Origin: Phycicoccus endophyticus
Lineage (GTDB): Bacteria; Actinomycetota; Actinomycetes; Actinomycetales; Dermatophilaceae
DNA length: 64,000 bases
Assembly: GCF_011326735.1 (NCBI RefSeq)
Contig: NZ_JAANCN010000003.1
Location: 1-64,000, forward strand
Direction: 5' to 3'
Both the position numbers and the translations under genes were made by a program. The notes below the pieces were generated by a model. The model did not search any database, was not told where the DNA came from, and saw nothing but the letters and a program-made list of their open reading frames with translations. This document shows positions 1 through 64,000 of the stretch, piece by piece (within the stretch, counting starts at the first letter, position 1; the number at the start of each line of letters is the position of its first letter).

Positions 1-2775
1 CTCGGGCGGCCCACCCCGGCGCCGGGGGCCCACGGCGCGCTCGCCGAGCTGCGCGCCGACACCGCCGCCGCCCGCCGGGACACCGCGACCGTCCTCGGGC
101 GCGCGCTGTCCGAGCTCGGCGAGCACGACGAGGCCCTCCCGCTGCTCGAGGCCTCCCCCGTGGACGAGCCGACCACGGTCGCCCTGCTGCGCTCGCTCGC
201 CGCGGTGCGCGGGGCCCCCGCCGCCCTGCAGCGCTACGACGAGGTGCGCCACGACCTCGCCGAGCGCCTCGGCGTCGACCCCGGGCCGGCCCTGCGCGCC
301 GTCCACGCCGAGCTGCTCGCCGCGGACACCCCGGTGCGCTCCGGGGTGCGCCACGACCCCACCTCCCTCGTCGGCCGGGAGGAGGACATCCGCGCCCTGC
401 GCGCCGCCGTGCGGGAGTCACGGGTGGTCTCCGTGCTCGGGCCGGGCGGCCTCGGCAAGACCCGGCTGGCCAACCTCCTGGCCCGCGAGGCCGAGCAGCC
501 GGTGGTCCACGTCGTCGAGCTCGTCGGGGTCACCTCACCCGAGGACGTCGTCGGCGAGGTCGGCTCGGCGCTCGGCGTCCGCGACTCGGTCACCGGCCGC
601 AGGGTGCTCACCCCGCAGCAGCGCGTCGACCTGCGGGCGCGGGCTGCCCAGGCCCTCGACACCGCCCCCACCCTGCTGGTCCTCGACAACTGCGAGCACG
701 TCGTGGCCGCCGTGGCCGACCTCGTGGCCTACCTCGTGGCGACCTGCCCCCGGCTGCGGGTGGTCACGACGACGCGCGCCCCGCTCGCCATCACCGCCGA
801 GCGGGTCTTCCCGCTCGCCCAGCTCGACGACGGCGCCGCCGCCGAGCTCTTCCGCCAACGGGCCCGGGCGGCCCGCCCGGGCCTCACCCTCGAGGACGAG
901 GCCGTGCTCGGCGTGGTCCGGCGCCTCGACGGGCTGCCCCTCGCCGTCGAGCTGGCCGCCGCCCGGGTCCGGGTGATGTCCGTCGAGGACGTCGCCCGCC
1001 GGCTCGACGACCGGTTCGCCCTGCTGCGGCGCGGGGACCGCAGCGCCCCCGACCGGCACGCGACCCTGCTGGCGGTCATCGACTGGTCGTGGAACCTGCT
1101 CGCCCCCGGCGAGCAGCGGGCCCTGCGCCGGCTGTCGGTGTTCCACGACGGGTTCTCGCTCGCGGCGGCGGACGCCGTCGTCGGGCACGACGCCCTCGAG
1201 GAGCTGCAGTCGCTCGTCGACCAGTCCCTGCTCACCGTCTCCGACGAGGGCAGCAGCGTGCGCTACCGGATGCTCGAGACGGTGCGTGAGTTCGGGCGGC
1301 TGCGGCTGCGCGACGCCGCCGAGGAGGCCGAGGCCGAGGAGGCCCGCCTGGCCTGGGCCGCCGACCTCACGGCCCGCCTCGGGGAGCGGCTGTGGACGCG
1401 CGAGCAGGTGGCGGCCGTGCGGGCGCTCACGGTCGAGGAGGTCAACCTGGCCGACTGCCTGCGTACGGCGCTCTCGGCGGGCGACCCCTGGGCCGTCGCC
1501 CGGCTGCTGTCGACCCTCGCCGCGTACTGGACCATCCGCGGCGAGAACGTCCGGCTCGTCGCCCTGGCGGGGGCCGTCGACGCCGCGCTCGCGGGGTGGC
1601 GGCCGCAGCCGGAGCAGGTGGACACCGCCCTGTGGGCGGCGGCGATGGTCGTCATGAACACCAACATCGGGGACGCCGCACCGGCGAACGCCTGCCTCGC
1701 CCTGCTCCAGGAGTGCGCCGAGCGGGTCACCGACCCCCGGCTGCGGGGCATCGTCGAGGTCCTGGCCTGCCACGACCCGACCGACGCCGACCGCTCCGTC
1801 GAGCGGCTCGACGAGGCCGCCGGCCGGGTGCACCACCTGGCGGCCGTCCTCGCGCGGATGTGGGCCGGCCACCACCGCGAGAACGTCGGCGACCCGCTGG
1901 GGGCGATCGCCGAGGCGGAGCACGGGCTCGCGCTGACCAGCGACGACGACGGGCCGTGGGTCGCCGCCCTGCTGCACTCCCTCCTCGGCACCCTGCACGC
2001 CCAGCTCGGCCACCACGAGGAGGCCGTGCAGCACGCCCTCGCCGCCCTTCCCGTGCTCGACGCGCTGGATGCGGTCGACGACGCCGTGCAGTCCCGGGCG
2101 ATGCTCGCGGTGCACGCCATGTCCCTGGGTCGCCTGGAGGAGGCCGAGGGCTGGCTCGCGCAGGTCGACCGGACGAGCACCGGCGCCCCCGGCTTCGGCG
2201 GCGCCTTCGTCGCCCTCTCGGCCCGGGCCGAGCTGGCCCTGGCCCGCGGGCAGGTGACGAGCGGTCTCGAGCGGTACCGGGAGGCGGTGGTCGCCCTGGC
2301 CACCCTCGCCGTCCCCGGGCTGGGTGGCCCGAACGGTCTCGAGCCCTGGTGCCTCTACGGCGAGAGCACGGCCACGACGGCGTACGCGGTCCACGGCGAC
2401 GGCGACGACGGGGCCGACCTCTACGCGGGCCTGCTCGCCAAGGCCCCCGCGGTCCTCGACGCCGGCCGCGCCCACCTGGACTACCCGGTCGCCGGCCTCG
2501 TCCTCCACGCCCTCGGGGCATGGGCGCTGCTGCGCTCCGCGGCCCCGGTCGAGGACGCCGTCCGGCTGCTCGTGCTCGCCGAACGCTTCGCCTACCCGCG
2601 GTTCGTCCCGACGATGAGCCCGGCGCACACCGACGGTGTCGCCGAGGAACGGGCGCCGGGGCTGGCCGACCGGGTCCGCGCCGAGTACGCCACCGCCACC
2701 GCCCCGGCCCTGCTGCCCGCGGCGCGGGCTGCGGTCGAGGCGGTGGCGGGACCCGCTCACATCTTGCGCGAGTAG
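1..2775 (+). CDS. SARP/AfsR-type transcriptional regulator with NB-ARC-like ATPase and TPR region, 5' partial
   Basis: The frame is open from the first base of the window and gives 924 visible codons to the TAG at 2773. The start and any N-terminal winged-helix DNA-binding domain lie upstream. The first ~105 residues carry the end of a bacterial transcriptional activator domain (RYDEVRHDLAERLGVDPGPAL). They are followed by an AAA/NB-ARC-like ATPase with Walker A GPGGLGKT (about bases 439-462), Walker B LLVLDNCEH and a GLPLAVELAA motif, then a long helical TPR-like region. Family knowledge: such proteins activate secondary-metabolite or export genes and bind short direct repeats. It converges on the exporter permease with a 19-bp overlap of coding ends. 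The exporter promoter carries SARP-like repeats (see 4607-4660), so it may control its neighbour; that is inference. Confidence 0.88.
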   Translation, partial: LGRPTPAPGAHGALAELRADTAAARRDTATVLGRALSELGEHDEALPLLEASPVDEPTTVALLRSLAAVRGAPAALQRYDEVRHDLAERLGVDPGPALRAVHAELLAADTPVRSGVRHDPTSLVGREEDIRALRAAVRESRVVSVLGPGGLGKTRLANLLAREAEQPVVHVVELVGVTSPEDVVGEVGSALGVRDSVTGRRVLTPQQRVDLRARAAQALDTAPTLLVLDNCEHVVAAVADLVAYLVATCPRLRVVTTTRAPLAITAERVFPLAQLDDGAAAELFRQRARAARPGLTLEDEAVLGVVRRLDGLPLAVELAAARVRVMSVEDVARRLDDRFALLRRGDRSAPDRHATLLAVIDWSWNLLAPGEQRALRRLSVFHDGFSLAAADAVVGHDALEELQSLVDQSLLTVSDEGSSVRYRMLETVREFGRLRLRDAAEEAEAEEARLAWAADLTARLGERLWTREQVAAVRALTVEEVNLADCLRTALSAGDPWAVARLLSTLAAYWTIRGENVRLVALAGAVDAALAGWRPQPEQVDTALWAAAMVVMNTNIGDAAPANACLALLQECAERVTDPRLRGIVEVLACHDPTDADRSVERLDEAAGRVHHLAAVLARMWAGHHRENVGDPLGAIAEAEHGLALTSDDDGPWVAALLHSLLGTLHAQLGHHEEAVQHALAALPVLDALDAVDDAVQSRAMLAVHAMSLGRLEEAEGWLAQVDRTSTGAPGFGGAFVALSARAELALARGQVTSGLERYREAVVALATLAVPGLGGPNGLEPWCLYGESTATTAYAVHGDGDDGADLYAGLLAKAPAVLDAGRAHLDYPVAGLVLHALGAWALLRSAAPVEDAVRLLVLAERFAYPRFVPTMSPAHTDGVAEERAPGLADRVRAEYATATAPALLPAARAAVEAVAGPAHILRE

Positions 2776-3605
2776 GTGCGCACGGAGAGGGTCCCGAAGA
2801 CCGCGACGACGAGCGCGCACCCGAGGAGGGCCCAGCCGACGTCACCGGTGACCGCCCCGCTGTTGAGCAGGTCGCGCACGGCGGTGACGACGTGGCTCAC
2901 CGGGTTGAACCGGACGAATGCCTGCAGCCACCCCGGCAGCGTGTCGGCCGGGACGAAGGCGTTGGAGAGGAAGGTCAGCGGGAACATGACCATCATCGAG
3001 ATGCCCTGCACGGCCTGGGCGCTGCGCGCGACGGTCCCGAGCCAGGTGAAGATCCACGCCAGTGACCAACCCGCGACGAGCGTGAGCAGCCAGCCGGCGA
3101 CCACCCCGAGGAGCCCGCCGGCGGGCCGGTAGCCCATGGCGAGGCCCGCGAGGATGGTCAGGGTCGCCGCGGTGCCGTAGCGCACCAGGTCGGCGACGGC
3201 GGGGCCGACGAGCGGCGCGATGCGTGCGATCGGCAGGGACTTGAAGCGGTCGAAGACGCCCTTGTCCATATCCTCGCGCAGCTGGATGCCGGTGGCCATG
3301 CAGGCCGTCAGCGCGGTCTGGGCGAGGATCCCGGGGATGAGCAGGGGGAGGTAGTCGGAGACGCTGCCGGAGATCGCGCCGCCGAAGATGTAGGCGAACA
3401 TCGCCGTGAACAGCAGCGGCTGGAACGTCACGTCGACGAGCTGCTCGGGGTTGCGGCGCATCTTCAGCAGGGCCCGCCAGGCCAGGGCGAGGCTCTGCGA
3501 GACGGTCTCTCGCACGGACGGGCGCGTCGGCAGGTCCCGCGCGCCGGCGAGCGTGCGCGCGGTGACGGTCGGCTCGCCGGGGGTCAGGGTGGTCGTCGTG
3601 GTCAT
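2757..3605 (-). CDS. DrrB-like ABC-2 type transporter permease
   Basis: A 282-residue integral membrane subunit of an export ABC transporter. After a hydrophilic N-terminus (MTTTTTLTPGEP) and an amphipathic stretch (RALLKMRRNPEQLVDV) come about six hydrophobic segments, for example FTAMFAYIFGGAI, LTILAGLAMGY and ALLGCALVVAVFGTLSV. The ABC-2 signature LTFLSNAFVPADTLPGWLQ lies in the C-terminal half. Length and layout fit the daunorubicin-resistance DrrB family. The ATG at 3605 overlaps the TGA of the ATPase gene by four bases (ATGA), so the two are translationally coupled. The substrate cannot be read from sequence; antibiotics or lipids are typical for the family. Confidence 0.9.
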   Translation of the reverse strand: MTTTTTLTPGEPTVTARTLAGARDLPTRPSVRETVSQSLALAWRALLKMRRNPEQLVDVTFQPLLFTAMFAYIFGGAISGSVSDYLPLLIPGILAQTALTACMATGIQLREDMDKGVFDRFKSLPIARIAPLVGPAVADLVRYGTAATLTILAGLAMGYRPAGGLLGVVAGWLLTLVAGWSLAWIFTWLGTVARSAQAVQGISMMVMFPLTFLSNAFVPADTLPGWLQAFVRFNPVSHVVTAVRDLLNSGAVTGDVGWALLGCALVVAVFGTLSVRTYSRKM

Positions 3606-4600
3606 CGGGTGGGCTCCATCTCGGGCTCGGGCCGGGTGTCCTCGGTGCCGTGACCGGTCAGGGCGAGGAAGACCTCGTCCAGGGTCGGCTTGTGCACGGC
3701 CGCCGAGCTGATCGGCAGGTCGCGCTGACGCAGCCCGATGAGGACGTCGGCAGCGCGGTTGGCGTCGGCGAGGGGGACGGTGATGCCGCCCGCCTCGGGG
3801 GTGAGGGTGGGCTGCTCGGCGACGAGGCCGCGCACGACCTCCACCGCGTCCGCGGTGTGCGCCGGGTCGACCAGCCGCAGCTGGAGCGAGGAGCTGCCCA
3901 CCTGGGACTTCAGCTCGTCCGGGGTCCCCTCGGCCACCTTGCGGCCCTGGTCGATGACGGCGACCCGGTCGGCGAGCTGGTCGGCCTCGTCGAGGTACTG
4001 GGTCGTCAGCAGGACCGTGCAGCCGTCGCGGACGAGCTCGCGGATCGTGTCCCACATCTGGCCGCGGGTGCGTGGGTCGAGGCCTGTCGTCGGTTCGTCG
4101 AGGAAGATCAGCGGGGGCCGGCTGATGAGACTCGCCGCGAGGTCGAGCCGGCGGCGCATGCCACCGGAGAACTTGGCGATCGCACGGTCGGCGGCGTCCT
4201 CGAGGCCGAACCGGCCGAGCAGGTCCTCGGCCGTGCTGCGGGCCTGGGTCGAGGACAGCCCGAGAAGGCGGCCGAAGAGGCGCAGGTTCTCCCGCGCGGT
4301 GAGGTTCTCGTCGACGGAGGCGTACTGCCCGGTGACCCCGAGCAGCTGCCGGACGACGTGGGGGTGCTCGCGCACGTCGACGCCGAGAACCTCGGCGTTC
4401 CCGCCGTCCATCGGCAGGAGGGTGGCGAGCATCTGCAGGGTCGTGGTCTTCCCGGCGCCGTTGGGACCGAGGACGCCGAAGACCTCGCCCCGATGGACGT
4501 CGAGGTCGATGCCGTCGACCGCGCGGACGCGCCCGAAGGTCTTCACGAGGCCGCGTGCATGGACGGCGGCCCCGCGCTGTGATGTCGTGTTCGTGGTCAT
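3602..4600 (-). CDS. DrrA-like ABC transporter ATP-binding protein
   Basis: A 332-residue cytoplasmic ATPase that powers the neighbouring ABC-2 permease. Walker A is GPNGAGKTTTLQ, the ABC signature is FSGGMRRRLDLAASL, Walker B is LIFLDEPTTGLD and the switch histidine region is LTTQYLDEADQLAD. A C-terminal ~100-residue extension with HKPTLDEVFLALTG is typical of the daunorubicin-resistance DrrA family. I chose the ATG at 4600 (MTTNTTSQRG) because upstream in-frame codons run into the regulatory intergenic region. It is divergent from glpK and forms an operon with drrB. Its promoter region has three 11-bp direct repeats placed like a SARP box. Confidence 0.92.
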   Translation of the reverse strand: MTTNTTSQRGAAVHARGLVKTFGRVRAVDGIDLDVHRGEVFGVLGPNGAGKTTTLQMLATLLPMDGGNAEVLGVDVREHPHVVRQLLGVTGQYASVDENLTARENLRLFGRLLGLSSTQARSTAEDLLGRFGLEDAADRAIAKFSGGMRRRLDLAASLISRPPLIFLDEPTTGLDPRTRGQMWDTIRELVRDGCTVLLTTQYLDEADQLADRVAVIDQGRKVAEGTPDELKSQVGSSSLQLRLVDPAHTADAVEVVRGLVAEQPTLTPEAGGITVPLADANRAADVLIGLRQRDLPISSAAVHKPTLDEVFLALTGHGTEDTRPEPEMEPTR

Positions 4601-4606
4601 GCCCCC

Positions 4607-4660
4607 AGGGTCGGCGAGCCCGGTTTCACGCCGGCTTCGCCGCGGTTTCACCGGTCCCAC
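4607..4660 (-). promoter_or_regulatory. Candidate SARP-type direct repeats and -10 box for the drrAB-like operon
   Basis: On the + strand, CGGTTTCAC occurs at 4621-4629 and again at 4643-4651, with the related CGGCTTCGC at 4632-4640. The units therefore recur every 11 bp. A further variant CGGTCCCAC lies at 4652-4660. For the leftward operon a -10-like GACCCT lies at 4612-4607, six bases before the ATG, and exactly 8 bp separates it from the nearest repeat. SARP activators are known to bind 11-bp-spaced heptamer repeats ending 8 bp from the -10 in place of a good -35. The -10 itself is weak. Confidence 0.5.
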
Positions 4661-4688
4661 GGGCGTCGGCGCCGTGTCCGGGTGGGCC

Positions 4689-4694
4689 TAGGGT
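4689..4694 (+). promoter_or_regulatory. -10 box (TAGGGT) of glpK, probably leaderless
   Basis: TAGGGT matches the actinobacterial TANNNT -10 consensus and ends six bases before the glpK ATG at 4701. There is no Shine-Dalgarno sequence, so transcription probably starts at or next to the A of the ATG. Confidence 0.55.
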
Positions 4695-4700
4695 GACGAC

Positions 4701-6212
4701 ATGGCTGACTTCATCGGCGCGGTCGACCAGGGCACGACGAGCACCCGCTTCATGGTCTTCGACCACGACGGGCGGGAGGTGGCCCGCCACCAGCTCGAGC
4801 ACGAGCAGCTCCTGCCCCGGGCCGGGTGGGTCGAGCACAACCCGCTGGAGATCTGGGACCGCACCCAGACGGTGGTCGCGTCGGCGCTGGCCGGGGCGGG
4901 CCTGTCCACCTCCGACCTGGCCGCCATCGGCGTGACCAACCAGCGCGAGACCGCCATGGTGTGGGACCGCCGCACCGGCCGCCCCTTCTACAACGCCATC
5001 GTCTGGCAGGACACCCGCACCGCGGCCATCGCCCGCGCGCTCGACGCGGACGGACGCGGCGACGTCGTGCGCGAGAAGGCCGGCCTGCCGCCCGCCACGT
5101 ACTTCTCGGGCGCCAAGGTGCAGTGGATGCTGGAGAACGTCGACGGGCTGCGGGCCGCCGCCGAGCGGGGCGACGCGATCTTCGGCACCCCGGACACGTG
5201 GGTGGTGTGGAACCTCACCGGAGGCACCGACGGGGGGCTGCACGTCACGGACGTGACGAACGCGAGCCGCACCATGCTCATGGACCTCACGACCCTCGAC
5301 TGGGACGAGGAGCTGCTCGGGTTCTTCGGCATCCCCCGGGCGATGCTCCCGCAGATCCGCCCGAGCAGCCACGCGCAGGCCTACGGCTCCACCGCCGGCC
5401 GGCGCGGCACGGCCCCGGTCCCGGTCACCGGCGTCCTCGGCGACCAGCAGGCGGCGACCGTCGGGCAGGTGTGCTTCGAGGTCGGTGAGGCCAAGAACAC
5501 CTACGGCACGGGCAACTTCCTCCTGCTCAACACCGGCGAGGAGCTCGTCCGCAGCGAGCACGGCCTCCTGACGACGGTCGCCTACCAGCTCGGCGACAGC
5601 GCGCCCGTCTACGCCCTCGAAGGCTCGATCGCGGTCACCGGAAGCGCGGTGCAGTGGCTGCGCGACCAGCTCGGCATCATCAGCGGGGCGAGCGAGGTCG
5701 AACGGCTCGCGGCCCAGGTGGAGGACACCGGCGGGGTGTACTTCGTGCCCGCCTTCAGCGGGCTGTTCGCCCCGTACTGGCGCAGCGACGCCCGCGGCGC
5801 GATCGTCGGGCTCTCCCGCTTCAACACCAACGCCCATCTGGCCCGGGCCACGCTCGAGGCGATCTGCTACCAGTCACGCGACGTCGCCGAGGCGATGGTC
5901 GCCGACTCGGGCGTGGAGCTGACGACGCTCAAGGTCGACGGCGGGGTCACCGCCAACCGGCTGTGCATGCAGCTGCAGGCCGACATCCTCGGCGTGCCGG
6001 TCTCCCGGCCGGTCGTCGCCGAGACGACCGCGCTCGGTGCTGCGTACGCCGCCGGGCTGGCCGTGGGGTTCTGGGAGAGCACCGAGCAGCTGCGGGCGAA
6101 CTGGGCCGAGGACGAGCGCTGGGAGCCGACGTGGAGCGAGGAGCAGCGTCGCGACGGGTACGCCGGCTGGCGCAAGGCGGTGCAGCGCACCCTCGACTGG
6201 GTCGAGGACTGA
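4701..6212 (+). CDS. glpK: Glycerol kinase
   Basis: A 503-residue FGGY-family kinase that phosphorylates glycerol to sn-glycerol 3-phosphate with ATP in the cytoplasm. The N-terminal phosphate-binding motif is [16 protein letters not shown]. The glycerol-contact region includes [15 protein letters not shown], the mid-protein motif [12 protein letters not shown] is present, and the C-terminal adenosine site is [16 protein letters not shown]. Length matches E. coli GlpK (about 502). The gene stands alone: no facilitator or glycerol-3-phosphate dehydrogenase is adjacent. It starts directly after a TAGGGT box and is probably leaderless. It converges on the DUF2332 gene with 13 bases between the stops. 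Confidence 0.97.
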
Positions 6213-6225
6213 CCCGCCGCGCCGC

Positions 6226-7305
6226 TCAGGACCCCCCGAGGGTGAGGGGCGGTCCGTGGTGTCCTGCGGTGCCGAGCACCGCACCGTCGAGCTCGACCCT
6301 CGGGACGAGGTCGTCGTCCCGAGCGGTGACGACGCCACCCTCGGGCCACCCGTGCTCGAGCGAGACGTGTGCGAGGGGCATCCGGCCCCGGGCCTCCTCG
6401 ACGGCCGCCTCCATCGCCAGCGTCTCCTCCACCGGCCAGTACATCCGGGTCACGGAGTGCCACACGACGGTGAGGACACCCGCGGGAGCGGGCCTCGCGA
6501 GCTGGTCGCGCACCCAGGCGGCCGCCGACGCCCGGTCCACGGCCACCGGGTGGCGGCGGGCCTCGGCGAGCGCGGCCTCCAGGCGGGCATGCCGCTCGAG
6601 CATCCACGGCCACACGAACGACGTGAACAGGGTGGCGCCGTCCGCACCGGAGGTGTCGACCGGCGCGATGTCGCACCCACGCCGGGAGACCACCTCGAAC
6701 GGCTCGGGTGAGAAGCCCGGGGCCCCGCACCCGGTGACGACCAGGCCGGCGTCGGGCGGCCCGGCCGACCAGCCCTCGCCCTCGAAGCGGTAGTGGTCCA
6801 CGAGCAGGCCGAGCCCACCGGAGGCGCCCGGCTCGAGCAGGCGCACCCGGTGCATCCCGGTGCGGCGCACCGCTTCCGCGAGGCCGACGAGGAGGGCCAC
6901 CGCCCGGCCCGGCTCGTTCGTCTGCGGTGGGTGCTCGAGCGAGGCCCGCAGCTCGGCCGCATGCGCGCGAAGGACCGGCCGGACGACCTTCCAGGCCCCC
7001 GCCGGGTCCGCCCGCCCACCGAGGACCGGGTAGAAGGGCAGCAGCTGCGGGGCCTCCCCGCGCAGGACGATCCGGAAGAGCCCGGCGAGCAGGCGCAGCT
7101 GGGGCACCTGGCGGGCCTCGGCGCCCTCCCAGCCGGCAAGCAGCTCGCGGGTGACGCCACCGCGCTCCCAGTCCTCGGCCATCTCCGCGAGGAGGACCCC
7201 GTAGAGGTGCTCGCGGTGCCCGAAGTGTGCCCGCAGCCGCTCCGGGAGGGATGCCGCGGCACCCGCCACCGGACCGGGGCTCCGCGCAGCGCCGTGACCG
7301 CCCAT
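6226..7305 (-). CDS. DUF2332 family protein
   Basis: A 359-residue soluble protein with the hallmarks of the DUF2332 family: an N-terminal helical part (LPERLRAHFGHREHLYGVLLAEMAEDWE), a middle segment ALLVGLAEAVRRTGMHRVRLLEPGASGGLGLLVD, and a C-terminal half with WPWMLERHARLEAAL and VVWHSVTRMYWP. No molecular function is established for the family. The middle segment (LLEPGASGGLGL) resembles a glycine-rich nucleotide or SAM loop, which is suggestive only. I took the ATG at 7305 (MGGHGAARSP); an upstream ATG at 7341 would run into the promoter of the divergent aminopeptidase gene. Confidence 0.8.
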   Translation of the reverse strand: MGGHGAARSPGPVAGAAASLPERLRAHFGHREHLYGVLLAEMAEDWERGGVTRELLAGWEGAEARQVPQLRLLAGLFRIVLRGEAPQLLPFYPVLGGRADPAGAWKVVRPVLRAHAAELRASLEHPPQTNEPGRAVALLVGLAEAVRRTGMHRVRLLEPGASGGLGLLVDHYRFEGEGWSAGPPDAGLVVTGCGAPGFSPEPFEVVSRRGCDIAPVDTSGADGATLFTSFVWPWMLERHARLEAALAEARRHPVAVDRASAAAWVRDQLARPAPAGVLTVVWHSVTRMYWPVEETLAMEAAVEEARGRMPLAHVSLEHGWPEGGVVTARDDDLVPRVELDGAVLGTAGHHGPPLTLGGS

Positions 7306-7352
7306 CCGGGGAGTCTCGCAACAGCCGTGGAGGCCTCGCAAGCGCGTCGTGG

Positions 7353-7358
7353 CAGCAT
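7353..7358 (+). promoter_or_regulatory. Candidate -10 (CAGCAT) of the aminopeptidase P gene
   Basis: CAGCAT lies six bases before the GTG at 7365 within GGCAGCATGG. Almost the same sequence precedes malQ and the PIG-L gene at 58948. It keeps the critical A2 and T6 of a -10 element but not T1. Confidence 0.35.
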
Positions 7359-7364
7359 GGTCGG

Positions 7365-8855
7365 GTGAGCGAGGAGCAGAAGCAGGCCGACAACCGCGCC
7401 CGGGCCACGACCGACCAGCTGCGGGCCTTCATCCGGGAGGACTGGGCCCCGCGGGGCACCACCGTCAGCGGGCCCGCGCCGGCGGCCGGCCCCGCGGCCG
7501 CGCGCCGGGCGGTCCTCAGCGCCGCCTACCCCAGGCAGCGACTCGTCGTCCCGGCCGGCGGCCTGAAGGTCCGCAGCAACGACACCGACTACGTCTTCCG
7601 GCCGCACACCGCCTTCGCCTACCTGACGGGCCTCGGCGCCGACCGCGAGCCGGACGCCGTCCTCGTCCTGGAACCCCTCGAGGACGGTGGCCACGAGGCG
7701 GTCCTGTACGCCCGGCCGCTCGCCGACCGGGACAGCGACGAGTTCTTCGCCGACGCCCGCTACGGCGAGTTCTGGGTCGGGGCGCGCCCCACCCTCGAGG
7801 ACCTCGAGCTCGAGCTGGGGCTCACGGCCCGGCATGTCGACGGGCTCGTCGACGCCGTGGCCAAGGACGCCGGCCAGGTCACCGTGCGGCTGGTCAGGGA
7901 CGCCGACCGCGAGCTCACCGAGCGACTCGACGCCGCGCGGGTCGAGAACGGCGCCACGGCCGAGTCCCTGCTCGAGAACGACGACGCCCTGGCGCACGCC
8001 GTCTCGCACGCCCGGATGTGCAAGGACGAGTACGAGGTCGACCAGATGCGCGCCGCCGTCGAGGCCACCGCGGAGGGGTTCGAGGCGATGGCCGCGGCCC
8101 TGCCCGAGGCGGTCGAGCGAGGCCGGGGCGAGCGCTGGCTCGAAGGCACCTTCGGGCGCACCGCCCGGCACCGTGGCAACGGCGTCGGCTACGACTCCAT
8201 CTGCGCGGCGGGCGACCACGCCAACACGCTGCACTGGGTGAAGAACACCGGCGCGGTGCGGCCGGGCGAGCTCGTCCTCATCGACGCCGGCGTCGAGGTC
8301 GACTCCCTCTACACCGCCGACGTCACCCGCACGCTGCCGGTCGACGGCACGTTCACCGACGCCCAGCGCGAGGTCTACGACGCGGTGTACGCGGCCCAGG
8401 AGGCCGGCATCGCCGCGGTCCGCCCCGGCAACCGGTTCTCCGACGTGCACGCCGCCGCCATCCGGGTGGTCGCCGAGCACCTGCACGCGTGGGGCCTGCT
8501 CCCCGAGGGAGTCTCCGTCGAGGACACCCTCGACAAGGAGCGCGGCCAGTACCACCGGCGGTGGATGGTCCACGGCACGAGCCACCACCTGGGCCTCGAC
8601 GTCCACGACTGCGCCCTCGCGACCCGCGAGGAGTACCTGGACGCCGAGCTGCGCCCGGGGATGGTGCTCACCGTCGAGCCGGGGCTGTACTTCAAGGCCG
8701 ACGACCTCAAGGCCCCGGCCCGCTTCCGCGGCATCGGGGTGCGCATCGAGGACGACGTCCTCGTCACCGAGGACGGCTGCGAGAACCTCTCCGACGCCCT
8801 GCCGCGCTCGGCCGGCGATGTCGAGGCGTGGCTGGCCCGGGTCCAGGGCGCCTGA
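7365..8855 (+). CDS. Aminopeptidase P family protein (Xaa-Pro aminopeptidase, M24B)
   Basis: A 496-residue metalloprotease that removes N-terminal residues preceding proline. The N-terminal AMP_N domain (VPAGGLKVRSNDTDYVFRPHTAFAYLTGL) precedes the pita-bread catalytic domain. Dimetal ligands are visible: Asp in VLIDAGVEVDSLYTADVTRT (both Asp), His in HGTSHHLGLDVHD, Glu in TVEPGLYF and Glu in GIGVRIEDDVLVTEDG. I chose GTG at 7365 (VSEEQKQADNR) because upstream codons overlap the divergent gene and a -10-like box lies just before it. The thioesterase-like gene starts two bases after the stop, so the two probably form an operon. Confidence 0.93.
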   Translation: MSEEQKQADNRARATTDQLRAFIREDWAPRGTTVSGPAPAAGPAAARRAVLSAAYPRQRLVVPAGGLKVRSNDTDYVFRPHTAFAYLTGLGADREPDAVLVLEPLEDGGHEAVLYARPLADRDSDEFFADARYGEFWVGARPTLEDLELELGLTARHVDGLVDAVAKDAGQVTVRLVRDADRELTERLDAARVENGATAESLLENDDALAHAVSHARMCKDEYEVDQMRAAVEATAEGFEAMAAALPEAVERGRGERWLEGTFGRTARHRGNGVGYDSICAAGDHANTLHWVKNTGAVRPGELVLIDAGVEVDSLYTADVTRTLPVDGTFTDAQREVYDAVYAAQEAGIAAVRPGNRFSDVHAAAIRVVAEHLHAWGLLPEGVSVEDTLDKERGQYHRRWMVHGTSHHLGLDVHDCALATREEYLDAELRPGMVLTVEPGLYFKADDLKAPARFRGIGVRIEDDVLVTEDGCENLSDALPRSAGDVEAWLARVQGA

Positions 8856-8857
8856 GC

Positions 8858-9664
8858 GTGGAGGCCCTGCACGACGCCGTCGCGCTGCACGCCGACGGCG
8901 GCGCGCTCGTCGGGCAGGTGCACGAGGGCTGGGACGTCTTCGGCGTCCCCCACGGGGGCTACCTGCTCGCGCTCGCCGGCAACGCCGTCCTCACCGCCAC
9001 CGGCGCCCCGGACCTGTTCACGATCACGACGCACTACCTGCGCAAGGCCCGCCACGAGCCGGTCCGCTTCCACGTCACGCGCGTCGGCGGCAGCCGGCGG
9101 TTCACCACCGTCACCGCGACGGCCGTGCAGGGCGAGGACGTCGTCCTGTCGGTCATGGCCTCGGTCGGCGACCGCACCGCCTTCGAGGGCCCGGCCTGGC
9201 GTCGCAGCGACCCGTGGTCGCCGGATGCCGCCGGCCTGACCCCACGCGCCGGGACGCCGGAGATGGAGCGGGTCACCGGGGGTGGGGCGTTCCGCACCCC
9301 CGAGGTCTCCGCCCGCGCCGGCGAGCGCCTGCAGGTGGACACCCTCGGTTTCGCCGGGGGTGTGCCGGACGGCACCGGCGAGATCCGGGCGGTGGCCGAG
9401 ACCCTCCCGGCGGACCAGCTCGGGGCCCTCGTGGCCTGCGACGTCACGCCGCCGGCGGCCTGGAACGCCCTCGGCGCCCAGGGCTGGGTGCCGACGGTCG
9501 AGCTCACCGCGCACGTGCGGGCCCGCACCGGCACCGGTCCGCTCGCGGTCGCCGTCGAGAGCCGGCACATCGGGGACGGCTTCCTCGACGAGGACGCCGT
9601 CGTCCACGACGCGCACGGCCGGCTCATGGTGCAGTCGCGCCAGCTCGCCCGCTGGACCGCCTGA
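8858..9664 (+). CDS. Acyl-CoA thioesterase-like protein (double hotdog, TesB-like)
   Basis: A 268-residue cytoplasmic protein. The N-terminal half looks like a hotdog domain: GWDVFGVPHGGYLLALAGNAVL forms the hot-dog helix, followed by strands TITTHYLRKARHEPVRFHVTRVGGSRRFTTV. The second half repeats the fold, ending in HIGDGFLDEDAVVHDAHGRLMVQSRQLA, as in actinobacterial TesB-like thioesterases. The likely role is hydrolysis of an acyl-CoA; the acyl specificity is unknown. It follows the aminopeptidase gene by two bases with a GTG start at 8858 and lacks its own promoter. It converges on the PIG-L gene with 27 bases between. Confidence 0.75.
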   Translation: MEALHDAVALHADGGALVGQVHEGWDVFGVPHGGYLLALAGNAVLTATGAPDLFTITTHYLRKARHEPVRFHVTRVGGSRRFTTVTATAVQGEDVVLSVMASVGDRTAFEGPAWRRSDPWSPDAAGLTPRAGTPEMERVTGGGAFRTPEVSARAGERLQVDTLGFAGGVPDGTGEIRAVAETLPADQLGALVACDVTPPAAWNALGAQGWVPTVELTAHVRARTGTGPLAVAVESRHIGDGFLDEDAVVHDAHGRLMVQSRQLARWTA

Positions 9665-9691
9665 GCGAGCGACGACCGGTCGCCGGCGCGG

Positions 9692-10435
9692 TCAGCGGCG
9701 GTCGAGGACGACCTGCGCGGTCCAGGCCCGCTCGACGCCGGCCTGCTCGCCACCGCCGCCGAGGATCGTCGTCAGCAGCTCGCGCGGGGCGGGGAAGTCC
9801 GGCGGGAGCGCGGCGTTGTACGCGGCGTGCGCCTCGAGCGAGTGGACGGCCGCCTCGAAGGGGTCACCGGTCACGTCGACGGCGTGGGTGGGGTGGGGCG
9901 AGCCGGCGACCGCGAGGACCTCGACGCCACCCCACGGCTCGAGGCCGGCGTCGAGCAGGTCGCGGTGGAGCCAGCGGTTGCCCGCGTCGGCGACGGCGTC
10001 GAGCGTCGCCAGGCCCACGGCGCGGTGGTCGGCCTGGTTGGCCGCGCCGGGGCCGAAGAACAGCTCCCACGTCTGGCCGACGACCAGCTGGGGGCGGTGG
10101 CGGCGGATGGCCGCGGCGATCTCCCGGCGCAGCGGGACCCCGTACTCGAGGGCACCGTCGGGCCAGCCGGCGAACTCGACCGACTCGACCCCGACCCGGC
10201 GCGCGCTCTCGAGCTCCTCGGCCTCCCGGACGCCGGCCGCCCGTGCCGGCTCCATCGTGTCGATACCGGCCTCGCCGCGGGTCAGCAGGAGGTAGCTGAC
10301 GGTGGCCCCACCGGCCACCCAGCGGTGCACCGCGGCGGCGGTGCCGTACTCGATGTCGTCGGGGTGTGCGACGACGCACAGGACCGAGCGGAAGGGCCCC
10401 TCGAGAGGCGGCAGCGTGGGGCGCTCGGCGGTCAT
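9692..10435 (-). CDS. PIG-L family deacetylase
   Basis: A 247-residue LmbE/PIG-L fold enzyme, a family of zinc-dependent N-acetyl-sugar deacetylases. The zinc-binding AHPDD motif lies near residue 25 (VVAHPDDIEYGTAAAV). The second metal region is NQADHRAVGLATLDAV and a C-terminal histidine region is GSPHPTHAVDVT. It is one of three PIG-L proteins in this window and is shorter and more divergent than MshB. Its substrate is therefore open; mycothiol-related or sugar conjugates are possible. It starts at ATG 10435, seven bases after a TACCGT box, and is probably leaderless. Confidence 0.88.
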   Translation of the reverse strand: MTAERPTLPPLEGPFRSVLCVVAHPDDIEYGTAAAVHRWVAGGATVSYLLLTRGEAGIDTMEPARAAGVREAEELESARRVGVESVEFAGWPDGALEYGVPLRREIAAAIRRHRPQLVVGQTWELFFGPGAANQADHRAVGLATLDAVADAGNRWLHRDLLDAGLEPWGGVEVLAVAGSPHPTHAVDVTGDPFEAAVHSLEAHAAYNAALPPDFPAPRELLTTILGGGGEQAGVERAWTAQVVLDRR

Positions 10436-10442
10436 GGGGCCG

Positions 10443-10448
10443 ACGGTA
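10443..10448 (-). promoter_or_regulatory. -10 box (TACCGT) of the PIG-L gene, probably leaderless
   Basis: Read on the minus strand, TACCGT (10448 to 10443) ends seven bases before the ATG at 10435. It fits TANNNT and the expected distance to a start-codon transcription start. Confidence 0.5.
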
Positions 10449-10455
10449 CGCGCTC

Positions 10456-11052
10456 TCAGGCCGGGGGCGGCTGCGGCGGGGCCTGGGGTGCCTGGGACGC
10501 CTCGGCGGCGAGCCGGGCCTGCTCGGCCTCCTGGGCACGGCGGACCTGCTCCGCGGCGGCCTTCATCGGGTCCATCTGGGCGAGCAGCTCGCGCCCGCGC
10601 GTGACGTGCTTGTGCTCGCAGAGGACCTCGTACTTCGCGGCGACGACCTGGCTGACCGACGTGAAGTCGCGCTGGCCCTGGGTGAGCCGGTAGCCGAAGT
10701 AGGCCCAGATCGCACCGAAGACCGCGCCGAACACCACCGTCCCGAGGATGCTCAGCAGGTTCAGCCCGTTGGGGTCGAACAGCGCGAACATGAAACCCAC
10801 GAAGAGACCGAGCCACATGCCCGAGAGCGCGCCGGCACCGATGACCCGTCCCTGGGTCAGCCGGCCGGTGACCCGTTCCAGCTGCTTGAGGTCGGTCCCG
10901 ACGATGAGGACGTCCTGGACGGGGAACTCGTGGTCGGAGAGGTAGTCGACGGCCTTCTGCGCCTCCTCGTAGCTGTCGTGGACCCCGAGGCTCATGGGGT
11001 ACTCCAGCGACAGGGCGGCGCGCAGACCCGGACGCATCGGCTGAGTGCTCAT
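10456..11052 (-). CDS. General stress protein 17M-like domain membrane protein
   Basis: A 198-residue protein. The N-terminal cytoplasmic domain (SLGVHDSYEEAQKAVDYLSDHEFPVQDVLIVGTDLKQLERVTGRLT) resembles the GSP17M/YflT domain. Two adjacent membrane spans follow (GMWLGLFVGFMFALF and LLSILGTVVFGAVFGAIWAYFGY). The C-terminus is a charged, Ala/Gln/Pro-rich tail with coiled-coil character (AAAEQVRRAQEAEQARLAAEA). The fold and glycine-rich second helix are common in actinobacterial membrane proteins of unknown role. The start overlaps the stop of the upstream membrane gene by four bases, but a GACAAT box six bases before the ATG could also provide its own leaderless promoter. Confidence 0.8.
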   Translation of the reverse strand: MSTQPMRPGLRAALSLEYPMSLGVHDSYEEAQKAVDYLSDHEFPVQDVLIVGTDLKQLERVTGRLTQGRVIGAGALSGMWLGLFVGFMFALFDPNGLNLLSILGTVVFGAVFGAIWAYFGYRLTQGQRDFTSVSQVVAAKYEVLCEHKHVTRGRELLAQMDPMKAAAEQVRRAQEAEQARLAAEASQAPQAPPQPPPA

Positions 11053-11666
11053 GCCTCGATTGTCGCACCGCCGGCTGGGCGCCCGCTGGACGGACCCTGT
11101 GCCCGTCGCCAGCGACGGCGCCGCCAGAGCCAGACCAGGAGCCAGGTGAGCATCGACCCGAGGACGGCGCCCATCGCGACGATCCCCTCCTGGCCCCCGA
11201 CGAAGGAGAGCAGCGCCCCGAGCGCGAGCGAGACGAGCGCCCCGGCCGCGTAGAGCCCCGGCGGCAGGTTCCACCACGGCCGCCCACCCGTCGCGTGGTG
11301 CAGCTGCGCCAGGACCACCCAGAGGACGCCGGCGACCAGGATGCCCAGCGGGCGGCCGCCACCGCGGCCCGGCAACGCCCCTGCCGCGACGACGACGCTG
11401 ACCGCGGTGACGAGGACCAACGGGACGCCCACCCAGCCCGACGGCGCGCGCATCGGCGGCAGGTCGGCGGCGGCGCCGGTCCGCGTCGCCTCGCGGCGGG
11501 ACCGGACCTGCGCGCCGGCGACGGACGCGACCGTCGTCAGCGGGACGAAGGCGACGGGCAGGATCCACCCCGGCAGCCAGCCGCACGCGAACGACACGAA
11601 GACGAGGACGAGCCAGACCAGCGCCCCCGCGAACAGCAGCAGCACCCGTGCCCGGAACGACCCCAC
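11049..11666 (-). CDS. Small multi-spanning membrane protein, unknown function
   Basis: A 205-residue hydrophobic protein with about five or six segments: LLLFAGALVWLVLVFVSFACG, WILPVAFVPLTTVASVAG, GVPLVLVTAVSVVVAAGAL, LGILVAGVLWVVLAQL, AGALVSLALGALLSFVG and VLGSMLTWLLVWLW. It ends in a basic RRRRWRRAQ tail. I do not recognise a family. The GTG at 11666 is preferred over an ATG at 11753 because GGGAGG lies eight bases upstream of it. It is coupled by an ATGA overlap to the GSP17M-like gene. Confidence 0.6.
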   Translation of the reverse strand: MGSFRARVLLLFAGALVWLVLVFVSFACGWLPGWILPVAFVPLTTVASVAGAQVRSRREATRTGAAADLPPMRAPSGWVGVPLVLVTAVSVVVAAGALPGRGGGRPLGILVAGVLWVVLAQLHHATGGRPWWNLPPGLYAAGALVSLALGALLSFVGGQEGIVAMGAVLGSMLTWLLVWLWRRRRWRRAQGPSSGRPAGGATIEA

Positions 11667-11770
11667 ACCGCCATCCTCCCAGGCCGAGCAGGCGGGCGCC
11701 GGCAGATCGCGAACGCGCCGTTGCGCGGCCGGAGGGACGAGCGGACGACCCACCTGCCCGGGGCCGTGGG

Positions 11771-12970
11771 TCAGCGGGCCTTGTAGTCCTCGAGCAGGCG
11801 GCGGCCGATGATCATCTTCTGGATCTCCGCGGTCCCCTCGCCGATGAGGAGCATCGGCGCCTCCCGGTAGAGCCGCTCGATCTCGTACTCCTTGGAGTAG
11901 CCGTAGCCGCCGTGGATACGGAAGGACTGCTCGACGACGTCGGCACAGTTCTCCGCCGCGAGGTACTTGGCCATCCCGGCCTCGAGGTCGTTGCGCTGAC
12001 CGGCATCCTTGAGCCGGGCGGCCTTGACCATCATCTGGTGGCTCGCCTCGACCTTGGTCGCCATGTCGGCGAGCCGGAAGAGGATGCCCTGGTGCTCGGC
12101 GATCTTCTTGCCGAAGGTCTCCCGCTGCTGGCTGTAGGCGATGCCGAGCTCGAACGCCCGCAGCGACAGCCCGCAGGCCCGGGCCGCGACGTTGACCCGG
12201 CCGACCTCGACCCCGTCCATCATCTGGTAGAAGCCCTTCCCGGGCTCACCCCCGAGCACCTGGGCGTCGGTGGTGCGGTGACCCTGGAGGACGAGCTCGG
12301 TCGTGTCGACGCCCTTGTAGCCCATCTTGTCGATCTTCCCGGGGACGGTCACGCCCTGGGCGGTCTCGCCGAAGCCGGGCTCCTTCTCGACGAGGAAGGT
12401 CGTCATGTTCTTGTACGGGCTGTCGGACTCACCGAGGTCGGTCTTGACGAGGACCGCGACGAGGTTGGCCGAACCGCCGTTGGTCAGCCACATCTTCTGG
12501 CCCTCGATGCTCCAGCCGGCCTCCGCGTCGCGGACCGCCTTGGTCCGGATCGCGGCGACGTCGGACCCCAGGCCCGGCTCGGACATCGAGAACGCGCCGC
12601 GGACCTCGCCGGTGGCCATCCGCGGCAGGTAGCGCTCCTTCTGCTCCTGCGTGCCGTGCTGGAGAATGAGGTAGGCGACGATGAAGTGGGTGTTGATGAT
12701 CCCGCTGACACTCATCCAGCCGCGGGCGATCTCCTCGACGACCAGGGCGTAGGTGAGCAGCGACTCGCCGAGGCCGCCGTACTCCTCGGGGATCATCAGC
12801 CCGAAGATCCCCATCTGCTTCATGCCCTCGACGATCTCGCTGGGGTACTCGTCGCGGTGCTCGAGCTCGGTGGCCACCGGGAGGATCTGCTCGTCGACGA
12901 ACTCGCGGACCAGCTTGACCAGCTCGTGCTGCTCCTCGGTGAGGCCGTCGGTGGTCTGGAGTCGGGACAT
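11771..12970 (-). CDS. Acyl-CoA dehydrogenase
   Basis: A 399-residue FAD flavoenzyme that introduces a trans-2,3 double bond into an acyl-CoA and passes electrons to ETF. Family signatures are MSEPGLGSDVAAIRTKA (flavin/substrate loop), GQKMWLTNGGSANLVAVLVKT, RETFGKKIAEHQGILFRLADMAT and RIHGGYGYSKEYEIERLYREA. The likely catalytic base is the Glu in LIGEGTAEIQKMIIGRRLL, the position used by medium- and short-chain enzymes. Length is normal. Chain-length preference cannot be told. The ATG at 12970 is preceded by CATACT seven bases upstream, a possible leaderless -10. It stands alone and is divergent from the RIO kinase. Confidence 0.95.
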   Translation of the reverse strand: MSRLQTTDGLTEEQHELVKLVREFVDEQILPVATELEHRDEYPSEIVEGMKQMGIFGLMIPEEYGGLGESLLTYALVVEEIARGWMSVSGIINTHFIVAYLILQHGTQEQKERYLPRMATGEVRGAFSMSEPGLGSDVAAIRTKAVRDAEAGWSIEGQKMWLTNGGSANLVAVLVKTDLGESDSPYKNMTTFLVEKEPGFGETAQGVTVPGKIDKMGYKGVDTTELVLQGHRTTDAQVLGGEPGKGFYQMMDGVEVGRVNVAARACGLSLRAFELGIAYSQQRETFGKKIAEHQGILFRLADMATKVEASHQMMVKAARLKDAGQRNDLEAGMAKYLAAENCADVVEQSFRIHGGYGYSKEYEIERLYREAPMLLIGEGTAEIQKMIIGRRLLEDYKAR

Positions 12971-13227
12971 GGACGCGAGTATGCCCGCGCGCCGCGGAGA
13001 CCGGAACGCGCGACCGGTGTGAGCCCTCCCACCACGGGCTCGCCGACCGCGCGTGCGGCTCCGGGAGAAAACCACGCGACAGCGCCCAGGGCGAGCGAGG
13101 AGGATGAGCTGCGTCCGCGGCGCACTGTGCGCCCGGTGAGCGACGAAGGAGGCCGAGATGTCGATGACCGTCCAGGGCCGGTCCCGCACCCCCCTCCCCT
13201 TCCCCGTCCTCGTCCAGGAGCACTCCG
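12971..13227. other. Intergenic region with two small Shine-Dalgarno-preceded ORFs
   Basis: This 257-base divergent region holds two short + strand ORFs with good ribosome-binding sites. The first, 13104-13139, encodes the 11-residue MSCVRGALCAR after GAGGAGG. The second, 13158-13292, encodes 44 residues starting MSMTVQGRSRTPLPF after AAGGAGG and overlaps the RIO kinase start in another frame. They could be leader peptides coupling translation into the kinase gene, or chance. Nothing else is recognisable here. Confidence 0.35.
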
Positions 13228-14082
13228 TTGGCACATCAGCCCTTCCACCTGCCGCAGAAGCAGTCGGCCTTCTCCACCGACACCTCACCTGACGCCCCAC
13301 CGGAGGGCGAGCGCTGGTCCACCTGGGACGGCGCCACCCACGGCCCGAAGCCCCGGCCTGACTGGGTGGTCACCGAGCTCGGTGCCGTCGACGCCGACCT
13401 CGGCGTCCTCAAGAGCGGCAAGGAGGCCGACGTCCACGTCGTGCGGCGCTGGGTCCCCGGCACCGGCCGGAGCGTGACGATGGCCGCCAAGCGCTACCGC
13501 AGCGGCGACCACCGCCTCTTCCACCGAGACGCCGGCTACCTCGAAGGACGACGGGTCCGCAGGAGCCGCGAGACGCGGGCGATGGCCAAGCGCACCGACT
13601 TCGGCAAGCAGGTCATCGCGGGTCAGTGGGCGGTCGCAGAGTTCACCGCCCTGAGCACCGTGTGGGCCCTCGGCCTCCCGGTCCCCTACCCCGTCCAGCT
13701 CGACGAGACCGAGATGCTCATGGAGCTCGTCGGCGACACCGGCGGGGCGACGCCCGTGGCCGCGCCGCGCCTGGTCCAGACCCGCCCGACCCCCCGCGAG
13801 CTCGCGGAGCTCTTCGACCAGCTCCGCTCGGCGATGCTCACGCTGGCCCGGCACGGCTGGACCCATGGCGACCTCAGCCCGTACAACACGCTCGTCCACG
13901 ACGGCCGGCTCGTGCTCATCGACTGGCCCCAGGTCGTCGACGTCATCGGCAACCCTCGCGGCTTCGAGTTCCTCGAACGGGACGCGGGCACGATGGCCAC
14001 GTGGTTCGCACGCAAGGGGCTGCGGGTCGACGCGGGCGAGCTGTTCGCCGAGCTCGTCGCGGAGGCCACCGGCGGCTGGTGA
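13228..14082 (+). CDS. RIO1-like serine protein kinase
   Basis: A 284-residue atypical protein kinase of the RIO family. The ATP-binding flexible-loop region is LKSGKEADVHVVRR with the conserved Lys in TMAAKRYR. The gatekeeper/hinge region reads YPVQLDETEMLMELVGD. The catalytic loop is HGWTHGDLSPYNTLVHDG and the metal-binding loop is LVLIDWPQVVDVIGNP, both diagnostic of RIO kinases. Bacterial RIO substrates are not well known. The TTG at 13228 has CCAGGAG about eight bases upstream. A stronger AAGGAGG sits 80 bases earlier before a small overlapping ORF, so translational coupling is possible. Confidence 0.9.
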   Translation: MAHQPFHLPQKQSAFSTDTSPDAPPEGERWSTWDGATHGPKPRPDWVVTELGAVDADLGVLKSGKEADVHVVRRWVPGTGRSVTMAAKRYRSGDHRLFHRDAGYLEGRRVRRSRETRAMAKRTDFGKQVIAGQWAVAEFTALSTVWALGLPVPYPVQLDETEMLMELVGDTGGATPVAAPRLVQTRPTPRELAELFDQLRSAMLTLARHGWTHGDLSPYNTLVHDGRLVLIDWPQVVDVIGNPRGFEFLERDAGTMATWFARKGLRVDAGELFAELVAEATGGW

Positions 14083-14104
14083 GCACGGCCGTCGCGTCAG
14101 CCCC

Positions 14105-14110
14105 TAGGGT
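14105..14110 (+). promoter_or_regulatory. -10 box (TAGGGT) of the Gfo/Idh gene, probably leaderless
   Basis: TAGGGT ends seven bases before the ATG at 14118 with no ribosome-binding site between, fitting a transcript that starts at the ATG. Confidence 0.55.
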
Positions 14111-14117
14111 GACGCGC

Positions 14118-15161
14118 ATGCCGACGCCGTCCCTCGCCCTCGCGCCGCCGACCGTTCCCGACCCCATGGACGCCCCCGGACTGCGCTGGGGGGTCCTCGG
14201 TCCCGGAGGCATCGCGAACACGTTCGCCGCCGCGGTACGCGCCGGCACCCGCTCCGAGGTGGTCGCCGTGGGGTCCCGCTCGGCCGACCGGGCGAGCGCC
14301 TTCGCCGGGCGGCACGGCGTCGCCCGCTCGTACGGCTCCTACGAGGAGCTCGTGGCCGACGAGCGTGTCGACGTGGTGTACGTCGCGAGCCCGCACAGCG
14401 AGCATCACGAGCACGCCCTGCTCGCGCTGCGGGCGGGCAAGCACGTGCTCGTCGAGAAGGCGTTCTGCCGCAACCTCGCCGAGACCGACGAGGTCCTCGA
14501 CGAGGCGCGCAGCGGCGGTCTGTTCGCCGGGGAGGCGATGTGGAGCCGCTACCTGCCGCAGTACGACGTGGCCCGGCGCACGGTAGCGGCCGGCACGCTC
14601 GGACAGGTCGCCATCCTCCAGGCCGACCACGGCCAGCGTCTCTGGCCGGAGGGGCCTCGGCGCCTCTCGGACCCGGCCCTGGCAGGGGGCTCCCTGCTCG
14701 ACCTCGGCGTCTACCCGATCGCGTTCGCCGACCACGTCCTCGGCCCGCTCGAGGACGTCGCGGCGCGCGGGGTCGTCACGGACGAGGGCGTGGACGCCAC
14801 CGTCGGGGTCACCGCCCGGGTGGGAGGGGCGCTGGCCCGGCTCACCTCGACGATGGCCGCGAGGACCCCCTGCCACGCGCTCGTCGCCGGCTCCGCGGCC
14901 CTCCTCGAGCTCACCGGTCCCGGCTACTTCTACGGTGCGGCCACGACCGTCCGGCTCGTCGCGCCGGACGGCAGCGAGCTGGACACCTTCGCCCCGCCGC
15001 ACCCCGAGCACGGCTTCCGCTACCAGGTCGCCGAGATCGCCCGAGCCCTGGAGGCGGGGCGGACCGAGCCCTGGTCGGTGCCGTGGGAGGCGACCCGCCG
15101 GGTCATGGCCGTGATGGACGACGTCCGGCGTCAGGTCGGGGTCGGCTACCCCGGAGAATGA
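14118..15161 (+). CDS. Gfo/Idh/MocA family oxidoreductase
   Basis: A 347-residue NAD(P)-dependent dehydrogenase. The Rossmann motif is WGVLGPGGIANTFA, followed by VYVASPHSEHHEHALLALRAGKHVLVEKAF, where the family Lys of the EKP-type motif is kept as EKA. The C-terminal alpha/beta domain has SLLDLGVYPIAFADHVLG, the usual D-x-G-x-Y/H-x3 substrate region. It resembles the trans-dihydrodiol/sugar dehydrogenase branch, but the substrate is unknown. It is followed at once by a saccharopine dehydrogenase gene whose first possible ATG overlaps its stop (ATGA), so the two are co-transcribed. Confidence 0.9.
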   Translation: MPTPSLALAPPTVPDPMDAPGLRWGVLGPGGIANTFAAAVRAGTRSEVVAVGSRSADRASAFAGRHGVARSYGSYEELVADERVDVVYVASPHSEHHEHALLALRAGKHVLVEKAFCRNLAETDEVLDEARSGGLFAGEAMWSRYLPQYDVARRTVAAGTLGQVAILQADHGQRLWPEGPRRLSDPALAGGSLLDLGVYPIAFADHVLGPLEDVAARGVVTDEGVDATVGVTARVGGALARLTSTMAARTPCHALVAGSAALLELTGPGYFYGAATTVRLVAPDGSELDTFAPPHPEHGFRYQVAEIARALEAGRTEPWSVPWEATRRVMAVMDDVRRQVGVGYPGE

Positions 15162-15166
15162 CCGCC

Positions 15167-16186
15167 ATGGTGCACCTGTGGATGCGGCACGAGACCCGCA
15201 CGAGCGAACGCCGGGCCCCGCTCACCCCGAGCGACGCCGCGGCCCTCGTCGCGGCGGGAGCCCGGGTCACCGTCGAGGAGTCGCCCCAGCGGGTGTTCGG
15301 CATCGAGGCCTACCGCGTCGGCGGCTGCGAGGTGGCGCCGGCCGGCTCGTGGACCGAGGCGCCGCCCGAGGCGCACATCCTCGGGGTCAAGGAGCTGCCC
15401 GAGACCCCGGCTGCCCTGCGGCACACCCACATCTTCTTCGGGCACGCCTACAAGGGGCAGGAGGGCGCCGCCCACCTGCTCGCTCGCTTCGCCGCCGGCG
15501 GTGGTGAGCTCCTCGACCTCGAGTACCTCACCGTCGAGGGGCGCCGGGTCATCGCGTTCGGCTACTGGGCCGGCTACGTCGGGTCCAGCCTCGGCGTGCT
15601 GGCCGCCCTCGGTCGGCTCGGCCCCCTGCGTCCGATGGAGCGGGCCGAGCTGGACCTCCAGGTCGCCGAGACCGAACCCACCGGGCTGACCGCGCTCGTC
15701 CTCGGCGCCCAGGGCCGCAGCGGACGTGGAGCGCTCGACGCGCTGGCGGCGGCCGGAGTGCGCAGCACCGCCTGGGACCGCGAGGAGACGCGCGAGCTGG
15801 ACCGCGACGCCCTGCGCGCCCACGACCTGCTCGTCAACTGCGTCCTCTCCACGACGCCTCAGCCCCCGTTCGTCGGGCCGGCGGATCTCGACGCCGAGCG
15901 GGCGCTGCGTGTCGTCGCCGACGTCACGTGCGACGTCACCTCCGAGCACAACCTCGTCCCGGTCAACACCTCGGTGACGACGTGGGAGGAGCCGGTCCGC
16001 CGGGTGGCCGCGACCCCCACGCTGGACGTCATCGCCGTCGACAACCTGCCCTCGCTGCTCCCCCGGGAGGCGAGCACGGCGTTCTCGGCCGACCTGCGTC
16101 CCCTCGTCGCCGACCTCGCCGGGCGGCGCGGCCCGTGGCAGGCGGCCCGCACGGCGTTCGAGCGCGCGCTGGCCACCCTCGGCTGA
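15167..16186 (+). CDS. Saccharopine dehydrogenase (NAD+, L-lysine-forming), LYS1-type
   Basis: A 339-residue alanine dehydrogenase/PNT-fold protein. The N-terminus MVHLWMRHETRTSERRAPLTP and the segments VTVEESPQRVFGIEAYR, APAGSWTEAP, ILGVKELPE, HTHIFFGHAYKGQ and FGYWAGYVGSSLGVLA match fungal LYS1, which interconverts saccharopine and lysine plus 2-oxoglutarate. The NAD region is LVLGAQGRSGRGALDAL. GGAG at 15153-15156 is well spaced for ATG 15167 but too close for ATG 15158, hence the start. The window also has the diaminopimelate route (dapC, dapD, dapE), so a lysine-degrading or other role is more likely than biosynthesis. No partner forming the glutamate-side product is adjacent. Confidence 0.85.
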   Translation: MVHLWMRHETRTSERRAPLTPSDAAALVAAGARVTVEESPQRVFGIEAYRVGGCEVAPAGSWTEAPPEAHILGVKELPETPAALRHTHIFFGHAYKGQEGAAHLLARFAAGGGELLDLEYLTVEGRRVIAFGYWAGYVGSSLGVLAALGRLGPLRPMERAELDLQVAETEPTGLTALVLGAQGRSGRGALDALAAAGVRSTAWDREETRELDRDALRAHDLLVNCVLSTTPQPPFVGPADLDAERALRVVADVTCDVTSEHNLVPVNTSVTTWEEPVRRVAATPTLDVIAVDNLPSLLPREASTAFSADLRPLVADLAGRRGPWQAARTAFERALATLG

Positions 16187-16195
16187 ACGAGCCGG

Positions 16196-17125
16196 TCAGC
16201 GCACGAGGACCCGGGAGCCGATGGGCATCAGTCCCGTGGTCCAGATCATGTCCATGGCCGACGTGGACAGCCGCGCGCACCCGTGGGAGGCCGGGTAGGG
16301 CGGGATGCTCGGCGAGCCGTGCACGGCGTACCCGCCGTTGAAGTACTTCGGGCGCCAGAGCTGGCCCAGCTCGCTGTCGTCCTGGCCGTCGACCTCGCGG
16401 AAGACGGTGTAGGAGCCGGTGGGGGTGTGCGCGATCGCGGGCCGGCCCGAGGTGGAGGTGTACGGCTCACCGCTGCCCGTCGAGGTGTTGAAGGCGAGCG
16501 TCGTCGAGCCGTCGCGGACGACGAGGAGCAGCTGGCGCTCGAGGTCGATCTCCACCCCGTCGCCCGTCAGCGTCGCCTGCGGCCGCACGCCCCGGTCGAG
16601 GGCCCGGCGGGTGTCCGGGCCGACGACGCCGTCACGGGCGATGCCCGCGGCCTTCTGCAGCGCGAAGACGGCCTGCTGGGTCAGCCCACCGAAGTGCCCG
16701 TCGACCGCGCCGAGCCAGTACCCGAGGCGGCGCAGCCGCCGCTGGAGCGTCCGCACCCGCGGGCCCTCGTCGCCGTAGCGCAGCGGCGCCGTGCGGGTGG
16801 GGCTCGGCGCGGGGCTCGCGCCGGCGCTCGGGGTGGGGCCGGCGGTCGTCGTCGGTGTCGGGCTCGCGCTGGACGTCGGGCTCGAGGCCGGTGTGGGTGT
16901 GGTCGTGGGGATGAGGGTCGGGCTCGGCGACAGGGCCGGGCTCGTGCTCGGCGAGGACGTGCCGGCGGTCGGTGTGGCGGGCCTGGAGCTCCACGGCCCG
17001 GCCGACGCGTCGGGCTCGCCGAGGACCCCGCCCTCGCCGGCGCGTTCGAGCCGGCCACAGCCTCCGAGCGCGACGGCTCCGGCAAGGGCGAGCACGGCGA
17101 GGGGCGCGACGCGACGCATCGGCAT
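16196..17125 (-). CDS. Lipoprotein L,D-transpeptidase with peptidoglycan-binding domain
   Basis: A 309-residue exported enzyme. The signal sequence ends in a lipobox (ALGGC) at residues ~19-23, so it is membrane-anchored. A Ser/Thr/Pro-rich linker of about 80 residues spans the outer face of the membrane. A PG_binding_1 domain follows (GDEGPRVRTLQRRLRRLGYWLGAVDG) and then a YkuD catalytic domain with HGSPSIPP and SHGCARLS, where the Cys is the nucleophile. It would make 3-3 peptidoglycan cross-links or attach cell-wall partners. The start ATG 17125 follows GGGAGG by nine bases. The gene stands alone between convergent and same-strand neighbours. Confidence 0.93.
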   Translation of the reverse strand: MPMRRVAPLAVLALAGAVALGGCGRLERAGEGGVLGEPDASAGPWSSRPATPTAGTSSPSTSPALSPSPTLIPTTTPTPASSPTSSASPTPTTTAGPTPSAGASPAPSPTRTAPLRYGDEGPRVRTLQRRLRRLGYWLGAVDGHFGGLTQQAVFALQKAAGIARDGVVGPDTRRALDRGVRPQATLTGDGVEIDLERQLLLVVRDGSTTLAFNTSTGSGEPYTSTSGRPAIAHTPTGSYTVFREVDGQDDSELGQLWRPKYFNGGYAVHGSPSIPPYPASHGCARLSTSAMDMIWTTGLMPIGSRVLVR

Positions 17126-17247
17126 CCTCGGTCACCTCCCCCGGTCGTCGTGGCAGCACAGCACGGCCTCCTAGGAGACGCCGCCGGGCACCCCGGGACA
17201 AACCGCCACGCCGGCCGTGACCGCATCGTTGTGCGGCCACCTGCGGG

Positions 17248-18114
17248 TCAGGAGCGCGAGCGGACGGCCTCGTCGGTCGCGAGGACCCGCTGGGCCACCT
17301 CGACGTGCAGGTTCTCCACCATGCGCCCCTCGTAGGTGACGACGCCGCGCCCGGCGCCGGCCTCCCACGCCGCGAGCAGGCCACGGGCCTCCTCCACCTC
17401 CTCGGCCGACGGGGTGAAGGCCTCGTGGCACGGGCCGATCTGCCCGGGGTGGATGAGCGTCTTGCCGTCGAAGCCGAGGTCACGACCCTGGCGGCACTCC
17501 GCGGCCAGCCCCTCGAGGTCGCGGACGTCGTTGTAGACCCCGTCGAGCACCGCGACCCCGGCGGCCCGGGCGGCGAGGACGACGCTGGAGAGAGCCGCGA
17601 GCAGCGGGCCCCGGCCGGGGACGAAGCGGGCCTGGAGCTCCGTGACCAGGTCGTTGGTGCCGAGGACGAGCACGGCGAGCCGGCCGGAGGCCGTCGCGAC
17701 CGCGCGGGCGTCGAGGACGGCGTCCGGGGTCTCGACCATCGCCCACAGCCGGGTGTGCTCCGGCGCGCCGTGGGCCTCCATCGCCGCGACGAGCCCGCGG
17801 ACCTCGTCGGCCGAGCCCACCTTGGGGACGACGATGCCGTCCGGGCCGGCGGCGCAGGCCGCCTCGAGGTCGGCCTCGTGCCACTGCGTCCCGGTCCCGT
17901 TGACCCGGATCGTCACCTCGCGGTAGCCGTAGTCCCCGCAGGCCGCGGCCGCCCGGGCGTTCTCTCGGGCGGCCTCCTTCTCCTGCGGCCCGACCGCGTC
18001 CTCGAGGTCGAAGATGAGGCCGTCGACCGGCAGGGTCTTGGCCTTCTCGAGGGCCCGCTCGTTGCTCGCGGGCATGTAGAGCACCGAGCGGCGGGGCCGG
18101 TAGGCGGTGGTCAT
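17248..18114 (-). CDS. HpcH/HpaI aldolase / CoA-ester lyase (CitE-like), short paralogue
   Basis: A 288-residue TIM-barrel lyase. The N-terminus [33 protein letters not shown] is the CitE/malyl-CoA lyase signature, with metal-binding Glu and Asp in [34 protein letters not shown] and [19 protein letters not shown] complete the barrel. Family reactions are cleavage of malyl-CoA, methylmalyl-CoA or citramalyl-CoA, or hydrolysis of malyl-CoA. It overlaps the upstream longer paralogue by four bases (ATGA at 18111-18114), the same pairing as mcl1/mcl2 in ethylmalonyl-CoA-pathway bacteria. The exact reaction is inferred. Confidence 0.9.
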
Positions 18115-19175
18115 CCCTGCTCCTCCTGCGCGTAGAGCTCGGCGAGCTCGGGGTCGGTGGCGGCGAGCCGGTCGGCGAGCTCGAGGACGACGAGGCACTG
18201 CTTGAGGCTCGCGTCGTCCTCCATCCGGCCGTCGAGCATGACGGCACCGGTGCCGTCGCCCATCGCGGCCTTGACCCGGCGGGCGTGGGCGACGTCCTCG
18301 GCCGAGGGGCTGAAGACCCGCTTCGCGACGGCGATCTGGGCCGGGTGCAGGGTCCACGCCCCGACGCAGCCGAGAAGGAAGGCGTTGCGGAACTGGTCCT
18401 CGCAGGCGACGACGTCCTGGATGTCGCCGAACGGCCCGTAGTACGGGAAGATCCCGTGCATCGCGCACGCGTCGACCATCCGGGCGATCGTGTAGTGCCA
18501 CAGGTCCTGCTGGTGTACCGCGCGCTCGCCACCGATGTCCCCGTCGACGGGGTCCTCCCGGACGAGGTAGCCCGGGTGTCCCCCACCCACGCGCGTCGTC
18601 TTCATCCGGCGGTCCGCGGCCAGGTCTGCCGGGCCGAGGCTGATCCCCTGCATCCGCGGGCTGGCGCCGGCGATCTCCTCGACGTTGGCCATGCCTCGCG
18701 CCGTCTCGAGGATGGCGTGGACGAGCACCGGACGGGTCAGCCCGGCCCGGGCCTCCAGCTGGGCCAGCAGCCGGTCGACGTAGTGGATGTCCTCGGGGCC
18801 CTGCACCTTGGGGACCATGACGACGTCGAGACGCTCGCCGATCTCGGTGACGAGGGTCGTGAGGTCATCGAGGCACCACGGGCTGTCGAGGGCGTTGACG
18901 CGGGTCCACAGCTGGGTGTGCTCGCCGAAGTCGGTGGCCGTGGCGACCTGCACGAGGCCGGCGCGCGCGGCCTCCTTGTTCTCCGCCCTGACGGCGTCCT
19001 CGAGGTTGCCGAGGAGGACGTCGACGGTGCCGACCATGCCGGGCACCTTGGCGGCCATCTTCGGGTTGCTCGGGTCGAAGAAGTGGATCATCCGCGCCGG
19101 CCGGGCGGGTACCTCCCGGAGCGGGGCGGGTGCCCCGACGGCGAGGGGGGCGAAGAAGTCCTTGGCGCTGCGCAT
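18111..19175 (-). CDS. CoA-ester lyase (L-malyl-CoA / beta-methylmalyl-CoA lyase-like), long paralogue
   Basis: A 354-residue member of the HpcH/HpaI family. The start [16 protein letters not shown] and the segments [41 protein letters not shown] and [19 protein letters not shown] fit the Mcl1/citramalyl-CoA lyase branch. [34 protein letters not shown] carries the catalytic-loop region. It is followed without gap by the shorter paralogue. Together they suggest glyoxylate plus acetyl-CoA or propionyl-CoA metabolism, although no crotonyl-CoA carboxylase/reductase or mutase lies in this window. A TAGCGT box on the minus strand (about 19215) and AAGGGA before the ATG are plausible expression signals. 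Confidence 0.9.
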
Positions 19176-19248
19176 CGGCGGTCCCTTCGGGCGCGGGCAC
19201 GGTCGGGTCGGACGCTAGCAGCGGGTACGGCCCGGGTCGCATGAGCCA

Positions 19249-19263
19249 GGTCACGGTGTGACC
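19249..19263. promoter_or_regulatory. Inverted repeat between divergent genes, possible operator
   Basis: GGTCAC and GTGACC form a perfect 6-bp dyad around GGT. It lies in the 141-base region between the CoA-lyase operon and the divergent gene at 19317, about 75 bases upstream of the lyase start. The shape fits a dimeric repressor site, but no regulator gene is adjacent. Confidence 0.35.
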
Positions 19264-19316
19264 CATACCGCGGTGGTCGGGCGGCCGTCGCGACGCCGGT
19301 GTGCAAGAGTGCGACC

Positions 19317-19895
19317 ATGCCCGACGAGGCCGCCCCACCCGCCCCGGCGGTCGACCTCGCCCGCCTCGTCGCCGAGGCCGCGGCCAAGTCCGGGATGCTC
19401 TGGGTGCGCACGCCGGACGGGCGCAGCACCCCCGTCTGGCACGCCTGGCGCCCCGGTGGCGGCGAGGACGGCGACGGCCCCGCGGTCTACGTGGTCTCCG
19501 GGCCCGGTGAGCAGCATCTGCCGTGGCTGCCCGCCGAGGTCGAGCTCGTCCTGCGCAGCAAGGACTCCGGCGGCCGGCTGCTCACCGTCCCGGCCACCGC
19601 CGAGGCCCTCGAACCGGGGAGCCCCGCCTGGGAGACGGCGGCCGAGGCCCTCGTGCCCGAGCGGCTCAACGCCCAGGGCTCGGCCACGGAGGTGACCGCC
19701 CGCTGGCGGGCGGCGAACACCGTCCACCGGCTCACCCCGCGCGGCTCGCCCACCGAGTACCCGGGGTCCTACGACGACGGGTCGGGCGCGGCCCCGGTGC
19801 GGCCGGCCGGCCCGGCGACCGCGCGCTGGCGCCCGTGGCACTGGCGTGGGCGCGCCGGCGCCCGGCGCAACACGAGCCCAGGTCGGGCCGGGTGA
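19317..19895 (+). CDS. Conserved hypothetical protein, actinobacterial type
   Basis: A 192-residue soluble protein that I cannot assign to a named family. Visible features are VDLARLVAEAAAKSGMLWVRTPDGRST, a beta-rich middle (PAVYVVSGPGEQHLPWLPAEVELVLRSKDSGGRLL), a helical part ending in VTARWRAANTVHRLTPRG, and a basic tryptophan-rich tail (ARWRPWHWRGRAGARR). The composition resembles small split-barrel proteins that handle nucleotides or flavins, which is only suggestive. The ATG at 19317 is taken over an earlier in-frame ATG at 19299. It lies 27 bases before the MgtE-like gene. Confidence 0.6.
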   Translation: MPDEAAPPAPAVDLARLVAEAAAKSGMLWVRTPDGRSTPVWHAWRPGGGEDGDGPAVYVVSGPGEQHLPWLPAEVELVLRSKDSGGRLLTVPATAEALEPGSPAWETAAEALVPERLNAQGSATEVTARWRAANTVHRLTPRGSPTEYPGSYDDGSGAAPVRPAGPATARWRPWHWRGRAGARRNTSPGRAG

Positions 19896-19909
19896 GCGGG
19901 GTCGGCGGC

Positions 19910-19915
19910 TAGCCT
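19910..19915 (+). promoter_or_regulatory. -10 box (TAGCCT) of the MgtE-like gene, probably leaderless
   Basis: TAGCCT ends seven bases before the GTG at 19923 and no ribosome-binding site is present. Confidence 0.55.
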
Positions 19916-19922
19916 GTCGGAC

Positions 19923-21221
19923 GTGAGCACGCCGACCCGCGCCTTCGTCGGCCGACTGTCCGAGCTCGACGTCTTCGACCCGCTCGGCGACAAGGTCGGT
20001 CGGGTCCGCGACGTGGTCGTGACCTTCAGCGCGGCGCGCAGCCGGCCGCGCGCCATCGGCCTGGTCGTCGAGGTCGCCGGACGCCGGCGGGTGTTCGTCC
20101 CGATGACCCGGGTCACCTCGGTCGAGGGCGGGCAGGTCATCACGACCGGCCTGGTGAACATGCGCCGGTTCGAGCAGCGCCCCAACGAGACCCTCGTCGT
20201 CGCGGAGCTGTTCGAGCGGCGCGTCCAGGTGCGCACCGAGGACGGCGACGTCGTCCCTGCCACCGTCCAGGACGTCGGCATCGAGAAGTCCGGTCCACGG
20301 GGCTGGGTCCTCACCCGGGTGGCCGTCCGGCTGCAGGCCTCCCGCCCGAGCCGGCTCGGGCGCCTGGGTCGGCGACGCGGCGAGACCTTCGTCGCGCCCG
20401 TCGAGGACGTGCGCGACCTGCGGGACGCGAGCGTCGGCCAGGGCGCCGCGAAGCTGCTCGAGACCTACGAGGACCTCAAGCCGGCCGACCTCGCCGAGGT
20501 CATCCACGACCTGACCCCCCAGCGCCGGGCCGAGGTCGCCGCCGCGCTGACCGACGAGCGTCTCGCCGACGTCATCGAGGAGCTGCCCGAGGACGACCAG
20601 GTCGAGATCCTCGTCGGGCTCGACGTCGGCCGGGCCGCCGACGTCCTCGAGGCGATGGAGCCCGACGACGCCGCCGACCTGCTCTCCGAGCTGCCGCCCG
20701 AGCGCCAGGAGGTGCTGCTGGCCCGGATGGAGCCGGACGAGGCCGCCGACCTGCGCCGCCTGCTCACCTACGACGAGGACACCGCCGGTGGCCTGATGAC
20801 GACCGAGCCGGTGATCCTCGGGCCGGAGGCCTCGATCGCCGAGGCCCTCGCGGTCGTGCGCCGCCAGGAGCTCTCGACGGCCCTCGCGTGCACCGTGTTC
20901 GTCTGCCGCCCGCCGCTGGAGACCCCGACGGGCAAGTTCCTCGGCGTCGTCCACATCCAGCGGCTGCTGCGGGAGCCCCCGCACGCCCCCATCGGCGGCA
21001 TCATCGACACCGACGTCGAGCCGCTGCCGCCGACCGCGAGCCTGGGGCAGGTCACCCGGATGCTCGCCACCTACGACCTCGTCGGGATGCCGATCGCCGA
21101 CGAGGACGGCCTGCTGCTCGGCGCGGTCACCGTCGACGACGTCCTCGACCACATCCTCCCCGAGGACTGGCGCGAGGAGCGTCACGACGTCGTCGCCCAC
21201 ACGGAGGTGAGCCGTGGCTGA
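19923..21221 (+). CDS. Soluble MgtE N-domain / CBS-domain protein with PRC-barrel-like start
   Basis: A 432-residue protein. Residues ~5-85 look like a PRC-barrel (VGRLSELDVFDPLGDKVGRVRDVVV), with a second similar strand set to ~160. Residues ~180-285 are an MgtE intracellular N domain of repeated helical hairpins (PADLAEVIHDLTPQRRAEVAAAL, LEAMEPDDAADLLSELPPERQ). Residues ~290-420 are two CBS motifs (GGLMTTEPVILGPEASIAEAL and GIIDTDVEPLPPTASLGQVTRML). The five-helix Mg2+ channel of MgtE is absent, so it cannot itself be a channel. A Mg2+ or nucleotide sensor role is inferred. Mycobacterial Rv1232c has the same layout. It overlaps the DUF1003 gene by eight bases. Confidence 0.87.
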   Translation: MSTPTRAFVGRLSELDVFDPLGDKVGRVRDVVVTFSAARSRPRAIGLVVEVAGRRRVFVPMTRVTSVEGGQVITTGLVNMRRFEQRPNETLVVAELFERRVQVRTEDGDVVPATVQDVGIEKSGPRGWVLTRVAVRLQASRPSRLGRLGRRRGETFVAPVEDVRDLRDASVGQGAAKLLETYEDLKPADLAEVIHDLTPQRRAEVAAALTDERLADVIEELPEDDQVEILVGLDVGRAADVLEAMEPDDAADLLSELPPERQEVLLARMEPDEAADLRRLLTYDEDTAGGLMTTEPVILGPEASIAEALAVVRRQELSTALACTVFVCRPPLETPTGKFLGVVHIQRLLREPPHAPIGGIIDTDVEPLPPTASLGQVTRMLATYDLVGMPIADEDGLLLGAVTVDDVLDHILPEDWREERHDVVAHTEVSRG

Positions 21222-21768
21222 GCGCGAGCGCCGGGCCCGGATCGACCAGCCGCGGGAGCGCTCCCGGCGGCGGCTGAGCGTCCCGGCACCCCTGACCGAG
21301 GAGGCCTTCGGGGACTTCTCCGAGAAGTTCGCCCGGTTCATGGGCACCGCGGCCTTCCTCATCGGGATGACGCTCTTCGTCGTCGTGTGGCTGCTGTGGA
21401 ACACCCTCGCGCCGGCCGACCTGCGCTTCGACCCCTACGCGTTCATCTTCCTCACCCTCATGCTCAGCCTCCAGGCCTCGTACGCGGCGCCCCTGATCCT
21501 CCTGGCCCAGAACCGGCAGGCCGACCGGGACCGGGTGGCCCTCGAGCAGGACCGCTCGCGGGACGAGCGCAACCTCGCCGACACCGAGTACCTCACCCGG
21601 GAGGTGGCCGCGCTGCGGCTGGCGATGCGTGACGCCGCGACCCGCGACTTCGTCCGCAGCGAGCTGCGCGACCTGCTCGAGGAGATGACCGAGCGCGGGC
21701 TCGCCGTCACCCGGGCCGCGCCGGCCTCCGACGGGGGCGAGGCGGCCGCCGACGCCGAGCCGACCTAG
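21214..21768 (+). CDS. DUF1003 membrane protein
   Basis: A 184-residue protein with two close membrane spans (TAAFLIGMTLFVVVWLLWNTLA and AFIFLTLMLSLQASYAAPLILLAQN). Between and after them are the conserved DUF1003 features RFDPYAFIFLTLMLS and NRQADRDRVALEQDRS. A charged, probably coiled-coil C-terminus (EYLTREVAALRLAMRD to ELRDLLEEMTERGLA) ends the protein. The family has no firm function. Overlap with the MgtE-like gene suggests the two work together, perhaps in metal sensing at the membrane. Its TAG stop codon is also the first half of the mrp -10 box. Confidence 0.88.
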   Translation: MAERERRARIDQPRERSRRRLSVPAPLTEEAFGDFSEKFARFMGTAAFLIGMTLFVVVWLLWNTLAPADLRFDPYAFIFLTLMLSLQASYAAPLILLAQNRQADRDRVALEQDRSRDERNLADTEYLTREVAALRLAMRDAATRDFVRSELRDLLEEMTERGLAVTRAAPASDGGEAAADAEPT

Positions 21769-21771
21769 ACT
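21766..21771 (+). promoter_or_regulatory. -10 box (TAGACT) of mrp overlapping the upstream stop codon
   Basis: TAGACT ends seven bases before the mrp ATG at 21779. Its first three bases are the TAG stop of the DUF1003 gene, so stop and promoter share sequence. The position fits a leaderless transcript. Confidence 0.55.
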
Positions 21772-21778
21772 CGAGGGC

Positions 21779-22912
21779 ATGCCGCAGGTCAGTACCGACG
21801 CCCTCCACGCCGCCCTCGAGACGGTCATCGACCCCGAGATCCGGCGGCCGATCACCGAGCTCGGGATGGTCGGCGAGCTCACGTGCGACGACGAGGGCCG
21901 GGTCGCGGTCACCGTCCTGCTCACCGTCGCGGCCTGTCCGCTCAAGGACACGCTCACCCGCGACACGACCACCGCCCTCACGGCGGTCGAGGGCGTCACG
22001 GACGTCGCGGTGACCCTCGGGGTGATGTCCGACGAGCAGCGGGCGGAGCTGAAGACCAGGCTGCGTGGCGGCACCGCCGAGCGCGAGGTCCCCTTCGCCA
22101 AGCCCGGCTCGCTGACCCGGGTCTACGCGGTGGCCTCGGGCAAGGGTGGGGTCGGCAAGTCCTCGGTGACCGCCAACCTCGCCGCCTCGCTCGCCGGGCA
22201 GGGCCTGAGCGTCGGGGTCGTCGACGCCGACATCTACGGCTTCTCCATCCCGCGGATGCTCGGGGTCGAGCACCGACCGACCCAGGTCGACGACATGATC
22301 ATGCCGCCGGTCAGCCACGGCGTGAAGGTCATCTCCATCGGGATGTTCGTCCCCGGCAACCAGCCGGTCGTCTGGCGCGGGCCGATGCTGCACCGCGCCC
22401 TCCAGCAGTTCCTCGCCGACGTCTTCTGGGGCGACCTCGACGTCCTCCTGCTCGACCTGCCCCCCGGTACCGGCGACATCGCCATCTCGGTGGCCCAGCT
22501 CGTGCCGGGCGCGGAGATCCTCGTGGTCACGACCCCCCAGCAGGCGGCCGCCGAGGTGGCCGAGCGGGCCGGCTCGATCGCCCTGCAGACCCACCAGCGG
22601 ATCGTCGGGGTCGTGGAGAACATGAGCTGGCTGCAGCTGCCCGACGGCAGCCGCGAGGAGATCTTCGGCTCCGGGGGTGGGCGCGAGGTCGCCGAGTCGC
22701 TGACCCGCTCGGTCGGCGCCGACGTGCCCCTGCTCGGCCAGATCCCGCTCGACACCCGGCTGCGGGTCGGGTCCGACGAGGGCATGCCCGTCGTCCTCGG
22801 CGAGCCGGACGCGCCCGCCGCGGCCGCGCTGCGCGACATCGCCACCGGGCTGGCCGGCCGCTCACGCGGGCTGGCGGGTCGCTCTCTCGGGCTCTCCCCC
22901 GTCGGCCGCTGA
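21779..22912 (+). CDS. mrp: Mrp/NBP35 (ApbC) family iron-sulfur cluster carrier ATPase
   Basis: A 377-residue P-loop ATPase that carries and transfers Fe-S clusters. An N-terminal DUF59/MIP18-like domain (ALHAALETVIDPEIRRPITELGMVGELTCDDEGRVAVTV) precedes the deviant Walker A VASGKGGVGKSSVTANLAASLA. Switch motifs VVDADIYGFSIPRMLG and LLLDLPPGTGDIAISVAQL, and the Mrp signature QQAAAEVAERAGSIALQTHQRIVGVVENMSW, are complete. The CxxC cluster motif of ApbC is not obvious near the C-terminus, as in many actinobacterial Mrp proteins. The gene converges on tatB with 19 bases between, the same neighbourhood as in mycobacteria. Confidence 0.95.
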   Translation: MPQVSTDALHAALETVIDPEIRRPITELGMVGELTCDDEGRVAVTVLLTVAACPLKDTLTRDTTTALTAVEGVTDVAVTLGVMSDEQRAELKTRLRGGTAEREVPFAKPGSLTRVYAVASGKGGVGKSSVTANLAASLAGQGLSVGVVDADIYGFSIPRMLGVEHRPTQVDDMIMPPVSHGVKVISIGMFVPGNQPVVWRGPMLHRALQQFLADVFWGDLDVLLLDLPPGTGDIAISVAQLVPGAEILVVTTPQQAAAEVAERAGSIALQTHQRIVGVVENMSWLQLPDGSREEIFGSGGGREVAESLTRSVGADVPLLGQIPLDTRLRVGSDEGMPVVLGEPDAPAAAALRDIATGLAGRSRGLAGRSLGLSPVGR

Positions 22913-22916
22913 GACC

Positions 22917-22932
22917 ACCGGCGCGCGCCGGT
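22917..22932. terminator. Short palindrome between mrp and tatB, possible bidirectional terminator
   Basis: ACCGGCGC followed directly by GCGCCGGT forms a perfect 16-bp palindrome between the converging stop codons of mrp and tatB. There is no T-run on either side, as is usual in such genomes. Confidence 0.35.
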
Positions 22933-23429
22933 CAGGTCGCGTCGGTGTCGTAGGGCGTCGGTCGGGCCGGGTCGAACGCCTGTGGCGGGCCCCACGCCCG
23001 CACCTCGGCGACCGGCTCCTCGACCTCCTGCGCCGCTGCCGGCGAACCGCCCTCGGTCGCCGTCGCTGCCGCCCCGGTCGCCGCCGCCCCGACGGAGGCC
23101 TGTGCCCCGGGCCGCAGCCTCGCGGCCTCGCGCACGGCGTCGATCTCACCGCGCACCGGGGCCACCGCCTCGTCGAGCGGCTCGAGCAGGGCCTCTCGCA
23201 CGATTCGGCGCGGGTCGTACTGGCGCGGGTCGTACTGGCGCCAGTCGATGTCGTCGTACTCCGGGCCCAGCTGGTCGCGGAGCTGCTCGCGGGCTCCCTC
23301 GGCCATCACCCGCAGCCGGCGGATGCCCTGGGCGAGCTTGGCCGCGTACTCGGGCAGCTTGTCCGGCCCGAGCACGAAGACGGCGATGAGCACGAGCAGG
23401 ACGAACTCCCACCCGTTCACGCCGACCAC
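22932..23429 (-). CDS. tatB: Sec-independent protein translocase protein TatB
   Basis: A 165-residue membrane protein of the twin-arginine translocase. The N-terminal span and amphipathic helix are typical: NGWEFVLLVLIAVFVLGPDKLPEYAAKLAQGIRRLRVM, with the Phe-Gly-Pro-like hinge present as LGP. The acidic/Ala-rich C-terminus is variable in the family. GTG at 23429 has GGGAGG seven bases upstream; a second GTG at 23420 is possible. TatB with TatC recognises folded RR-signal substrates. It is the last gene of the sigE-rseA-htrA-tatB block, as in mycobacteria, tying it to envelope stress. Confidence 0.88.
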   Translation of the reverse strand: MVGVNGWEFVLLVLIAVFVLGPDKLPEYAAKLAQGIRRLRVMAEGAREQLRDQLGPEYDDIDWRQYDPRQYDPRRIVREALLEPLDEAVAPVRGEIDAVREAARLRPGAQASVGAAATGAAATATEGGSPAAAQEVEEPVAEVRAWGPPQAFDPARPTPYDTDAT

Positions 23430-23448
23430 GACGCCACCTCCCTCGCGC

Positions 23449-24795
23449 TCATCCGGACCCCTGGAGCACCATCGTGACATCCCGCTCCTGGCTGCCCCGC
23501 CGGATGGTGAGCTGCACGGAGTCCCCGACCCGACGGGCGCGGATCTTCACGACGAGCTCGCCCTCGTCCGTGACCGGGCGACCCTCGAAGCGCACGATGA
23601 CGTCTCCGGCCTCGAGCCCGGCCTCGTCCGCCGGGCCCCCGGGGGTGACGGCGGGTGCGCCGTCCGGGCCACCGTCGGCGATCCGCACGCCCTCGCCGTC
23701 GTAGCCGCTGTCGAGGTAGACCCCGATGACGGGGTGCTCGGCCCGGCCCGTCTCGATGAGCTGCTCGACGGTCGTCGCGACCTGGTCGCTCGGGATGGCG
23801 AACCCGACGCCGATGTTCCCGCTCTGGCCGCCGAGCGAGCTGCCGGGAAGCTGGGCGATGGCCGAGTTGACCCCGATGACGTCCCCGGCCATGTCGAGCA
23901 GCGGCCCACCGGAGTTGCCCGGGTTGATCGCCGCGTCGGTCTGGATGGCGTTGATGAAGGACTGGTCCTCGTCCCCACCGGGCGTCACCGGCCGGTCGAG
24001 GGCGCTGACGATGCCGCTGGTCACCGTGGAGTCCAGACCGAGGGGGGCGCCGACGGCGATGACCTGGTCGCCCACGACGACCTGCGCGGAGCGGCCGAGC
24101 GGAAGCGGGTCGAGCGCGGCGTCCTCGACGGCGACGACCGCGAGGTCGTAGGAGGCGTCCTGCCCGACGACCCGCCCGTCGACCTGGGTCCCGTCGGCGA
24201 GCACGACGGTGACCGTCGCGTCGTCCCCCGCGTCGGCGACGACGTGGTTGTTCGTCACGATGTGCCCGGCGTCGTCGTAGGCCCAGCCGGAGCCGGTCGC
24301 GTCCCCGGAGCCGGTCTCGACCCGCAGGGTGACGACACTCGGCAGTGCGGTGGCGGCGATGTGGGCGATCGAGCCCTCCGGGCGGCTCGTGGCTCCCGGG
24401 CCCGGCGTCGGGGCGTCGACGGACGTGCGCCGTGCGCTCGCCGTCGCCTCCGAGCGGTCCGCCAGCGCCCCACCGACGATGCCGCCGGTGGTCCCGGCGA
24501 GCAGCCCGGCCGCGACCGTGGCGCCGACGAGCGCGCCCCATCCCGGCCCCCGGCGCGCGGGGGGCGCCGAGACCGGGCTCGTCGTCGGGCCCGCGGTGGA
24601 CGGAGGTGCCGACCACGAGCCACTGATCGGCGGGTACCCGCCCGGAGCGGACGCAGGAGGCGGGGGCACCTGCGCGCGCGGCCACAGGGGCTCGGTCGGC
24701 TCCTCGGGGGCCGGAGACGCGGGTGCCTCGGCGTCCTCGGGGCGGGGGCGCGCCCACGGGTGCCACTCCTGCCCCCCGGGCTGCCCGTCGGTCAT
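23449..24795 (-). CDS. htrA: HtrA/DegP-like S1C serine protease with PDZ domain
   Basis: A 448-residue membrane-anchored protease for envelope protein quality control. Residues 1-85 form a Pro-rich cytoplasmic region, ~86-112 is a membrane span (WGALVGATVAAGLLAGTTGGIVGGAL), and the trypsin-like domain follows. The triad is visible as His184 (TNNHVV), Asp217 (SYDLAV) and Ser295 (NPGNSGGP). A single PDZ domain near residues 350-440 carries HPVIGVYLDSG, GGPADEAGLEAGDVIVRFEGRPV. The ATG overlaps the rseA stop by four bases. Co-transcription with sigE and rseA implies induction by cell-wall stress; in mycobacteria HtrA is linked to control of RseA and envelope turnover. Confidence 0.95.
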   Translation of the reverse strand: MTDGQPGGQEWHPWARPRPEDAEAPASPAPEEPTEPLWPRAQVPPPPASAPGGYPPISGSWSAPPSTAGPTTSPVSAPPARRGPGWGALVGATVAAGLLAGTTGGIVGGALADRSEATASARRTSVDAPTPGPGATSRPEGSIAHIAATALPSVVTLRVETGSGDATGSGWAYDDAGHIVTNNHVVADAGDDATVTVVLADGTQVDGRVVGQDASYDLAVVAVEDAALDPLPLGRSAQVVVGDQVIAVGAPLGLDSTVTSGIVSALDRPVTPGGDEDQSFINAIQTDAAINPGNSGGPLLDMAGDVIGVNSAIAQLPGSSLGGQSGNIGVGFAIPSDQVATTVEQLIETGRAEHPVIGVYLDSGYDGEGVRIADGGPDGAPAVTPGGPADEAGLEAGDVIVRFEGRPVTDEGELVVKIRARRVGDSVQLTIRRGSQERDVTMVLQGSG

Positions 24796-25331
24796 GGGGT
24801 CGATTGTGCCTGCTGACCCGTCGACGTGGGCGAGGAGGTCCGCAGCGGCCAGCCCGCAGGCACGAACGAGGCCGAGGACCCGGCCGCGCCGCCGCCCACG
24901 GTCGTCGTCGCCGGCAGGGTGCCCGAGACCACGCCCGGACGCTCCGGCACGGGGGTCCCGATGACCGTGAGGCTCCACGCCGCGGCGGCCGAGACGCCGG
25001 CGGCGGCGGCCGCGACGACCGTGGCGCGCAGGGCGCTGCGGTGGCAGGGGGGTGCTCCGGGAGCGAGCAACGTCAGTGGCTCGCGAGGCGTGGACGCCAC
25101 CGGCTCGACCTGCCGGCCGAGGGCGAGCAGGGTCACCCGCAGGTCCCCCGGCATGGAGGGAGCACCGGCGAGGGCCTGCCGCAGCCGGCGCTCGTCGTCG
25201 ACGTCCTGGCGGCAGACCTGGCACGCCACGAGGTGCCGGTCCCAGGCGAGGGAACGCTCGGCGGACAGCCGCCCGGCGGCGTACTCGGAGAGCTCCTCGG
25301 ACCCGCAGCGGACCGCCGCGTGAGCCGTCAT
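24792..25331 (-). CDS. rseA: Anti-sigma-E factor RseA-like, zinc-finger type, with a membrane span
   Basis: A 179-residue anti-sigma factor. The N-terminal ZAS motif is H33-x3-C37-x2-C40 ([11 protein letters not shown]), followed by helix [11 protein letters not shown] hydrophobic segment at ~99-125 ([26 protein letters not shown]) could cross the membrane. The C-terminus ([19 protein letters not shown]) would then be outside. It overlaps the stop of sigE and the start of htrA by four bases each. It presumably holds SigE inactive until stress. The predicted membrane anchor is worth noting because mycobacterial RseA is regarded as lacking one; that comparison is from memory. Confidence 0.9.
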
Positions 25332-25984
25332 ACCGTCCCCGCCGCGGGTCGCCGGACGACCGGCCCCCGACGCACCGCGGGGTTCTCCGCCCGCGGCTGG
25401 GGGGCCCGGTGGGCCAGGGCCTCCCGCAGCTGGGCGCGACCCCGGTGGATGCGCGAGCGGACGGTGCCGAGCTTGATCCCGAGGGTGGCGGCGACCTCCT
25501 CGTAGGAGAGGCCCTCGATGTCGCAGAGGACCACCGCGGCCCGGAAGTCGGGCGAGAGCGCGTCGAGCGCCCGCTGGACGTCGTCGTCGAGGTGGGTGTC
25601 CTCGTAGGTCTGCTCCGGCCCGCGGTCCCGGCTCGGGAGCCGCGCGGCGGACTCCTCCGAGAGGGCGTCGAAGCGGATGCGCTGCTTGCGGCGCATCCGG
25701 TCGAGGAAGACGTTGGTCGTGATGCGGTGCAGCCAGCCCTCGAAGGTGCCCGGCTGGTAGGTGTGCAGCGAGCGGAACACCCGCACGAACACGTCCTGGG
25801 TGAGGTCCTCGGCGTCGTGGACGTTCCCCGTCAGGCGGTACGCGAGCCGGTAGACGCGCGCCGAGTGCTGCTCGACGACCTCCTCCCAGGTCGGGGGAAC
25901 CCACGACTGGGCCGGGTCGCCACCCCGCTCGTGCTGCGTCGTCGTCACCGGCTCGTCCTCCACCAGGCTGTCCATGTCACCCAT
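25328..25984 (-). CDS. sigE: ECF RNA polymerase sigma factor SigE
   Basis: A 218-residue group-4 sigma factor. Region 2 is [33 protein letters not shown] through [24 protein letters not shown]. Region 4 is [47 protein letters not shown]. Both are close to mycobacterial SigE. Start choice: ATG 25984 (MGDMDSL) or ATG 25975; an earlier ATG at 26086 would overlap the divergent gene. A GGGGAAC and CGTATC pair just upstream fits an ECF SigE-type promoter and suggests autoregulation. Neighbours rseA, htrA, tatB and the divergent O-methyltransferase are the conserved sigE setting. Confidence 0.95.
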
Positions 25985-25985
25985 C

Positions 25986-26015
25986 GATACGCGCTGTCGC
26001 CGGGAATTGTTCCCC
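25986..26015 (-). promoter_or_regulatory. Candidate SigE-type (ECF) promoter of sigE with overlapping dyad
   Basis: On the minus strand, GGGGAAC (26015-26009) and CGTATC (25991-25986) are separated by 17 bases, like the GGAAC/CGT promoters of SigE-class factors. The -35 overlaps a dyad, GGGAA and TTCCC around a 3-base centre (26002-26014), which may bind a second regulator. The -10 is only one base from the ATG at 25984, which favours the ATG at 25975 for this transcript. Confidence 0.45.
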
Positions 26016-26070
26016 GAAAGCCTGAACGTCCGCTGGGAATCGGTGGCCGGAGGGCCGGGGTGGCGCGCAC

Positions 26071-26076
26071 TAGGGT
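26071..26076 (+). promoter_or_regulatory. -10 box (TAGGGT) of the O-methyltransferase gene, probably leaderless
   Basis: TAGGGT ends eight bases before the ATG at 26085. There is no ribosome-binding site, so transcription probably begins at or just before the start codon. Confidence 0.5.
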
Positions 26077-26084
26077 TGGGCGCC

Positions 26085-26720
26085 ATGAGCGGACTGAAGC
26101 CGGCCAGCTGGGCCTACGCCGAGGAGTTCCTCCCCGAGCCGGAGGTCGTCGAGAACGCCCGCCGCCGCGGGGTCGAGCTCGGGGCGGCGACTCCGGTGGG
26201 CACCGGGGCCGGCGCCGTCCTGCGCCTGCTCGCCGCCTCGATCGGCGCGCGTCACGTCCTCGAGGTCGGCACGGGAGCGGGGGTGTCCGGGCTGTGGCTG
26301 CTCGCGGGGATGCCCGAGGACGGGGTCCTCACGACGATCGACGTCTCACCCGAGCACCAGCGGCTTGCGCGCCAGGCCTACGCGGAGGCCGGCTACCCGC
26401 ACCAGCGCACCCGCGTCATCACCGGTGCCGCGGCCGAGGTGCTGCCGCGGATGGCCGACGGCGGCTACGACATGGTGCACGTCGACGCCGACAAGCACAC
26501 CTACCCCACGTACGTCGAGCACGCGGTCCGGCTGCTGCGCAGCGGCGGGATCCTCGTCGTCGACAACATGCTCTGGCACGATCGGGTCGCCGACCCGGCG
26601 GCCCGCGACGAGACGACGAGCATGCTGCGCGACCTCGGGAAGTCGCTGCGCGAGGACGAGGCCCTGGTCAGCGCCCTGCTGCCGGTGAGCGACGGCGTGC
26701 TCGTCGCGGTACGGCGCTGA
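26085..26720 (+). CDS. O-methyltransferase (COMT-like, family 3)
   Basis: A 211-residue SAM-dependent methyltransferase. Motif I is [20 protein letters not shown], motif II contains [21 protein letters not shown] and the metal/acceptor region is [41 protein letters not shown]. The conserved Asp residues fit a divalent-metal catechol-type enzyme, but the acceptor is unknown. It is divergent from sigE, the same arrangement as Rv1220c/sigE in M. tuberculosis, which supports orthology. It starts after a TAGGGT box. Three bases separate its stop from that of the convergent gene. Confidence 0.93.
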
Positions 26721-26723
26721 CCC

Positions 26724-27080
26724 TCAGCTGACCGACGGACCGGCCCCCCGGCGGAAGCCGGCCGGGCCCTCGGCGATGGCCACGACCTCCCAGTCCTCGA
26801 CGAGCACCGGCGAGGAGCCGATGAGCTCGCTCGCCGGTGAGCTCGCCGCGGCGGGCTCGAAGTCGGCCCGGAAGGCCTCCCGCTCCTGTTCGCTGTCGAA
26901 GACGTAGGTGCCCTCGAACCACTCCCCCTCGCGCATCCGCCACGTCTTGAACGCCAGCCCGTCGAGGAACATGAAGCGGGCGATCGAGGTACCGACGACG
27001 TACTCCCGCAAGCGCTCGGCCGCCCCGGGCGGGGCCCCCACGAGCGACCACCGCACCGTCAGGCCGTAACCGGCGTCCAT
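26724..27080 (-). CDS. Small conserved protein, YdhR/monooxygenase-like fold suspected
   Basis: A 118-residue protein. It reads like a dimeric alpha-beta barrel: first strand LTVRWSLVGAPPGAAERLREYVV, then FMFLDGLAFKTWRMREGEWFEGTYVFDSEQEREAFRADFE, and a last strand VEDWEVVAIAEGP. The pattern of a middle Trp-rich strand followed by FDSxxxxEAF is usual for YdhR-like and antibiotic-biosynthesis monooxygenase-like proteins. No catalytic residue can be assigned. ATG 27080 has GGAGGAG about five bases upstream. A TAGCGT box at 27135-27130 on the minus strand could serve as its -10. Confidence 0.65.
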   Translation of the reverse strand: MDAGYGLTVRWSLVGAPPGAAERLREYVVGTSIARFMFLDGLAFKTWRMREGEWFEGTYVFDSEQEREAFRADFEPAAASSPASELIGSSPVLVEDWEVVAIAEGPAGFRRGAGPSVS

Positions 27081-27129
27081 GTCGTCTCCTCCACAGCCGC
27101 CGGGGCGGCGCTCGAATCGTGAGGGGCCG

Positions 27130-27135
27130 ACGCTA
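27130..27135 (-). promoter_or_regulatory. Candidate -10 (TAGCGT) for the gene at 26724-27080
   Basis: TAGCGT on the minus strand lies 50 bases before the ATG, leaving a leader of about 40 bases that includes GGAGGAG. The -35 is not clear. Confidence 0.35.
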
Positions 27136-27188
27136 GGGGCCACCGGCCCCCCGGGCCACCCCGTCTCACCTGCTGTCCCGGCACACAG

Positions 27189-27218
27189 CCGAGCCCCCAC
27201 CACGTGGTGGGGGCTCGG
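27189..27218. terminator. Perfect 30-bp palindrome, likely terminator of the DUF3117 gene
   Basis: CCGAGCCCCCACCAC is followed directly by its reverse complement, centred on CACGTG. It begins 18 bases past the stop of the DUF3117 gene (minus strand) and would form a very stable G+C hairpin without a U-tract. Confidence 0.6.
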
Positions 27219-27236
27219 ACGGCGTCGGGGGGCGGG

Positions 27237-27410
27237 TCAGGCCAGGCCCTCGCAGCTGTCGATCGCCTCGCCGAGAGCACGGACCTCCTCGGGGGTCATC
27301 TCGACGACGAGCCGGCCGCCCCCCTCGAGGGGCATGCGCAGCACGATGCCGCGACCTTCCTTGGTGACCTCGAGCGGGCCATCGCCCGTCCTCGGCTTCA
27401 TCGCCGCCAT
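27237..27410 (-). CDS. DUF3117 family small protein
   Basis: A 57-residue protein, almost the whole of which is the DUF3117 domain: MAAMKPRTGDGPLEVTKEGR, then GIVLRMPLEGGGRLVVEM and TPEEVRALGEAIDSCEGLA. The family is very strongly conserved in Actinobacteria (Rv1211 in M. tuberculosis) and has no known function. It is easily missed because a long reading frame covers it in the same strand region. A good -10 (GATAAT) about 80 bases upstream and a strong hairpin downstream suggest it is an independent, well-expressed transcription unit. Confidence 0.93.
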   Translation of the reverse strand: MAAMKPRTGDGPLEVTKEGRGIVLRMPLEGGGRLVVEMTPEEVRALGEAIDSCEGLA

Positions 27411-27491
27411 GGCATGTATCCCTTCCTCGGCGCGGGCGCGTGGGTCGCGCCGCGTGGTCGTCCGGCGCCGGACCGCCGGACCTCGGGGACC

Positions 27492-27520
27492 ATTATCGCG
27501 TAGCCGCGCGGGGTGGCGAA
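27492..27520 (-). promoter_or_regulatory. Candidate housekeeping promoter of the DUF3117 gene
   Basis: On the minus strand, TTCGCC (27520-27515), a 17-base spacer and GATAAT (27497-27492) resemble a SigA-type promoter. The -10 is the best match to TATAAT that I noticed in the window. A transcript from about 27485 would carry a ~75-base leader with GAGGAAGGG before the ATG. Confidence 0.5.
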
Positions 27521-27557
27521 ATCCACCCGCCGCCGTGGACGGGGACGACGGCTGCCG

Positions 27558-27577
27558 CCGGCCCGCCGGAGGGCCGG
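27558..27577 (-). terminator. Hairpin downstream of the polytopic membrane protein gene
   Basis: CCGGCCC and GGGCCGG form a perfect 7-bp stem around GCCGGA, 12 bases past the stop at 27590 in the direction of transcription. It separates the DivIVA-like operon from the DUF3117 promoter. Confidence 0.45.
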
Positions 27578-27589
27578 GCCGTCGCGGGC

Positions 27590-29662
27590 TCAGCGGGCAC
27601 CGTCGGTCAGCGCCCGCACGTCCCACACGTACACCCCGCCGGTGTGCTCCGGCGTGCCGAACACCTCGCGCAGCGACGTCCGCAGCGCGTCGGCGGCCGG
27701 CCGGTCCTCGGGGAGCACGATGGCGTCCACCCGGCCGGCCCGCAGGTCCTCGACGAACCCGTCGCGGTCCTCGGCGGACACCGGCACGGCCGATCCCGCC
27801 TCGGCGACCTGGGCGAGCCACACCGTGAGACCGGTGGGTGTGGCCCCGTACTGTCCGGCCCGCTCCGCCGAGCCGTCCGGCCCGACGAAGTAGCCGGCGA
27901 CGACGGGGAACCCCCACCGGGCCGCAGCCTGCCACTCCAGGGCTCGGGCGTCGGCGACCGTCGGGGGTGGGGCGGCCAGCACCGAGCCTCCGGGGTCGAC
28001 GACCTCGCGCCACGTCCCCTCGGAGAAGAAGGCGGGGACCTGCGGGCGGGGGTCGACGACGAGCGGCGTGGGGAGGACGGGCAGGAGAGCGAGGACCGCG
28101 GCCGACAGGCCGAGGGCCAGGCCCGGGCCGGGCAGGTCGAGCACCCGGTCGACCGCCCGGCGCACGGCCTCGGCTCCGAGCGCGAGCAGGACGCCGAGCG
28201 CGGGAAGGGTGACCAGGGCGAACCGCGTGGGCAGGACGTTCTCGACGACCGGGAGGTGCTCGACCAGCGCCCAGGGGCCCGGGACCCCGAGCGGCGTTCC
28301 GTGCAGGGTCACCTCCTCGCCGAGGGAGAGCCAGCTGCTCACGAGGACGACCGCGACGAGCGCCTGCACCACGACCCGGCGCCGCAGCGCCACGGCGGTG
28401 ACGCCGGCCGCCACCCACAGCGGCACCCCGAAGAAGGCGTTCTCCTCGGTGCGGTTCATCGACAGCGCCGCCGAGGCCCAGGGGTCGGCACCCACGGCGC
28501 GGGTGGCCCGGCCCCAGAGGGCGGCGAGGTCGTTGCCCGCCGGGGGGTGCCAGATCGAGGTGTAGCTCTGCGGGCCGAAGAACTGCCACCACAGCGGCAC
28601 CCCGACGAGCGTGAGGGCGACCCCGGCCCCCACTCCCAGGCCGACGAGCAGCTGCCGCCACCGGACACCGCGGTGCACCGCGAGGACGGCGCCGGCGACG
28701 AGCACGCCGACACCGGCCAGCAGCAGCACCTCCTCGCCGATGAGCACCTGCCACGCCGCGAGCAGGCCGAGGACCACCCCGTCCCGGACCGGCCGCCGCC
28801 CCTCGGCGAGACGCAGGAGCCGGTCGATGACCACCGGGACGAGCGCCTGGACGACGAAGTTGGGGTGGCCGTTGGCGTGGCTGACCATGCCCGGCCCGAA
28901 GCCGGCGAGCAGACCGCCGAGGAACGCCGCCGCGGGGTGGACCGGGAGGCGTCGCCGCAGCAGCCAGTACCACGCGGAGGCGGTGAGCGTCAGGCCGGCG
29001 AGCTCGACGAGGACGAAGGTCACCTGCGGCCCGGCGAGGAGGGTGAGCGGGGCCAGCGGCACGCCCAGCCCCAGCACCGAGGCGTTGGCCATGAGGTTGA
29101 CGCCGGTCGGGTAGTTCTGCAGGTCGCTCGCGAGCGGGTTGGCCAGCGTCGCGAGGTTGTGCGCGGTGGCGCCGAAGTACCACTCGAAGGCCTGCTGGTC
29201 CTGGACACCCTGGGAGAGGTACCCGGTCCGCACGGCCGCGAGCAGGTGCATCGTCACGTAGCCGGCCACGCCGAGGTAGAGCAGCGGGGCGAGCAGGTCC
29301 GCCGGGCGCAGGCGGGCGGGGCGTCCGGTAGCCGGCCCGGGACCGGCTACCGGACGGCGTCGCGGGGGCGGCTCGTCCCCCGGGTCCGCGTCCCCGCGGC
29401 GACCCGACACCTCCCCGGCGCTCGTCCCGGCCGCCTCCTCGCCGCGCAGCGCACGGGCCTCCCGCTCCCGCTCGGCGACCTGCCGCTCGAGCAGGTCGAC
29501 GACCTCGTCCACCTGGTCCATCCGGTAGCCGCGGACGGCCAGCCCGAAGGTCGGACCCGGCGCCGTGGCGCTCGCCTCCCCGAGCCGCTGCCGCCCGAGC
29601 CACCACGCGGCCGCGAGCACCGCGAGGACCGCCCCGCCCGCGGCGAGCAGCGACCACGTCAC
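27590..29662 (-). CDS. DivIVA-like module fused to a GT-C-like polytopic membrane protein
   Basis: A 690-residue protein. Residues 1-22 are a membrane span (WSLLAAGGAVLAVLAAAWWL). Residues ~43-76 are a DivIVA-like coil (RGYRMDQVDEVVDLLERQV, AEREREARALRGEE). A Pro/Gly-rich linker leads to about ten further membrane segments from residue ~120. The loop YLSQGVQDQQAFEWYFGATAHNL and the segment NPLASDLQNYPTGVNLMANASVLGLG resemble actinobacterial GT-C-type membrane glycosyltransferases. GFGPGMVSHANGHPNF supports this. The C-terminal ~150 residues form an extracytoplasmic domain. The GTG at 29662 overlaps the stop of the SRPBCC gene. Function is inferred: an envelope glycosyltransferase possibly placed at curved or polar membrane. 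Confidence 0.7.
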   Translation of the reverse strand: MTWSLLAAGGAVLAVLAAAWWLGRQRLGEASATAPGPTFGLAVRGYRMDQVDEVVDLLERQVAEREREARALRGEEAAGTSAGEVSGRRGDADPGDEPPPRRRPVAGPGPATGRPARLRPADLLAPLLYLGVAGYVTMHLLAAVRTGYLSQGVQDQQAFEWYFGATAHNLATLANPLASDLQNYPTGVNLMANASVLGLGVPLAPLTLLAGPQVTFVLVELAGLTLTASAWYWLLRRRLPVHPAAAFLGGLLAGFGPGMVSHANGHPNFVVQALVPVVIDRLLRLAEGRRPVRDGVVLGLLAAWQVLIGEEVLLLAGVGVLVAGAVLAVHRGVRWRQLLVGLGVGAGVALTLVGVPLWWQFFGPQSYTSIWHPPAGNDLAALWGRATRAVGADPWASAALSMNRTEENAFFGVPLWVAAGVTAVALRRRVVVQALVAVVLVSSWLSLGEEVTLHGTPLGVPGPWALVEHLPVVENVLPTRFALVTLPALGVLLALGAEAVRRAVDRVLDLPGPGLALGLSAAVLALLPVLPTPLVVDPRPQVPAFFSEGTWREVVDPGGSVLAAPPPTVADARALEWQAAARWGFPVVAGYFVGPDGSAERAGQYGATPTGLTVWLAQVAEAGSAVPVSAEDRDGFVEDLRAGRVDAIVLPEDRPAADALRTSLREVFGTPEHTGGVYVWDVRALTDGAR

Positions 29663-30111
29663 GCAGGCCCCCCGGGGGAGCGGGCTCCCGCGGCCTCGAC
29701 CCGCGCGAGCAGCCGCTCGAGCACCCCGGTGAACAGCCGGGCCCCGAGCCGGTCGCCGAGGGGCCGGGTGAGGCGCCGGGCCCCCGGCAGCCACAGCTCC
29801 TCGGTCCACTCGACCAGGGCGCCCTCGCCGTCGGCGGCCACGGTGATGTCGGCCCACCCCCGCAGCAGCCGGCCGGTCTTGACCAGCCGCAGCCGGGTCC
29901 CCGGCTCGAGGGCGGTGACGAGCATCGAGTCGGTGCCGGCGAACGGCCCCAGACGGGTGACCGCGCTCACCTGTGCCCCGAGGACGAGCCCACCCTCCGG
30001 GACCTCCACGACCGTCAAGGGCACGTGCCGGGTGTGCTCGGCCAGGTCGGTCGCGGCGTCCCACGCGGCCCGGGGCGGGAGCGGGGTGCGGCGCGAGACG
30101 GTGAACGCCAT
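29659..30111 (-). CDS. SRPBCC (START-like) family protein
   Basis: A 150-residue soluble protein of the polyketide-cyclase/dehydrase-like superfamily that binds hydrophobic ligands. The N-terminus MAFTVSRRTPLPPRAAWDAATDLAEHTRHVPLT and the strands RLGPFAGTDSMLVTALEPGTRLRLVKTGRLLRGWADITVAADGEGALVEWTEELWLPG follow the fold. The last helix is LTRPLGDRLGARLFTGVLERLLARVEA. Its ATG shares one base with the stop of the DivIVA-like gene (TGATG), and its own stop overlaps the next GTG. The three genes therefore form one coupled unit. Ligand unknown; lipid is a guess. Confidence 0.85.
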   Translation of the reverse strand: MAFTVSRRTPLPPRAAWDAATDLAEHTRHVPLTVVEVPEGGLVLGAQVSAVTRLGPFAGTDSMLVTALEPGTRLRLVKTGRLLRGWADITVAADGEGALVEWTEELWLPGARRLTRPLGDRLGARLFTGVLERLLARVEAAGARSPGGPA

Positions 30112-30395
30112 CAGCCCTCCTCGCCGCGCAGCGCGGCGACCTCCCGCTCGCGCTCGGCGAGGGTGTCGCGCAGCGCGGCGAGGTGGGTGTCGACCTGCTG
30201 GCGGTCGTAGCCGCGAGCGGCCGTGTCGAAGCGCACCGCGGCGACGTCGGCGGCCGACGGCGATGCCGGCAGGCCGTGGTCGGGGGTGGAGCGGGCCGGG
30301 TCGGCGAGCGGGTCGACGGGCAGGCGCCCGCTCGCGACGGCGAGCACGACGACGACGAGCCCGACCGCGACGAGCGCGAGGAGGAGCAGGACCAC
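30111..30395 (-). CDS. DivIVA-like domain protein, small, membrane-anchored
   Basis: A 94-residue protein. A single N-terminal span (VLLLLALVAVGLVVVVLAVASG) is followed by a linker and the DivIVA-like segment RFDTAARGYDRQQVDTHLAAL with the coil RDTLAEREREVAALRGEEG. The last part closely matches the N-terminal module of the 690-residue protein two genes downstream (AEREREARALRGEE). DivIVA-type proteins gather at poles and septa of actinobacteria. GTG 30395 lies seven bases after TAGGAT and has no Shine-Dalgarno, so the operon is probably leaderless. A small DivIVA-like gene occurs at this place in related genomes. Confidence 0.82.
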   Translation of the reverse strand: MVLLLLALVAVGLVVVVLAVASGRLPVDPLADPARSTPDHGLPASPSAADVAAVRFDTAARGYDRQQVDTHLAALRDTLAEREREVAALRGEEG

Positions 30396-30402
30396 GGAGG
30401 GG

Positions 30403-30408
30403 ATCCTA
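30403..30408 (-). promoter_or_regulatory. -10 box (TAGGAT) of the DivIVA-like operon, probably leaderless
   Basis: TAGGAT on the minus strand ends seven bases before the GTG at 30395 and fits TANNNT at the leaderless distance. Confidence 0.5.
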
Positions 30409-30423
30409 CGGCCGGCTGCTGGG

Positions 30424-31227
<804 letters not shown>

Positions 31228-31232
31228 CCCGC

Positions 31233-32327
31233 TCAGCCTAGCCAGCGCAGCAGGGCCGCCTCGCACCGTGCGTACTGCGCGACCGGGCACTGCTCGTCGT
31301 CCATGTGGGCCAGGTTCGGGTCACCGGGCCCGAAGTTCACCGCCGGGACACCCATTGCCGAGAACCGGGCGACGTCGGTCCACCCCTGCTTGGCGAGCAC
31401 CGGCAGGTCGAGCGCCTCGACGAAGGTCCGGGCCGCCGGCAGGTGCAGCCCCGGCCGGGCGCCCGGCGCGTTGTCGCGCACGACGAGGTCGAACCCGTCG
31501 AACACCTCACGCACGTGTGCCTCGGCCTCGTCGGCGTCGCGGGAGGGCGCGTAGCGGTAGTTCACCGTCACGGTGCAGCGGTCGGGGATGACGTTGCCGG
31601 CGATCCCGCCCTCGACCCGCACCGCGTTGAGGGCCTCGTGGTACTCGAGCCCGTCGACCTCGAGCGTCTCGGGACGGTAGGCGACGAGCCGGGCCAGCAC
31701 CTCGGCCGCGTCGTGGACGGCGTTGTGCCCCTTCCACGGGCGGGCGGAGTGGGCGGCGACACCCTTGGTCGTCACCTCGGCGCGCAGCGTCCCCTTGCAG
31801 CCGCCCTCGACGCGGGCGTCGGTCGGTTCGAGCAGGACCGCGAAGTCGGCGTCGTCGACGAGCCCGGGATCCTGCTGCTGCACGTGCAGCAGCCCGTTGT
31901 ACGCGCTGTCGATCTCCTCGGCCTCGTAGAAGACGTAGGTGACGTCCCGGCTGGGCTCGGCCACCTCGTGGAGCACCCGGAGCATGACGGCCACCCCGCC
32001 CTTCATGTCGACGGTGCCCCGGCCCCAGAGCACGTCGCCGTCGGCGCCTGGGACTCGGCGGGTCGGGAGGTTGGCCGGGTCGCTCGTCAGCGGGACGGTG
32101 TCGAGGTGGCCGGCGAGCACGACGCGCTCGGCACGGCCCAGCTCGGTGCGCGCGAGGACGGTGTTGCCGATGCGGGTGACGGCGAGGCGCCCGCTCGCGC
32201 GCACCGCGGCCTCGACGGCGTCGGCGAGGACGCCCTCCTCGAGGCTGACCGAGGGGATGTCGCACAGGGTGGCGGTCAGGCTCGTGACGTCGGTGCCGAG
32301 GTCGAGGGTGGGGGTGCTCGCGGCCAT
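31233..32327 (-). CDS. dapE: Succinyl-diaminopimelate desuccinylase
   Basis: A 364-residue M20-family di-zinc hydrolase that turns N-succinyl-LL-diaminopimelate into LL-diaminopimelate and succinate, in the lysine and peptidoglycan precursor pathway. Metal ligands and catalytic acid are visible: [12 protein letters not shown] (His, catalytic Asp), [17 protein letters not shown] (bridging Asp), [13 protein letters not shown] (catalytic Glu plus ligand), [15 protein letters not shown] and the C-terminal [11 protein letters not shown] histidine. The dimerisation lid [18 protein letters not shown] is present. It is divergent from dapD and starts six bases after TAGGGT. Confidence 0.96.
31235..31240 (-). 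promoter_or_regulatory. -10 box (TAGGCT) of the LOG gene within the dapE 3' end
   Basis: TAGGCT on the minus strand ends seven bases before the ATG at 31227 and lies inside the last codons of dapE. This suggests an internal leaderless promoter. Confidence 0.5.
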
Positions 32328-32333
32328 GGCGAC

Positions 32334-32339
32334 ACCCTA
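32334..32339 (-). promoter_or_regulatory. -10 box (TAGGGT) of dapE, probably leaderless
   Basis: TAGGGT on the minus strand ends six bases before the ATG at 32327. The divergent dapD box lies 44 bases away, so the two promoters share a small regulatory space. Confidence 0.5.
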
Positions 32340-32382
32340 GTGAGGTCGCGGCCGGGCGTCCGCAGGTGCCAGGTGCTCCCCG

Positions 32383-32388
32383 TACGCT
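32383..32388 (+). promoter_or_regulatory. -10 box (TACGCT) of dapD, probably leaderless
   Basis: TACGCT fits TANNNT and ends seven bases before the dapD ATG at 32396; no ribosome-binding site is present. Confidence 0.5.
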
Positions 32389-32395
32389 GTGGCGC

Positions 32396-33319
32396 ATGAC
32401 GCGCACGGCGTGGGGCCACGGCCTCCTGACGAGAACCGACCAGGGCACCGTCCTCGAGGCGTGGTACCCCGAGCCGGCCCTCGGCGAGCCGGACGGCTCC
32501 GGCGTCCCGGAGACCCTCGCGGGCCTCGCGGGCGCCGACGAGGCACGGGGCGTCGCGCGCGAGACGGTCACCGTCACCGCCGACCTCGACGCGGCGCCCG
32601 CCACGACCGAGGACGCCTACCTGCGCCTGCACCTGCTCTCCCACCGGCTCGTCGCGCCGAACAGCATCTGCCTCGACGGGCTGTTCGGGGTGCTGGCGAA
32701 CGTCGTGTGGACCACGCAGGGCCCGTGCGCCGTCGAGGGCTTCGAGACGACCCGCGCCCGGCTCTCGGCCCGCGGACCGGTCCAGGTGCTCGGGGTCGAC
32801 AAGTTCCCCCGGATGGTCGACTACGTCGTCCCGTCCGGGGTGCGGATCGGCGACGCGGACCGCGTCCGGCTCGGCGCCCACCTCGCGAGCGGCACCACCG
32901 TCATGCACGAGGGCTTCGTCAACTACAACGCGGGCACGCTCGGGACCTCGATGGTCGAGGGCCGCATCAGCCAGGGGGTCGTCGTGGGCGACGGCTCGGA
33001 CATCGGCGGCGGCGCCTCGACGATGGGGACCCTCTCCGGTGGCGGCACCGAGCGGGTGAGCATCGGGCGTCGCTGCCTGCTCGGCGCCGAGGCCGGCCTC
33101 GGCATCGCCCTCGGGGACGACTGCGTCGTCGAGGCCGGGCTCTACCTGACGGCCGGCACGAAGGTCACCCTCCCCGACGGCACGGTCACGGCGGCGCGCG
33201 AGCTGTCGGGTCAGTCCAACCTGCTCTTCCTGCGGCACTCGGTCACCGGGACGGTGCAGGCCCGTCCGCGCGACGGGCACGGCATCGTCCTCAACTCCGC
33301 GCTGCACGCGAACGACTGA
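32396..33319 (+). CDS. dapD: 2,3,4,5-Tetrahydropyridine-2,6-dicarboxylate N-succinyltransferase
   Basis: A 307-residue left-handed beta-helix acyltransferase of the actinobacterial DapD type. It transfers succinate from succinyl-CoA to tetrahydrodipicolinate. The N-terminal domain ends near [26 protein letters not shown]. The hexapeptide-repeat core includes [68 protein letters not shown]. The C-terminus [26 protein letters not shown] is conserved in the family. With dapE (divergent) and dapC (35640) it covers three successive steps of lysine synthesis. The next gene starts on its stop codon (TGATG). Confidence 0.96.
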
Positions 33320-34203
33320 TGCCCCGGCGTTCCCGTGCCACCCTGACGCTCGCCGAGGAGGGGCCGCACTCCCCCACCCGGCGCCGCGTGGGCGCGCTGC
33401 TCACCCTCGTGCTCGTCGGCGTCGTCGGGGTGGCCGGCTACCACGGCGTGCAGCGGCTCGTCCATGCCGTCTCCGGCGAGCAGTGCGAGGTCACCGCCGC
33501 CGGCTCGACCTTCACCTGGGCACCGGACCAGGCGAGCAACGCGGCGGCCATCACGGCGATCGCCGTCCAGCGCGGCCTGCCGCCGCGCGCGGCGTCGATC
33601 GCCATCGCCACGGCGATGCAGGAGTCGAAGGTGCGCAACGTCCGCTTCGGTGACCGCGACTCCCTCGGGCTCTTCCAGCAACGGCCGTCGCAGGGCTGGG
33701 GGACGGCCGAGCAGATCCTCGACCCGGAGTACTCGACGAACACCTTCTACGACGAGCTGGTCAAGGTCGACGGCTACACCGACATGGAGATCGCCGACGC
33801 GGCACAGGCGGTCCAGCGCTCGGCCGCGGGGTCGGCCTACGCCCAGCACGAGGCCCAGGCGCGGGCCACGGCCTCGGTGCTCTCCGGCCAGACCGCGGCG
33901 GGGATGGCCTGCGCCCTGCGCGACCCGGAGACCCCGGGCAGCGCGCCCGACCTCGCGGCGCTGCTCGAGAAGGACTTCGGGATCTCCGGCGAGGCCGACG
34001 GCACGACCGTCCGCGTGCGCACCGACTCGGGCGAGCTCGCGTGGGCCGTGGCCTCGTGGGCGGTGGCCCGCGCCACCGACACCGGCGCGCTGCGGGTGGG
34101 CACGCACGGGCGCGAGTGGGCTCGCTCGATGGAGGACTCGGCACTGACCTGGGCCTCCGGGGGCTCCACCGGCGAGCGCGACGTCGTCATCCACCTCGCC
34201 TGA
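33319..34203 (+). CDS. Membrane-anchored lysozyme-like (SLT-type) protein
   Basis: A 294-residue protein. A cytoplasmic N-terminus precedes one span at ~25-45 (VGALLTLVLVGVVGVAGYHGV), so the rest is outside. The outer domain contains AITAIAVQRGLPPRAASIAIATAMQESKVRNVRFGDRDSLGLFQQRPSQGWGTAEQILDPEYSTNTFY. This reads as a lytic-transglycosylase-like fold with the catalytic-type Glu in AMQES and the GLFQQRPS motif common in actinobacterial cell-wall proteins. The C-terminal half has no recognised domain. It is coupled to dapD by a one-base overlap, an attractive pairing of precursor supply with wall processing. Enzymatic activity is unproven for such anchored versions. Confidence 0.75.
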   Translation: MPRRSRATLTLAEEGPHSPTRRRVGALLTLVLVGVVGVAGYHGVQRLVHAVSGEQCEVTAAGSTFTWAPDQASNAAAITAIAVQRGLPPRAASIAIATAMQESKVRNVRFGDRDSLGLFQQRPSQGWGTAEQILDPEYSTNTFYDELVKVDGYTDMEIADAAQAVQRSAAGSAYAQHEAQARATASVLSGQTAAGMACALRDPETPGSAPDLAALLEKDFGISGEADGTTVRVRTDSGELAWAVASWAVARATDTGALRVGTHGREWARSMEDSALTWASGGSTGERDVVIHLA

Positions 34204-34208
34204 GCGGG

Positions 34209-34220
34209 CCCGGCGCCGGG
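34209..34220. terminator. Small palindrome between converging genes
   Basis: CCCGGCGCCGGG is a perfect 12-bp palindrome six bases past the stop at 34203 and before the converging gltA stop at 34249. It is a plausible but weak terminator. Confidence 0.25.
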
Positions 34221-34248
34221 GGTCGGGTGCGTGGCCCGGTGGCCGTCC

Positions 34249-35535
<1,287 letters not shown>

Positions 35536-35584
35536 GTCGCGATCCTTGGGGTCTCGGGGTCGAGGTGGCTCGGGCGTTCATCGG

Positions 35585-35590
35585 ACCCTA
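35585..35590 (-). promoter_or_regulatory. Candidate -10 (TAGGGT) of gltA
   Basis: TAGGGT on the minus strand lies 50 bases before the ATG at 35535. A weak -35 (TTCGTG) lies 17 bases further upstream. The predicted leader contains AAGGA. Confidence 0.45.
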
Positions 35591-35639
35591 CCCGCCGGTT
35601 GGGGACGCACGAAACGCGCTGTGACGTGAGATTCGACGC

Positions 35640-36788
35640 TCAGCGCAGCCGGTGGGCCGCCGCGGCGACCCGCTCGTCGCTCGCCGTGAGGGCGATGCGC
35701 ACGTACTCGCGCCCCGTGGGGCCGTAGAAGTCGCCCGGCGCGACGAGCACCCCCCGCTCGGCCAGCCGCGCGAGGGTGCGCCGTCCGTCCTCGCCGGCGG
35801 TCGCCCACAGGTAGAGCCCCGCGTCGGAGTCCTCGACGCGCAGCCCGAAGCGCTCGACCGCGGGCAGGAGAACCGCCCGTCGCGCCGCGTAGCGCTCCCG
35901 CTGCTCCTGCACGTGAGCGCTGTCCGCCAGCGCGGCCACCATCGCCCGCTGCACCGGCCACGGCAGGATCATCCCGGCGTGCTTGCGGACCTCGAGCAGC
36001 TCGCGCACGACCGCCGGGTCCCCGGCGACGAAGGCCGCCCGGTACCCCGCGAGGTTGGACTGCTTGGAGAGGGAGTACACGGCGAGCAGCCCCTCGTGCG
36101 ACCCCCCGCACACCCGGGGGTCGAGCACCGAGGGCGTGGTCGGGGGCTCGCCCGACCCCGGCACGCGCTCGCGCCAGTCGAGCTCGGCGTAGCACTCGTC
36201 GGAGGCCACGAGGACGCCGTGCTCCCGGGCCCACGAGACGACCTTGGCCAGGTGCTCCACCCCGAGGACACGCCCGGTCGGGTTGCTCGGGCTGTTCAGC
36301 CACAGCAGCCGCGGTGTCGTCCCCGGGGTCAGGGGCCCCAGCGCGGTCAGGGAGTCGACCGGCATCGGGACCGCGCCGGCGAGCCGGGCGCCGACGTCGT
36401 AGGTGGGGTAGGCGACCCGCGGGAAGCCGACGACGTCGCCCTCCCCGAGACCGAGCAGGGTCGGCAGCCAGGCGACGAGCTCCTTGGAGCCGATCGTCGG
36501 CAGCACGCCGTCGGGGTCGACGTCGGGCACGCCCCGCCGGGTGGCGAACCAGGCGGCCACGGCCTCGCGCAGGTCGGGGGTCCCCCACGTCTGCGGGTAG
36601 CCCGGCGCGTCCGCGGCGTCGGTCAGGGCCGCCCTGACGACCTCGGGCGTGGGGTCGACCGGGGTGCCGACCGACAGGTCGACGATGCCCCGCCCGGCCG
36701 GACCCTCGATGTCGGGGTCGGCAAACGCGCTCGCCCGCTCCCGGGCGGGAGCGAGCGAGTCCCAGGGGAAGTCGGGGAGCCGGAGCAC
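35640..36788 (-). CDS. dapC: Succinyldiaminopimelate transaminase
   Basis: A 382-residue fold-type I PLP aminotransferase. It makes N-succinyl-LL-2,6-diaminopimelate from the keto acid and glutamate, between DapD and DapE. Signatures are LSVGTPVDPTPEVVRAAL, the substrate/PLP region LWLNSPSNPTGRVLGVEHL, ASDECYAEL and the PLP-lysine motif VYSLSKQSNLAGYRAAF. The C-terminal Arg region is REYVRIALTASDERV. The GTG at 36788 is two bases after the fdxA stop, so both genes are one operon, the same order as fdxC-dapC in mycobacteria. Context plus motifs favour DapC over other class-I aminotransferases. Confidence 0.92.
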   Translation of the reverse strand: MLRLPDFPWDSLAPARERASAFADPDIEGPAGRGIVDLSVGTPVDPTPEVVRAALTDAADAPGYPQTWGTPDLREAVAAWFATRRGVPDVDPDGVLPTIGSKELVAWLPTLLGLGEGDVVGFPRVAYPTYDVGARLAGAVPMPVDSLTALGPLTPGTTPRLLWLNSPSNPTGRVLGVEHLAKVVSWAREHGVLVASDECYAELDWRERVPGSGEPPTTPSVLDPRVCGGSHEGLLAVYSLSKQSNLAGYRAAFVAGDPAVVRELLEVRKHAGMILPWPVQRAMVAALADSAHVQEQRERYAARRAVLLPAVERFGLRVEDSDAGLYLWATAGEDGRRTLARLAERGVLVAPGDFYGPTGREYVRIALTASDERVAAAAHRLR

Positions 36789-36790
36789 GC

Positions 36791-37117
36791 CTACTCGTCG
36801 TGCTCCTGCGGCGGCAGGTCGGCGACGAGCGGGTGGTCCTTGGGGATGACGCCGAGCTTGGCGGCCCCGCCGGGGCTGCCGAGGTCGTCGAAGAACTCGA
36901 CGTTGGCCTTGTAGTACTCCGCCCACTGCTCGGGAACGTCGTCCTCGTAGTAGATCGCCTCGACCGGGCAGACCGGCTCGCACGCACCGCAGTCGACGCA
37001 CTCGTCGGGGTGGATGTACAGGCTGCGCTCGCCCTCGTAGATGCAGTCGACGGGGCACTCCTCGATGCAGGCCTTGTCCTTGAGGTCCACACAGGGCTGC
37101 GCGATCACGTACGTCAT
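36791..37117 (-). CDS. fdxA: Seven-iron ferredoxin (3Fe-4S/4Fe-4S)
   Basis: A 108-residue electron carrier. The N-terminus MTYVIAQPCVDLKDKACIEE with the following CPVDCIYEG supplies the 3Fe-4S cluster ligands and one Cys for the 4Fe-4S cluster. CVDCGACEPVCPVEAIYYEDD supplies the 4Fe-4S cluster and the crossing Cys. The C-terminal ~45 residues (AEYYKANVEFFDDLGSPGGAAKLG) are the usual FdxA extension. I chose ATG 37117 over ATG 37126 because FdxA proteins begin MTYVI and because a TAGTAT -10 ends exactly seven bases before it. The gene is probably leaderless and shares its -10 region with the divergent GNAT gene. Confidence 0.95.
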   Translation of the reverse strand: MTYVIAQPCVDLKDKACIEECPVDCIYEGERSLYIHPDECVDCGACEPVCPVEAIYYEDDVPEQWAEYYKANVEFFDDLGSPGGAAKLGVIPKDHPLVADLPPQEHDE

Positions 37118-37124
37118 GCGGCTC

Positions 37125-37131
37125 ATACTAT
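37125..37131. promoter_or_regulatory. Overlapping divergent -10 boxes of fdxA and the GNAT gene
   Basis: The seven bases ATACTAT read as TACTAT on the + strand (37126-37131) and TAGTAT on the - strand (37130-37125). Each is exactly seven bases from an ATG: 37139 for the GNAT gene and 37117 for fdxA. This is the symmetry of a bidirectional promoter, with both transcripts predicted to start at their ATG. Confidence 0.6.
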
Positions 37132-37138
37132 GCACCGC

Positions 37139-38152
37139 ATGCAGACCCCGGAGGGCCCCCCACCGGCGCGGACACCGGCCGCCCCGGCGCCCGGTACCCG
37201 GGTGGTCGTCCGCCACCGGCTGCCGGCTCCCGACCCGAGGACCGGAGCCACCCTGACCGACGTCGTCGGGCTGCTCGTGCACGCCGACGAGGAGCACCTG
37301 CTCGTGCGGACCCGCCGGGGGGAGGTCGCGGTGCCCCGTGCCGCCGTGACCGCGCTCCAGGAGGTCCCGCCGGCGCCCTCGCGCCGTGGCGCGCCCCACC
37401 TGGCCCTCTCGGTCGAGGACCTCGAGCGGGTCATGGTCGGCGCCTGGCCGGCACCGGACACCGCCCACCTCGGCGACTGGCTGCTGCGGGCGGCCGGCGG
37501 CTTCACCCACCGCGCGAACTCGGTGATGACCGCCGGCGACCCCGGGGTGCCGCTCGCCGAGGCCGTCGACCGGGTCGAGGGCTGGTACCGCGAGCGCGGA
37601 CTGGCGCCGATGCTCACCCTCGCGGCGCCGGTCGGCGCCGGGATCGGCGGTGACCCGCTCGCCCACGAGCTCCTCGGCCGGGGCTACCGCCCGCGGGTCC
37701 CGACGACCGCGTTCACGGCCGCCACCTCGAGCGTCGCCGCAGCGGACCCCGGCCCGGACCTCGAGGTTGCCCTGGGCGCCACCCTCGAGGAGGACTGGCT
37801 CGCCGCCTACCGCGGGTACCGGGACGCACCGGAGGAGGCCGCGCGCGCGGTGCTCACCGGCTCACCGGCGCAGGTCTTCGCCACCGTCCGGGACGCGGAC
37901 GGCGTCCTCGGCATCGGGCGCCTCGGCGTGGCCGCGGCCTGGGGCGGCGTGGCCGCGATGTGGGTGGCACCCCGGGCGCGGCGCCGCGGGGTCGCCTCCG
38001 CCGTGCTCGGCGCCCTCGCCCGCGAGGCGGCCGGCCGGGGCGTGCGCTCGATGCACCTGCAGACCGACGTCGACAACGCCGGGGCCCAGGCGCTCTACCG
38101 GCGCGCCGGCTTCGTGCCCCACCACGAGTACGTCACGCTGCGCCGCGGGTGA
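37139..38152 (+). CDS. GNAT family N-acetyltransferase (Rv0428c-like two-part)
   Basis: A 337-residue protein. An N-terminal ~80-residue beta-rich part (TRVVVRHRLPAPDPRTGATLTDVVGLLVHADEEHLLVRTRRGEVAVPRAAV) resembles the SH3-like domain seen in Rv0428c-type acetyltransferases. The remainder is a GNAT region with acetyl-CoA-binding signature MWVAPRARRRGVASAVLGALAREAAGRGV and the terminal motif DNAGAQALYRRAGFVPHHEYVTLRR. The acceptor is unknown. ATG 37139 lies seven bases after TACTAT; an ATG nine bases upstream would start inside the -10 box. It is divergent from fdxA and converges on the VanW-like gene with 12 bases between. Confidence 0.85.
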   Translation: MQTPEGPPPARTPAAPAPGTRVVVRHRLPAPDPRTGATLTDVVGLLVHADEEHLLVRTRRGEVAVPRAAVTALQEVPPAPSRRGAPHLALSVEDLERVMVGAWPAPDTAHLGDWLLRAAGGFTHRANSVMTAGDPGVPLAEAVDRVEGWYRERGLAPMLTLAAPVGAGIGGDPLAHELLGRGYRPRVPTTAFTAATSSVAAADPGPDLEVALGATLEEDWLAAYRGYRDAPEEAARAVLTGSPAQVFATVRDADGVLGIGRLGVAAAWGGVAAMWVAPRARRRGVASAVLGALAREAAGRGVRSMHLQTDVDNAGAQALYRRAGFVPHHEYVTLRRG

Positions 38153-38164
38153 GCGGCCCGGCGC

Positions 38165-39907
38165 TCAGCTCGCCATCGCGGTGCACGTGACGTCGTCCTC
38201 GGGCTGGTAGCTCGTCGTGAAGCTCTGCCGCTCGACGACCTTGCCGCCCCGGCGCAGGATCCGGCCGATGTCCACCTTGAACCCGGGTGTGGGGTTCTGC
38301 GGCAGGCACTCGGGGCTGTCGTCGACGATGGTGCGCGGCTCGATGACGTCGTAGCGCTTGGACTTGGTCGCCTCGACGTCGTACTTCTTGCGGCCCCAGT
38401 AGGTGACCGTGATCGAGGTGTCGGTCGCGGTGACGTTGACGAGGATGCCGCCGTCGAGGGTGTTGGTCCACTTGTTGTGCAGGTCCGGCCAGGAGATCGT
38501 CGCCTCGCGCCCCTCGGGGTAGCGCGAGATGTAGAAGGAGTGCGCCTGCCACGCGTCGAGCCGTACCCCGGCGAAGAAGGAGGCGTTGAAGATCGTCGTG
38601 GAGACCTGGGAGATCCCGCCGCCGTAGTTCTCGGTGAGCCGGCCGTTGTTGATGACGCCGGCTTGGATGTAGCCCTTCTCCGGTGTCCGCTCGCCGAGGA
38701 TCCCGTTCATGCTGAACTGCTCACCGGGCTTGATGTAGGTCCCGTCGAGGACGGCCGCGGCCCGCTTGATGTTGTGCACCCGGGTCTGACCGGCGGGGTA
38801 GTACGTCGTGAAGCTCGAGACCTTCTCCCGCGGGAGCGTCCGCTTGGCCACGGCGGTCGTGAACTCCGGCCGGTCCTTCCTCGTCGCGACGACCGCGGTG
38901 CGCTTCTGCGAGGAGATGGCCTGCCACACCGCCGAGTCGATGGCGTCGTCCTCGAGCCGGACGCCGTCCACCGACGGGGTCACCTTCGGCCGGGTGTGGT
39001 CGCCGTCGACGAACCGCACGACGGCCGCCTTCGGCCTCACCTCCGCTCCGGCCCGCCGGGCGGCGGCGTGGACGACCCTGCGCAGCCGCTTCTCGGCCGC
39101 GCGTGGGGTGAGGGTGCCGTCGTCGGCCGGTTCCAGGACGATGGCCGGGGCGAAGGTCCGCGGGGCGATCTCGAACGTCGTGCCGTGGGCCTTGACCCGC
39201 ACCGGGGCGGAGACCGCGACCTTCGCGAAGTCGTCACGGACGCGCTCGAGCTCCTCGGCGGAGGTCGTCGGCGCGATCCGCTGCGCGACGACCTCGACGG
39301 TGCTCTGCTCCGGCCACCAGCGCTGGACCGCCCGGCGGGTGGCGTCGACGTCGGTCGTGCTGCCGTCGACGGGCTCGGTGTAGGCGACCTTCCCCCCGGC
39401 GACGGACAACGAGCCCTCCGTGGGCTCGGCGTCGAGCCGCTTGCGGGCTGCGGTCACGGCGCGGGTGAAGGCGGCCTTCTCGACGGTGACGACGGCCGGC
39501 TCCTCCCCGCCGCCCGCGACGTGGTGCCACAGGCTGCCGGGGTCGAGGGTGAAGCCGACGAGCCCGTCGACCGTCGCCGGCACGTCGACCGAGAGCCCGG
39601 CCTTGGTGGGGTCCAGCCGGGCCGTGCCGACGCTCGAGGTGAGCGTCAGCCGCTCCCCCGTACCGTCCTCGAAGACCGCGGCGAGGGTCCGGCGGGCCTC
39701 CGGCGCGCTCTGGCCACCGACGTCGACCCCCGCCACCGTCGTCCCGCCCGGCACGCGGTCACCGAACCACCATGCGGCGCCGGCGTACAGCGCGCCGGCG
39801 ACGACGAGGACCGCGAGCAGGACCCAGGGCCACCGCCGGGGCCCGGGCTCGGGGTCCTCCCAGGCCGGCTCCTCCCACGACGGGCTGTCGAGCAGGTGCT
39901 GGGTCAT
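38165..39907 (-). CDS. VanW family protein with peptidoglycan-binding-like domains
   Basis: A 580-residue membrane-anchored protein. After an acidic N-terminus comes one span at ~27-48 (WPWVLLAVLVVAGALYAGAAWWFG). Two repeated YoaR-like peptidoglycan-binding-type domains follow (VAGVDVGGQSAPEARRTLAAVF and later RVKAHGTTFEIAPRTFAPAIVLEP). The VanW domain at ~390-530 includes FTTYYPAGQTRVHNIKRAAAVLDGTYIKPGEQFSMNGILGERTPEKGYIQAGVINNGRLTENYGGGISQVSTTIFNASFFAG. VanW domains occur in wall-associated and vancomycin-cluster proteins; their activity is unknown. Its ATG overlaps the flavin reductase stop, making it the last gene of the lpqW-mshB operon. Confidence 0.9.
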   Translation of the reverse strand: MTQHLLDSPSWEEPAWEDPEPGPRRWPWVLLAVLVVAGALYAGAAWWFGDRVPGGTTVAGVDVGGQSAPEARRTLAAVFEDGTGERLTLTSSVGTARLDPTKAGLSVDVPATVDGLVGFTLDPGSLWHHVAGGGEEPAVVTVEKAAFTRAVTAARKRLDAEPTEGSLSVAGGKVAYTEPVDGSTTDVDATRRAVQRWWPEQSTVEVVAQRIAPTTSAEELERVRDDFAKVAVSAPVRVKAHGTTFEIAPRTFAPAIVLEPADDGTLTPRAAEKRLRRVVHAAARRAGAEVRPKAAVVRFVDGDHTRPKVTPSVDGVRLEDDAIDSAVWQAISSQKRTAVVATRKDRPEFTTAVAKRTLPREKVSSFTTYYPAGQTRVHNIKRAAAVLDGTYIKPGEQFSMNGILGERTPEKGYIQAGVINNGRLTENYGGGISQVSTTIFNASFFAGVRLDAWQAHSFYISRYPEGREATISWPDLHNKWTNTLDGGILVNVTATDTSITVTYWGRKKYDVEATKSKRYDVIEPRTIVDDSPECLPQNPTPGFKVDIGRILRRGGKVVERQSFTTSYQPEDDVTCTAMAS

Positions 39908-40395
39908 GCGATGCTCCCGTAGCGGCCGCGGTAGTGGACGAGCGCCGGCCCGACGGAGTCCGGCAGCTCGAGGCTGCAGACCTCGCCGACCACGATGACA
40001 TGGTCCCCCGCCGGGTGCGTCGCGCTCGTACGACACTCCAGGTGCACCAGGGAACCCTCGAGCAGGGCCACACCCGTGTGCTCACCGCGGTGGAACGGCG
40101 CCCGATCCAGCTGGCCGTGCAGCGGCCGGCCCCGGGTGGCGAACCAGTCCGAGAGCGGACGCTGCTCGGCGGCGAGCAGGCTGACCCCCCAGACACCGGC
40201 CTCGAGGACGGCGTCGTGGAAGCGCGTCTCGGACTCGACGCACACGAGCACGAGCAGCGGGTCGAGGGACACCGACGTCACGGTGTTGGCCGTCATGGCG
40301 TGGTCGTGCCCGTCCAGGAGGGTCGTCACGACGCTGACCCCCTGGACGAGCCGGCCCATCGCCTGCCGGAAGACGGCCGCGTCCAGCTCGCTCAC
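39904..40395 (-). CDS. Flavin reductase-like domain protein
   Basis: A 163-residue FMN-binding split-barrel protein. RQAMGRLVQGVSVVTTLLDGHDHAMTANTVTSVSLDPLLVLVCVESETRFHDAV is the typical flavin-binding half, and GVSLLAAEQRPLSDWFATRGR and GDHVIVVGEVCSLEL complete the family. Such proteins reduce FMN or FAD with NAD(P)H for a partner oxygenase, but none is adjacent. Its start overlaps the mshB stop by four bases, and its stop overlaps the VanW gene start. A role linked to mycothiol redox chemistry is possible but only contextual. Confidence 0.9.
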   Translation of the reverse strand: MSELDAAVFRQAMGRLVQGVSVVTTLLDGHDHAMTANTVTSVSLDPLLVLVCVESETRFHDAVLEAGVWGVSLLAAEQRPLSDWFATRGRPLHGQLDRAPFHRGEHTGVALLEGSLVHLECRTSATHPAGDHVIVVGEVCSLELPDSVGPALVHYRGRYGSIA

Positions 40396-41258
40396 GTCTC
40401 GTCCTCCGGCGCCGGCCGGCCGGTGGCCGGGTCCAGCCGCGCGTAGCCCTCACGGCCGGCGAGGCGGAAGACGTGGCGGTTGGAGAGCGCGTACCAGCCC
40501 CGACCGACGAGGACCTGGGTGGCATGGGCGTGCAGGGCGCTCTCCTGGAGCGGGACCACGGCGGGGTCGACGACACCGCGGGTGACGACCTCGTCGGGCA
40601 CGACGTCGCCGGCGTACGCACTCTCCTCGCCCGGAACCACCCAGCCCTCGCCGGCGGGCACGTGCTCGGCGAGCCAGGTCCGGTCCTCCTCGGCCCACGA
40701 GCGCGGGGTGAGGGTCGCGAGCAGCGGCGTCCCCGGCGCGACCACCACGAGCGCCGACCGGGCCGCCTCGTGGGTGCGGACGTGGTCGGGGTGGCCGTAG
40801 CCGCCGTGGGGGTCGTAGGTGACGACCGCGTCCGGGCGCAGGTCCGCGACGACGGCCCCGACAGCCTCCGCGGCCACGCCGAGCGGCACCCCCGCCCAGG
40901 CGCGCGGGTGCCGGGCGGCCTGCGAGCCGGCCATCCCCGAGTCCCGGAAGCCGTCGCCCGGGTGGTCCTCCCCGAGCACGTGGGAGGTGACGCCGAGCAC
41001 CGCCATCGCGGCGGCCAGCTCGCGTCGGCGGTGCGCGGCCAGGGCCGGGCGGTCACCCTCGAGGTGGGCGAGCGCGGGCGGGATGACCTCCCCCTCCTCG
41101 CCGAGGGTGCACGTGAGCACGTGGACGTCGTCGCCGGCCCGTGCATGGTGGGCGAGCGCGACGCCGGTCGTCAGCGTCTCGTCGTCGGGGTGGGCGTGGA
41201 CGAACAGCAGCCGGGCGGGGCGTCCCGCCGGCCGCAGGCCCTCGAGCAGGGCCCTCAT
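40392..41258 (-). CDS. mshB: N-acetyl-1-D-myo-inositol-2-amino-2-deoxy-alpha-D-glucopyranoside deacetylase (mycothiol synthesis)
   Basis: A 288-residue PIG-L zinc deacetylase. It deacetylates GlcNAc-inositol in mycothiol biosynthesis. The MshB-type features are LLFVHAHPDDETLTTGVALAHHARAGDDVHVLTCTLGEEGEVIPPALAHLEGD, then LGEDHPGDGFRDSGMAGSQAARHPRAW and VVTYDPHGGYGHPDHVRTHEAA (HPDH zinc/active-site region). The inserted EEGEVIPP and DSGMAGS segments distinguish MshB from the two other PIG-L proteins here. It lies between the LpqW-like gene and a flavin reductase with ATGA overlaps on both sides, matching the typA-lpqW-mshB neighbourhood of mycobacteria. Confidence 0.94.
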   Translation of the reverse strand: MRALLEGLRPAGRPARLLFVHAHPDDETLTTGVALAHHARAGDDVHVLTCTLGEEGEVIPPALAHLEGDRPALAAHRRRELAAAMAVLGVTSHVLGEDHPGDGFRDSGMAGSQAARHPRAWAGVPLGVAAEAVGAVVADLRPDAVVTYDPHGGYGHPDHVRTHEAARSALVVVAPGTPLLATLTPRSWAEEDRTWLAEHVPAGEGWVVPGEESAYAGDVVPDEVVTRGVVDPAVVPLQESALHAHATQVLVGRGWYALSNRHVFRLAGREGYARLDPATGRPAPEDET

Positions 41259-43099
41259 CGGGCGACCGCGATGTCGGCGAACTCGACGACGCCACCGAGC
41301 ACCGTGTTGGCCGACAGGTTGCGGATGTCGGCCCCGGCGACGTAGAGCGCCCGGCGCTCGGCCAGGCCGATGTAGGCACCCTGCTGGAGCAGCCTGCGGT
41401 CGACGTCGGTCCACCCGCGCTCGCGGGCCTCACGGTCGGCCACCGCCGAGGTCTTGGTCATCTGCTCGTCGAGCTTGGTGTCCTCGAAGTAGCCGTAGTC
41501 GCGGCCCGGGCCGTCCTTGGTCAGGTTGATCGTGCTGTCGAACAGGGGCGGCAGCACCGTCGAGCCGGAAGCCCAGGCGGGTGCCCAGTTGGACCAGAAG
41601 ACGTCGATGCCCTTGCTCGTGTCCGGGTCGGCGATCGTCGTGAAGTAGTCGTCGTCCAGGGGCTTGGTCTTCGGGTCGAACCCGGCCTCGCGCCACCCGG
41701 CGACGAGGGCCGCCATCGCCTTGTCGGCGGTGGCGTCGGACCGGTAGGCGACGGTGAAGCGCACCGGGGTGCTCACCCCCGCCGCCCGCAGCAGCGCCTT
41801 GGCCTTCGACGGGTCACCCCGCGTCCCGGCCCCCACGGGGTCGCCGTCGTGGCTCGAGGGCAGCGCCGACGGCAGCAGCGAGAGCGAGGGCTCGGCCGCG
41901 GTCTCCCCGCCGATCGCGGTGACGTAGGCGTCGCGGTTGGTGGCAGCGGCGAGGGCCAGACGGACCTTCTCGCGCGAGAACACCGAGCCGCGGGTGTTCG
42001 GCACGAGGTAGTCGACGACACCGGTCAGCGGGTTGACCGAGCGCTCCTGCAGGCTCTGGACGGCCGTGATCTGCTGCTGGATCGCCGGTGGGGCCGACCC
42101 GAGGGAGACCGACGTGCGTCCGCTGGCGTTGTCGGCGAGCACCTGCTGGGCGATGGCCTCGGTGTCCATCCCCTCCTGGTAGTGGATCTCGTCGGGGTAG
42201 GCCTTGCGCACCGGGTCGCTGTCCGCCGACCAGTGCGGGTTGCGCACGAACACCCCGCCACGACCGGGCTCCCACGTCCCCCGGAGCATGTACGGGCCGG
42301 CGCTGAAGACCGCGTAGGTGCCGTCGGCGCCCATGTCGGCGGACTTCTTCACCGGGCCGAACGCCGGCTGGGTGAGCATCTCGGCGAAGTCACCCGTCGG
42401 CGTGCTCAGCGAGAAGGTGATCGTGCGGCCGTCGCAGGAGACCGCCTTGTCGAAGGCCTTCTGGCCCGCCTCGGCCTTCTTCCCCGTCGCGTACGGACCG
42501 GGGTAGGTGCTCGTCCCATCGGTGTTGCGCGCGATGGCGAGCACGGCGAGGGCGTCGGTGGGCCCGCCGGTGACGGTGTCGGTGGCGAAGGTGCGCGAGA
42601 TGCCGTACGCGACGTCCTCGCAGGTCACCGTGGAGCCGTCCTGCCACTTCACGTCCGGGCGCAGGGTGAAGGACCAGGTGCGCAGGTCCTTGCTCGCGGT
42701 CCCGGTACCGGTGGCCAGGTCACCGACGAGGCGCGCCTGGTCCTGCGCGTCGGTGCTCGGCGCGTAGGCGGTCAGCGTGCGGGCGAACACCCGGCCGGCG
42801 AAGGCGGCGTCGGCCTGCGAGGAGATGCGCTGCGGGTCCCAGGCGGCGACCGGACCGAGGGTCAGGGCGTTGAGCGTCCCCCCGCGGGTGTCGACCCGGT
42901 CCCCCACGGCCGATGCCGGCCGCGTGTCGTCGGCAGGCGCCGTCGCCGGGCCGCGCCCGAGGTAGACGACCCCGGCGGCGACCACGGTGACGACGACGAC
43001 TACGGCGAGCAGCAGCCGCAGGGGCCGGCGCGGCCCCGACCGGTGCCGCGCCGAGCGGGTGGCCGCGCCCGCGGAGGTGCGCTCTCGCCTCGTCCCCAT
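41255..43099 (-). CDS. LpqW-like family-5 solute-binding protein with uncleaved membrane anchor
   Basis: A 614-residue protein of the SBP_bac_5 (DppA/OppA) fold: GGTLNALTLGPVAAWDPQRI near the N-terminus, TWSFTLRPDVKWQDGSTVTCEDVAYGISRTFA, GPYMLRGTWEPGRGGVFVRNPHW and REKVRLALAAATNRDAYV. There is no transporter beside it. The gene order typA, this gene, mshB is that of mycobacterial lpqW, whose product steers lipomannan/lipoarabinomannan synthesis and is not a transporter component. The N-terminus is basic then hydrophobic (LRLLLAVVVVVTVVAAGVVYLG) with no lipobox cysteine, so it seems anchored by a span rather than a lipid. Orthology to LpqW is inferred from context and fold. Confidence 0.85.
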   Translation of the reverse strand: MGTRRERTSAGAATRSARHRSGPRRPLRLLLAVVVVVTVVAAGVVYLGRGPATAPADDTRPASAVGDRVDTRGGTLNALTLGPVAAWDPQRISSQADAAFAGRVFARTLTAYAPSTDAQDQARLVGDLATGTGTASKDLRTWSFTLRPDVKWQDGSTVTCEDVAYGISRTFATDTVTGGPTDALAVLAIARNTDGTSTYPGPYATGKKAEAGQKAFDKAVSCDGRTITFSLSTPTGDFAEMLTQPAFGPVKKSADMGADGTYAVFSAGPYMLRGTWEPGRGGVFVRNPHWSADSDPVRKAYPDEIHYQEGMDTEAIAQQVLADNASGRTSVSLGSAPPAIQQQITAVQSLQERSVNPLTGVVDYLVPNTRGSVFSREKVRLALAAATNRDAYVTAIGGETAAEPSLSLLPSALPSSHDGDPVGAGTRGDPSKAKALLRAAGVSTPVRFTVAYRSDATADKAMAALVAGWREAGFDPKTKPLDDDYFTTIADPDTSKGIDVFWSNWAPAWASGSTVLPPLFDSTINLTKDGPGRDYGYFEDTKLDEQMTKTSAVADREARERGWTDVDRRLLQQGAYIGLAERRALYVAGADIRNLSANTVLGGVVEFADIAVAR

Positions 43100-43108
43100 G
43101 CCCTCGCG

Positions 43109-45004
<1,896 letters not shown>

Positions 45005-45259
45005 GCCCACCAGTCTCTCAGGGATCCCCCCGCCCACCGAATCGGGCCACCGGCCCGGTCCACGGCCACCGGAGGATCTGCGCCCACCGCCGGGTCTCAC
45101 TTGGGTAACCACTGCGAAGCCACGGCGTCGAGCGCCGGATTTTGCCACTAGGGTCCTCCGCATCCGCGAACGGGGCGGGGCGACCGTCCGCCGCGCGGGA
45201 CCTCGACCGGCCGACCCGGCCGGCCCGAGCGATCGCACACCCAAGCGAGGTTCACACTG
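45005..45259 (+). promoter_or_regulatory. Divergent intergenic region with candidate promoter and leader hairpin of the peptide ABC operon
   Basis: In this 255-base gap TAGGGT at 45149-45154 is a candidate -10 for the rightward operon. It predicts a leader of about 100 bases. The leader contains a hairpin, CCGGCCG (45207-45213) and CGGCCGG (45217-45223), and GCGAGG about nine bases before the ATG. No convincing -35 is seen. The typA promoter must lie at the left end. Confidence 0.35.
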
Positions 45260-46930
45260 ATGACACTCAAGCGCACGGCGCCCCTCGTCCTGATGACGGC
45301 GGCCGCCCTGAGCATGACGGCGTGCGCGCAGTCCGAGCGCGACTCCGGTGACGGCGGCGGGGGCAGCAGCGACGTCAAGGACACCCTGACCTTCGGCGCC
45401 GCGGGGGCACCCGAGCTGTTCGACCCGCTGTACGCCACCGACGGCGAGACCTTCCGGGTCACCCGGCAGATCCACCAGGGCCTGCTCGGGATCAAGCCGG
45501 GCACCGCCGACGTCCAGCCCGAGCTCGCCGAGAGCTGGGAGCCCTCGGACGACGGCCTGAGCTGGACCTTCCACCTGCGCCAGGGGGTGAAGTTCTCCGA
45601 CGGCACCGACTTCGACGCCGACGCGGTCTGTTACAACATGGAGCGGATGTACAACCAGAAGGGAGCCGGCCAGACGGCGGCCGAGTACTGGACGTACTTC
45701 TTCGGCACCTTCAGCGACGACCCGGAGGGCTCGCTGTACAAGTCGTGCGAGGCCAAGGACGCCGACACCGCGGTCATCGACGTCACCCGCACGACGTCGA
45801 GCTTCCCGACGATCCTGTCCCTGGACTCCTTCTCCATGCAGTCGCCCACGGCCCTCGAGGAGGGCGACGCCAACAACGTCCAGGCCCAGGGCGAGGGCTT
45901 CACCTACCCCGAGTACTCGATGAACCCGGTGGGGATCGGGCCCTACAAGCTCGACTCCTACGACGAGGCGAACAAGACGGTGACGCTCGTCGCCAACGAC
46001 GACTACTACGGCGACCCGCCGAAGACCAAGACGCTCGTCTTCAAGATCATCCCGGACGAGACCACCCGCCGCCAGGAGCTCGAGGCCGGGTCGATCGACG
46101 GCTACGACCTGCCCAACCCGGTGGACTGGCAGGGCCTGGAGGACGACGGCAACAACGTCCAGGTCCGTCCTGCGTTCAACGTCCTCTACCTCGGGCTGAA
46201 CCCGGAGAAGAACCCCAAGCTGAAGGACCTGCGGGTGCGCCAGGCGATCGCGTACGCCCTCAACCGTGAGCAGATGGTCACCAGCCAGCTGCCCGAGGGA
46301 GCGAGTGTGGCCTCGCAGTTCATGCCGGAGGCGGTCTCCGGCTACAACAAGGACCTCGAGCCCTACCCGTACGACCCGGACAAGGCCAAGCAGCTGCTCA
46401 AGGAGGCCGGGGCCGAGGGCATGAGCCTGACGTTCGCGTTCCCGACCGAGGTCTCCCGGCCCTACATGCCGGACCCGCAGAAGATCCACGCGGCGTTCAC
46501 CAAGGACCTCGAGGCCGTCGGCATCAAGGTCAAGGAGGTCAGCAAGCCGTGGAACGGCGGCTACCTCGACGACGTCTCGGCCAACGGCGCCTACGACGCG
46601 TGGCTGCTCGGCTGGACGGGTGACTACAACGCCGCGGACAACTTCCTCGGCACCTTCTTCAGCGACCTCAAGGGCAACGACTTCCACACGAGCGTCATGC
46701 CGTGGGGCAAGACGCTCTCCGAGGACCTCAAGGCCGCCGACGCGATCGTCGACGAGGACGAGCGGGCCGCCGCCTACGAGGACATCAACAAGCGCATCGC
46801 CGAGGAGTACCTGCCGGGTATCCCGATCAGCCACTCCCCGCCGGCGCTCGTGACGAGCGAGAAGGTGGAGGGTCTGGTCGCCAGCCCGCTCACCGCGGAG
46901 ACGTTCGACACCGTCACCGTCGCCAAGTGA
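45260..46930 (+). CDS. Peptide ABC transporter substrate-binding lipoprotein (family 5)
   Basis: A 556-residue extracytoplasmic binding protein, first gene of a complete oligopeptide/dipeptide ABC operon. The signal peptide ends in lipobox SMTAC (Cys ~22), followed by a Gly/Ser linker. Family-5 features are LTFGAAGAPELFDPLYATDGETFRVTRQIHQGLLGI, PELAESWEPSDDGLSWTFHLRQGVKFSDGTDFDADAVCYNMERM, NPVGIGPYKLDSYDEANKTVTLVANDDYYG and LRVRQAIAYALNREQMV. It captures a peptide or similar solute for the permeases downstream. A strong hairpin in the 110-base gap before the first permease may keep its mRNA level above that of the rest. Confidence 0.94.
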   Translation: MTLKRTAPLVLMTAAALSMTACAQSERDSGDGGGGSSDVKDTLTFGAAGAPELFDPLYATDGETFRVTRQIHQGLLGIKPGTADVQPELAESWEPSDDGLSWTFHLRQGVKFSDGTDFDADAVCYNMERMYNQKGAGQTAAEYWTYFFGTFSDDPEGSLYKSCEAKDADTAVIDVTRTTSSFPTILSLDSFSMQSPTALEEGDANNVQAQGEGFTYPEYSMNPVGIGPYKLDSYDEANKTVTLVANDDYYGDPPKTKTLVFKIIPDETTRRQELEAGSIDGYDLPNPVDWQGLEDDGNNVQVRPAFNVLYLGLNPEKNPKLKDLRVRQAIAYALNREQMVTSQLPEGASVASQFMPEAVSGYNKDLEPYPYDPDKAKQLLKEAGAEGMSLTFAFPTEVSRPYMPDPQKIHAAFTKDLEAVGIKVKEVSKPWNGGYLDDVSANGAYDAWLLGWTGDYNAADNFLGTFFSDLKGNDFHTSVMPWGKTLSEDLKAADAIVDEDERAAAYEDINKRIAEEYLPGIPISHSPPALVTSEKVEGLVASPLTAETFDTVTVAK

Positions 46931-46970
46931 CCGAGCGCTAGCCCGCTCGGCACGAGAGCACGCACAGGGT

Positions 46971-47011
46971 CGGTGGCCGCCCCGGACACGACACGTTCGG
47001 GGCGGCCACCG
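46971..47011 (+). terminator. Long G+C hairpin between the binding-protein and permease genes
   Basis: Arms of 14 bases (46971-46984 and 46998-47011; core GGTGGCCGCCCCG) pair perfectly around a 13-base loop. There is no T-run. In operons of this kind such a hairpin usually acts as a partial terminator or 3'-end stabiliser, raising binding protein over permease. Confidence 0.6.
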
Positions 47012-47040
47012 GCGCCCGCCGCAGACCCCCAGGAGCCCCC

Positions 47041-48048
47041 GTGGCGAGATTCATCATCCGACGCCTCCTCCAGATGGTCGTCGTCGTCTTCGTCCTCTCC
47101 CTCATGCTCTTCTTCTGGCTGCGCTCCCTGCCCGGGGGGACGGTCTCGGCGATCCTCGGGGAGCGCGCGACCCCGCAGACCCGGGCCGCCCTGACCAAGG
47201 CCCTCGGTCTCGACCAGCCGGTGTGGGTCCAGTACTGGCGCTTCGTCGAGCGCGCGGCCCACGGCGAGTTCGGCACCTCCACCCGCGTCCTGCCCGGCGC
47301 CGACGCCCTCGACATCTTCCTCTCCCGGCTGCCGGCGACGATCGAGCTGAGCTTCTTCGCCCTCCTCCTCGCCGTCGTCCTGGCCATCCCCCTCGGGTAC
47401 CTCTCCGCCCGCCGGGCCGGCTCACCGCTGGACAGCGGGCTCGTGGTCACCTCGCTCGTCGGGGTCGCGGTCCCGGTGTTCTTCCTCGCCTTCCTCCTGA
47501 AGTACCAGCTGGCCGTCGAGCACCACGTCTTCCCGGTCTCCGGTCGGCAGGACAACCTCAGCTGCACCCGGGTGACCAACTTCTTCGTCCTCGACGGCCT
47601 GCTCACCCGGGAGTACGACTGCTCGGTCAGCGCGCTCAAGCACCTCGTGCTGCCGTCGCTCGCCCTGGCGACGATCCCGTTCGCCGTGATCTACCGGATC
47701 ACCCGGGCCTCGGTCCTCGAGGTGCTCGGCGAGGACTACGTGCGCACCGCGGAGTCCAAGGGCCTCACCGCACGGGTCATCCGGGGCCGGCACGTCCTGC
47801 GCAACGCCCTCCTGCCGGTCGTGACGACGATCGGGCTCCAGACCGGCGGGCTGCTCGCCGGGGCGGTGCTCACCGAGAAGGTCTTCAACTGGGGCGGCAT
47901 CGGCAACGCGCTGGCCGACGCGTTCGAGGGCCGCGACTACGCGGTCCTCCAGGTGCTCATCCTCGCGGCGGCGATGATCTACGTCGTCATCAACCTGCTC
48001 GTCGACATCTCCTACGCGGTCATCGACCCGAGGGTGCGGACCCGATGA
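47041..48048 (+). CDS. Peptide ABC transporter permease, DppB-like
   Basis: A 335-residue inner-membrane subunit. The family start RFIIRRLLQMVVVVFVLSLMLFFWLRSLPGG is followed by LGLDQPVWVQYWRFVERAAHGEFGTS, the DppB/OppB signature. The EAA-type cytoplasmic loop (EDYVRTAESKGLTARVIRGRHVLRNALLPVVTTIGLQ) contacts the ATPases. About six spans are present. An extracytoplasmic insertion (FPVSGRQDNLSCTRVTNFFVLDGLLTREYDCSV) contains two Cys that could pair. GTG 47041 follows the sequence AGGAGCCCCC. It overlaps the next permease by four bases (ATGA). Confidence 0.95.
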   Translation: MARFIIRRLLQMVVVVFVLSLMLFFWLRSLPGGTVSAILGERATPQTRAALTKALGLDQPVWVQYWRFVERAAHGEFGTSTRVLPGADALDIFLSRLPATIELSFFALLLAVVLAIPLGYLSARRAGSPLDSGLVVTSLVGVAVPVFFLAFLLKYQLAVEHHVFPVSGRQDNLSCTRVTNFFVLDGLLTREYDCSVSALKHLVLPSLALATIPFAVIYRITRASVLEVLGEDYVRTAESKGLTARVIRGRHVLRNALLPVVTTIGLQTGGLLAGAVLTEKVFNWGGIGNALADAFEGRDYAVLQVLILAAAMIYVVINLLVDISYAVIDPRVRTR

Positions 48049-49031
48049 GCCTGCCGACGCCGGCGAACCGGCGCAAGGAGCGGGTCGACGCGCTCGCCGC
48101 CACGGCGGCCACCGGCCCGGGGGGCGCGCTGCTCGAGGCCGGCTCGGTCGACGAGAAGCCCGGCGTCTCGCTCATCGCCAGCGCGTGGCGACGGCTGCGG
48201 CGCGACCCGGTCTTCCTCCTCGGCGCCGCGATCACCCTCGTCTTCGTCGTCCTCGCCCTCGTCTCGCCGCTCATCGCCCCCCACGACCCGGGGGCGAACC
48301 TGCTCATCGACAAGGTGCGCCCGCAGACCAACCCCGTCCCGGGCCCGGAGCCGGGCTTCCCGCTCGGTGCCGACGACGTCGGCCGCGACCTGCTCTCCCG
48401 GTTGCTCGTCGGCAGCCAGCAGACGCTCGTCGTCGGCGTCTTCGCGACGCTCTTCGGGCTCACCGGGGGGCTGACCCTCGGCATCCTCGCCGGCGCGTTC
48501 GGCGGCTGGGTCGACTCGCTCGTCATGCGGGTGGTCGACGTCCTGCTGTCCATCCCCTCCCTGCTGCTCGCCTTCTCGATCGCCGCGATCGCCTCCCGCC
48601 CCAGCCAGCTGACCGTCATCATCGCCGTCGCCGCCGTCCAGGTGCCGGTCTTCGCCCGCCTGCTGCGCGGATCGATGCTCGCCCAGCGGCACAGCGACCA
48701 CGTCCTCGCGGCGCGGGCGCTCGGGGTCACCCGGCGGGCGGTGGTCTTCCGGCACATGGTCCCCAACTCGCTCGCGCCGGTCATCGTCCAGTCCACGCTC
48801 GTGCTCGCCGTGTCGATCATCGACGCCGCGGCCCTGTCCTTCCTCGGGCTCGGCAACCCCAACGACCGCCAGCCGGAGTGGGGCCAGATGCTCGGCCGGG
48901 CCCAGACCTACATCTACGACAGCCCGCACCTGGCGGTCTACCCCGCCCTGTGCATCATCGTCGTCGCCCTCGGCTTCACCCTCATGGGCGAGTCGCTGCG
49001 CGAGGCCCTCGACCCCAAGAGCAGGAGGTGA
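48045..49031 (+). CDS. Peptide ABC transporter permease, DppC-like
   Basis: A 328-residue inner-membrane subunit. The N-terminal ~50 residues are cytoplasmic and end in SAWRRLRRDPVFLLGAAITLVFVVLALVSPLIAPHDP, the usual DppC/OppC opening. FPLGADDVGRDLLSRLLVGSQQTLVVG is diagnostic. The EAA loop is HVLAARALGVTRRAVVFRHMVPNSLAPVIVQ, followed by AALSFLGLGNPNDRQPEWGQML. It pairs with the DppB-like subunit upstream. Seven bases separate it from the first ATPase gene, with AGGAGG at its 3' end serving as ribosome-binding site for the latter. Confidence 0.95.
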   Translation: MSLPTPANRRKERVDALAATAATGPGGALLEAGSVDEKPGVSLIASAWRRLRRDPVFLLGAAITLVFVVLALVSPLIAPHDPGANLLIDKVRPQTNPVPGPEPGFPLGADDVGRDLLSRLLVGSQQTLVVGVFATLFGLTGGLTLGILAGAFGGWVDSLVMRVVDVLLSIPSLLLAFSIAAIASRPSQLTVIIAVAAVQVPVFARLLRGSMLAQRHSDHVLAARALGVTRRAVVFRHMVPNSLAPVIVQSTLVLAVSIIDAAALSFLGLGNPNDRQPEWGQMLGRAQTYIYDSPHLAVYPALCIIVVALGFTLMGESLREALDPKSRR

Positions 49032-49038
49032 GCCGGGG

Positions 49039-50054
49039 ATGACCGCCACGGCGACCACACCGCGGACCGGCCGGCCAGGTCAGGAGCCGCTGCTGTCCGT
49101 CCGGGACCTGCGGGTCACCTTCCGCCGCCAGGGCGAGGAGCCCTTCACCGCCGTCGACGGCGTGAGCTTCGACGTCCGCCCGGGGCAGACCGTGGGCCTC
49201 GTCGGTGAGTCCGGCTGCGGCAAGTCGGTGACCTCGCTCGCGATCATGGGGCTGCTGCCCGCCCGCGGGAACACCGTCGAGGGCACCGCCACCTACGACG
49301 GCACCGACCTGCTCGGCCTGCCGCCCGACCAGATGCGCGACCGGCGCGGGCGCGACATCGCGATGATCTTCCAGGACCCGCTCTCCTCCCTCAACCCGGT
49401 CATCCCCATCGGCCTGCAGGTGACCGAGGTGCTCGAACGGCACAGGGGGATGCGCCGGCGGGCGGCCCGCCCGCTGGCCCGGGACCTGCTGGACCGGGTG
49501 GGCATCCCCGACCCGGACCGGCGGCTCACCGACTACCCGCACCAGCTGAGCGGCGGGATGCGCCAGCGCGCCCTCATCGCCATGGCGCTGGCCTGCGAAC
49601 CGCGGCTGCTCATCGCCGACGAGCCGACCACCGCCCTCGACGTGACGATCCAGGCCCAGATCCTCCGGCTGCTCAAGGAGCTCGTCGAGGAGACCGGCAC
49701 GGCCCTGGTGATGATCACCCACGACCTCGGGGTGGTCGCCGGGCTGTGCGACGAGGTCAACGTCCTCTACGGGGGCCGGATCGTGGAGCGGGGCGAGCGG
49801 CACGAGCTGTTCGCCGCGCCCCGCCACCCGTACACGAGCGGCCTGCTCGCCTCCATCCCGCGCCTGGACGGCGCCCGCGGTGCGCCGCTGACGCCGATCC
49901 CCGGCTCGGTCGCCGACAACCTGCCGTGGGAGAGCGCGTGTGCCTTCGCGCCGCGCTGCTCCCAGCCGGTCCAGCGATGCACCGCCGAGACCCCGCGGCT
50001 CGAGGAGTCCGCGGGCCGGGCGCTGCGCTGCTTCAACCCCGTCGAGGTGACCCG

Positions 50055-50058
<4 letters not shown>
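49039..50058 (+). CDS. Peptide ABC transporter ATP-binding protein, DppD-like
   Basis: A 339-residue ATPase. Walker A is [21 protein letters not shown], the Q-loop is [15 protein letters not shown], the signature is [18 protein letters not shown], Walker B is [12 protein letters not shown] and the H-loop is [16 protein letters not shown]. The C-terminal oligopeptide-transporter extension carries the cysteine motif region [14 protein letters not shown] and RALRC, which in related DppD proteins binds an Fe-S cluster. Its stop overlaps the start of the second ATPase (ATGA). Confidence 0.95.
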
Positions 50059-51227
<1,169 letters not shown>

Positions 51228-51288
51228 CCGCCGGCGGGTCAGGGTCGCCTCAGGTGCCGCCACGGTCGAGGTGGGCGATGATGGTCCG

Positions 51289-51597
51289 ATGAGCCGACTC
51301 CTCACCGACGACGAGGTGACCCGCCAGCTCGCCGAGCTGCCCGGCTGGTCCCGCGCGGGCAGCGCGATCGTCGCCACCGTGGAGGCACCCGACTTCCCGG
51401 CCGCGGTCCGCCTCGTCGTGGCCGTCGCCGAGGACGCCGAGCAGATGAACCACCACCCGGACATCGACATCCGCTGGCGCACGACCCGCTGGCTGCTCAC
51501 GACCCATGACGCCGGCGGCCTGACCCAGCTGGACATCGAGCTGGCGCACCGGATCTCGCAGGCGGCCCGCGCCGAGGGGGCGAGCCTGCGTGGCTGA
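51289..51597 (+). CDS. 4a-Hydroxytetrahydrobiopterin dehydratase (pterin carbinolamine dehydratase, DCoH-like)
   Basis: A 102-residue enzyme. Start LLTDDEVTRQLAELPGWSRAGSAIVATVEAPDFPAAVRLV fits the fold and the active-site motif is EQMNHHPDIDIRW, in which the HHP signature is complete, followed by THDAGGLTQLDIELAHRI. It dehydrates 4a-hydroxytetrahydropterins and also occurs in molybdopterin or folate contexts. ATG 51289 is preceded by GATGAT six bases upstream. It overlaps the VIT-family gene by eight bases, heading a three-gene operon. Confidence 0.93.
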   Translation: MSRLLTDDEVTRQLAELPGWSRAGSAIVATVEAPDFPAAVRLVVAVAEDAEQMNHHPDIDIRWRTTRWLLTTHDAGGLTQLDIELAHRISQAARAEGASLRG

Positions 51598-52324
51598 CCA
51601 CCCATCGGGCGCCGCGGCGCTCGCCGGGCACGACGAGCCGCACGACCACTCCTACAGCCAGCGCCTGAACTGGCTGCGCGCCGGCGTCCTCGGCGCCAAC
51701 GACGGCATCGTCTCGACCGCCGCCCTCGTCATCGGGGTGGCCGCCGCGACGACCGACCGCGGCACCGTCCTCACCGCGGGCCTCGCCGGGCTCGCCGCCG
51801 GGGCGATGAGCATGGCGGTCGGCGAGTACGTCTCGGTGAGCACGCAACGCGACACCGAGCGGGCCCTGATCGCCAAGGAGACCCGCGAGCTGGCCGAGGA
51901 GCCGGACGCCGAGCTCGCCGAGCTCGCCGGGTTCTACGAGGCCAAGGGCCTCTCCCCCGACCTGGCCGAGCAGGTCGCCGTCGAGCTGACCCGGCACGAC
52001 GCCCTCGCCGCCCACGCCGAGGTCGAGCTGCGGATCGACCCGGAGAACCTCACCAACCCCTGGCAGGCCGCCTGGGCCTCGATGCTCTCCTTCACGCTCG
52101 GAGCCGTCGTCCCGCTGCTCGCCGTCGTCCTGCCCGCCCAGGGCTGGCGGGTCCCGGTGACGGTGCTCGCCGTCGTGGTCGCGCTCGCGGGCACCGGCCT
52201 GGTCAGCGCGCGGCTCGGCGAGGCCGACGCGCGCCGGGCGACGGTGCGCGTGGTCGCGGGCGGTCTGCTCGCGATGGCGGTCACCTACGGCATCGGCTCC
52301 CTCCTCGGCACCGAGACCGGGTGA
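51590..52324 (+). CDS. VIT1/CCC1-family transporter
   Basis: A 244-residue membrane protein of the Fe2+/Mn2+ vacuolar-type transporter family. The first span region RLNWLRAGVLGANDGIVSTAALVIGVAAA and AGLAGLAAGAMSMAVGEYVSVSTQRD are the conserved metal-path segments. A cytoplasmic helical domain (LIAKETRELAEEPDAELAELAGFYEAKGLSPDLAEQVAVEL) with many Glu residues probably binds metal. Three more spans end the protein. The GTG at 51590 lies inside the dehydratase gene. The likely role is iron or manganese movement across the plasma membrane. Confidence 0.92.
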   Translation: MADHPSGAAALAGHDEPHDHSYSQRLNWLRAGVLGANDGIVSTAALVIGVAAATTDRGTVLTAGLAGLAAGAMSMAVGEYVSVSTQRDTERALIAKETRELAEEPDAELAELAGFYEAKGLSPDLAEQVAVELTRHDALAAHAEVELRIDPENLTNPWQAAWASMLSFTLGAVVPLLAVVLPAQGWRVPVTVLAVVVALAGTGLVSARLGEADARRATVRVVAGGLLAMAVTYGIGSLLGTETG

Positions 52325-53031
52325 TGACCCGCCGCCTGCTCGTCGTCCAGCACGAGCCCGACGCCCCGGCGGCCTGGCTGGGGCAGTGGTGGGCCCAGGC
52401 CGGGGTCGAGCTCGACGTCGTGCGCGGCGACCTCGGGGACCCCGTCCCGTCGCGGCTGGCCGACGGGGGCCACGACGGGCTCGTCGTCCTCGGCGGGGCG
52501 ATGGCGGCGACCGCGGACGCCGAGAACCCGTGGCTGGGCCCGACCAAGGCGCTGCTGCGGGAGGCCACCGAGGCCGGGGAGCCCGTGCTCGCCGTGTGCC
52601 TCGGCCACCAGCTGGCCGCGCTCGCCCTCGGCGGGCGCACCGGCCCCAACCCGTCGGGTCGCACGGTGGGCGTCGTGCCCGTCGGGCTCACTCCCGAGGG
52701 CCGCACCGACCCGCTCCTCGCGGGTCTGGACGGGGCGCCGGCGGTGCACTTCAACGACGACGTCGTGCTCGAGCCCCCTCCCGGGGCGACGGTCCTCGCC
52801 CGCCTCCCCGACGGCCGGCCGCAGGCGCTGCGCCTCGGGCAGCGCGCCTGGTCGGTGCAGTGCCACCCGGAGACCTCGCCCGAGGTCTTCACGGACTGGC
52901 TGCGCTCGGAGTCCCCGGGCGGTCTCGACGACGACGCCGCGGCGCTCGTCGGGCAGGTCGAGCACGCACGCGAGGCGCTGCGCGCCGCGTGGTGGCCCTT
53001 CGCCGACCGCTTCGCGGCCCAGCTGGCCTAG
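52324..53031 (+). CDS. Class-I glutamine amidotransferase-like protein
   Basis: A 235-residue class-I amidotransferase-fold protein resembling the stand-alone GMP-synthase-type GATase proteins. The nucleophile elbow is PVLAVCLGHQLAALALGG (Cys), and the histidine-glutamate pair is WSVQCHPETSPEVF. GLVVLGGAMAATADAENPWL is the usual preceding strand and oxyanion region. No synthase partner is adjacent, so the acceptor is unknown. The start is ATG 52324, sharing one base with the VIT gene stop; a GTG three bases upstream is also possible. Confidence 0.9.
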   Translation: MTRRLLVVQHEPDAPAAWLGQWWAQAGVELDVVRGDLGDPVPSRLADGGHDGLVVLGGAMAATADAENPWLGPTKALLREATEAGEPVLAVCLGHQLAALALGGRTGPNPSGRTVGVVPVGLTPEGRTDPLLAGLDGAPAVHFNDDVVLEPPPGATVLARLPDGRPQALRLGQRAWSVQCHPETSPEVFTDWLRSESPGGLDDDAAALVGQVEHAREALRAAWWPFADRFAAQLA

Positions 53032-53036
53032 TTGTC

Positions 53037-53057
53037 CTGACCGGGGCCGTTGGTCAG
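53037..53057. terminator. Short hairpin between converging genes
   Basis: CTGACC and GGTCAG pair around a nine-base loop just past the amidotransferase stop, before the converging hydrolase gene. It is weak but suitably placed, and marks the edge of the lower-G+C segment. Confidence 0.3.
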
Positions 53058-53081
53058 TCGTGAGAAGGGTTGAGTGCTGAG

Positions 53082-53978
53082 TCAGTGCTGGTCGCTGGCT
53101 CGGCGTGCGAGGGTCTCGATGAACTCGGCAATCTCGGTGGGGTTCTCTTCGGCCATGTAGTGACCGCTGGTCGTCGGCTGGTAGGTGAAGTCGGGGGCCC
53201 AGGCGCGCCAGAGGGCAGAGGCGTCGAAGCCGAGCTGCGCGCCCCAGTCTTGGGAGATGACGGCGACGGGCATGGACAGCTGGGCGCCTTGTTCACGGTC
53301 GGCGGTGTCCATGTCGAGATCGATGCCGGCGGTTGCTCGGTAGTCGGCAACGATGGAGTCGGTGGACGCGATCGAGCTGTGGACATAGTGGGACCGTTCC
53401 TCCTGGGTGAAGGTGGCGCCTGTGGGGTCCCAGGCGTCGAGGAACGAGGCGTAGAACTCGGGGGCAACGGCTGCGATCATCTTCTCCGGCATCCCGGCGG
53501 GCTGGGCCATGAGGTACAGGTGCCAGGCCACCTTGGCGTCGACACCCTGCAGGACGGACCAGGTGTCGAGGGTGGGCAGGACATCGAGGATTCCTAGGAA
53601 CGTCACCACGTCTGGGTGGTCGAGACCTGTCCTGACGGCGACGAGTGCGCCACGGTCGTGACCCACGAGGCCGAAGCGCTCGAACCCCAAGTCGCGGGCG
53701 ATGGCGACGATGTCGTTACCCATCGTGCGTTTGGAGTACGTGTCGCGTCCCTCGGCTACTGGCTTGTCGCTGTCGCCGTAGCCTCGCAGGTCCGGGACGA
53801 TCACCGTGAACTGGTGGGAGAGGCGGCGGGCGACGTGACGCCACATGTAGTGCGTTTGCGGGAACCCGTGGAGCAGAACCACAGCGGGGCCCTGACCGCC
53901 GCTGGCGACGTTGAGGTGGACGCCGTCGGCGCCGACGATGCGGCGGTAGGTGAAGTTGTCGATGGTGAAGCTGGTCAT
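53082..53978 (-). CDS. Alpha/beta hydrolase, haloacetate dehalogenase/epoxide hydrolase-like
   Basis: A 298-residue hydrolase. VVLLHGFPQTHYMWRHVARRLSHQFTVIVPDLRGYGDSDKP is the oxyanion HGFP region. The nucleophile elbow is FGLVGHDRGALVAVRTGLDHPDVV, with Asp as nucleophile in GHDRGA. The HDRG and YWHLY-like cap (VAWHLYLMAQPAGMPEKMI) recall fluoroacetate dehalogenases. The last His is in TSGHYMAEENPTEIAEFI. The real substrate is unknown. The ATG overlaps the TetR gene stop (ATGA). Base composition is clearly lower in G+C than in neighbours: 37 of 60 bases at 53101-53160 versus 46 of 60 at 52501-52560. This suggests recent acquisition. Confidence 0.9.
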   Translation of the reverse strand: MTSFTIDNFTYRRIVGADGVHLNVASGGQGPAVVLLHGFPQTHYMWRHVARRLSHQFTVIVPDLRGYGDSDKPVAEGRDTYSKRTMGNDIVAIARDLGFERFGLVGHDRGALVAVRTGLDHPDVVTFLGILDVLPTLDTWSVLQGVDAKVAWHLYLMAQPAGMPEKMIAAVAPEFYASFLDAWDPTGATFTQEERSHYVHSSIASTDSIVADYRATAGIDLDMDTADREQGAQLSMPVAVISQDWGAQLGFDASALWRAWAPDFTYQPTTSGHYMAEENPTEIAEFIETLARRASDQH

Positions 53979-54649
53979 GAGTTCTCCCGGGATGGGTGGG
54001 CGGCTGGGCGGCCGGAGAAGATCCCGGCGGGAAGGCTGGTGTGCTGGTGCGAGGCGACCAAGGCAGGTGTGATCACGGCATCGACGAGTGACTGCAGATA
54101 CTCGTCGGTCAGCGTCAGCCCGTTGGCGCGGCGCAGCAGGAGGACAGCGCCGGCCACCTCTTCGTAGGCGAAGGGGTCGGTGCCTGGCGCGAGCTCGCCC
54201 CTCGCCACGGCGGCGTCGATCACCCGCTTCGGCAGCCGTGCGCCCGTTGGGCCGGTGGCGTCCTCGATGGCCTCGCACAGGTCGGGGTCCTCGAGGCCAG
54301 CCTGCAGCAGCATGAACGCTGCACCGGTATCGGCCGAGCGCATCGTCTGCACCAGCCGCCGGACGAGCATAAGGAGGTCTTCGCGCAGACACGTACCCAT
54401 CTCGAGGGGCTCTGAGGCGTTCCGCGCGGGACCGTTCTTCACTGCCGCCAGGACCATGTCTCGCTTGGACTGCCATCGCCGGTACAGCGAGGCCTTGGAG
54501 GTACCGCAACGGCGCGCGACCGCTTCGAAGGACACCCCGTCGTAACCCTGCTCGCCCAGCACCTCGAGCACGCTGGTCGTGATCCGACGGTCGAGCTGTG
54601 GGTCCCGCGGGCGTCCGCGCGCCTCACTCTCATTATTACGAAACGTCAC
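53975..54649 (-). CDS. TetR family transcriptional regulator
   Basis: A 224-residue repressor. The helix-turn-helix is ITTSVLEVLGEQGYDGVSFEAVARRCGTSKASLYRRWQSKRDMVLAAV. The C-terminal ligand domain (LVRRLVQTMRSADTGAAFMLLQAGLEDPDLCEAIEDA) resembles the TetR_C_11/16-like type. I chose GTG 54649 (VTFRNNESEARGRPRD) over a TTG at 54685, because TACGAT ends exactly seven bases before the GTG, fitting a leaderless transcript. A 28-bp palindrome covers this box and the GTG, so the protein probably represses itself and the coupled hydrolase gene. Confidence 0.9.
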   Translation of the reverse strand: MTFRNNESEARGRPRDPQLDRRITTSVLEVLGEQGYDGVSFEAVARRCGTSKASLYRRWQSKRDMVLAAVKNGPARNASEPLEMGTCLREDLLMLVRRLVQTMRSADTGAAFMLLQAGLEDPDLCEAIEDATGPTGARLPKRVIDAAVARGELAPGTDPFAYEEVAGAVLLLRRANGLTLTDEYLQSLVDAVITPALVASHQHTSLPAGIFSGRPAAHPSRENS

Positions 54650-54663
54650 GCGCCGTATCGTAA
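54636..54663. promoter_or_regulatory. TetR operator palindrome overlapping the -10 and start codon
   Basis: Arms TTACGAAACG (54636-54645) and CGTATCGTAA (54654-54663) are inverted repeats with one mismatch in ten and an 8-base centre. The -10 candidate TACGAT (54662-54657, minus strand) and the GTG start at 54649 lie inside it. Binding here would block the tetR-hydrolase promoter. Confidence 0.6.
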
Positions 54664-54694
54664 ATGGATGGCGCTCCTCGATCAAGGTGCCCGA

Positions 54695-56839
54695 TCAGCA
54701 CGCCTCGCCGCTGACGCGCCCCCGCAGCGCGTCGAAGAGCCGCTCGGCGAGGGGCGCGGCCCGGATGGCCTCGAGGTCGACCGGCTCACCGTCCGGCCCG
54801 CTGAGCGGCAGCCTCCAGTTGGGGTACTCGTCGTTGGTGCCCGGCTGGTTGATGGCCCGCCGGTCGCCGACGACGTCCGGGAGGGAGACCGCGAGCATCC
54901 GGCTCGGGGTGTCGGCGAGCCAGCGGTGCAGCGCGACGACGGTGTCGTCGACGTCGGCGTCCGCCGCGAGCAGCCCCCGTTCGGCGAGGGCCGCCCGCAC
55001 CCGCTCGATGGCGTTCTCCTCGAGCGCCCGCTCCTCGGCCACCGGCCGGGTGAGCAGCCCGAGCCGCTCGCGGACGGCGACGTGCTCGAGGGTGAGGTAG
55101 CCGGCCGTCGGCGGCAGGTCGTGGACGGTGACGGTGGACAGGCACAGGTCGCGGTAGGACTCCGGCGCGCGCACGACGTCCTCCTCCCACTCGAACCACA
55201 GCACCGAGGTGCCGAGCAGCCCGCGCTCGTCGAGCACGTCGCGCACGTTGGGGGCGACCACCCCGAGGTCCTCGCCGATGACGACCGCCCCGGCGCGCTG
55301 GGCCTCCAGGACGAGGATGCCGACGAGCGCCTCGTGGTCGTAGTAGACGTACGTGCCCTCGGCGGGCGAGCCGCCCTCGGGGATCCACCACAGCCGGAAC
55401 AGCCCGAGGATGTGGTCCACCCGGATGCCCCCGGAGTCGCGCAGGACCGTGCGGACCATGTCCCGGAAGGGGGCGTACCCCACCTCGGCGAGCCGGTCGG
55501 GCCGCCACGGCGGTTGGCTCCAGTTCTGCCCCAGCTGGTTGAACTGGTCCGGTGGGGCGCCGACCGTGACGTGGTGGGCCAGCACGCCGCCGAGGCCCCA
55601 CGCGTCGGCACCGACGGGGTGCACGCCGACGGCCAGGTCGTGGACCACGCCGAGGGCCATGCCCGCGGCGCGCGCCTCCCGCTGGACCCCCGCGAGCTGC
55701 TCCTCGAGCAGCCACTGCATCCACCGGTGGAAGTCGACGTCGTCGGCGTGCTGCTCGCGGAAGGCGCCGACCGCGGGGCCGTCGGGGTCCTGCAGCTGCG
55801 CCGGCCACGTCGTGAACGGCAGCCCGTGGACGTCCGCGAGGGCGCACCACGTGGCGAACCGGGCGAGCCCCTCGCCCTCGCGCGTGCAGTAGGCGGCGAA
55901 CGCCTCCGCCCGGGTGCCGGTGAGGCCGGCGTCGAAGACGAGCCGGAGCGCCTCCCGCTTCAGCGCCCAGGCCGCGTCCCGGTCGATGCGCTCCCCCGCG
56001 GAGAGCGCCCGGCCACGGTCGGCGAGCCGGAGGAAGGCGCGGTGGGCGCTCGCGTCGAGCGCGGCCACCTCGGGCACGTCCTCGACGTGCAGGTACAGGG
56101 GGTTGACGAAGCGCCGGGTCGTCGGCAGGTACGGGGATGCCTCCATCGGCGGCACCGGCTCGGCAGCGTGCAGCGGGTTGACGAGCACGAAGTCGGCGTC
56201 GTGGGCCGCGGCGGCCCAGGTGGCGAGCCCGGCGAGGTCGCGTAGGTCCCCCACCCCCCACGTCGACCCGGAGCGCACCTGGTACAGCTGCGCCATCAGC
56301 CCGACCGCCCGGCGCGAGCCCAGCGGCTCGGGCAGCTGGAGACGCTCGGGCGTGACGACGAGCGTGCTCGTGAGGGTCGCCGGCTCCAGCGGTGTGGCGT
56401 CCACGTCCGCGACGAGGCGGTGCCAGCCGAGCGGCAGGTCCGCCGGCACCTCGAACGTGGCCTCGCCGACCGCCCGCCCGGCGACCTCGCGGTCGGGGAC
56501 CCAGCGGTCGACCTGGGCCAGCTCGCGGCGCCCCCCGTCCTCGAGCTCGACGTGCAGCCGGATGCCCGACCCGGCCGGCACGTGGGCCGGCACGAGGAGG
56601 CTGCGCCCCGCGCGCGCGACGACGGTCGGCGCCAAGGTGTGCCGCCACGGCGCCTCGGCGTGCTCGCGCAGCGACGCCGCGACGGCCGCGTCGTCCTCGG
56701 CCGGCACGCCGAGCGCGGCCAGGACGGCACGGATCGAGGCGTCCGAGACCGTGACGTGCCGGCCCTGCCAGTCCCAGTAGTCGGTGGCGACGTGGTGGGC
56801 CTGGGCGAGCTCGACGAGAGGGGTGGGCGCGGGCTCCAT
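54695..56839 (-). CDS. malQ: 4-Alpha-glucanotransferase (amylomaltase)
   Basis: A 714-residue GH77 enzyme that transfers maltosyl units between alpha-1,4-glucans. The N-terminal ~170-residue extension (VELAQAHHVATDYWDWQGRHVTVSDASIRAVLAALGVPAED) is usual in actinobacterial and E. coli MalQ. The catalytic barrel includes YQVRSGSTWGVGDLRDL, SPYLPTTRRFVNPLYLHVEDVPE, GIRVDHILGLFRLWWIPEG (nucleophile Asp), VVIGEDLGVVAPNVRDVL (acid/base Glu) and VTVHDLPPTAGYL (stabilising Asp in HD). Full length. ATG 56839 lies six bases after CAGGAT. No other glycogen or maltose gene is adjacent. Confidence 0.95.
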   Translation of the reverse strand: MEPAPTPLVELAQAHHVATDYWDWQGRHVTVSDASIRAVLAALGVPAEDDAAVAASLREHAEAPWRHTLAPTVVARAGRSLLVPAHVPAGSGIRLHVELEDGGRRELAQVDRWVPDREVAGRAVGEATFEVPADLPLGWHRLVADVDATPLEPATLTSTLVVTPERLQLPEPLGSRRAVGLMAQLYQVRSGSTWGVGDLRDLAGLATWAAAAHDADFVLVNPLHAAEPVPPMEASPYLPTTRRFVNPLYLHVEDVPEVAALDASAHRAFLRLADRGRALSAGERIDRDAAWALKREALRLVFDAGLTGTRAEAFAAYCTREGEGLARFATWCALADVHGLPFTTWPAQLQDPDGPAVGAFREQHADDVDFHRWMQWLLEEQLAGVQREARAAGMALGVVHDLAVGVHPVGADAWGLGGVLAHHVTVGAPPDQFNQLGQNWSQPPWRPDRLAEVGYAPFRDMVRTVLRDSGGIRVDHILGLFRLWWIPEGGSPAEGTYVYYDHEALVGILVLEAQRAGAVVIGEDLGVVAPNVRDVLDERGLLGTSVLWFEWEEDVVRAPESYRDLCLSTVTVHDLPPTAGYLTLEHVAVRERLGLLTRPVAEERALEENAIERVRAALAERGLLAADADVDDTVVALHRWLADTPSRMLAVSLPDVVGDRRAINQPGTNDEYPNWRLPLSGPDGEPVDLEAIRAAPLAERLFDALRGRVSGEAC

Positions 56840-56845
56840 GCGCCC

Positions 56846-56851
56846 ATCCTG
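56846..56851 (-). promoter_or_regulatory. Candidate -10 (CAGGAT) of malQ
   Basis: On the minus strand GGCAGGATGG places CAGGAT six bases before the ATG, the same arrangement as at 7353 and 58936. Confidence 0.35.
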
Positions 56852-56869
56852 CCCGGCCGGCGGGCCGGG

Positions 56870-58516
56870 TCAGGGGTTGGGGGCCTCCTGGTGCAGCGGC
56901 TGGAGGACCGTGCGGACCCGCGGGTCGCCGGCGTCGGCGAAGTAGTCGCCACGGATCGTCTCGTCCCGGCCCTCCGGGGCCCGCATCGCGCGCAGGACCA
57001 GGGTGACGACGACCGCGACGACGAGGTTGGCCACGAAGGCGGTCATCGCGATGTAGCCGAGCTGGCCGATGACCGGGATCTCGGCGAGCGAGCCGCCGAA
57101 GTGCTCCACGCCGGAGCGGGGGTTCGCGACGTTGTACGCGGCCACCGTCCCGTACACCATGCCCACGGCCCATCCGGCGACGAGCGCCCAGCGGTGCAGC
57201 CACCGGGTGTAGAGGCCGAGGACGACCGCCGGGAAGGTCTGCAGGATCCAGATGCCGCCGAGGAGCTGGAAGTTGATGGCGTTCTGCTTGTCGAGCGCGA
57301 GCACGAAGACGAGCGCGAACGCCTTGACGACGAGCGACATCAGCTTGGAGACCTTGGCCTCCTGCTCGGGCGTGGCCGAGGGCTTGAGCCACTCCTTGTA
57401 GATGTTGCGGGTGAAGGTGTTGGCGGCCGCGATCGACATGATGGCCGCCGGGACGAGGGCGCCGATGGCGATGGCCGCGAAGGCGACGCCGGCGAACCAC
57501 GAGGGGAACATGTCCTCGAACAGCTGGGGGATGACCAGCTGGGCGTTCGGCTCGCCGTCGAGACCGACCGGCTTGGTCCCGGCGGCGATCGCGACCCAGC
57601 CGAGGAGGGCGAGGAGCCCGAGCACGAAGCTGTACGCCGGCAGGATCGAGGCGTTGCGCCGGACGGTGTTGCGGGACTTGGCCGAGAGGCTGGCCGTCAC
57701 CGAGTGCGGGTACATGAACAGCGCGAGGGCCGAGCCCAGCCCCAAGGTGGCGTAGGCCCACTGGGCCGACGCCCCCGGGACGAAGGAGCCCACCGGCTTG
57801 CCGTCCGGGGCGGCCGCGCTCATCTTGGCCTCCGCGGCGGAGAACACCTCGCCCCAGCCGCCGACCTTGCTCGGCAGGTAGACGATCGCCACGAGGATGA
57901 CGAGGTAGATGAGGATGTCCTTGACGAAGGCGATGACCGCGGGGGCCCGCAGGCCGCCGGAGTAGGTGTAGGCCGCCAGCAGGGCGAACGCGATGAACAG
58001 CGGTGCGTCCTTGGCCACGACGTTGCCCCCACCCCCGAGGCCGACCACCTCCAGGACGGCCTGGATCCCGACGAGCTGGAGGGCGATGTACGGCATCGTC
58101 GCGAGGAAGCCGGTGACGGCGACCGCCAGCGACAGCCCCCGGGAACCGAAGCGCCCCCGGACGAAGTCGGCCGTCGTCACGTACCCGTGCCGGTGGCTCA
58201 CCGACCACAGCCGCGCCATGAAGACGAAGATGATCGGGTAGAGCACGATCGTGTAGGGCACGGCGAAGAAGCCCGAGACCGCACCGAGGGCGAACATCGC
58301 CGCGGGCACCGCGACGAAGGTGTAGGCCGTGTACAGGTCGCCTCCGAGGAGGAACCAGGTGATCCACGTGCCGAAGGAGCGCCCGCCGAGCCCCCACTCG
58401 TCGAGGGACTCCATCGAGGTCGGGCGGCGCCATCGGGTCGCCCAGAACCCCATCGCGGTCACGAGGAGGAAGAGCAGGACGAGGACGAGCAGGGCCGGGG
58501 TGTCGATGCCGCTCAT
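56870..58516 (-). CDS. Sodium:solute symporter, MctP-like monocarboxylate permease
   Basis: A 548-residue SSS-family transporter with about 13 spans. It opens with PALLVLVLLFLLVTAMGFWATRWRR and SLDEWGLGGRSFGTWITWFLLGGDLYTAYTFVAVPAAMFALGA. Core sodium/substrate segments include MPYIALQLVGIQAVLEVVGL, AYTYSGGLRAPAVIAFVKDILIYLVIL and IAIGALVPAAIMSIAAANTFTRNIYKEWL. The layout matches MctP-type transporters for lactate, pyruvate and other monocarboxylates. Coupling by ATGA to a DUF3311 gene just upstream is typical of that group. The exact substrate is inferred. Confidence 0.9.
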   Translation of the reverse strand: MSGIDTPALLVLVLLFLLVTAMGFWATRWRRPTSMESLDEWGLGGRSFGTWITWFLLGGDLYTAYTFVAVPAAMFALGAVSGFFAVPYTIVLYPIIFVFMARLWSVSHRHGYVTTADFVRGRFGSRGLSLAVAVTGFLATMPYIALQLVGIQAVLEVVGLGGGGNVVAKDAPLFIAFALLAAYTYSGGLRAPAVIAFVKDILIYLVILVAIVYLPSKVGGWGEVFSAAEAKMSAAAPDGKPVGSFVPGASAQWAYATLGLGSALALFMYPHSVTASLSAKSRNTVRRNASILPAYSFVLGLLALLGWVAIAAGTKPVGLDGEPNAQLVIPQLFEDMFPSWFAGVAFAAIAIGALVPAAIMSIAAANTFTRNIYKEWLKPSATPEQEAKVSKLMSLVVKAFALVFVLALDKQNAINFQLLGGIWILQTFPAVVLGLYTRWLHRWALVAGWAVGMVYGTVAAYNVANPRSGVEHFGGSLAEIPVIGQLGYIAMTAFVANLVVAVVVTLVLRAMRAPEGRDETIRGDYFADAGDPRVRTVLQPLHQEAPNP

Positions 58517-58839
58517 GGCTGCTCCCCCGGCTCGTCGACGGCGGGCGCGTCCTCGGTCATCGGCCGGTGCGGGCGGGCGACGAGGACGATCCGGTAGGCG
58601 GTGTAGGTGACCGCCGAGGTGAGGAAGACCCAGAGGAACTGGTACCAGATGAAGAACGGGAAGGCGCCGAGCTTGGGGTCCACCCGGCTGTAGCTGCCGA
58701 CCCACATCAGGGCGAGCACGGGCAGCAGGAGCAGCACTCCGGCGACGACGAGCAGCCCGGTGCGGGCCGGCGGCACGGTGTCGTGGTCGACGGCCGCGCT
58801 CCGCGGCGGCCCGCCGTCCACGTGGTCGGTGGCGCTCAT
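58513..58839 (-). CDS. DUF3311 small membrane protein
   Basis: A 108-residue protein with two spans (LLVVAGVLLLLPVLALMWVG and FIWYQFLWVFLTSAVTYTAYRIV). Between them SYSRVDPKLGAFPFFIWYQFLWV is the DUF3311 signature. Members lie next to SSS-family monocarboxylate or pantothenate-type symporters and are thought to be accessory subunits. The ATG at 58839 follows AAGGAGG by a few bases, the strongest ribosome-binding site in this area. Its stop overlaps the symporter start. Confidence 0.9.
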   Translation of the reverse strand: MSATDHVDGGPPRSAAVDHDTVPPARTGLLVVAGVLLLLPVLALMWVGSYSRVDPKLGAFPFFIWYQFLWVFLTSAVTYTAYRIVLVARPHRPMTEDAPAVDEPGEQP

Positions 58840-58935
58840 GGAACCTCCTTGTCCCCTGGCCCCCGGGACGCTCCGGCGGACCCCAGGACACGGTAGGCCC
58901 ACCGGCCGCCGTTCGGGGGGATTCGCGCGGTTCGG

Positions 58936-58941
58936 CAGGAT
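58936..58941 (+). promoter_or_regulatory. Candidate -10 (CAGGAT) of the PIG-L gene at 58948
   Basis: CAGGAT in GGCAGGATGG ends six bases before the GTG at 58948; the same box precedes malQ, and a one-base variant precedes the aminopeptidase P gene. Confidence 0.35.
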
Positions 58942-58947
58942 GGTCCC

Positions 58948-59751
58948 GTGTCGACCATCGTCTTCCTCCACGCCCACCCCGACGACGAGGCCTCGCAGAC
59001 CTCGGGGACGATGGCGCGGGCCGTCGACGAGGGCCATCGCGTCGTGCTCGTCGTGGCGACCAACGGCGAGCACGGGACGGCACCGGAGGACCTCGCGCCC
59101 GGTGAGACGGTCGCCCAGCGGCGCCGGCGGGAGCTGACCGCCTCGGCCGAGGTCATCGGGCTGCACCGCGTGGAGTGGCTCGGCTACGCCGACTCGGGGA
59201 TGAGCGGCTGGGAGCAGAACGCCCACGAGCGCGCGTTCGCCACCGCCGACGTCGAGCAGGCCGCGCGGCGGGTCGCGGCCGTCCTCGAGGAGGAGGGCGC
59301 CGACGTCCTCGTCGGGTACGACTGGCACGGCGGATACGGCCACCCCGACCACGTGCAGGTCCACCGGGTCGCCCTGGCCGCGGCCGGGCTCGCGTCCCGC
59401 ACGCCGCGCCGGCTGGAGTCCACGATGAACCGCGACGCCATGCGCGAGCTGACCCTCCTGGCCCGGGCCGCCGGCCAGGAGGTCTTCGACCCCGACGCGC
59501 CGATGGACGACGGCAACCCCATGGGCACCCCGGCCGCCGAGCTGCACTGGCGAGTCGACGTGCGCGACCTGGTCGAGCGCAAGCGGGCGGCGCTGGCCTG
59601 CCACGCCAGCCAGACCAGCGACGTCGGGATGATGCTCGCGATGCCACCGGAGGTGTTCGCCGCGGCCTTCGGCTTCGAGCACTTCATCGAGCCGGGGTGC
59701 GCCCCGGGGATGGTGCAGGGCTGGCCGTTCGCCGCGGACCCGGGGTCCTGA
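58948..59751 (+). CDS. PIG-L family deacetylase
   Basis: A 267-residue zinc-dependent deacetylase-type protein. The metal motif is IVFLHAHPDDEASQTSGTMARAVDEGHRVVLVVATNGEHG. The second region is YADSGMSGWEQNAHERAFATADVEQAARRVAAVL, and the histidine region VGYDWHGGYGHPDHVQVHRVAL contains the HPDH signature. It is closer to MshB and Mca than the PIG-L protein at 9692. A role on mycothiol or its conjugates is possible, but mshB itself is at 40392. GTG 58948 lacks a Shine-Dalgarno sequence. Confidence 0.9.
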   Translation: MSTIVFLHAHPDDEASQTSGTMARAVDEGHRVVLVVATNGEHGTAPEDLAPGETVAQRRRRELTASAEVIGLHRVEWLGYADSGMSGWEQNAHERAFATADVEQAARRVAAVLEEEGADVLVGYDWHGGYGHPDHVQVHRVALAAAGLASRTPRRLESTMNRDAMRELTLLARAAGQEVFDPDAPMDDGNPMGTPAAELHWRVDVRDLVERKRAALACHASQTSDVGMMLAMPPEVFAAAFGFEHFIEPGCAPGMVQGWPFAADPGS

Positions 59752-59848
59752 GGGCGCTCCTGCGGTTGCCGGCACCGCCGGCCTGGGCCACAGTGAGGCG
59801 CACCCGGGGTGGCGTGGCCGCCCGAGACGCCGCACGAAGGAGTGCCCG

Positions 59849-60661
59849 TTGTCCGCTCGTCCCCGCCTACGGTCCCGCCTCGCCGCTGCCGCGGCCCTGC
59901 CCCTCCTGCTGGCCGGCGTGCTGGCACCCGCTGCGGCGGCTGCCGAGCCCGACGAGTACGTCGCCCTCGGTGACTCCTACGCCTCGGGCAACGGCACGCA
60001 GTGGCCCGACCTCAGCCTCTCCTGCTACCGCAGCAGCCTCGCCTACGCCCCGATCGTCGCGCGCGAGCGCCCGAACACGACCCTGAGGTTCCGGGCCTGC
60101 TCGGGCGCGGAGACCCAGGACGTCATCGACGGGCAGAACGCCGCCCTGTCGGCCTCGACGGACGTCGTCACGGTGAGCGTCGGCGGCAACGACGTCGGAT
60201 TCGTCGACCTCATCCTCTCCTGCTTCAGCACATGGGACGAGCCGCTGTGCCGCTCGACGGTCTCCCGGGTCGACCGGCGGATCGACAGCGACCTGCCCGC
60301 CCGGCTCGACGCCACCTACGCCGACATCCGGGCGCGCGCCCCGGAGGCCAAGGTCATCGTCGTCGGCTACCCGCAGCCCTTCGGCGCCGACGTCTCCTGC
60401 GGGCAGGCCCGGGGCATCAACGAGCGCGAGGCGGCGGCGCTCGACGGTGTCGCAGCACACCTGGACCGGGTGCTCGCCGAGCGGGCGGCGGCCGCCGGGT
60501 TCACCTACCTCGACCCCGGCGACGCGTTCACCGGCCACGACGTGTGCTCCACGGACCCGTACGTGTGGGGCAAGCGGACGGGCGTGCTCGACATCTACCA
60601 CCCCACCCGGGCGGGGCACCGGGACGGGTTCGCACCGCTCGTCGCGACGGCAATGGGCTGA
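59849..60661 (+). CDS. Secreted SGNH/GDSL hydrolase
   Basis: A 270-residue exported esterase or lipase. The signal peptide is basic then hydrophobic (RLRSRLAAAAALPLLLAGVLAPAAAAAEP). Block I is VALGDSYASGNG (Ser nucleophile), block III is VSVGGNDVGF and block V is IYHPTRAGH (catalytic Asp-x-x-His type). Four to six Cys residues in the mature part (CYRS, RACSGA, LSCFSTWDEPLCR, VSCGQ, VCSTD) may form disulfides, as in Streptomyces scoe lipases. TTG 59849 has AAGGAG six bases upstream, a good spacing, so the rare start codon is favoured. Confidence 0.92.
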   Translation: MSARPRLRSRLAAAAALPLLLAGVLAPAAAAAEPDEYVALGDSYASGNGTQWPDLSLSCYRSSLAYAPIVARERPNTTLRFRACSGAETQDVIDGQNAALSASTDVVTVSVGGNDVGFVDLILSCFSTWDEPLCRSTVSRVDRRIDSDLPARLDATYADIRARAPEAKVIVVGYPQPFGADVSCGQARGINEREAAALDGVAAHLDRVLAERAAAAGFTYLDPGDAFTGHDVCSTDPYVWGKRTGVLDIYHPTRAGHRDGFAPLVATAMG

Positions 60662-60668
60662 GCCCCGG

Positions 60669-61595
60669 TCAGTGGACGACGGCCACCGGCACGGTGGAGC
60701 GCTGGACGACCGTCCGGCTCACGCTGCCCATGAGCAGCCCGGCGAAGCCGCCACGACCGCGGCGGCCGACGACGACGAGGTCGGCGCCCTGCTCGCGGGC
60801 GACGTCGAGCAGCGCGGTCGCGGGCTTGCCGTGGCGCACGACCACCTCGACGGGCACCTCGGGGTGTGCCTCGCGGGCGCCGGCGAGCGCCTCGCGGACC
60901 GACTCCAGCAGCCGCCCCTCGACGCGGGACCAGCGCTCGGTGCCCGGCTCGGTGACGACGACACCGTCCTCGACCTCGACGGTCCAGGCCGTGACGGCGC
61001 TGACCCGGCCGCCGACGGAGGCCGCCTCGGCGACCGCGTGGGCCACCGCCCGCGCCCCGGCGTCGCTGCCGTCGGCTCCGACGACCACCCGGTGCGGTTC
61101 CACCGGCGGCAGCGACTCGGGCACGACGACCACCGTCCCGTGCCCGTGGGCCACGACCGCGAGCGCCGTCGATCCGAGGACCAGGCGCTCCAAGCGGTCG
61201 TGGGAGGAGGCGCCGACGACGACCGTGGCGTGCTCCGAGAAGTCGACGAGCACCGCAGGTGGCGACCCGAACGGTGTCTCGACCCGGACCTCGAGGTCGG
61301 GGTACCTCTCGCGCAGCCCGGCCGCCAGGCCGTCGAGCCGCTCGCGCGTCGTTGCCTCGAGCTGCTCGCCGAACCACGGCGCCTCCGTCGCGATGACCGC
61401 GTACGGGGTGAGCGAGACGCCCACCTCGACGACGTGGACCAGGTGCAGTCGCACGCCGTGCCGTGCCGCGGTGGCCGCGGCCCACTCGATGACGGCGTCC
61501 TCGTGGGAGGACCCGTCGAGAGCGGCCACGACCGGTAGGGGACCCGAGCCCTGGGGGCCCTGGCCCGACTGCCTCGAGAGCACGTCCTCGGCCAT
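60669..61595 (-). CDS. Universal stress protein, tandem Usp domains
   Basis: A 308-residue protein with two Usp domains. The first begins PVVAALDGSSHEDAVIEWAAATAARHGVRLHLVHVV and its ATP-binding loop is VVVGASSHDRLERLVLGSTALAVV. The second begins HRVVVGADGSDAGARAVAHAVAEAA and its loop is VVVGRRGRGGFAGLLMGSVSRTVVQRSTVPV. Both keep the G-x2-G-x9-G-S/T pattern for ATP. Tandem Usp proteins are typical of actinobacteria under hypoxia or stress. The ATG at 61595 (MAEDVL) was chosen; upstream in-frame codons include one at 61658. It converges on the SGNH gene with seven bases between. Confidence 0.93.
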   Translation of the reverse strand: MAEDVLSRQSGQGPQGSGPLPVVAALDGSSHEDAVIEWAAATAARHGVRLHLVHVVEVGVSLTPYAVIATEAPWFGEQLEATTRERLDGLAAGLRERYPDLEVRVETPFGSPPAVLVDFSEHATVVVGASSHDRLERLVLGSTALAVVAHGHGTVVVVPESLPPVEPHRVVVGADGSDAGARAVAHAVAEAASVGGRVSAVTAWTVEVEDGVVVTEPGTERWSRVEGRLLESVREALAGAREAHPEVPVEVVVRHGKPATALLDVAREQGADLVVVGRRGRGGFAGLLMGSVSRTVVQRSTVPVAVVH

Positions 61596-61673
61596 GCACC
61601 CAGTGTCCTCCGCCGGTGTCGCGCACGCAGTCTCGTGGGTCACAACGCCGGTGGCCACCGGCGGACCCCGGGG

Positions 61674-62672
61674 TCACGCCAGGAGGACCGCATACACCCC
61701 GAGGTAGAGCCCGACGAGGGCCAGCCCGGTGCCCACGGTGTGTCGCCGGCGCCACGCGAGCAGGGCGACGACGAGGACGACGGCGACGGCAGAGACGAGG
61801 ACACCGCGCTCGACCAGCCCGGTGCTGACGAGCGTCGGGGCCACGAGGGGACCGATGCCGATCGACAAGGTGGCGTCGACCATCGAGGCGCCGAGCGCGT
61901 CGCCGACGGCCATCTCCGCCTCGCCGCGGCGCAGGGCGGTGACGCTGAAGAGCAGCTCGGGCAGGGAGGTGCCGAGTGCGGCCCCGAAGAAGCTGACGAC
62001 GAAGAGGGGCAGCCCGGCCGCGTCGGCGAGGTGGACCACTCCCCAGATCGCTGTCACCGCGCCGAGGGTGACCCCGGCCAGGCCGGCTGCCAAACGCGAC
62101 AGTGAGCCGCGCAGGCCCTCGCCCCGGCCGGCCCCGTCCGAGGTGTGCTCGCCCGGGGACGGGTCGCCCGCCGGCGGCTCCCCGGGCGACGGGTCGGCCA
62201 GTGGCCGGGGTGGGGCCACCCCTCCGGCCCACCACACGAGCGCGGAGCCACCGAGCCAGGCGAGCACGAGCAGCAGCCCGTCGACCCGCGCGAGCTCCCC
62301 GTCGCGCATGAGCACCGCCCCGAGCCCGAGGGCGAGCAGGATCACCGCCCCGGCGGCGACGGTCTGGCGCACGGCCAGGACCAGTGCACCACCCACGAGG
62401 GGCAGCAGCCCGAGGACGAGCGTGACCTGGGTGACGACCGACCCGATCGAGTCACCGACGTTGACGTCGCCGAGGCCCTCGAGCGAGGCGGTGACCGAGT
62501 TGGCCATCTCCGGCAGGTCGGTGCCGACCGCGACGAGCGTCAGGCCGACGACGAACGGGGGCAGCGGGCTGCGGGCCACCAGGTCGGTCGCTCCGGCCAC
62601 CGCGACCCGCGAGGCGAGGACCGCGACGACGAAGCCGCACGCCATCGCCGCGACCGCGAGGGCAACACCCAC
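61674..62672 (-). CDS. Ca2+/Na+ antiporter-like membrane protein (CaCA family, YrbG-like)
   Basis: A 332-residue protein with about ten spans in two halves. Each half carries an alpha-repeat motif: LTLVAVGTDLPEMANSVTASLEGLGDVNVGDSIGSVV and GAALGTSLPELLFSVTALRRGEAEMAVGDALGASMV. These are the G-T-S/D-L-P-E cation-binding repeats of the family. A Pro/Gly/Ser-rich cytoplasmic loop (PLADPSPGEPPAGDPSPGEHTSDG) joins the halves. The first repeat has Asp where most have Ser (GTDLPE). The ion specificity is inferred. The start is GTG 62672. Confidence 0.9.
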   Translation of the reverse strand: MGVALAVAAMACGFVVAVLASRVAVAGATDLVARSPLPPFVVGLTLVAVGTDLPEMANSVTASLEGLGDVNVGDSIGSVVTQVTLVLGLLPLVGGALVLAVRQTVAAGAVILLALGLGAVLMRDGELARVDGLLLVLAWLGGSALVWWAGGVAPPRPLADPSPGEPPAGDPSPGEHTSDGAGRGEGLRGSLSRLAAGLAGVTLGAVTAIWGVVHLADAAGLPLFVVSFFGAALGTSLPELLFSVTALRRGEAEMAVGDALGASMVDATLSIGIGPLVAPTLVSTGLVERGVLVSAVAVVLVVALLAWRRRHTVGTGLALVGLYLGVYAVLLA

Positions 62673-62782
62673 CCTGCCGTTCTACCCCTGGCTGCTCGCC
62701 GCGACCGCCGAGCGAGGCCGATCTCACCGCCCGTCGTCACCGGTCCCTCGCGCCGGCGCCCAGCCCGACGCCGGCATGACGT

Positions 62783-62818
62783 ACGACGCCCCCCTCAACC
62801 ACGAGAGGGGGGCGTCGT
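62783..62818. repeat. Strong inverted repeat in a divergent intergenic region
   Basis: ACGACGCCCCCCTC (62783-62796) and its exact complement (62805-62818) form a 14-bp stem around an 8-base loop. It would be a good terminator hairpin, yet both flanking genes diverge from this gap and no gene ends here. It may end a small unannotated RNA or an antisense transcript, or be a regulatory site. Confidence 0.6.
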
Positions 62819-62914
62819 GTCGTGCACCAGCGACCTCCCTGCAGCGGCCGAGTGTGCCGGCGGTCTCGTCCCCTGCGACTTGACCGCCTCTATGGATTGA
62901 CTTTACTAGTTCTT

Positions 62915-62920
62915 TACCTT
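62915..62920 (+). promoter_or_regulatory. -10 box (TACCTT) in an AT-rich stretch, leaderless start
   Basis: TACCTT ends seven bases before the ATG at 62928. It lies in an unusually AT-rich stretch (about 62885-62930) that contrasts with the rest of the window and also contains a TTGACT, too close to be its -35. Confidence 0.45.
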
Positions 62921-62927
62921 TTGACCC

Positions 62928-63410
62928 ATGACACCTGTCACGACTTCACGGTGGTGCTGGGACCATGATGTGCTCGTGAGCACGGTTGCGGTCGACGGCG
63001 GCCCGGTGGTGCGCGAGCCCTGGGCGCATGCCGTGGGGAGGTACGCCGCGGAGGTCCTGGCCCTGGTGGGGGTCGGCATCGTCCTGAACGTCGTCACGTC
63101 TGCGGTCATCGGCCCCTGGGGCTGGGGGTCGCTGGTCGCCTTCTCCCTGCTCGCCGGCGGCGTGAACGCGGGGACTGAGGCAGGTTCCCCCCGGGGACGG
63201 TACCGCCGTCGGCGCATGCTGCCGATCGTCGCGAGCGCGTTCGCGCTCTACCTCCTGGTGGGGGTGTCCGGCCGGGGAGCCGACCTCGGCCGGCTCCCGT
63301 CGGGGGCCCTGGCAGCGGGCGCCGGCACGGGCATCATCGCGGTCTCGGTGGTGGTGACGCTCCGGTTGGCGCGGGACATCGGGACACGCCCGGCACGCTC
63401 GGGCTCGTGA
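62928..63410 (+). CDS. Small membrane protein of unknown function
   Basis: A 160-residue protein that I do not recognise. Three or four hydrophobic segments are seen: AAEVLALVGVGIVLNVVTSAVIG, GWGSLVAFSLLAGGVNAG, MLPIVASAFALYLLVGVSG and GALAAGAGTGIIAVSVVVTL. A basic loop (RGRYRRRR) separates the second and third. The N-terminal ~30 residues (TPVTTSRWCWDHDVLVSTVAVDGG) are hydrophilic. A GTG at 62976 is an alternative start, but a -10 box at the leaderless distance favours ATG 62928. Confidence 0.6.
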   Translation: MTPVTTSRWCWDHDVLVSTVAVDGGPVVREPWAHAVGRYAAEVLALVGVGIVLNVVTSAVIGPWGWGSLVAFSLLAGGVNAGTEAGSPRGRYRRRRMLPIVASAFALYLLVGVSGRGADLGRLPSGALAAGAGTGIIAVSVVVTLRLARDIGTRPARSGS

Positions 63411-63518
63411 GCCACGCCTGGGGCTCGCGGCCCGCGGCTGCCGAGACCGGGCCGCCGTCGGCCATGAAGCCGTACCGCGTGATGCGTCGTGCGGGGGCCT
63501 TGTCGTGGGGGGTCCCGC

Positions 63519-64000
63519 TCAGCTCCGCCTGGTGATGAGCCGGGGAAGGACCGCCCCGACGAGCGAGGCGTAGTCGTCGTAGGCCGCGCCGAACGTGCGC
63601 CGCAGGTCACGCTCCTCGAACCGGATCCCGACCGCGATGTAGGCCGACGCACCTGCGGCATAGAGCAGGTGCGAGGCGCCCATCGACGGTGTGGCCCAGA
63701 CGCAGACGATGAGCCCGGTCATCAGCGGGTGACGCACGATCGCGTGCAGGCCCCGGACCTGCAGGCCCTCAGGGGCGTCGGAGCTCGACCGGGCACCCCA
63801 TCCGGCCTGCCGTAGCCCGACGAGCGCGAGATGGTCCACCGCGAAGGTGGCCCCGATGGACCAGGCCCACCCGCCGGCGTAGAGCGCCCACAGCGCCACC
63901 GCGAAGATGCCGTCGACGCGCCACACCTGACCCCCGAAGGGTTGCCAGAGAACCAGGAGCACTGCGAGGACGACATCCGTGGCAAGCACGTAGAGCGCGC
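63519..64000 (-). CDS. NnrU/MddA-like membrane methyltransferase (isoprenylcysteine methyltransferase superfamily), 5' partial
   Basis: The frame stays open to the window edge, so the N-terminus lies beyond 64000; at least 160 residues are visible. Spans include VVLAVLLVLWQPF, GIFAVALWALYAGGWAWSIGATFAVDHLALVG and GASHLLYAAGASAYIAVGIRF. The SAM-binding C-terminal part is GLHAIVRHPLMTGLIVCVWATPSMGASHLLY followed by EERDLRRTFGAAYDDYASLV, in which RHP and EERDL are the superfamily motifs. The closest described relatives by this layout are NnrU and methanethiol S-methyltransferase MddA. The exact activity is inferred. Confidence 0.8.
   Translation of the reverse strand, partial: ALYVLATDVVLAVLLVLWQPFGGQVWRVDGIFAVALWALYAGGWAWSIGATFAVDHLALVGLRQAGWGARSSSDAPEGLQVRGLHAIVRHPLMTGLIVCVWATPSMGASHLLYAAGASAYIAVGIRFEERDLRRTFGAAYDDYASLVGAVLPRLITRRS

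Follow-up and report, generated by a model that had tools for sequence, protein, structure and literature searches.

A candidate three-unit SARP operator at the promoter of a DrrAB-like exporter in Phycicoccus endophyticus

The regulator and exporter genes and the repeat box

The window is the 64,000-nucleotide stretch of Phycicoccus endophyticus DNA that was analyzed as a whole, and it starts at base 1 of its contig (C15). Positions 1-2775 of the plus strand encode the C-terminal 924 amino acids of a large SARP/AfsR-type regulator. The original prediction of a BTAD-ATPase-TPR part of such a regulator was borne out by domain matches to PF03704 (Bacterial transcriptional activator domain, E 1.3e-12) and to an NB-ARC/STAND NTPase (NB-ARC at 27.3 bits, cut-off 23.5 bits; AAA_16 and AAA_22 also above cut-off), with a TPR-like region whose matches were under cut-off. 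The N-terminal winged helix is missing because the window begins at the first base of the contig. Searching the organism's own genome with the N-terminus of a relative gave four weak matches, none of them fitting. The best (C1:103923-104198) lies inside another large open frame of 1265 aa, and a further one (L122), where the locus ends right after the match, shows a tRNA-like stretch with no SARP frame.

A gene for an ABC-2 permease (2757-3605, minus strand) converges on the regulator gene and slightly overlaps its 3' end. It failed the DrrB model TIGR01247 (70.1 bits, cut-off 223.05 bits) and is called DrrB-like only. The ATPase gene drrA (3602-4600, minus strand) passed the DrrA subfamily test of NCBIfam TIGR01188 with 343.3 bits against a cut-off of 312.45 bits. 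A 100-bp gap separates drrA from the divergent glpK (4701-6212, plus strand). The sequence TAGGGT stands six bases 5' of the glpK ATG (window 4689-4703), and glpK, back to back with drrA, may therefore also have a leaderless start. In the region from 4.7 to 35.5 kb, twelve genes, ten of them from 34 likely frames, were tested and were of ordinary metabolic types: glpK, DUF2332, aminopeptidase P, acyl-CoA dehydrogenase, a RIO domain protein, HpcH/HpaI aldolase, MgtE_N/CBS, an Mrp-type NTPase, a lysine-decarboxylase-like protein, an M20 peptidase, a DapD-like protein and citrate synthase. No biosynthetic cluster was found among these twelve genes, and the other side of the module lies off the contig.

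Upstream of drrA, and read on its strand, GTGAAACCGCG-GCGAAGCCGGC-GTGAAACCGGG (4651-4619) is followed by 6 nt, GACCCT, 6 nt and the ATG. From the repeats and from the relatives, three operator units are predicted on the minus strand: distal unit 1 (GTGAAACCGCG, 4641-4651), a weaker middle unit 2 (GCGAAGCCGGC, 4630-4640) and proximal unit 3 (GTGAAACCGGG, 4619-4629). Their 9-mer cores, CGGTTTCAC at 4621-4629 and 4643-4651 and CGGCTTCGC at 4632-4640, are spaced by exactly 11 bp, and both the coordinates and the spacings had been predicted exactly. The putative -10 element GACCCT (4612-4607, minus strand) was likewise found as predicted: 8 bp separate it from the closest 9-mer and 6 bp from the start codon (ATG, 4600-4598), an arrangement of the leaderless type.

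When three tandem 9-mers were compared at every period from 9 to 12 bp, their summed identity came to 23/27, a value reached by none of 2000 dinucleotide-preserving shuffles of the 100-bp drrA-glpK gap (maximum 21). In the whole 3.18-Mb genome, a search for the triple pattern with up to 3 mismatches returned the drrA box as the single site, and the reversed-pattern control returned 0. A promoter-trained PWM, with the box itself in its training set, scored 50.0 at the box and no higher than 0.0 in the rest of the 64-kb window. Loci L154 and L155 were omitted from a later version of the PWM; the L155 box is out of register in the scorer's placement. Among the random slices used as a null are some that overlap true boxes, and only the median of this null (-23) is usable. 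The repeats are real and conserved.

PhoP and RegX3 bind 11-bp direct repeats, and the PHO-box consensus is GTTCACC-N4-GTTCACC. The outer units of the drrA box, on the plus strand, contain TTCAC at a distance of 22 bp, close to this consensus, so that the repeats could be a PHO-type box for one of these global OmpR-family response regulators. Sites common to AfsR and PhoP are described in Streptomyces (PMC10972967). However, a PHO-box scan of the own genome with up to 2 mismatches did not include the drrA box among its 27 sites (reversed control 5), more than one such triple would be expected for a global regulator where this genome has one, and the type of box tracks the recognition helix of the SARP, as described below. 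Control by PhoP or RegX3 is thus considered very unlikely. The PHO-box-like sites include G000:C12:50309-50371, where a pair lies on opposite strands 27 bp apart, G000:C5:24234 and G000:C18:100521, and their number against that of the control suggests a phosphate regulon in this genome.

Association of regulator, box and exporter in related genomes

A scan of a genome collection with the window SARP was used to collect related loci, of which the best 80 were kept; more exist. The SARP is present in all of them by construction, having been the query. A drrB gene convergent on the SARP gene was found in 80/80 and drrA in 79, the remaining locus (L060) stopping at a contig edge. A pair of GTGAAACC units at 22-bp spacing, with at most 2 mismatches, was present upstream of drrA in 57 of the 79. 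The total on both strands of the 80 loci was also 57, so no such pair occurs away from the drrA upstream regions. At 3 mismatches the pair was found upstream of drrA in 68/79, with 3 sites elsewhere, and the remaining loci show a 21-bp variant or units that diverge further. Within 3-kb flanks of the trio, the largest protein cluster was common to 12 of 79 loci, which are named Nocardioides or Pimelobacter. Neither glpK nor DUF2332 was found in these 80 loci. The proposal of a self-contained, cluster-situated regulator and exporter stood as a regulator-exporter module, while "cluster-situated" is unsupported because the twelve tested genes are metabolic and neither glpK nor DUF2332 accompanies the module in the 80 loci. 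Serving the divergent glpK instead of drrA is an extremely improbable role for the repeats: both genes share the 100-bp gap and the box is about 50 bp from the glpK start, but no glpK-like gene was found in the best 80 loci and the fixed distance to the -10 element, described below, is on the drrA side.

The association was also approached from the box. With the triple-box pattern at up to 2 mismatches, matches were obtained in 3 of the 186 genomes of the family and in 15 of the 394 of the class, which amounts to 17 sites in 572 genomes since eight genomes belong to both sets. All 17 sites are directly upstream of a drrA relative, and the reversed-pattern control gave 0. Two of the 17 drrA genes are incomplete, one being broken in a collapsed module (L124) and one lying at a contig end (L158). 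The count of 17 is uninformative on the frequency of the module because the pattern is strict, as seen from the 70 class genomes with drrA against 15 with pattern matches.

Starting from drrA, an orthologue was found in 16/186 family genomes (E <=1e-110), and a convergent SARP was present in 15/15 of the other loci fetched. In the class, 70/394 genomes have an orthologue (E <=1e-105), and 64 of the other 69 loci fetched have a convergent SARP. Among the five without one, L216 and L217 are truncated by a contig end; L205 and L231 have kept the box, and no SARP was found in the remaining ~2 kb (L205 shows a 46-aa match and L231 no match). The fifth, L213 (G537:C4, from a 1.9-Mb genome), has a drrA 71% identical and a drrB, with no SARP in 8.5 kb and no box; it is perhaps an exporter freed from its regulator. 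As anticipated in the original prediction, the repeats occur upstream of orthologous exporter genes, at nearly all of those examined. In 11 genus mates the drrA matches did not exceed 56% identity. For drrA paralogues, taken from 36 loci among which at least one gene is represented twice, the PWM score was at most -10.6 compared to 50.0 at the window site.

Some loci appear incomplete. L124 (1500-2340) and L156 (G111:C85) have an intact box, drrA residues 11-74 and a reversed match to the SARP 5' end, with the rest missing; this collapsed module could be either natural decay or an assembly join. In L085 (Sphaerisporangium album) SARP and drrB are kept, the drrA match starts from residue 50 and there is no box in the 16.7-kb locus. 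Plasmid-borne spread was considered but not demonstrated: only 3 of 72,556 plasmid records have a close drrA (E <=1e-90), and two of these entries, labelled as plasmids, are 2.7 and 11.9 Mb long. Plasmid 4 of Tsukamurella tyrosinosolvens NCTC13231 (L251, 86.6 kb) carries a Thr-type module (see below) with an ACGACAG box. Its convergent trio is the same as in the window and is annotated at NCBI gene by gene ("BTAD domain-containing putative transcriptional regulator" by an ABC transporter), and the annotation table gives no operator or regulatory link.

For the promoter anatomy, 93 upstream regions were aligned on the 31-bp repeat block alone, without use of the -10 element; they derive from 95 by leaving out L061, where the stretch is cut at drrA, and the box-less L085. 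An A at +40 and a T at +44, corresponding to bases 2 and 6 of the -10 element, were found in 87 of these 93 promoters, at the same distance as in the window. Base 1 of the -10 element is a T in just 18 of 133 promoters, and the element was therefore classed as weak. The first in-frame start codon is exactly 6 nt past the -10 element in 38/86 promoters, the leaderless arrangement, and a second group of 30/86 has 39-52 nt in between. A simple scan of the drrA promoter for a sigma-70/-35-type promoter gave no match. The units consist of 8 or 9 conserved bases followed by loose ones. Only one or two units are clear in L188 and L227, and L234 is without a fitting -10 element at the place chosen by the scorer. 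In L041, L045, L063 and similar Streptosporangiaceae, a further GTGAAACC begins 20 bp upstream of the triple box, and this fourth unit may be used in these loci.

The classical SARP unit is TCGAG, as in the heptamer sites of the ActII-ORF4/DnrI type. The units of the drrA box had been predicted to be unlike this type, which holds for their letters and not for their placement. As a rule, the direct repeats of SARP sites are spaced by 11 or 22 bp, and 8 bp separate the 3' repeat from the -10 element (PMC10936776, available part). This rule applies to the ActII-ORF4/DnrI type and also fits the window box, with its 11-bp repeats and 8 bp to GACCCT. With the unit letters aligned, the GA core alone is common to both, and in several Streptosporangiaceae the middle unit reads TCGAGGG. 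Together with the -10 position fixed in 87/93 promoters, this agreement upholds the predicted SARP-activator arrangement. The SARP could instead bind the box and repress drrAB, with a ligand causing derepression; the box abuts the core promoter, and a negatively acting SARP, Atr32, is described in the available part of PMC10972967. The 8-bp distance to a weak -10 element is, however, the geometry of a SARP activator (PMC10936776, available part), no -35-type promoter was found here by the scan, and the 115 of 133 -10 elements without T at position 1 are as expected of promoters needing help. Repression is accordingly judged unlikely compared to activation by the SARP.

Recognition helix and box type

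The OmpR-type winged helix of the original prediction was confirmed in the relatives of the regulator only. A profile of 26 SARP N-termini from relatives matched AfsR at E 1.1e-22 and EmbR at E 6.4e-16, and Pfam Trans_reg_C was matched just below cut-off (E 1.1e-5 to 6.1e-5) in the three N-termini tested. In AfsR, T88 and R92 are the two residues described as touching bases, their numbers here being deduced from the T-to-R spacing, and T88 is termed highly conserved (PMC10936776, available part). The 26-row profile alignment places KALQVxVSRxR opposite AfsR AAVRTYASRLR, so that a Val falls on T88 and an Arg on R92. Both residues are invariant in all 26 aligned N-termini.

The comparison was extended to 149 loci, excluding L080, L226, L233, L240 and L248 for an ambiguous or unread helix, and these reduce to 138 distinct SARPs after removal of 11 duplicates, i.e. 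the same genes obtained via two collections. The residue aligned with T88 was Val in 119, Thr in 11, Ala in 7 and Ser in 1. T88 is a conserved contact and not a defining feature of SARPs. In the set of 138, the presence of Arg at R92 follows in part from the pattern used for finding the helix, which demands [SA]R, and the unbiased view of this residue is the 26-row alignment.

The letters of the box differ with the helix residue: GTGAAACC goes with Val, GTGCAAGC or GACAGC with Thr, and GTCAGC with Ala. With box classes drawn up post hoc on data already inspected, helix residue and box type were concordant in 134/138 distinct SARPs; the other 4 have neither type, and there is no mismatched pair. 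A GA(A/T)AC-type unit was found for 116 of the 119 Val SARPs, and the other type for none. Conversely, a G(CA/AC/TC/TA)AG unit accompanies 18 of the 19 SARPs whose residue is Thr, Ser or Ala, and the Val type accompanies none of them. Those without a score are L046 (with GTGAAGCC units), L061 (cut) and L085 (box lost) among the Val SARPs, and L154 has neither box type. Across the Val, Thr and Ala sets, 426 of 444 units have a G at position 3.

A tree of 71 SARPs, built with the winged helix left out, placed V in one clade, A in one clade and T and S in the rest; it has long branches and was made with a quick method. Independent origins of the helix change were considered and rejected, since a single change to V and a single change to A are required on the tree, with three changes altogether. 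The agreement between helix and box is clean, but with V and A as single clades it goes back to two or three changes and does not amount to many events.

AfsR-like control of the exporter

The closest known system is AfsR and the afs box of Streptomyces coelicolor (PDB 8hvr, 8jke and 8k60). The SARP-NTPase-TPR architecture is the same, in line with the profile match of the relatives. The afs box consists of two 11-bp direct repeats at -40 to -19, of which the first 8 bp are contacted and the last 3 are not, next to a suboptimal -10 element, CACTGT, with A2 and T6 (PMC10936776, available part); 11-bp repeats of similar make-up, with 8 or 9 conserved bases in the units of the module, and a suboptimal -10 element are features of both promoters. 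If the usual -10 position of -12 to -7 is assumed, the end of the afs box at -19 leaves a 6-nt gap, as in the window. The two systems differ in the repeat letters, CGTT(T/C)ATCGNN in the afs box (PMC10972967, available part) compared to GTGAAACCGNN in this module. They also differ in the number of units, two in AfsR and usually three here, in the T88 place, which is Val in most relatives, and in the linked target, which is here a convergent exporter.

DnrI, a small SARP, belongs to a biosynthetic cluster and has TCGAG-type heptamers as its sites. Prija et al. (2017) reportedly observed binding of DnrI to drrAB of Streptomyces peucetius. A SARP is linked to drrAB in both cases, but the SARP of the window is large and no cluster was found with it. 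Large SARPs, repeats of 11 bp and the control of drrAB by a SARP (DnrI) are already known in kind. No description of the repeat letters, of a SARP-drrBA module with its own operator or of the pairing of helix and box was found among the matches listed from titles and abstract openings of open-licence PMC articles, a set with the subscription literature mostly outside it.

The explanation we favor, with a probability of roughly 0.86, is that the SARP encoded at 1-2775 has the three 11-bp units as its operator, and that drrAB is probably its only or main target. Regulator, pump and box recur together in many actinobacteria, and they therefore probably form a self-contained unit of control that has a DNA target of its own. 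By analogy, the most likely mechanism would be an AfsR-like sigma adaptation at a promoter without a recognizable -35 element. Two or three SARP protomers would sit side by side on neighboring units, on one face of the helix, and cover the place of the missing -35. There they would hold sigma region 4 and the RNA polymerase, a protein thus replacing the DNA contact, and a leaderless drrAB transcript would then start from the weak -10 element GACCCT. AfsR is inhibited by its NOD and TPR parts, an inhibition that ATP relieves (PMC10936776, available part). Similarly, the NTPase and TPR parts of the present regulator may silence it until nucleotide binding frees it, a release presumably coupled to a signal, for which the exported compound is an obvious candidate. 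Binding, activation, sigma contact, autoinhibition and inducer are in this respect what we infer from the sequences and from AfsR.

A wider reading, which we put forward tentatively and regard as somewhat less likely true than false, is that of a widespread module of one regulator, one operator and one exporter, in which a STAND-type SARP senses the substrate of its own exporter. It would include the helix and box variants, one SARP clade having Val for the DNA-reading Thr of AfsR together with GTGAAACC, and another Ala together with GTCAGC. If this wider reading is true, the module preserves a natural recognition code for SARP proteins.

To our knowledge, the signals of large AfsR-type SARPs and the way in which SARPs read DNA are open questions. 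A compact module with one recognizable operator and more than 100 natural variants makes both of them testable: the substrates of the exporter are candidate inducers, and the helix-box pairs are a ready set for studying SARP specificity. The finding also suggests that some large SARPs are dedicated export switches outside antibiotic clusters.
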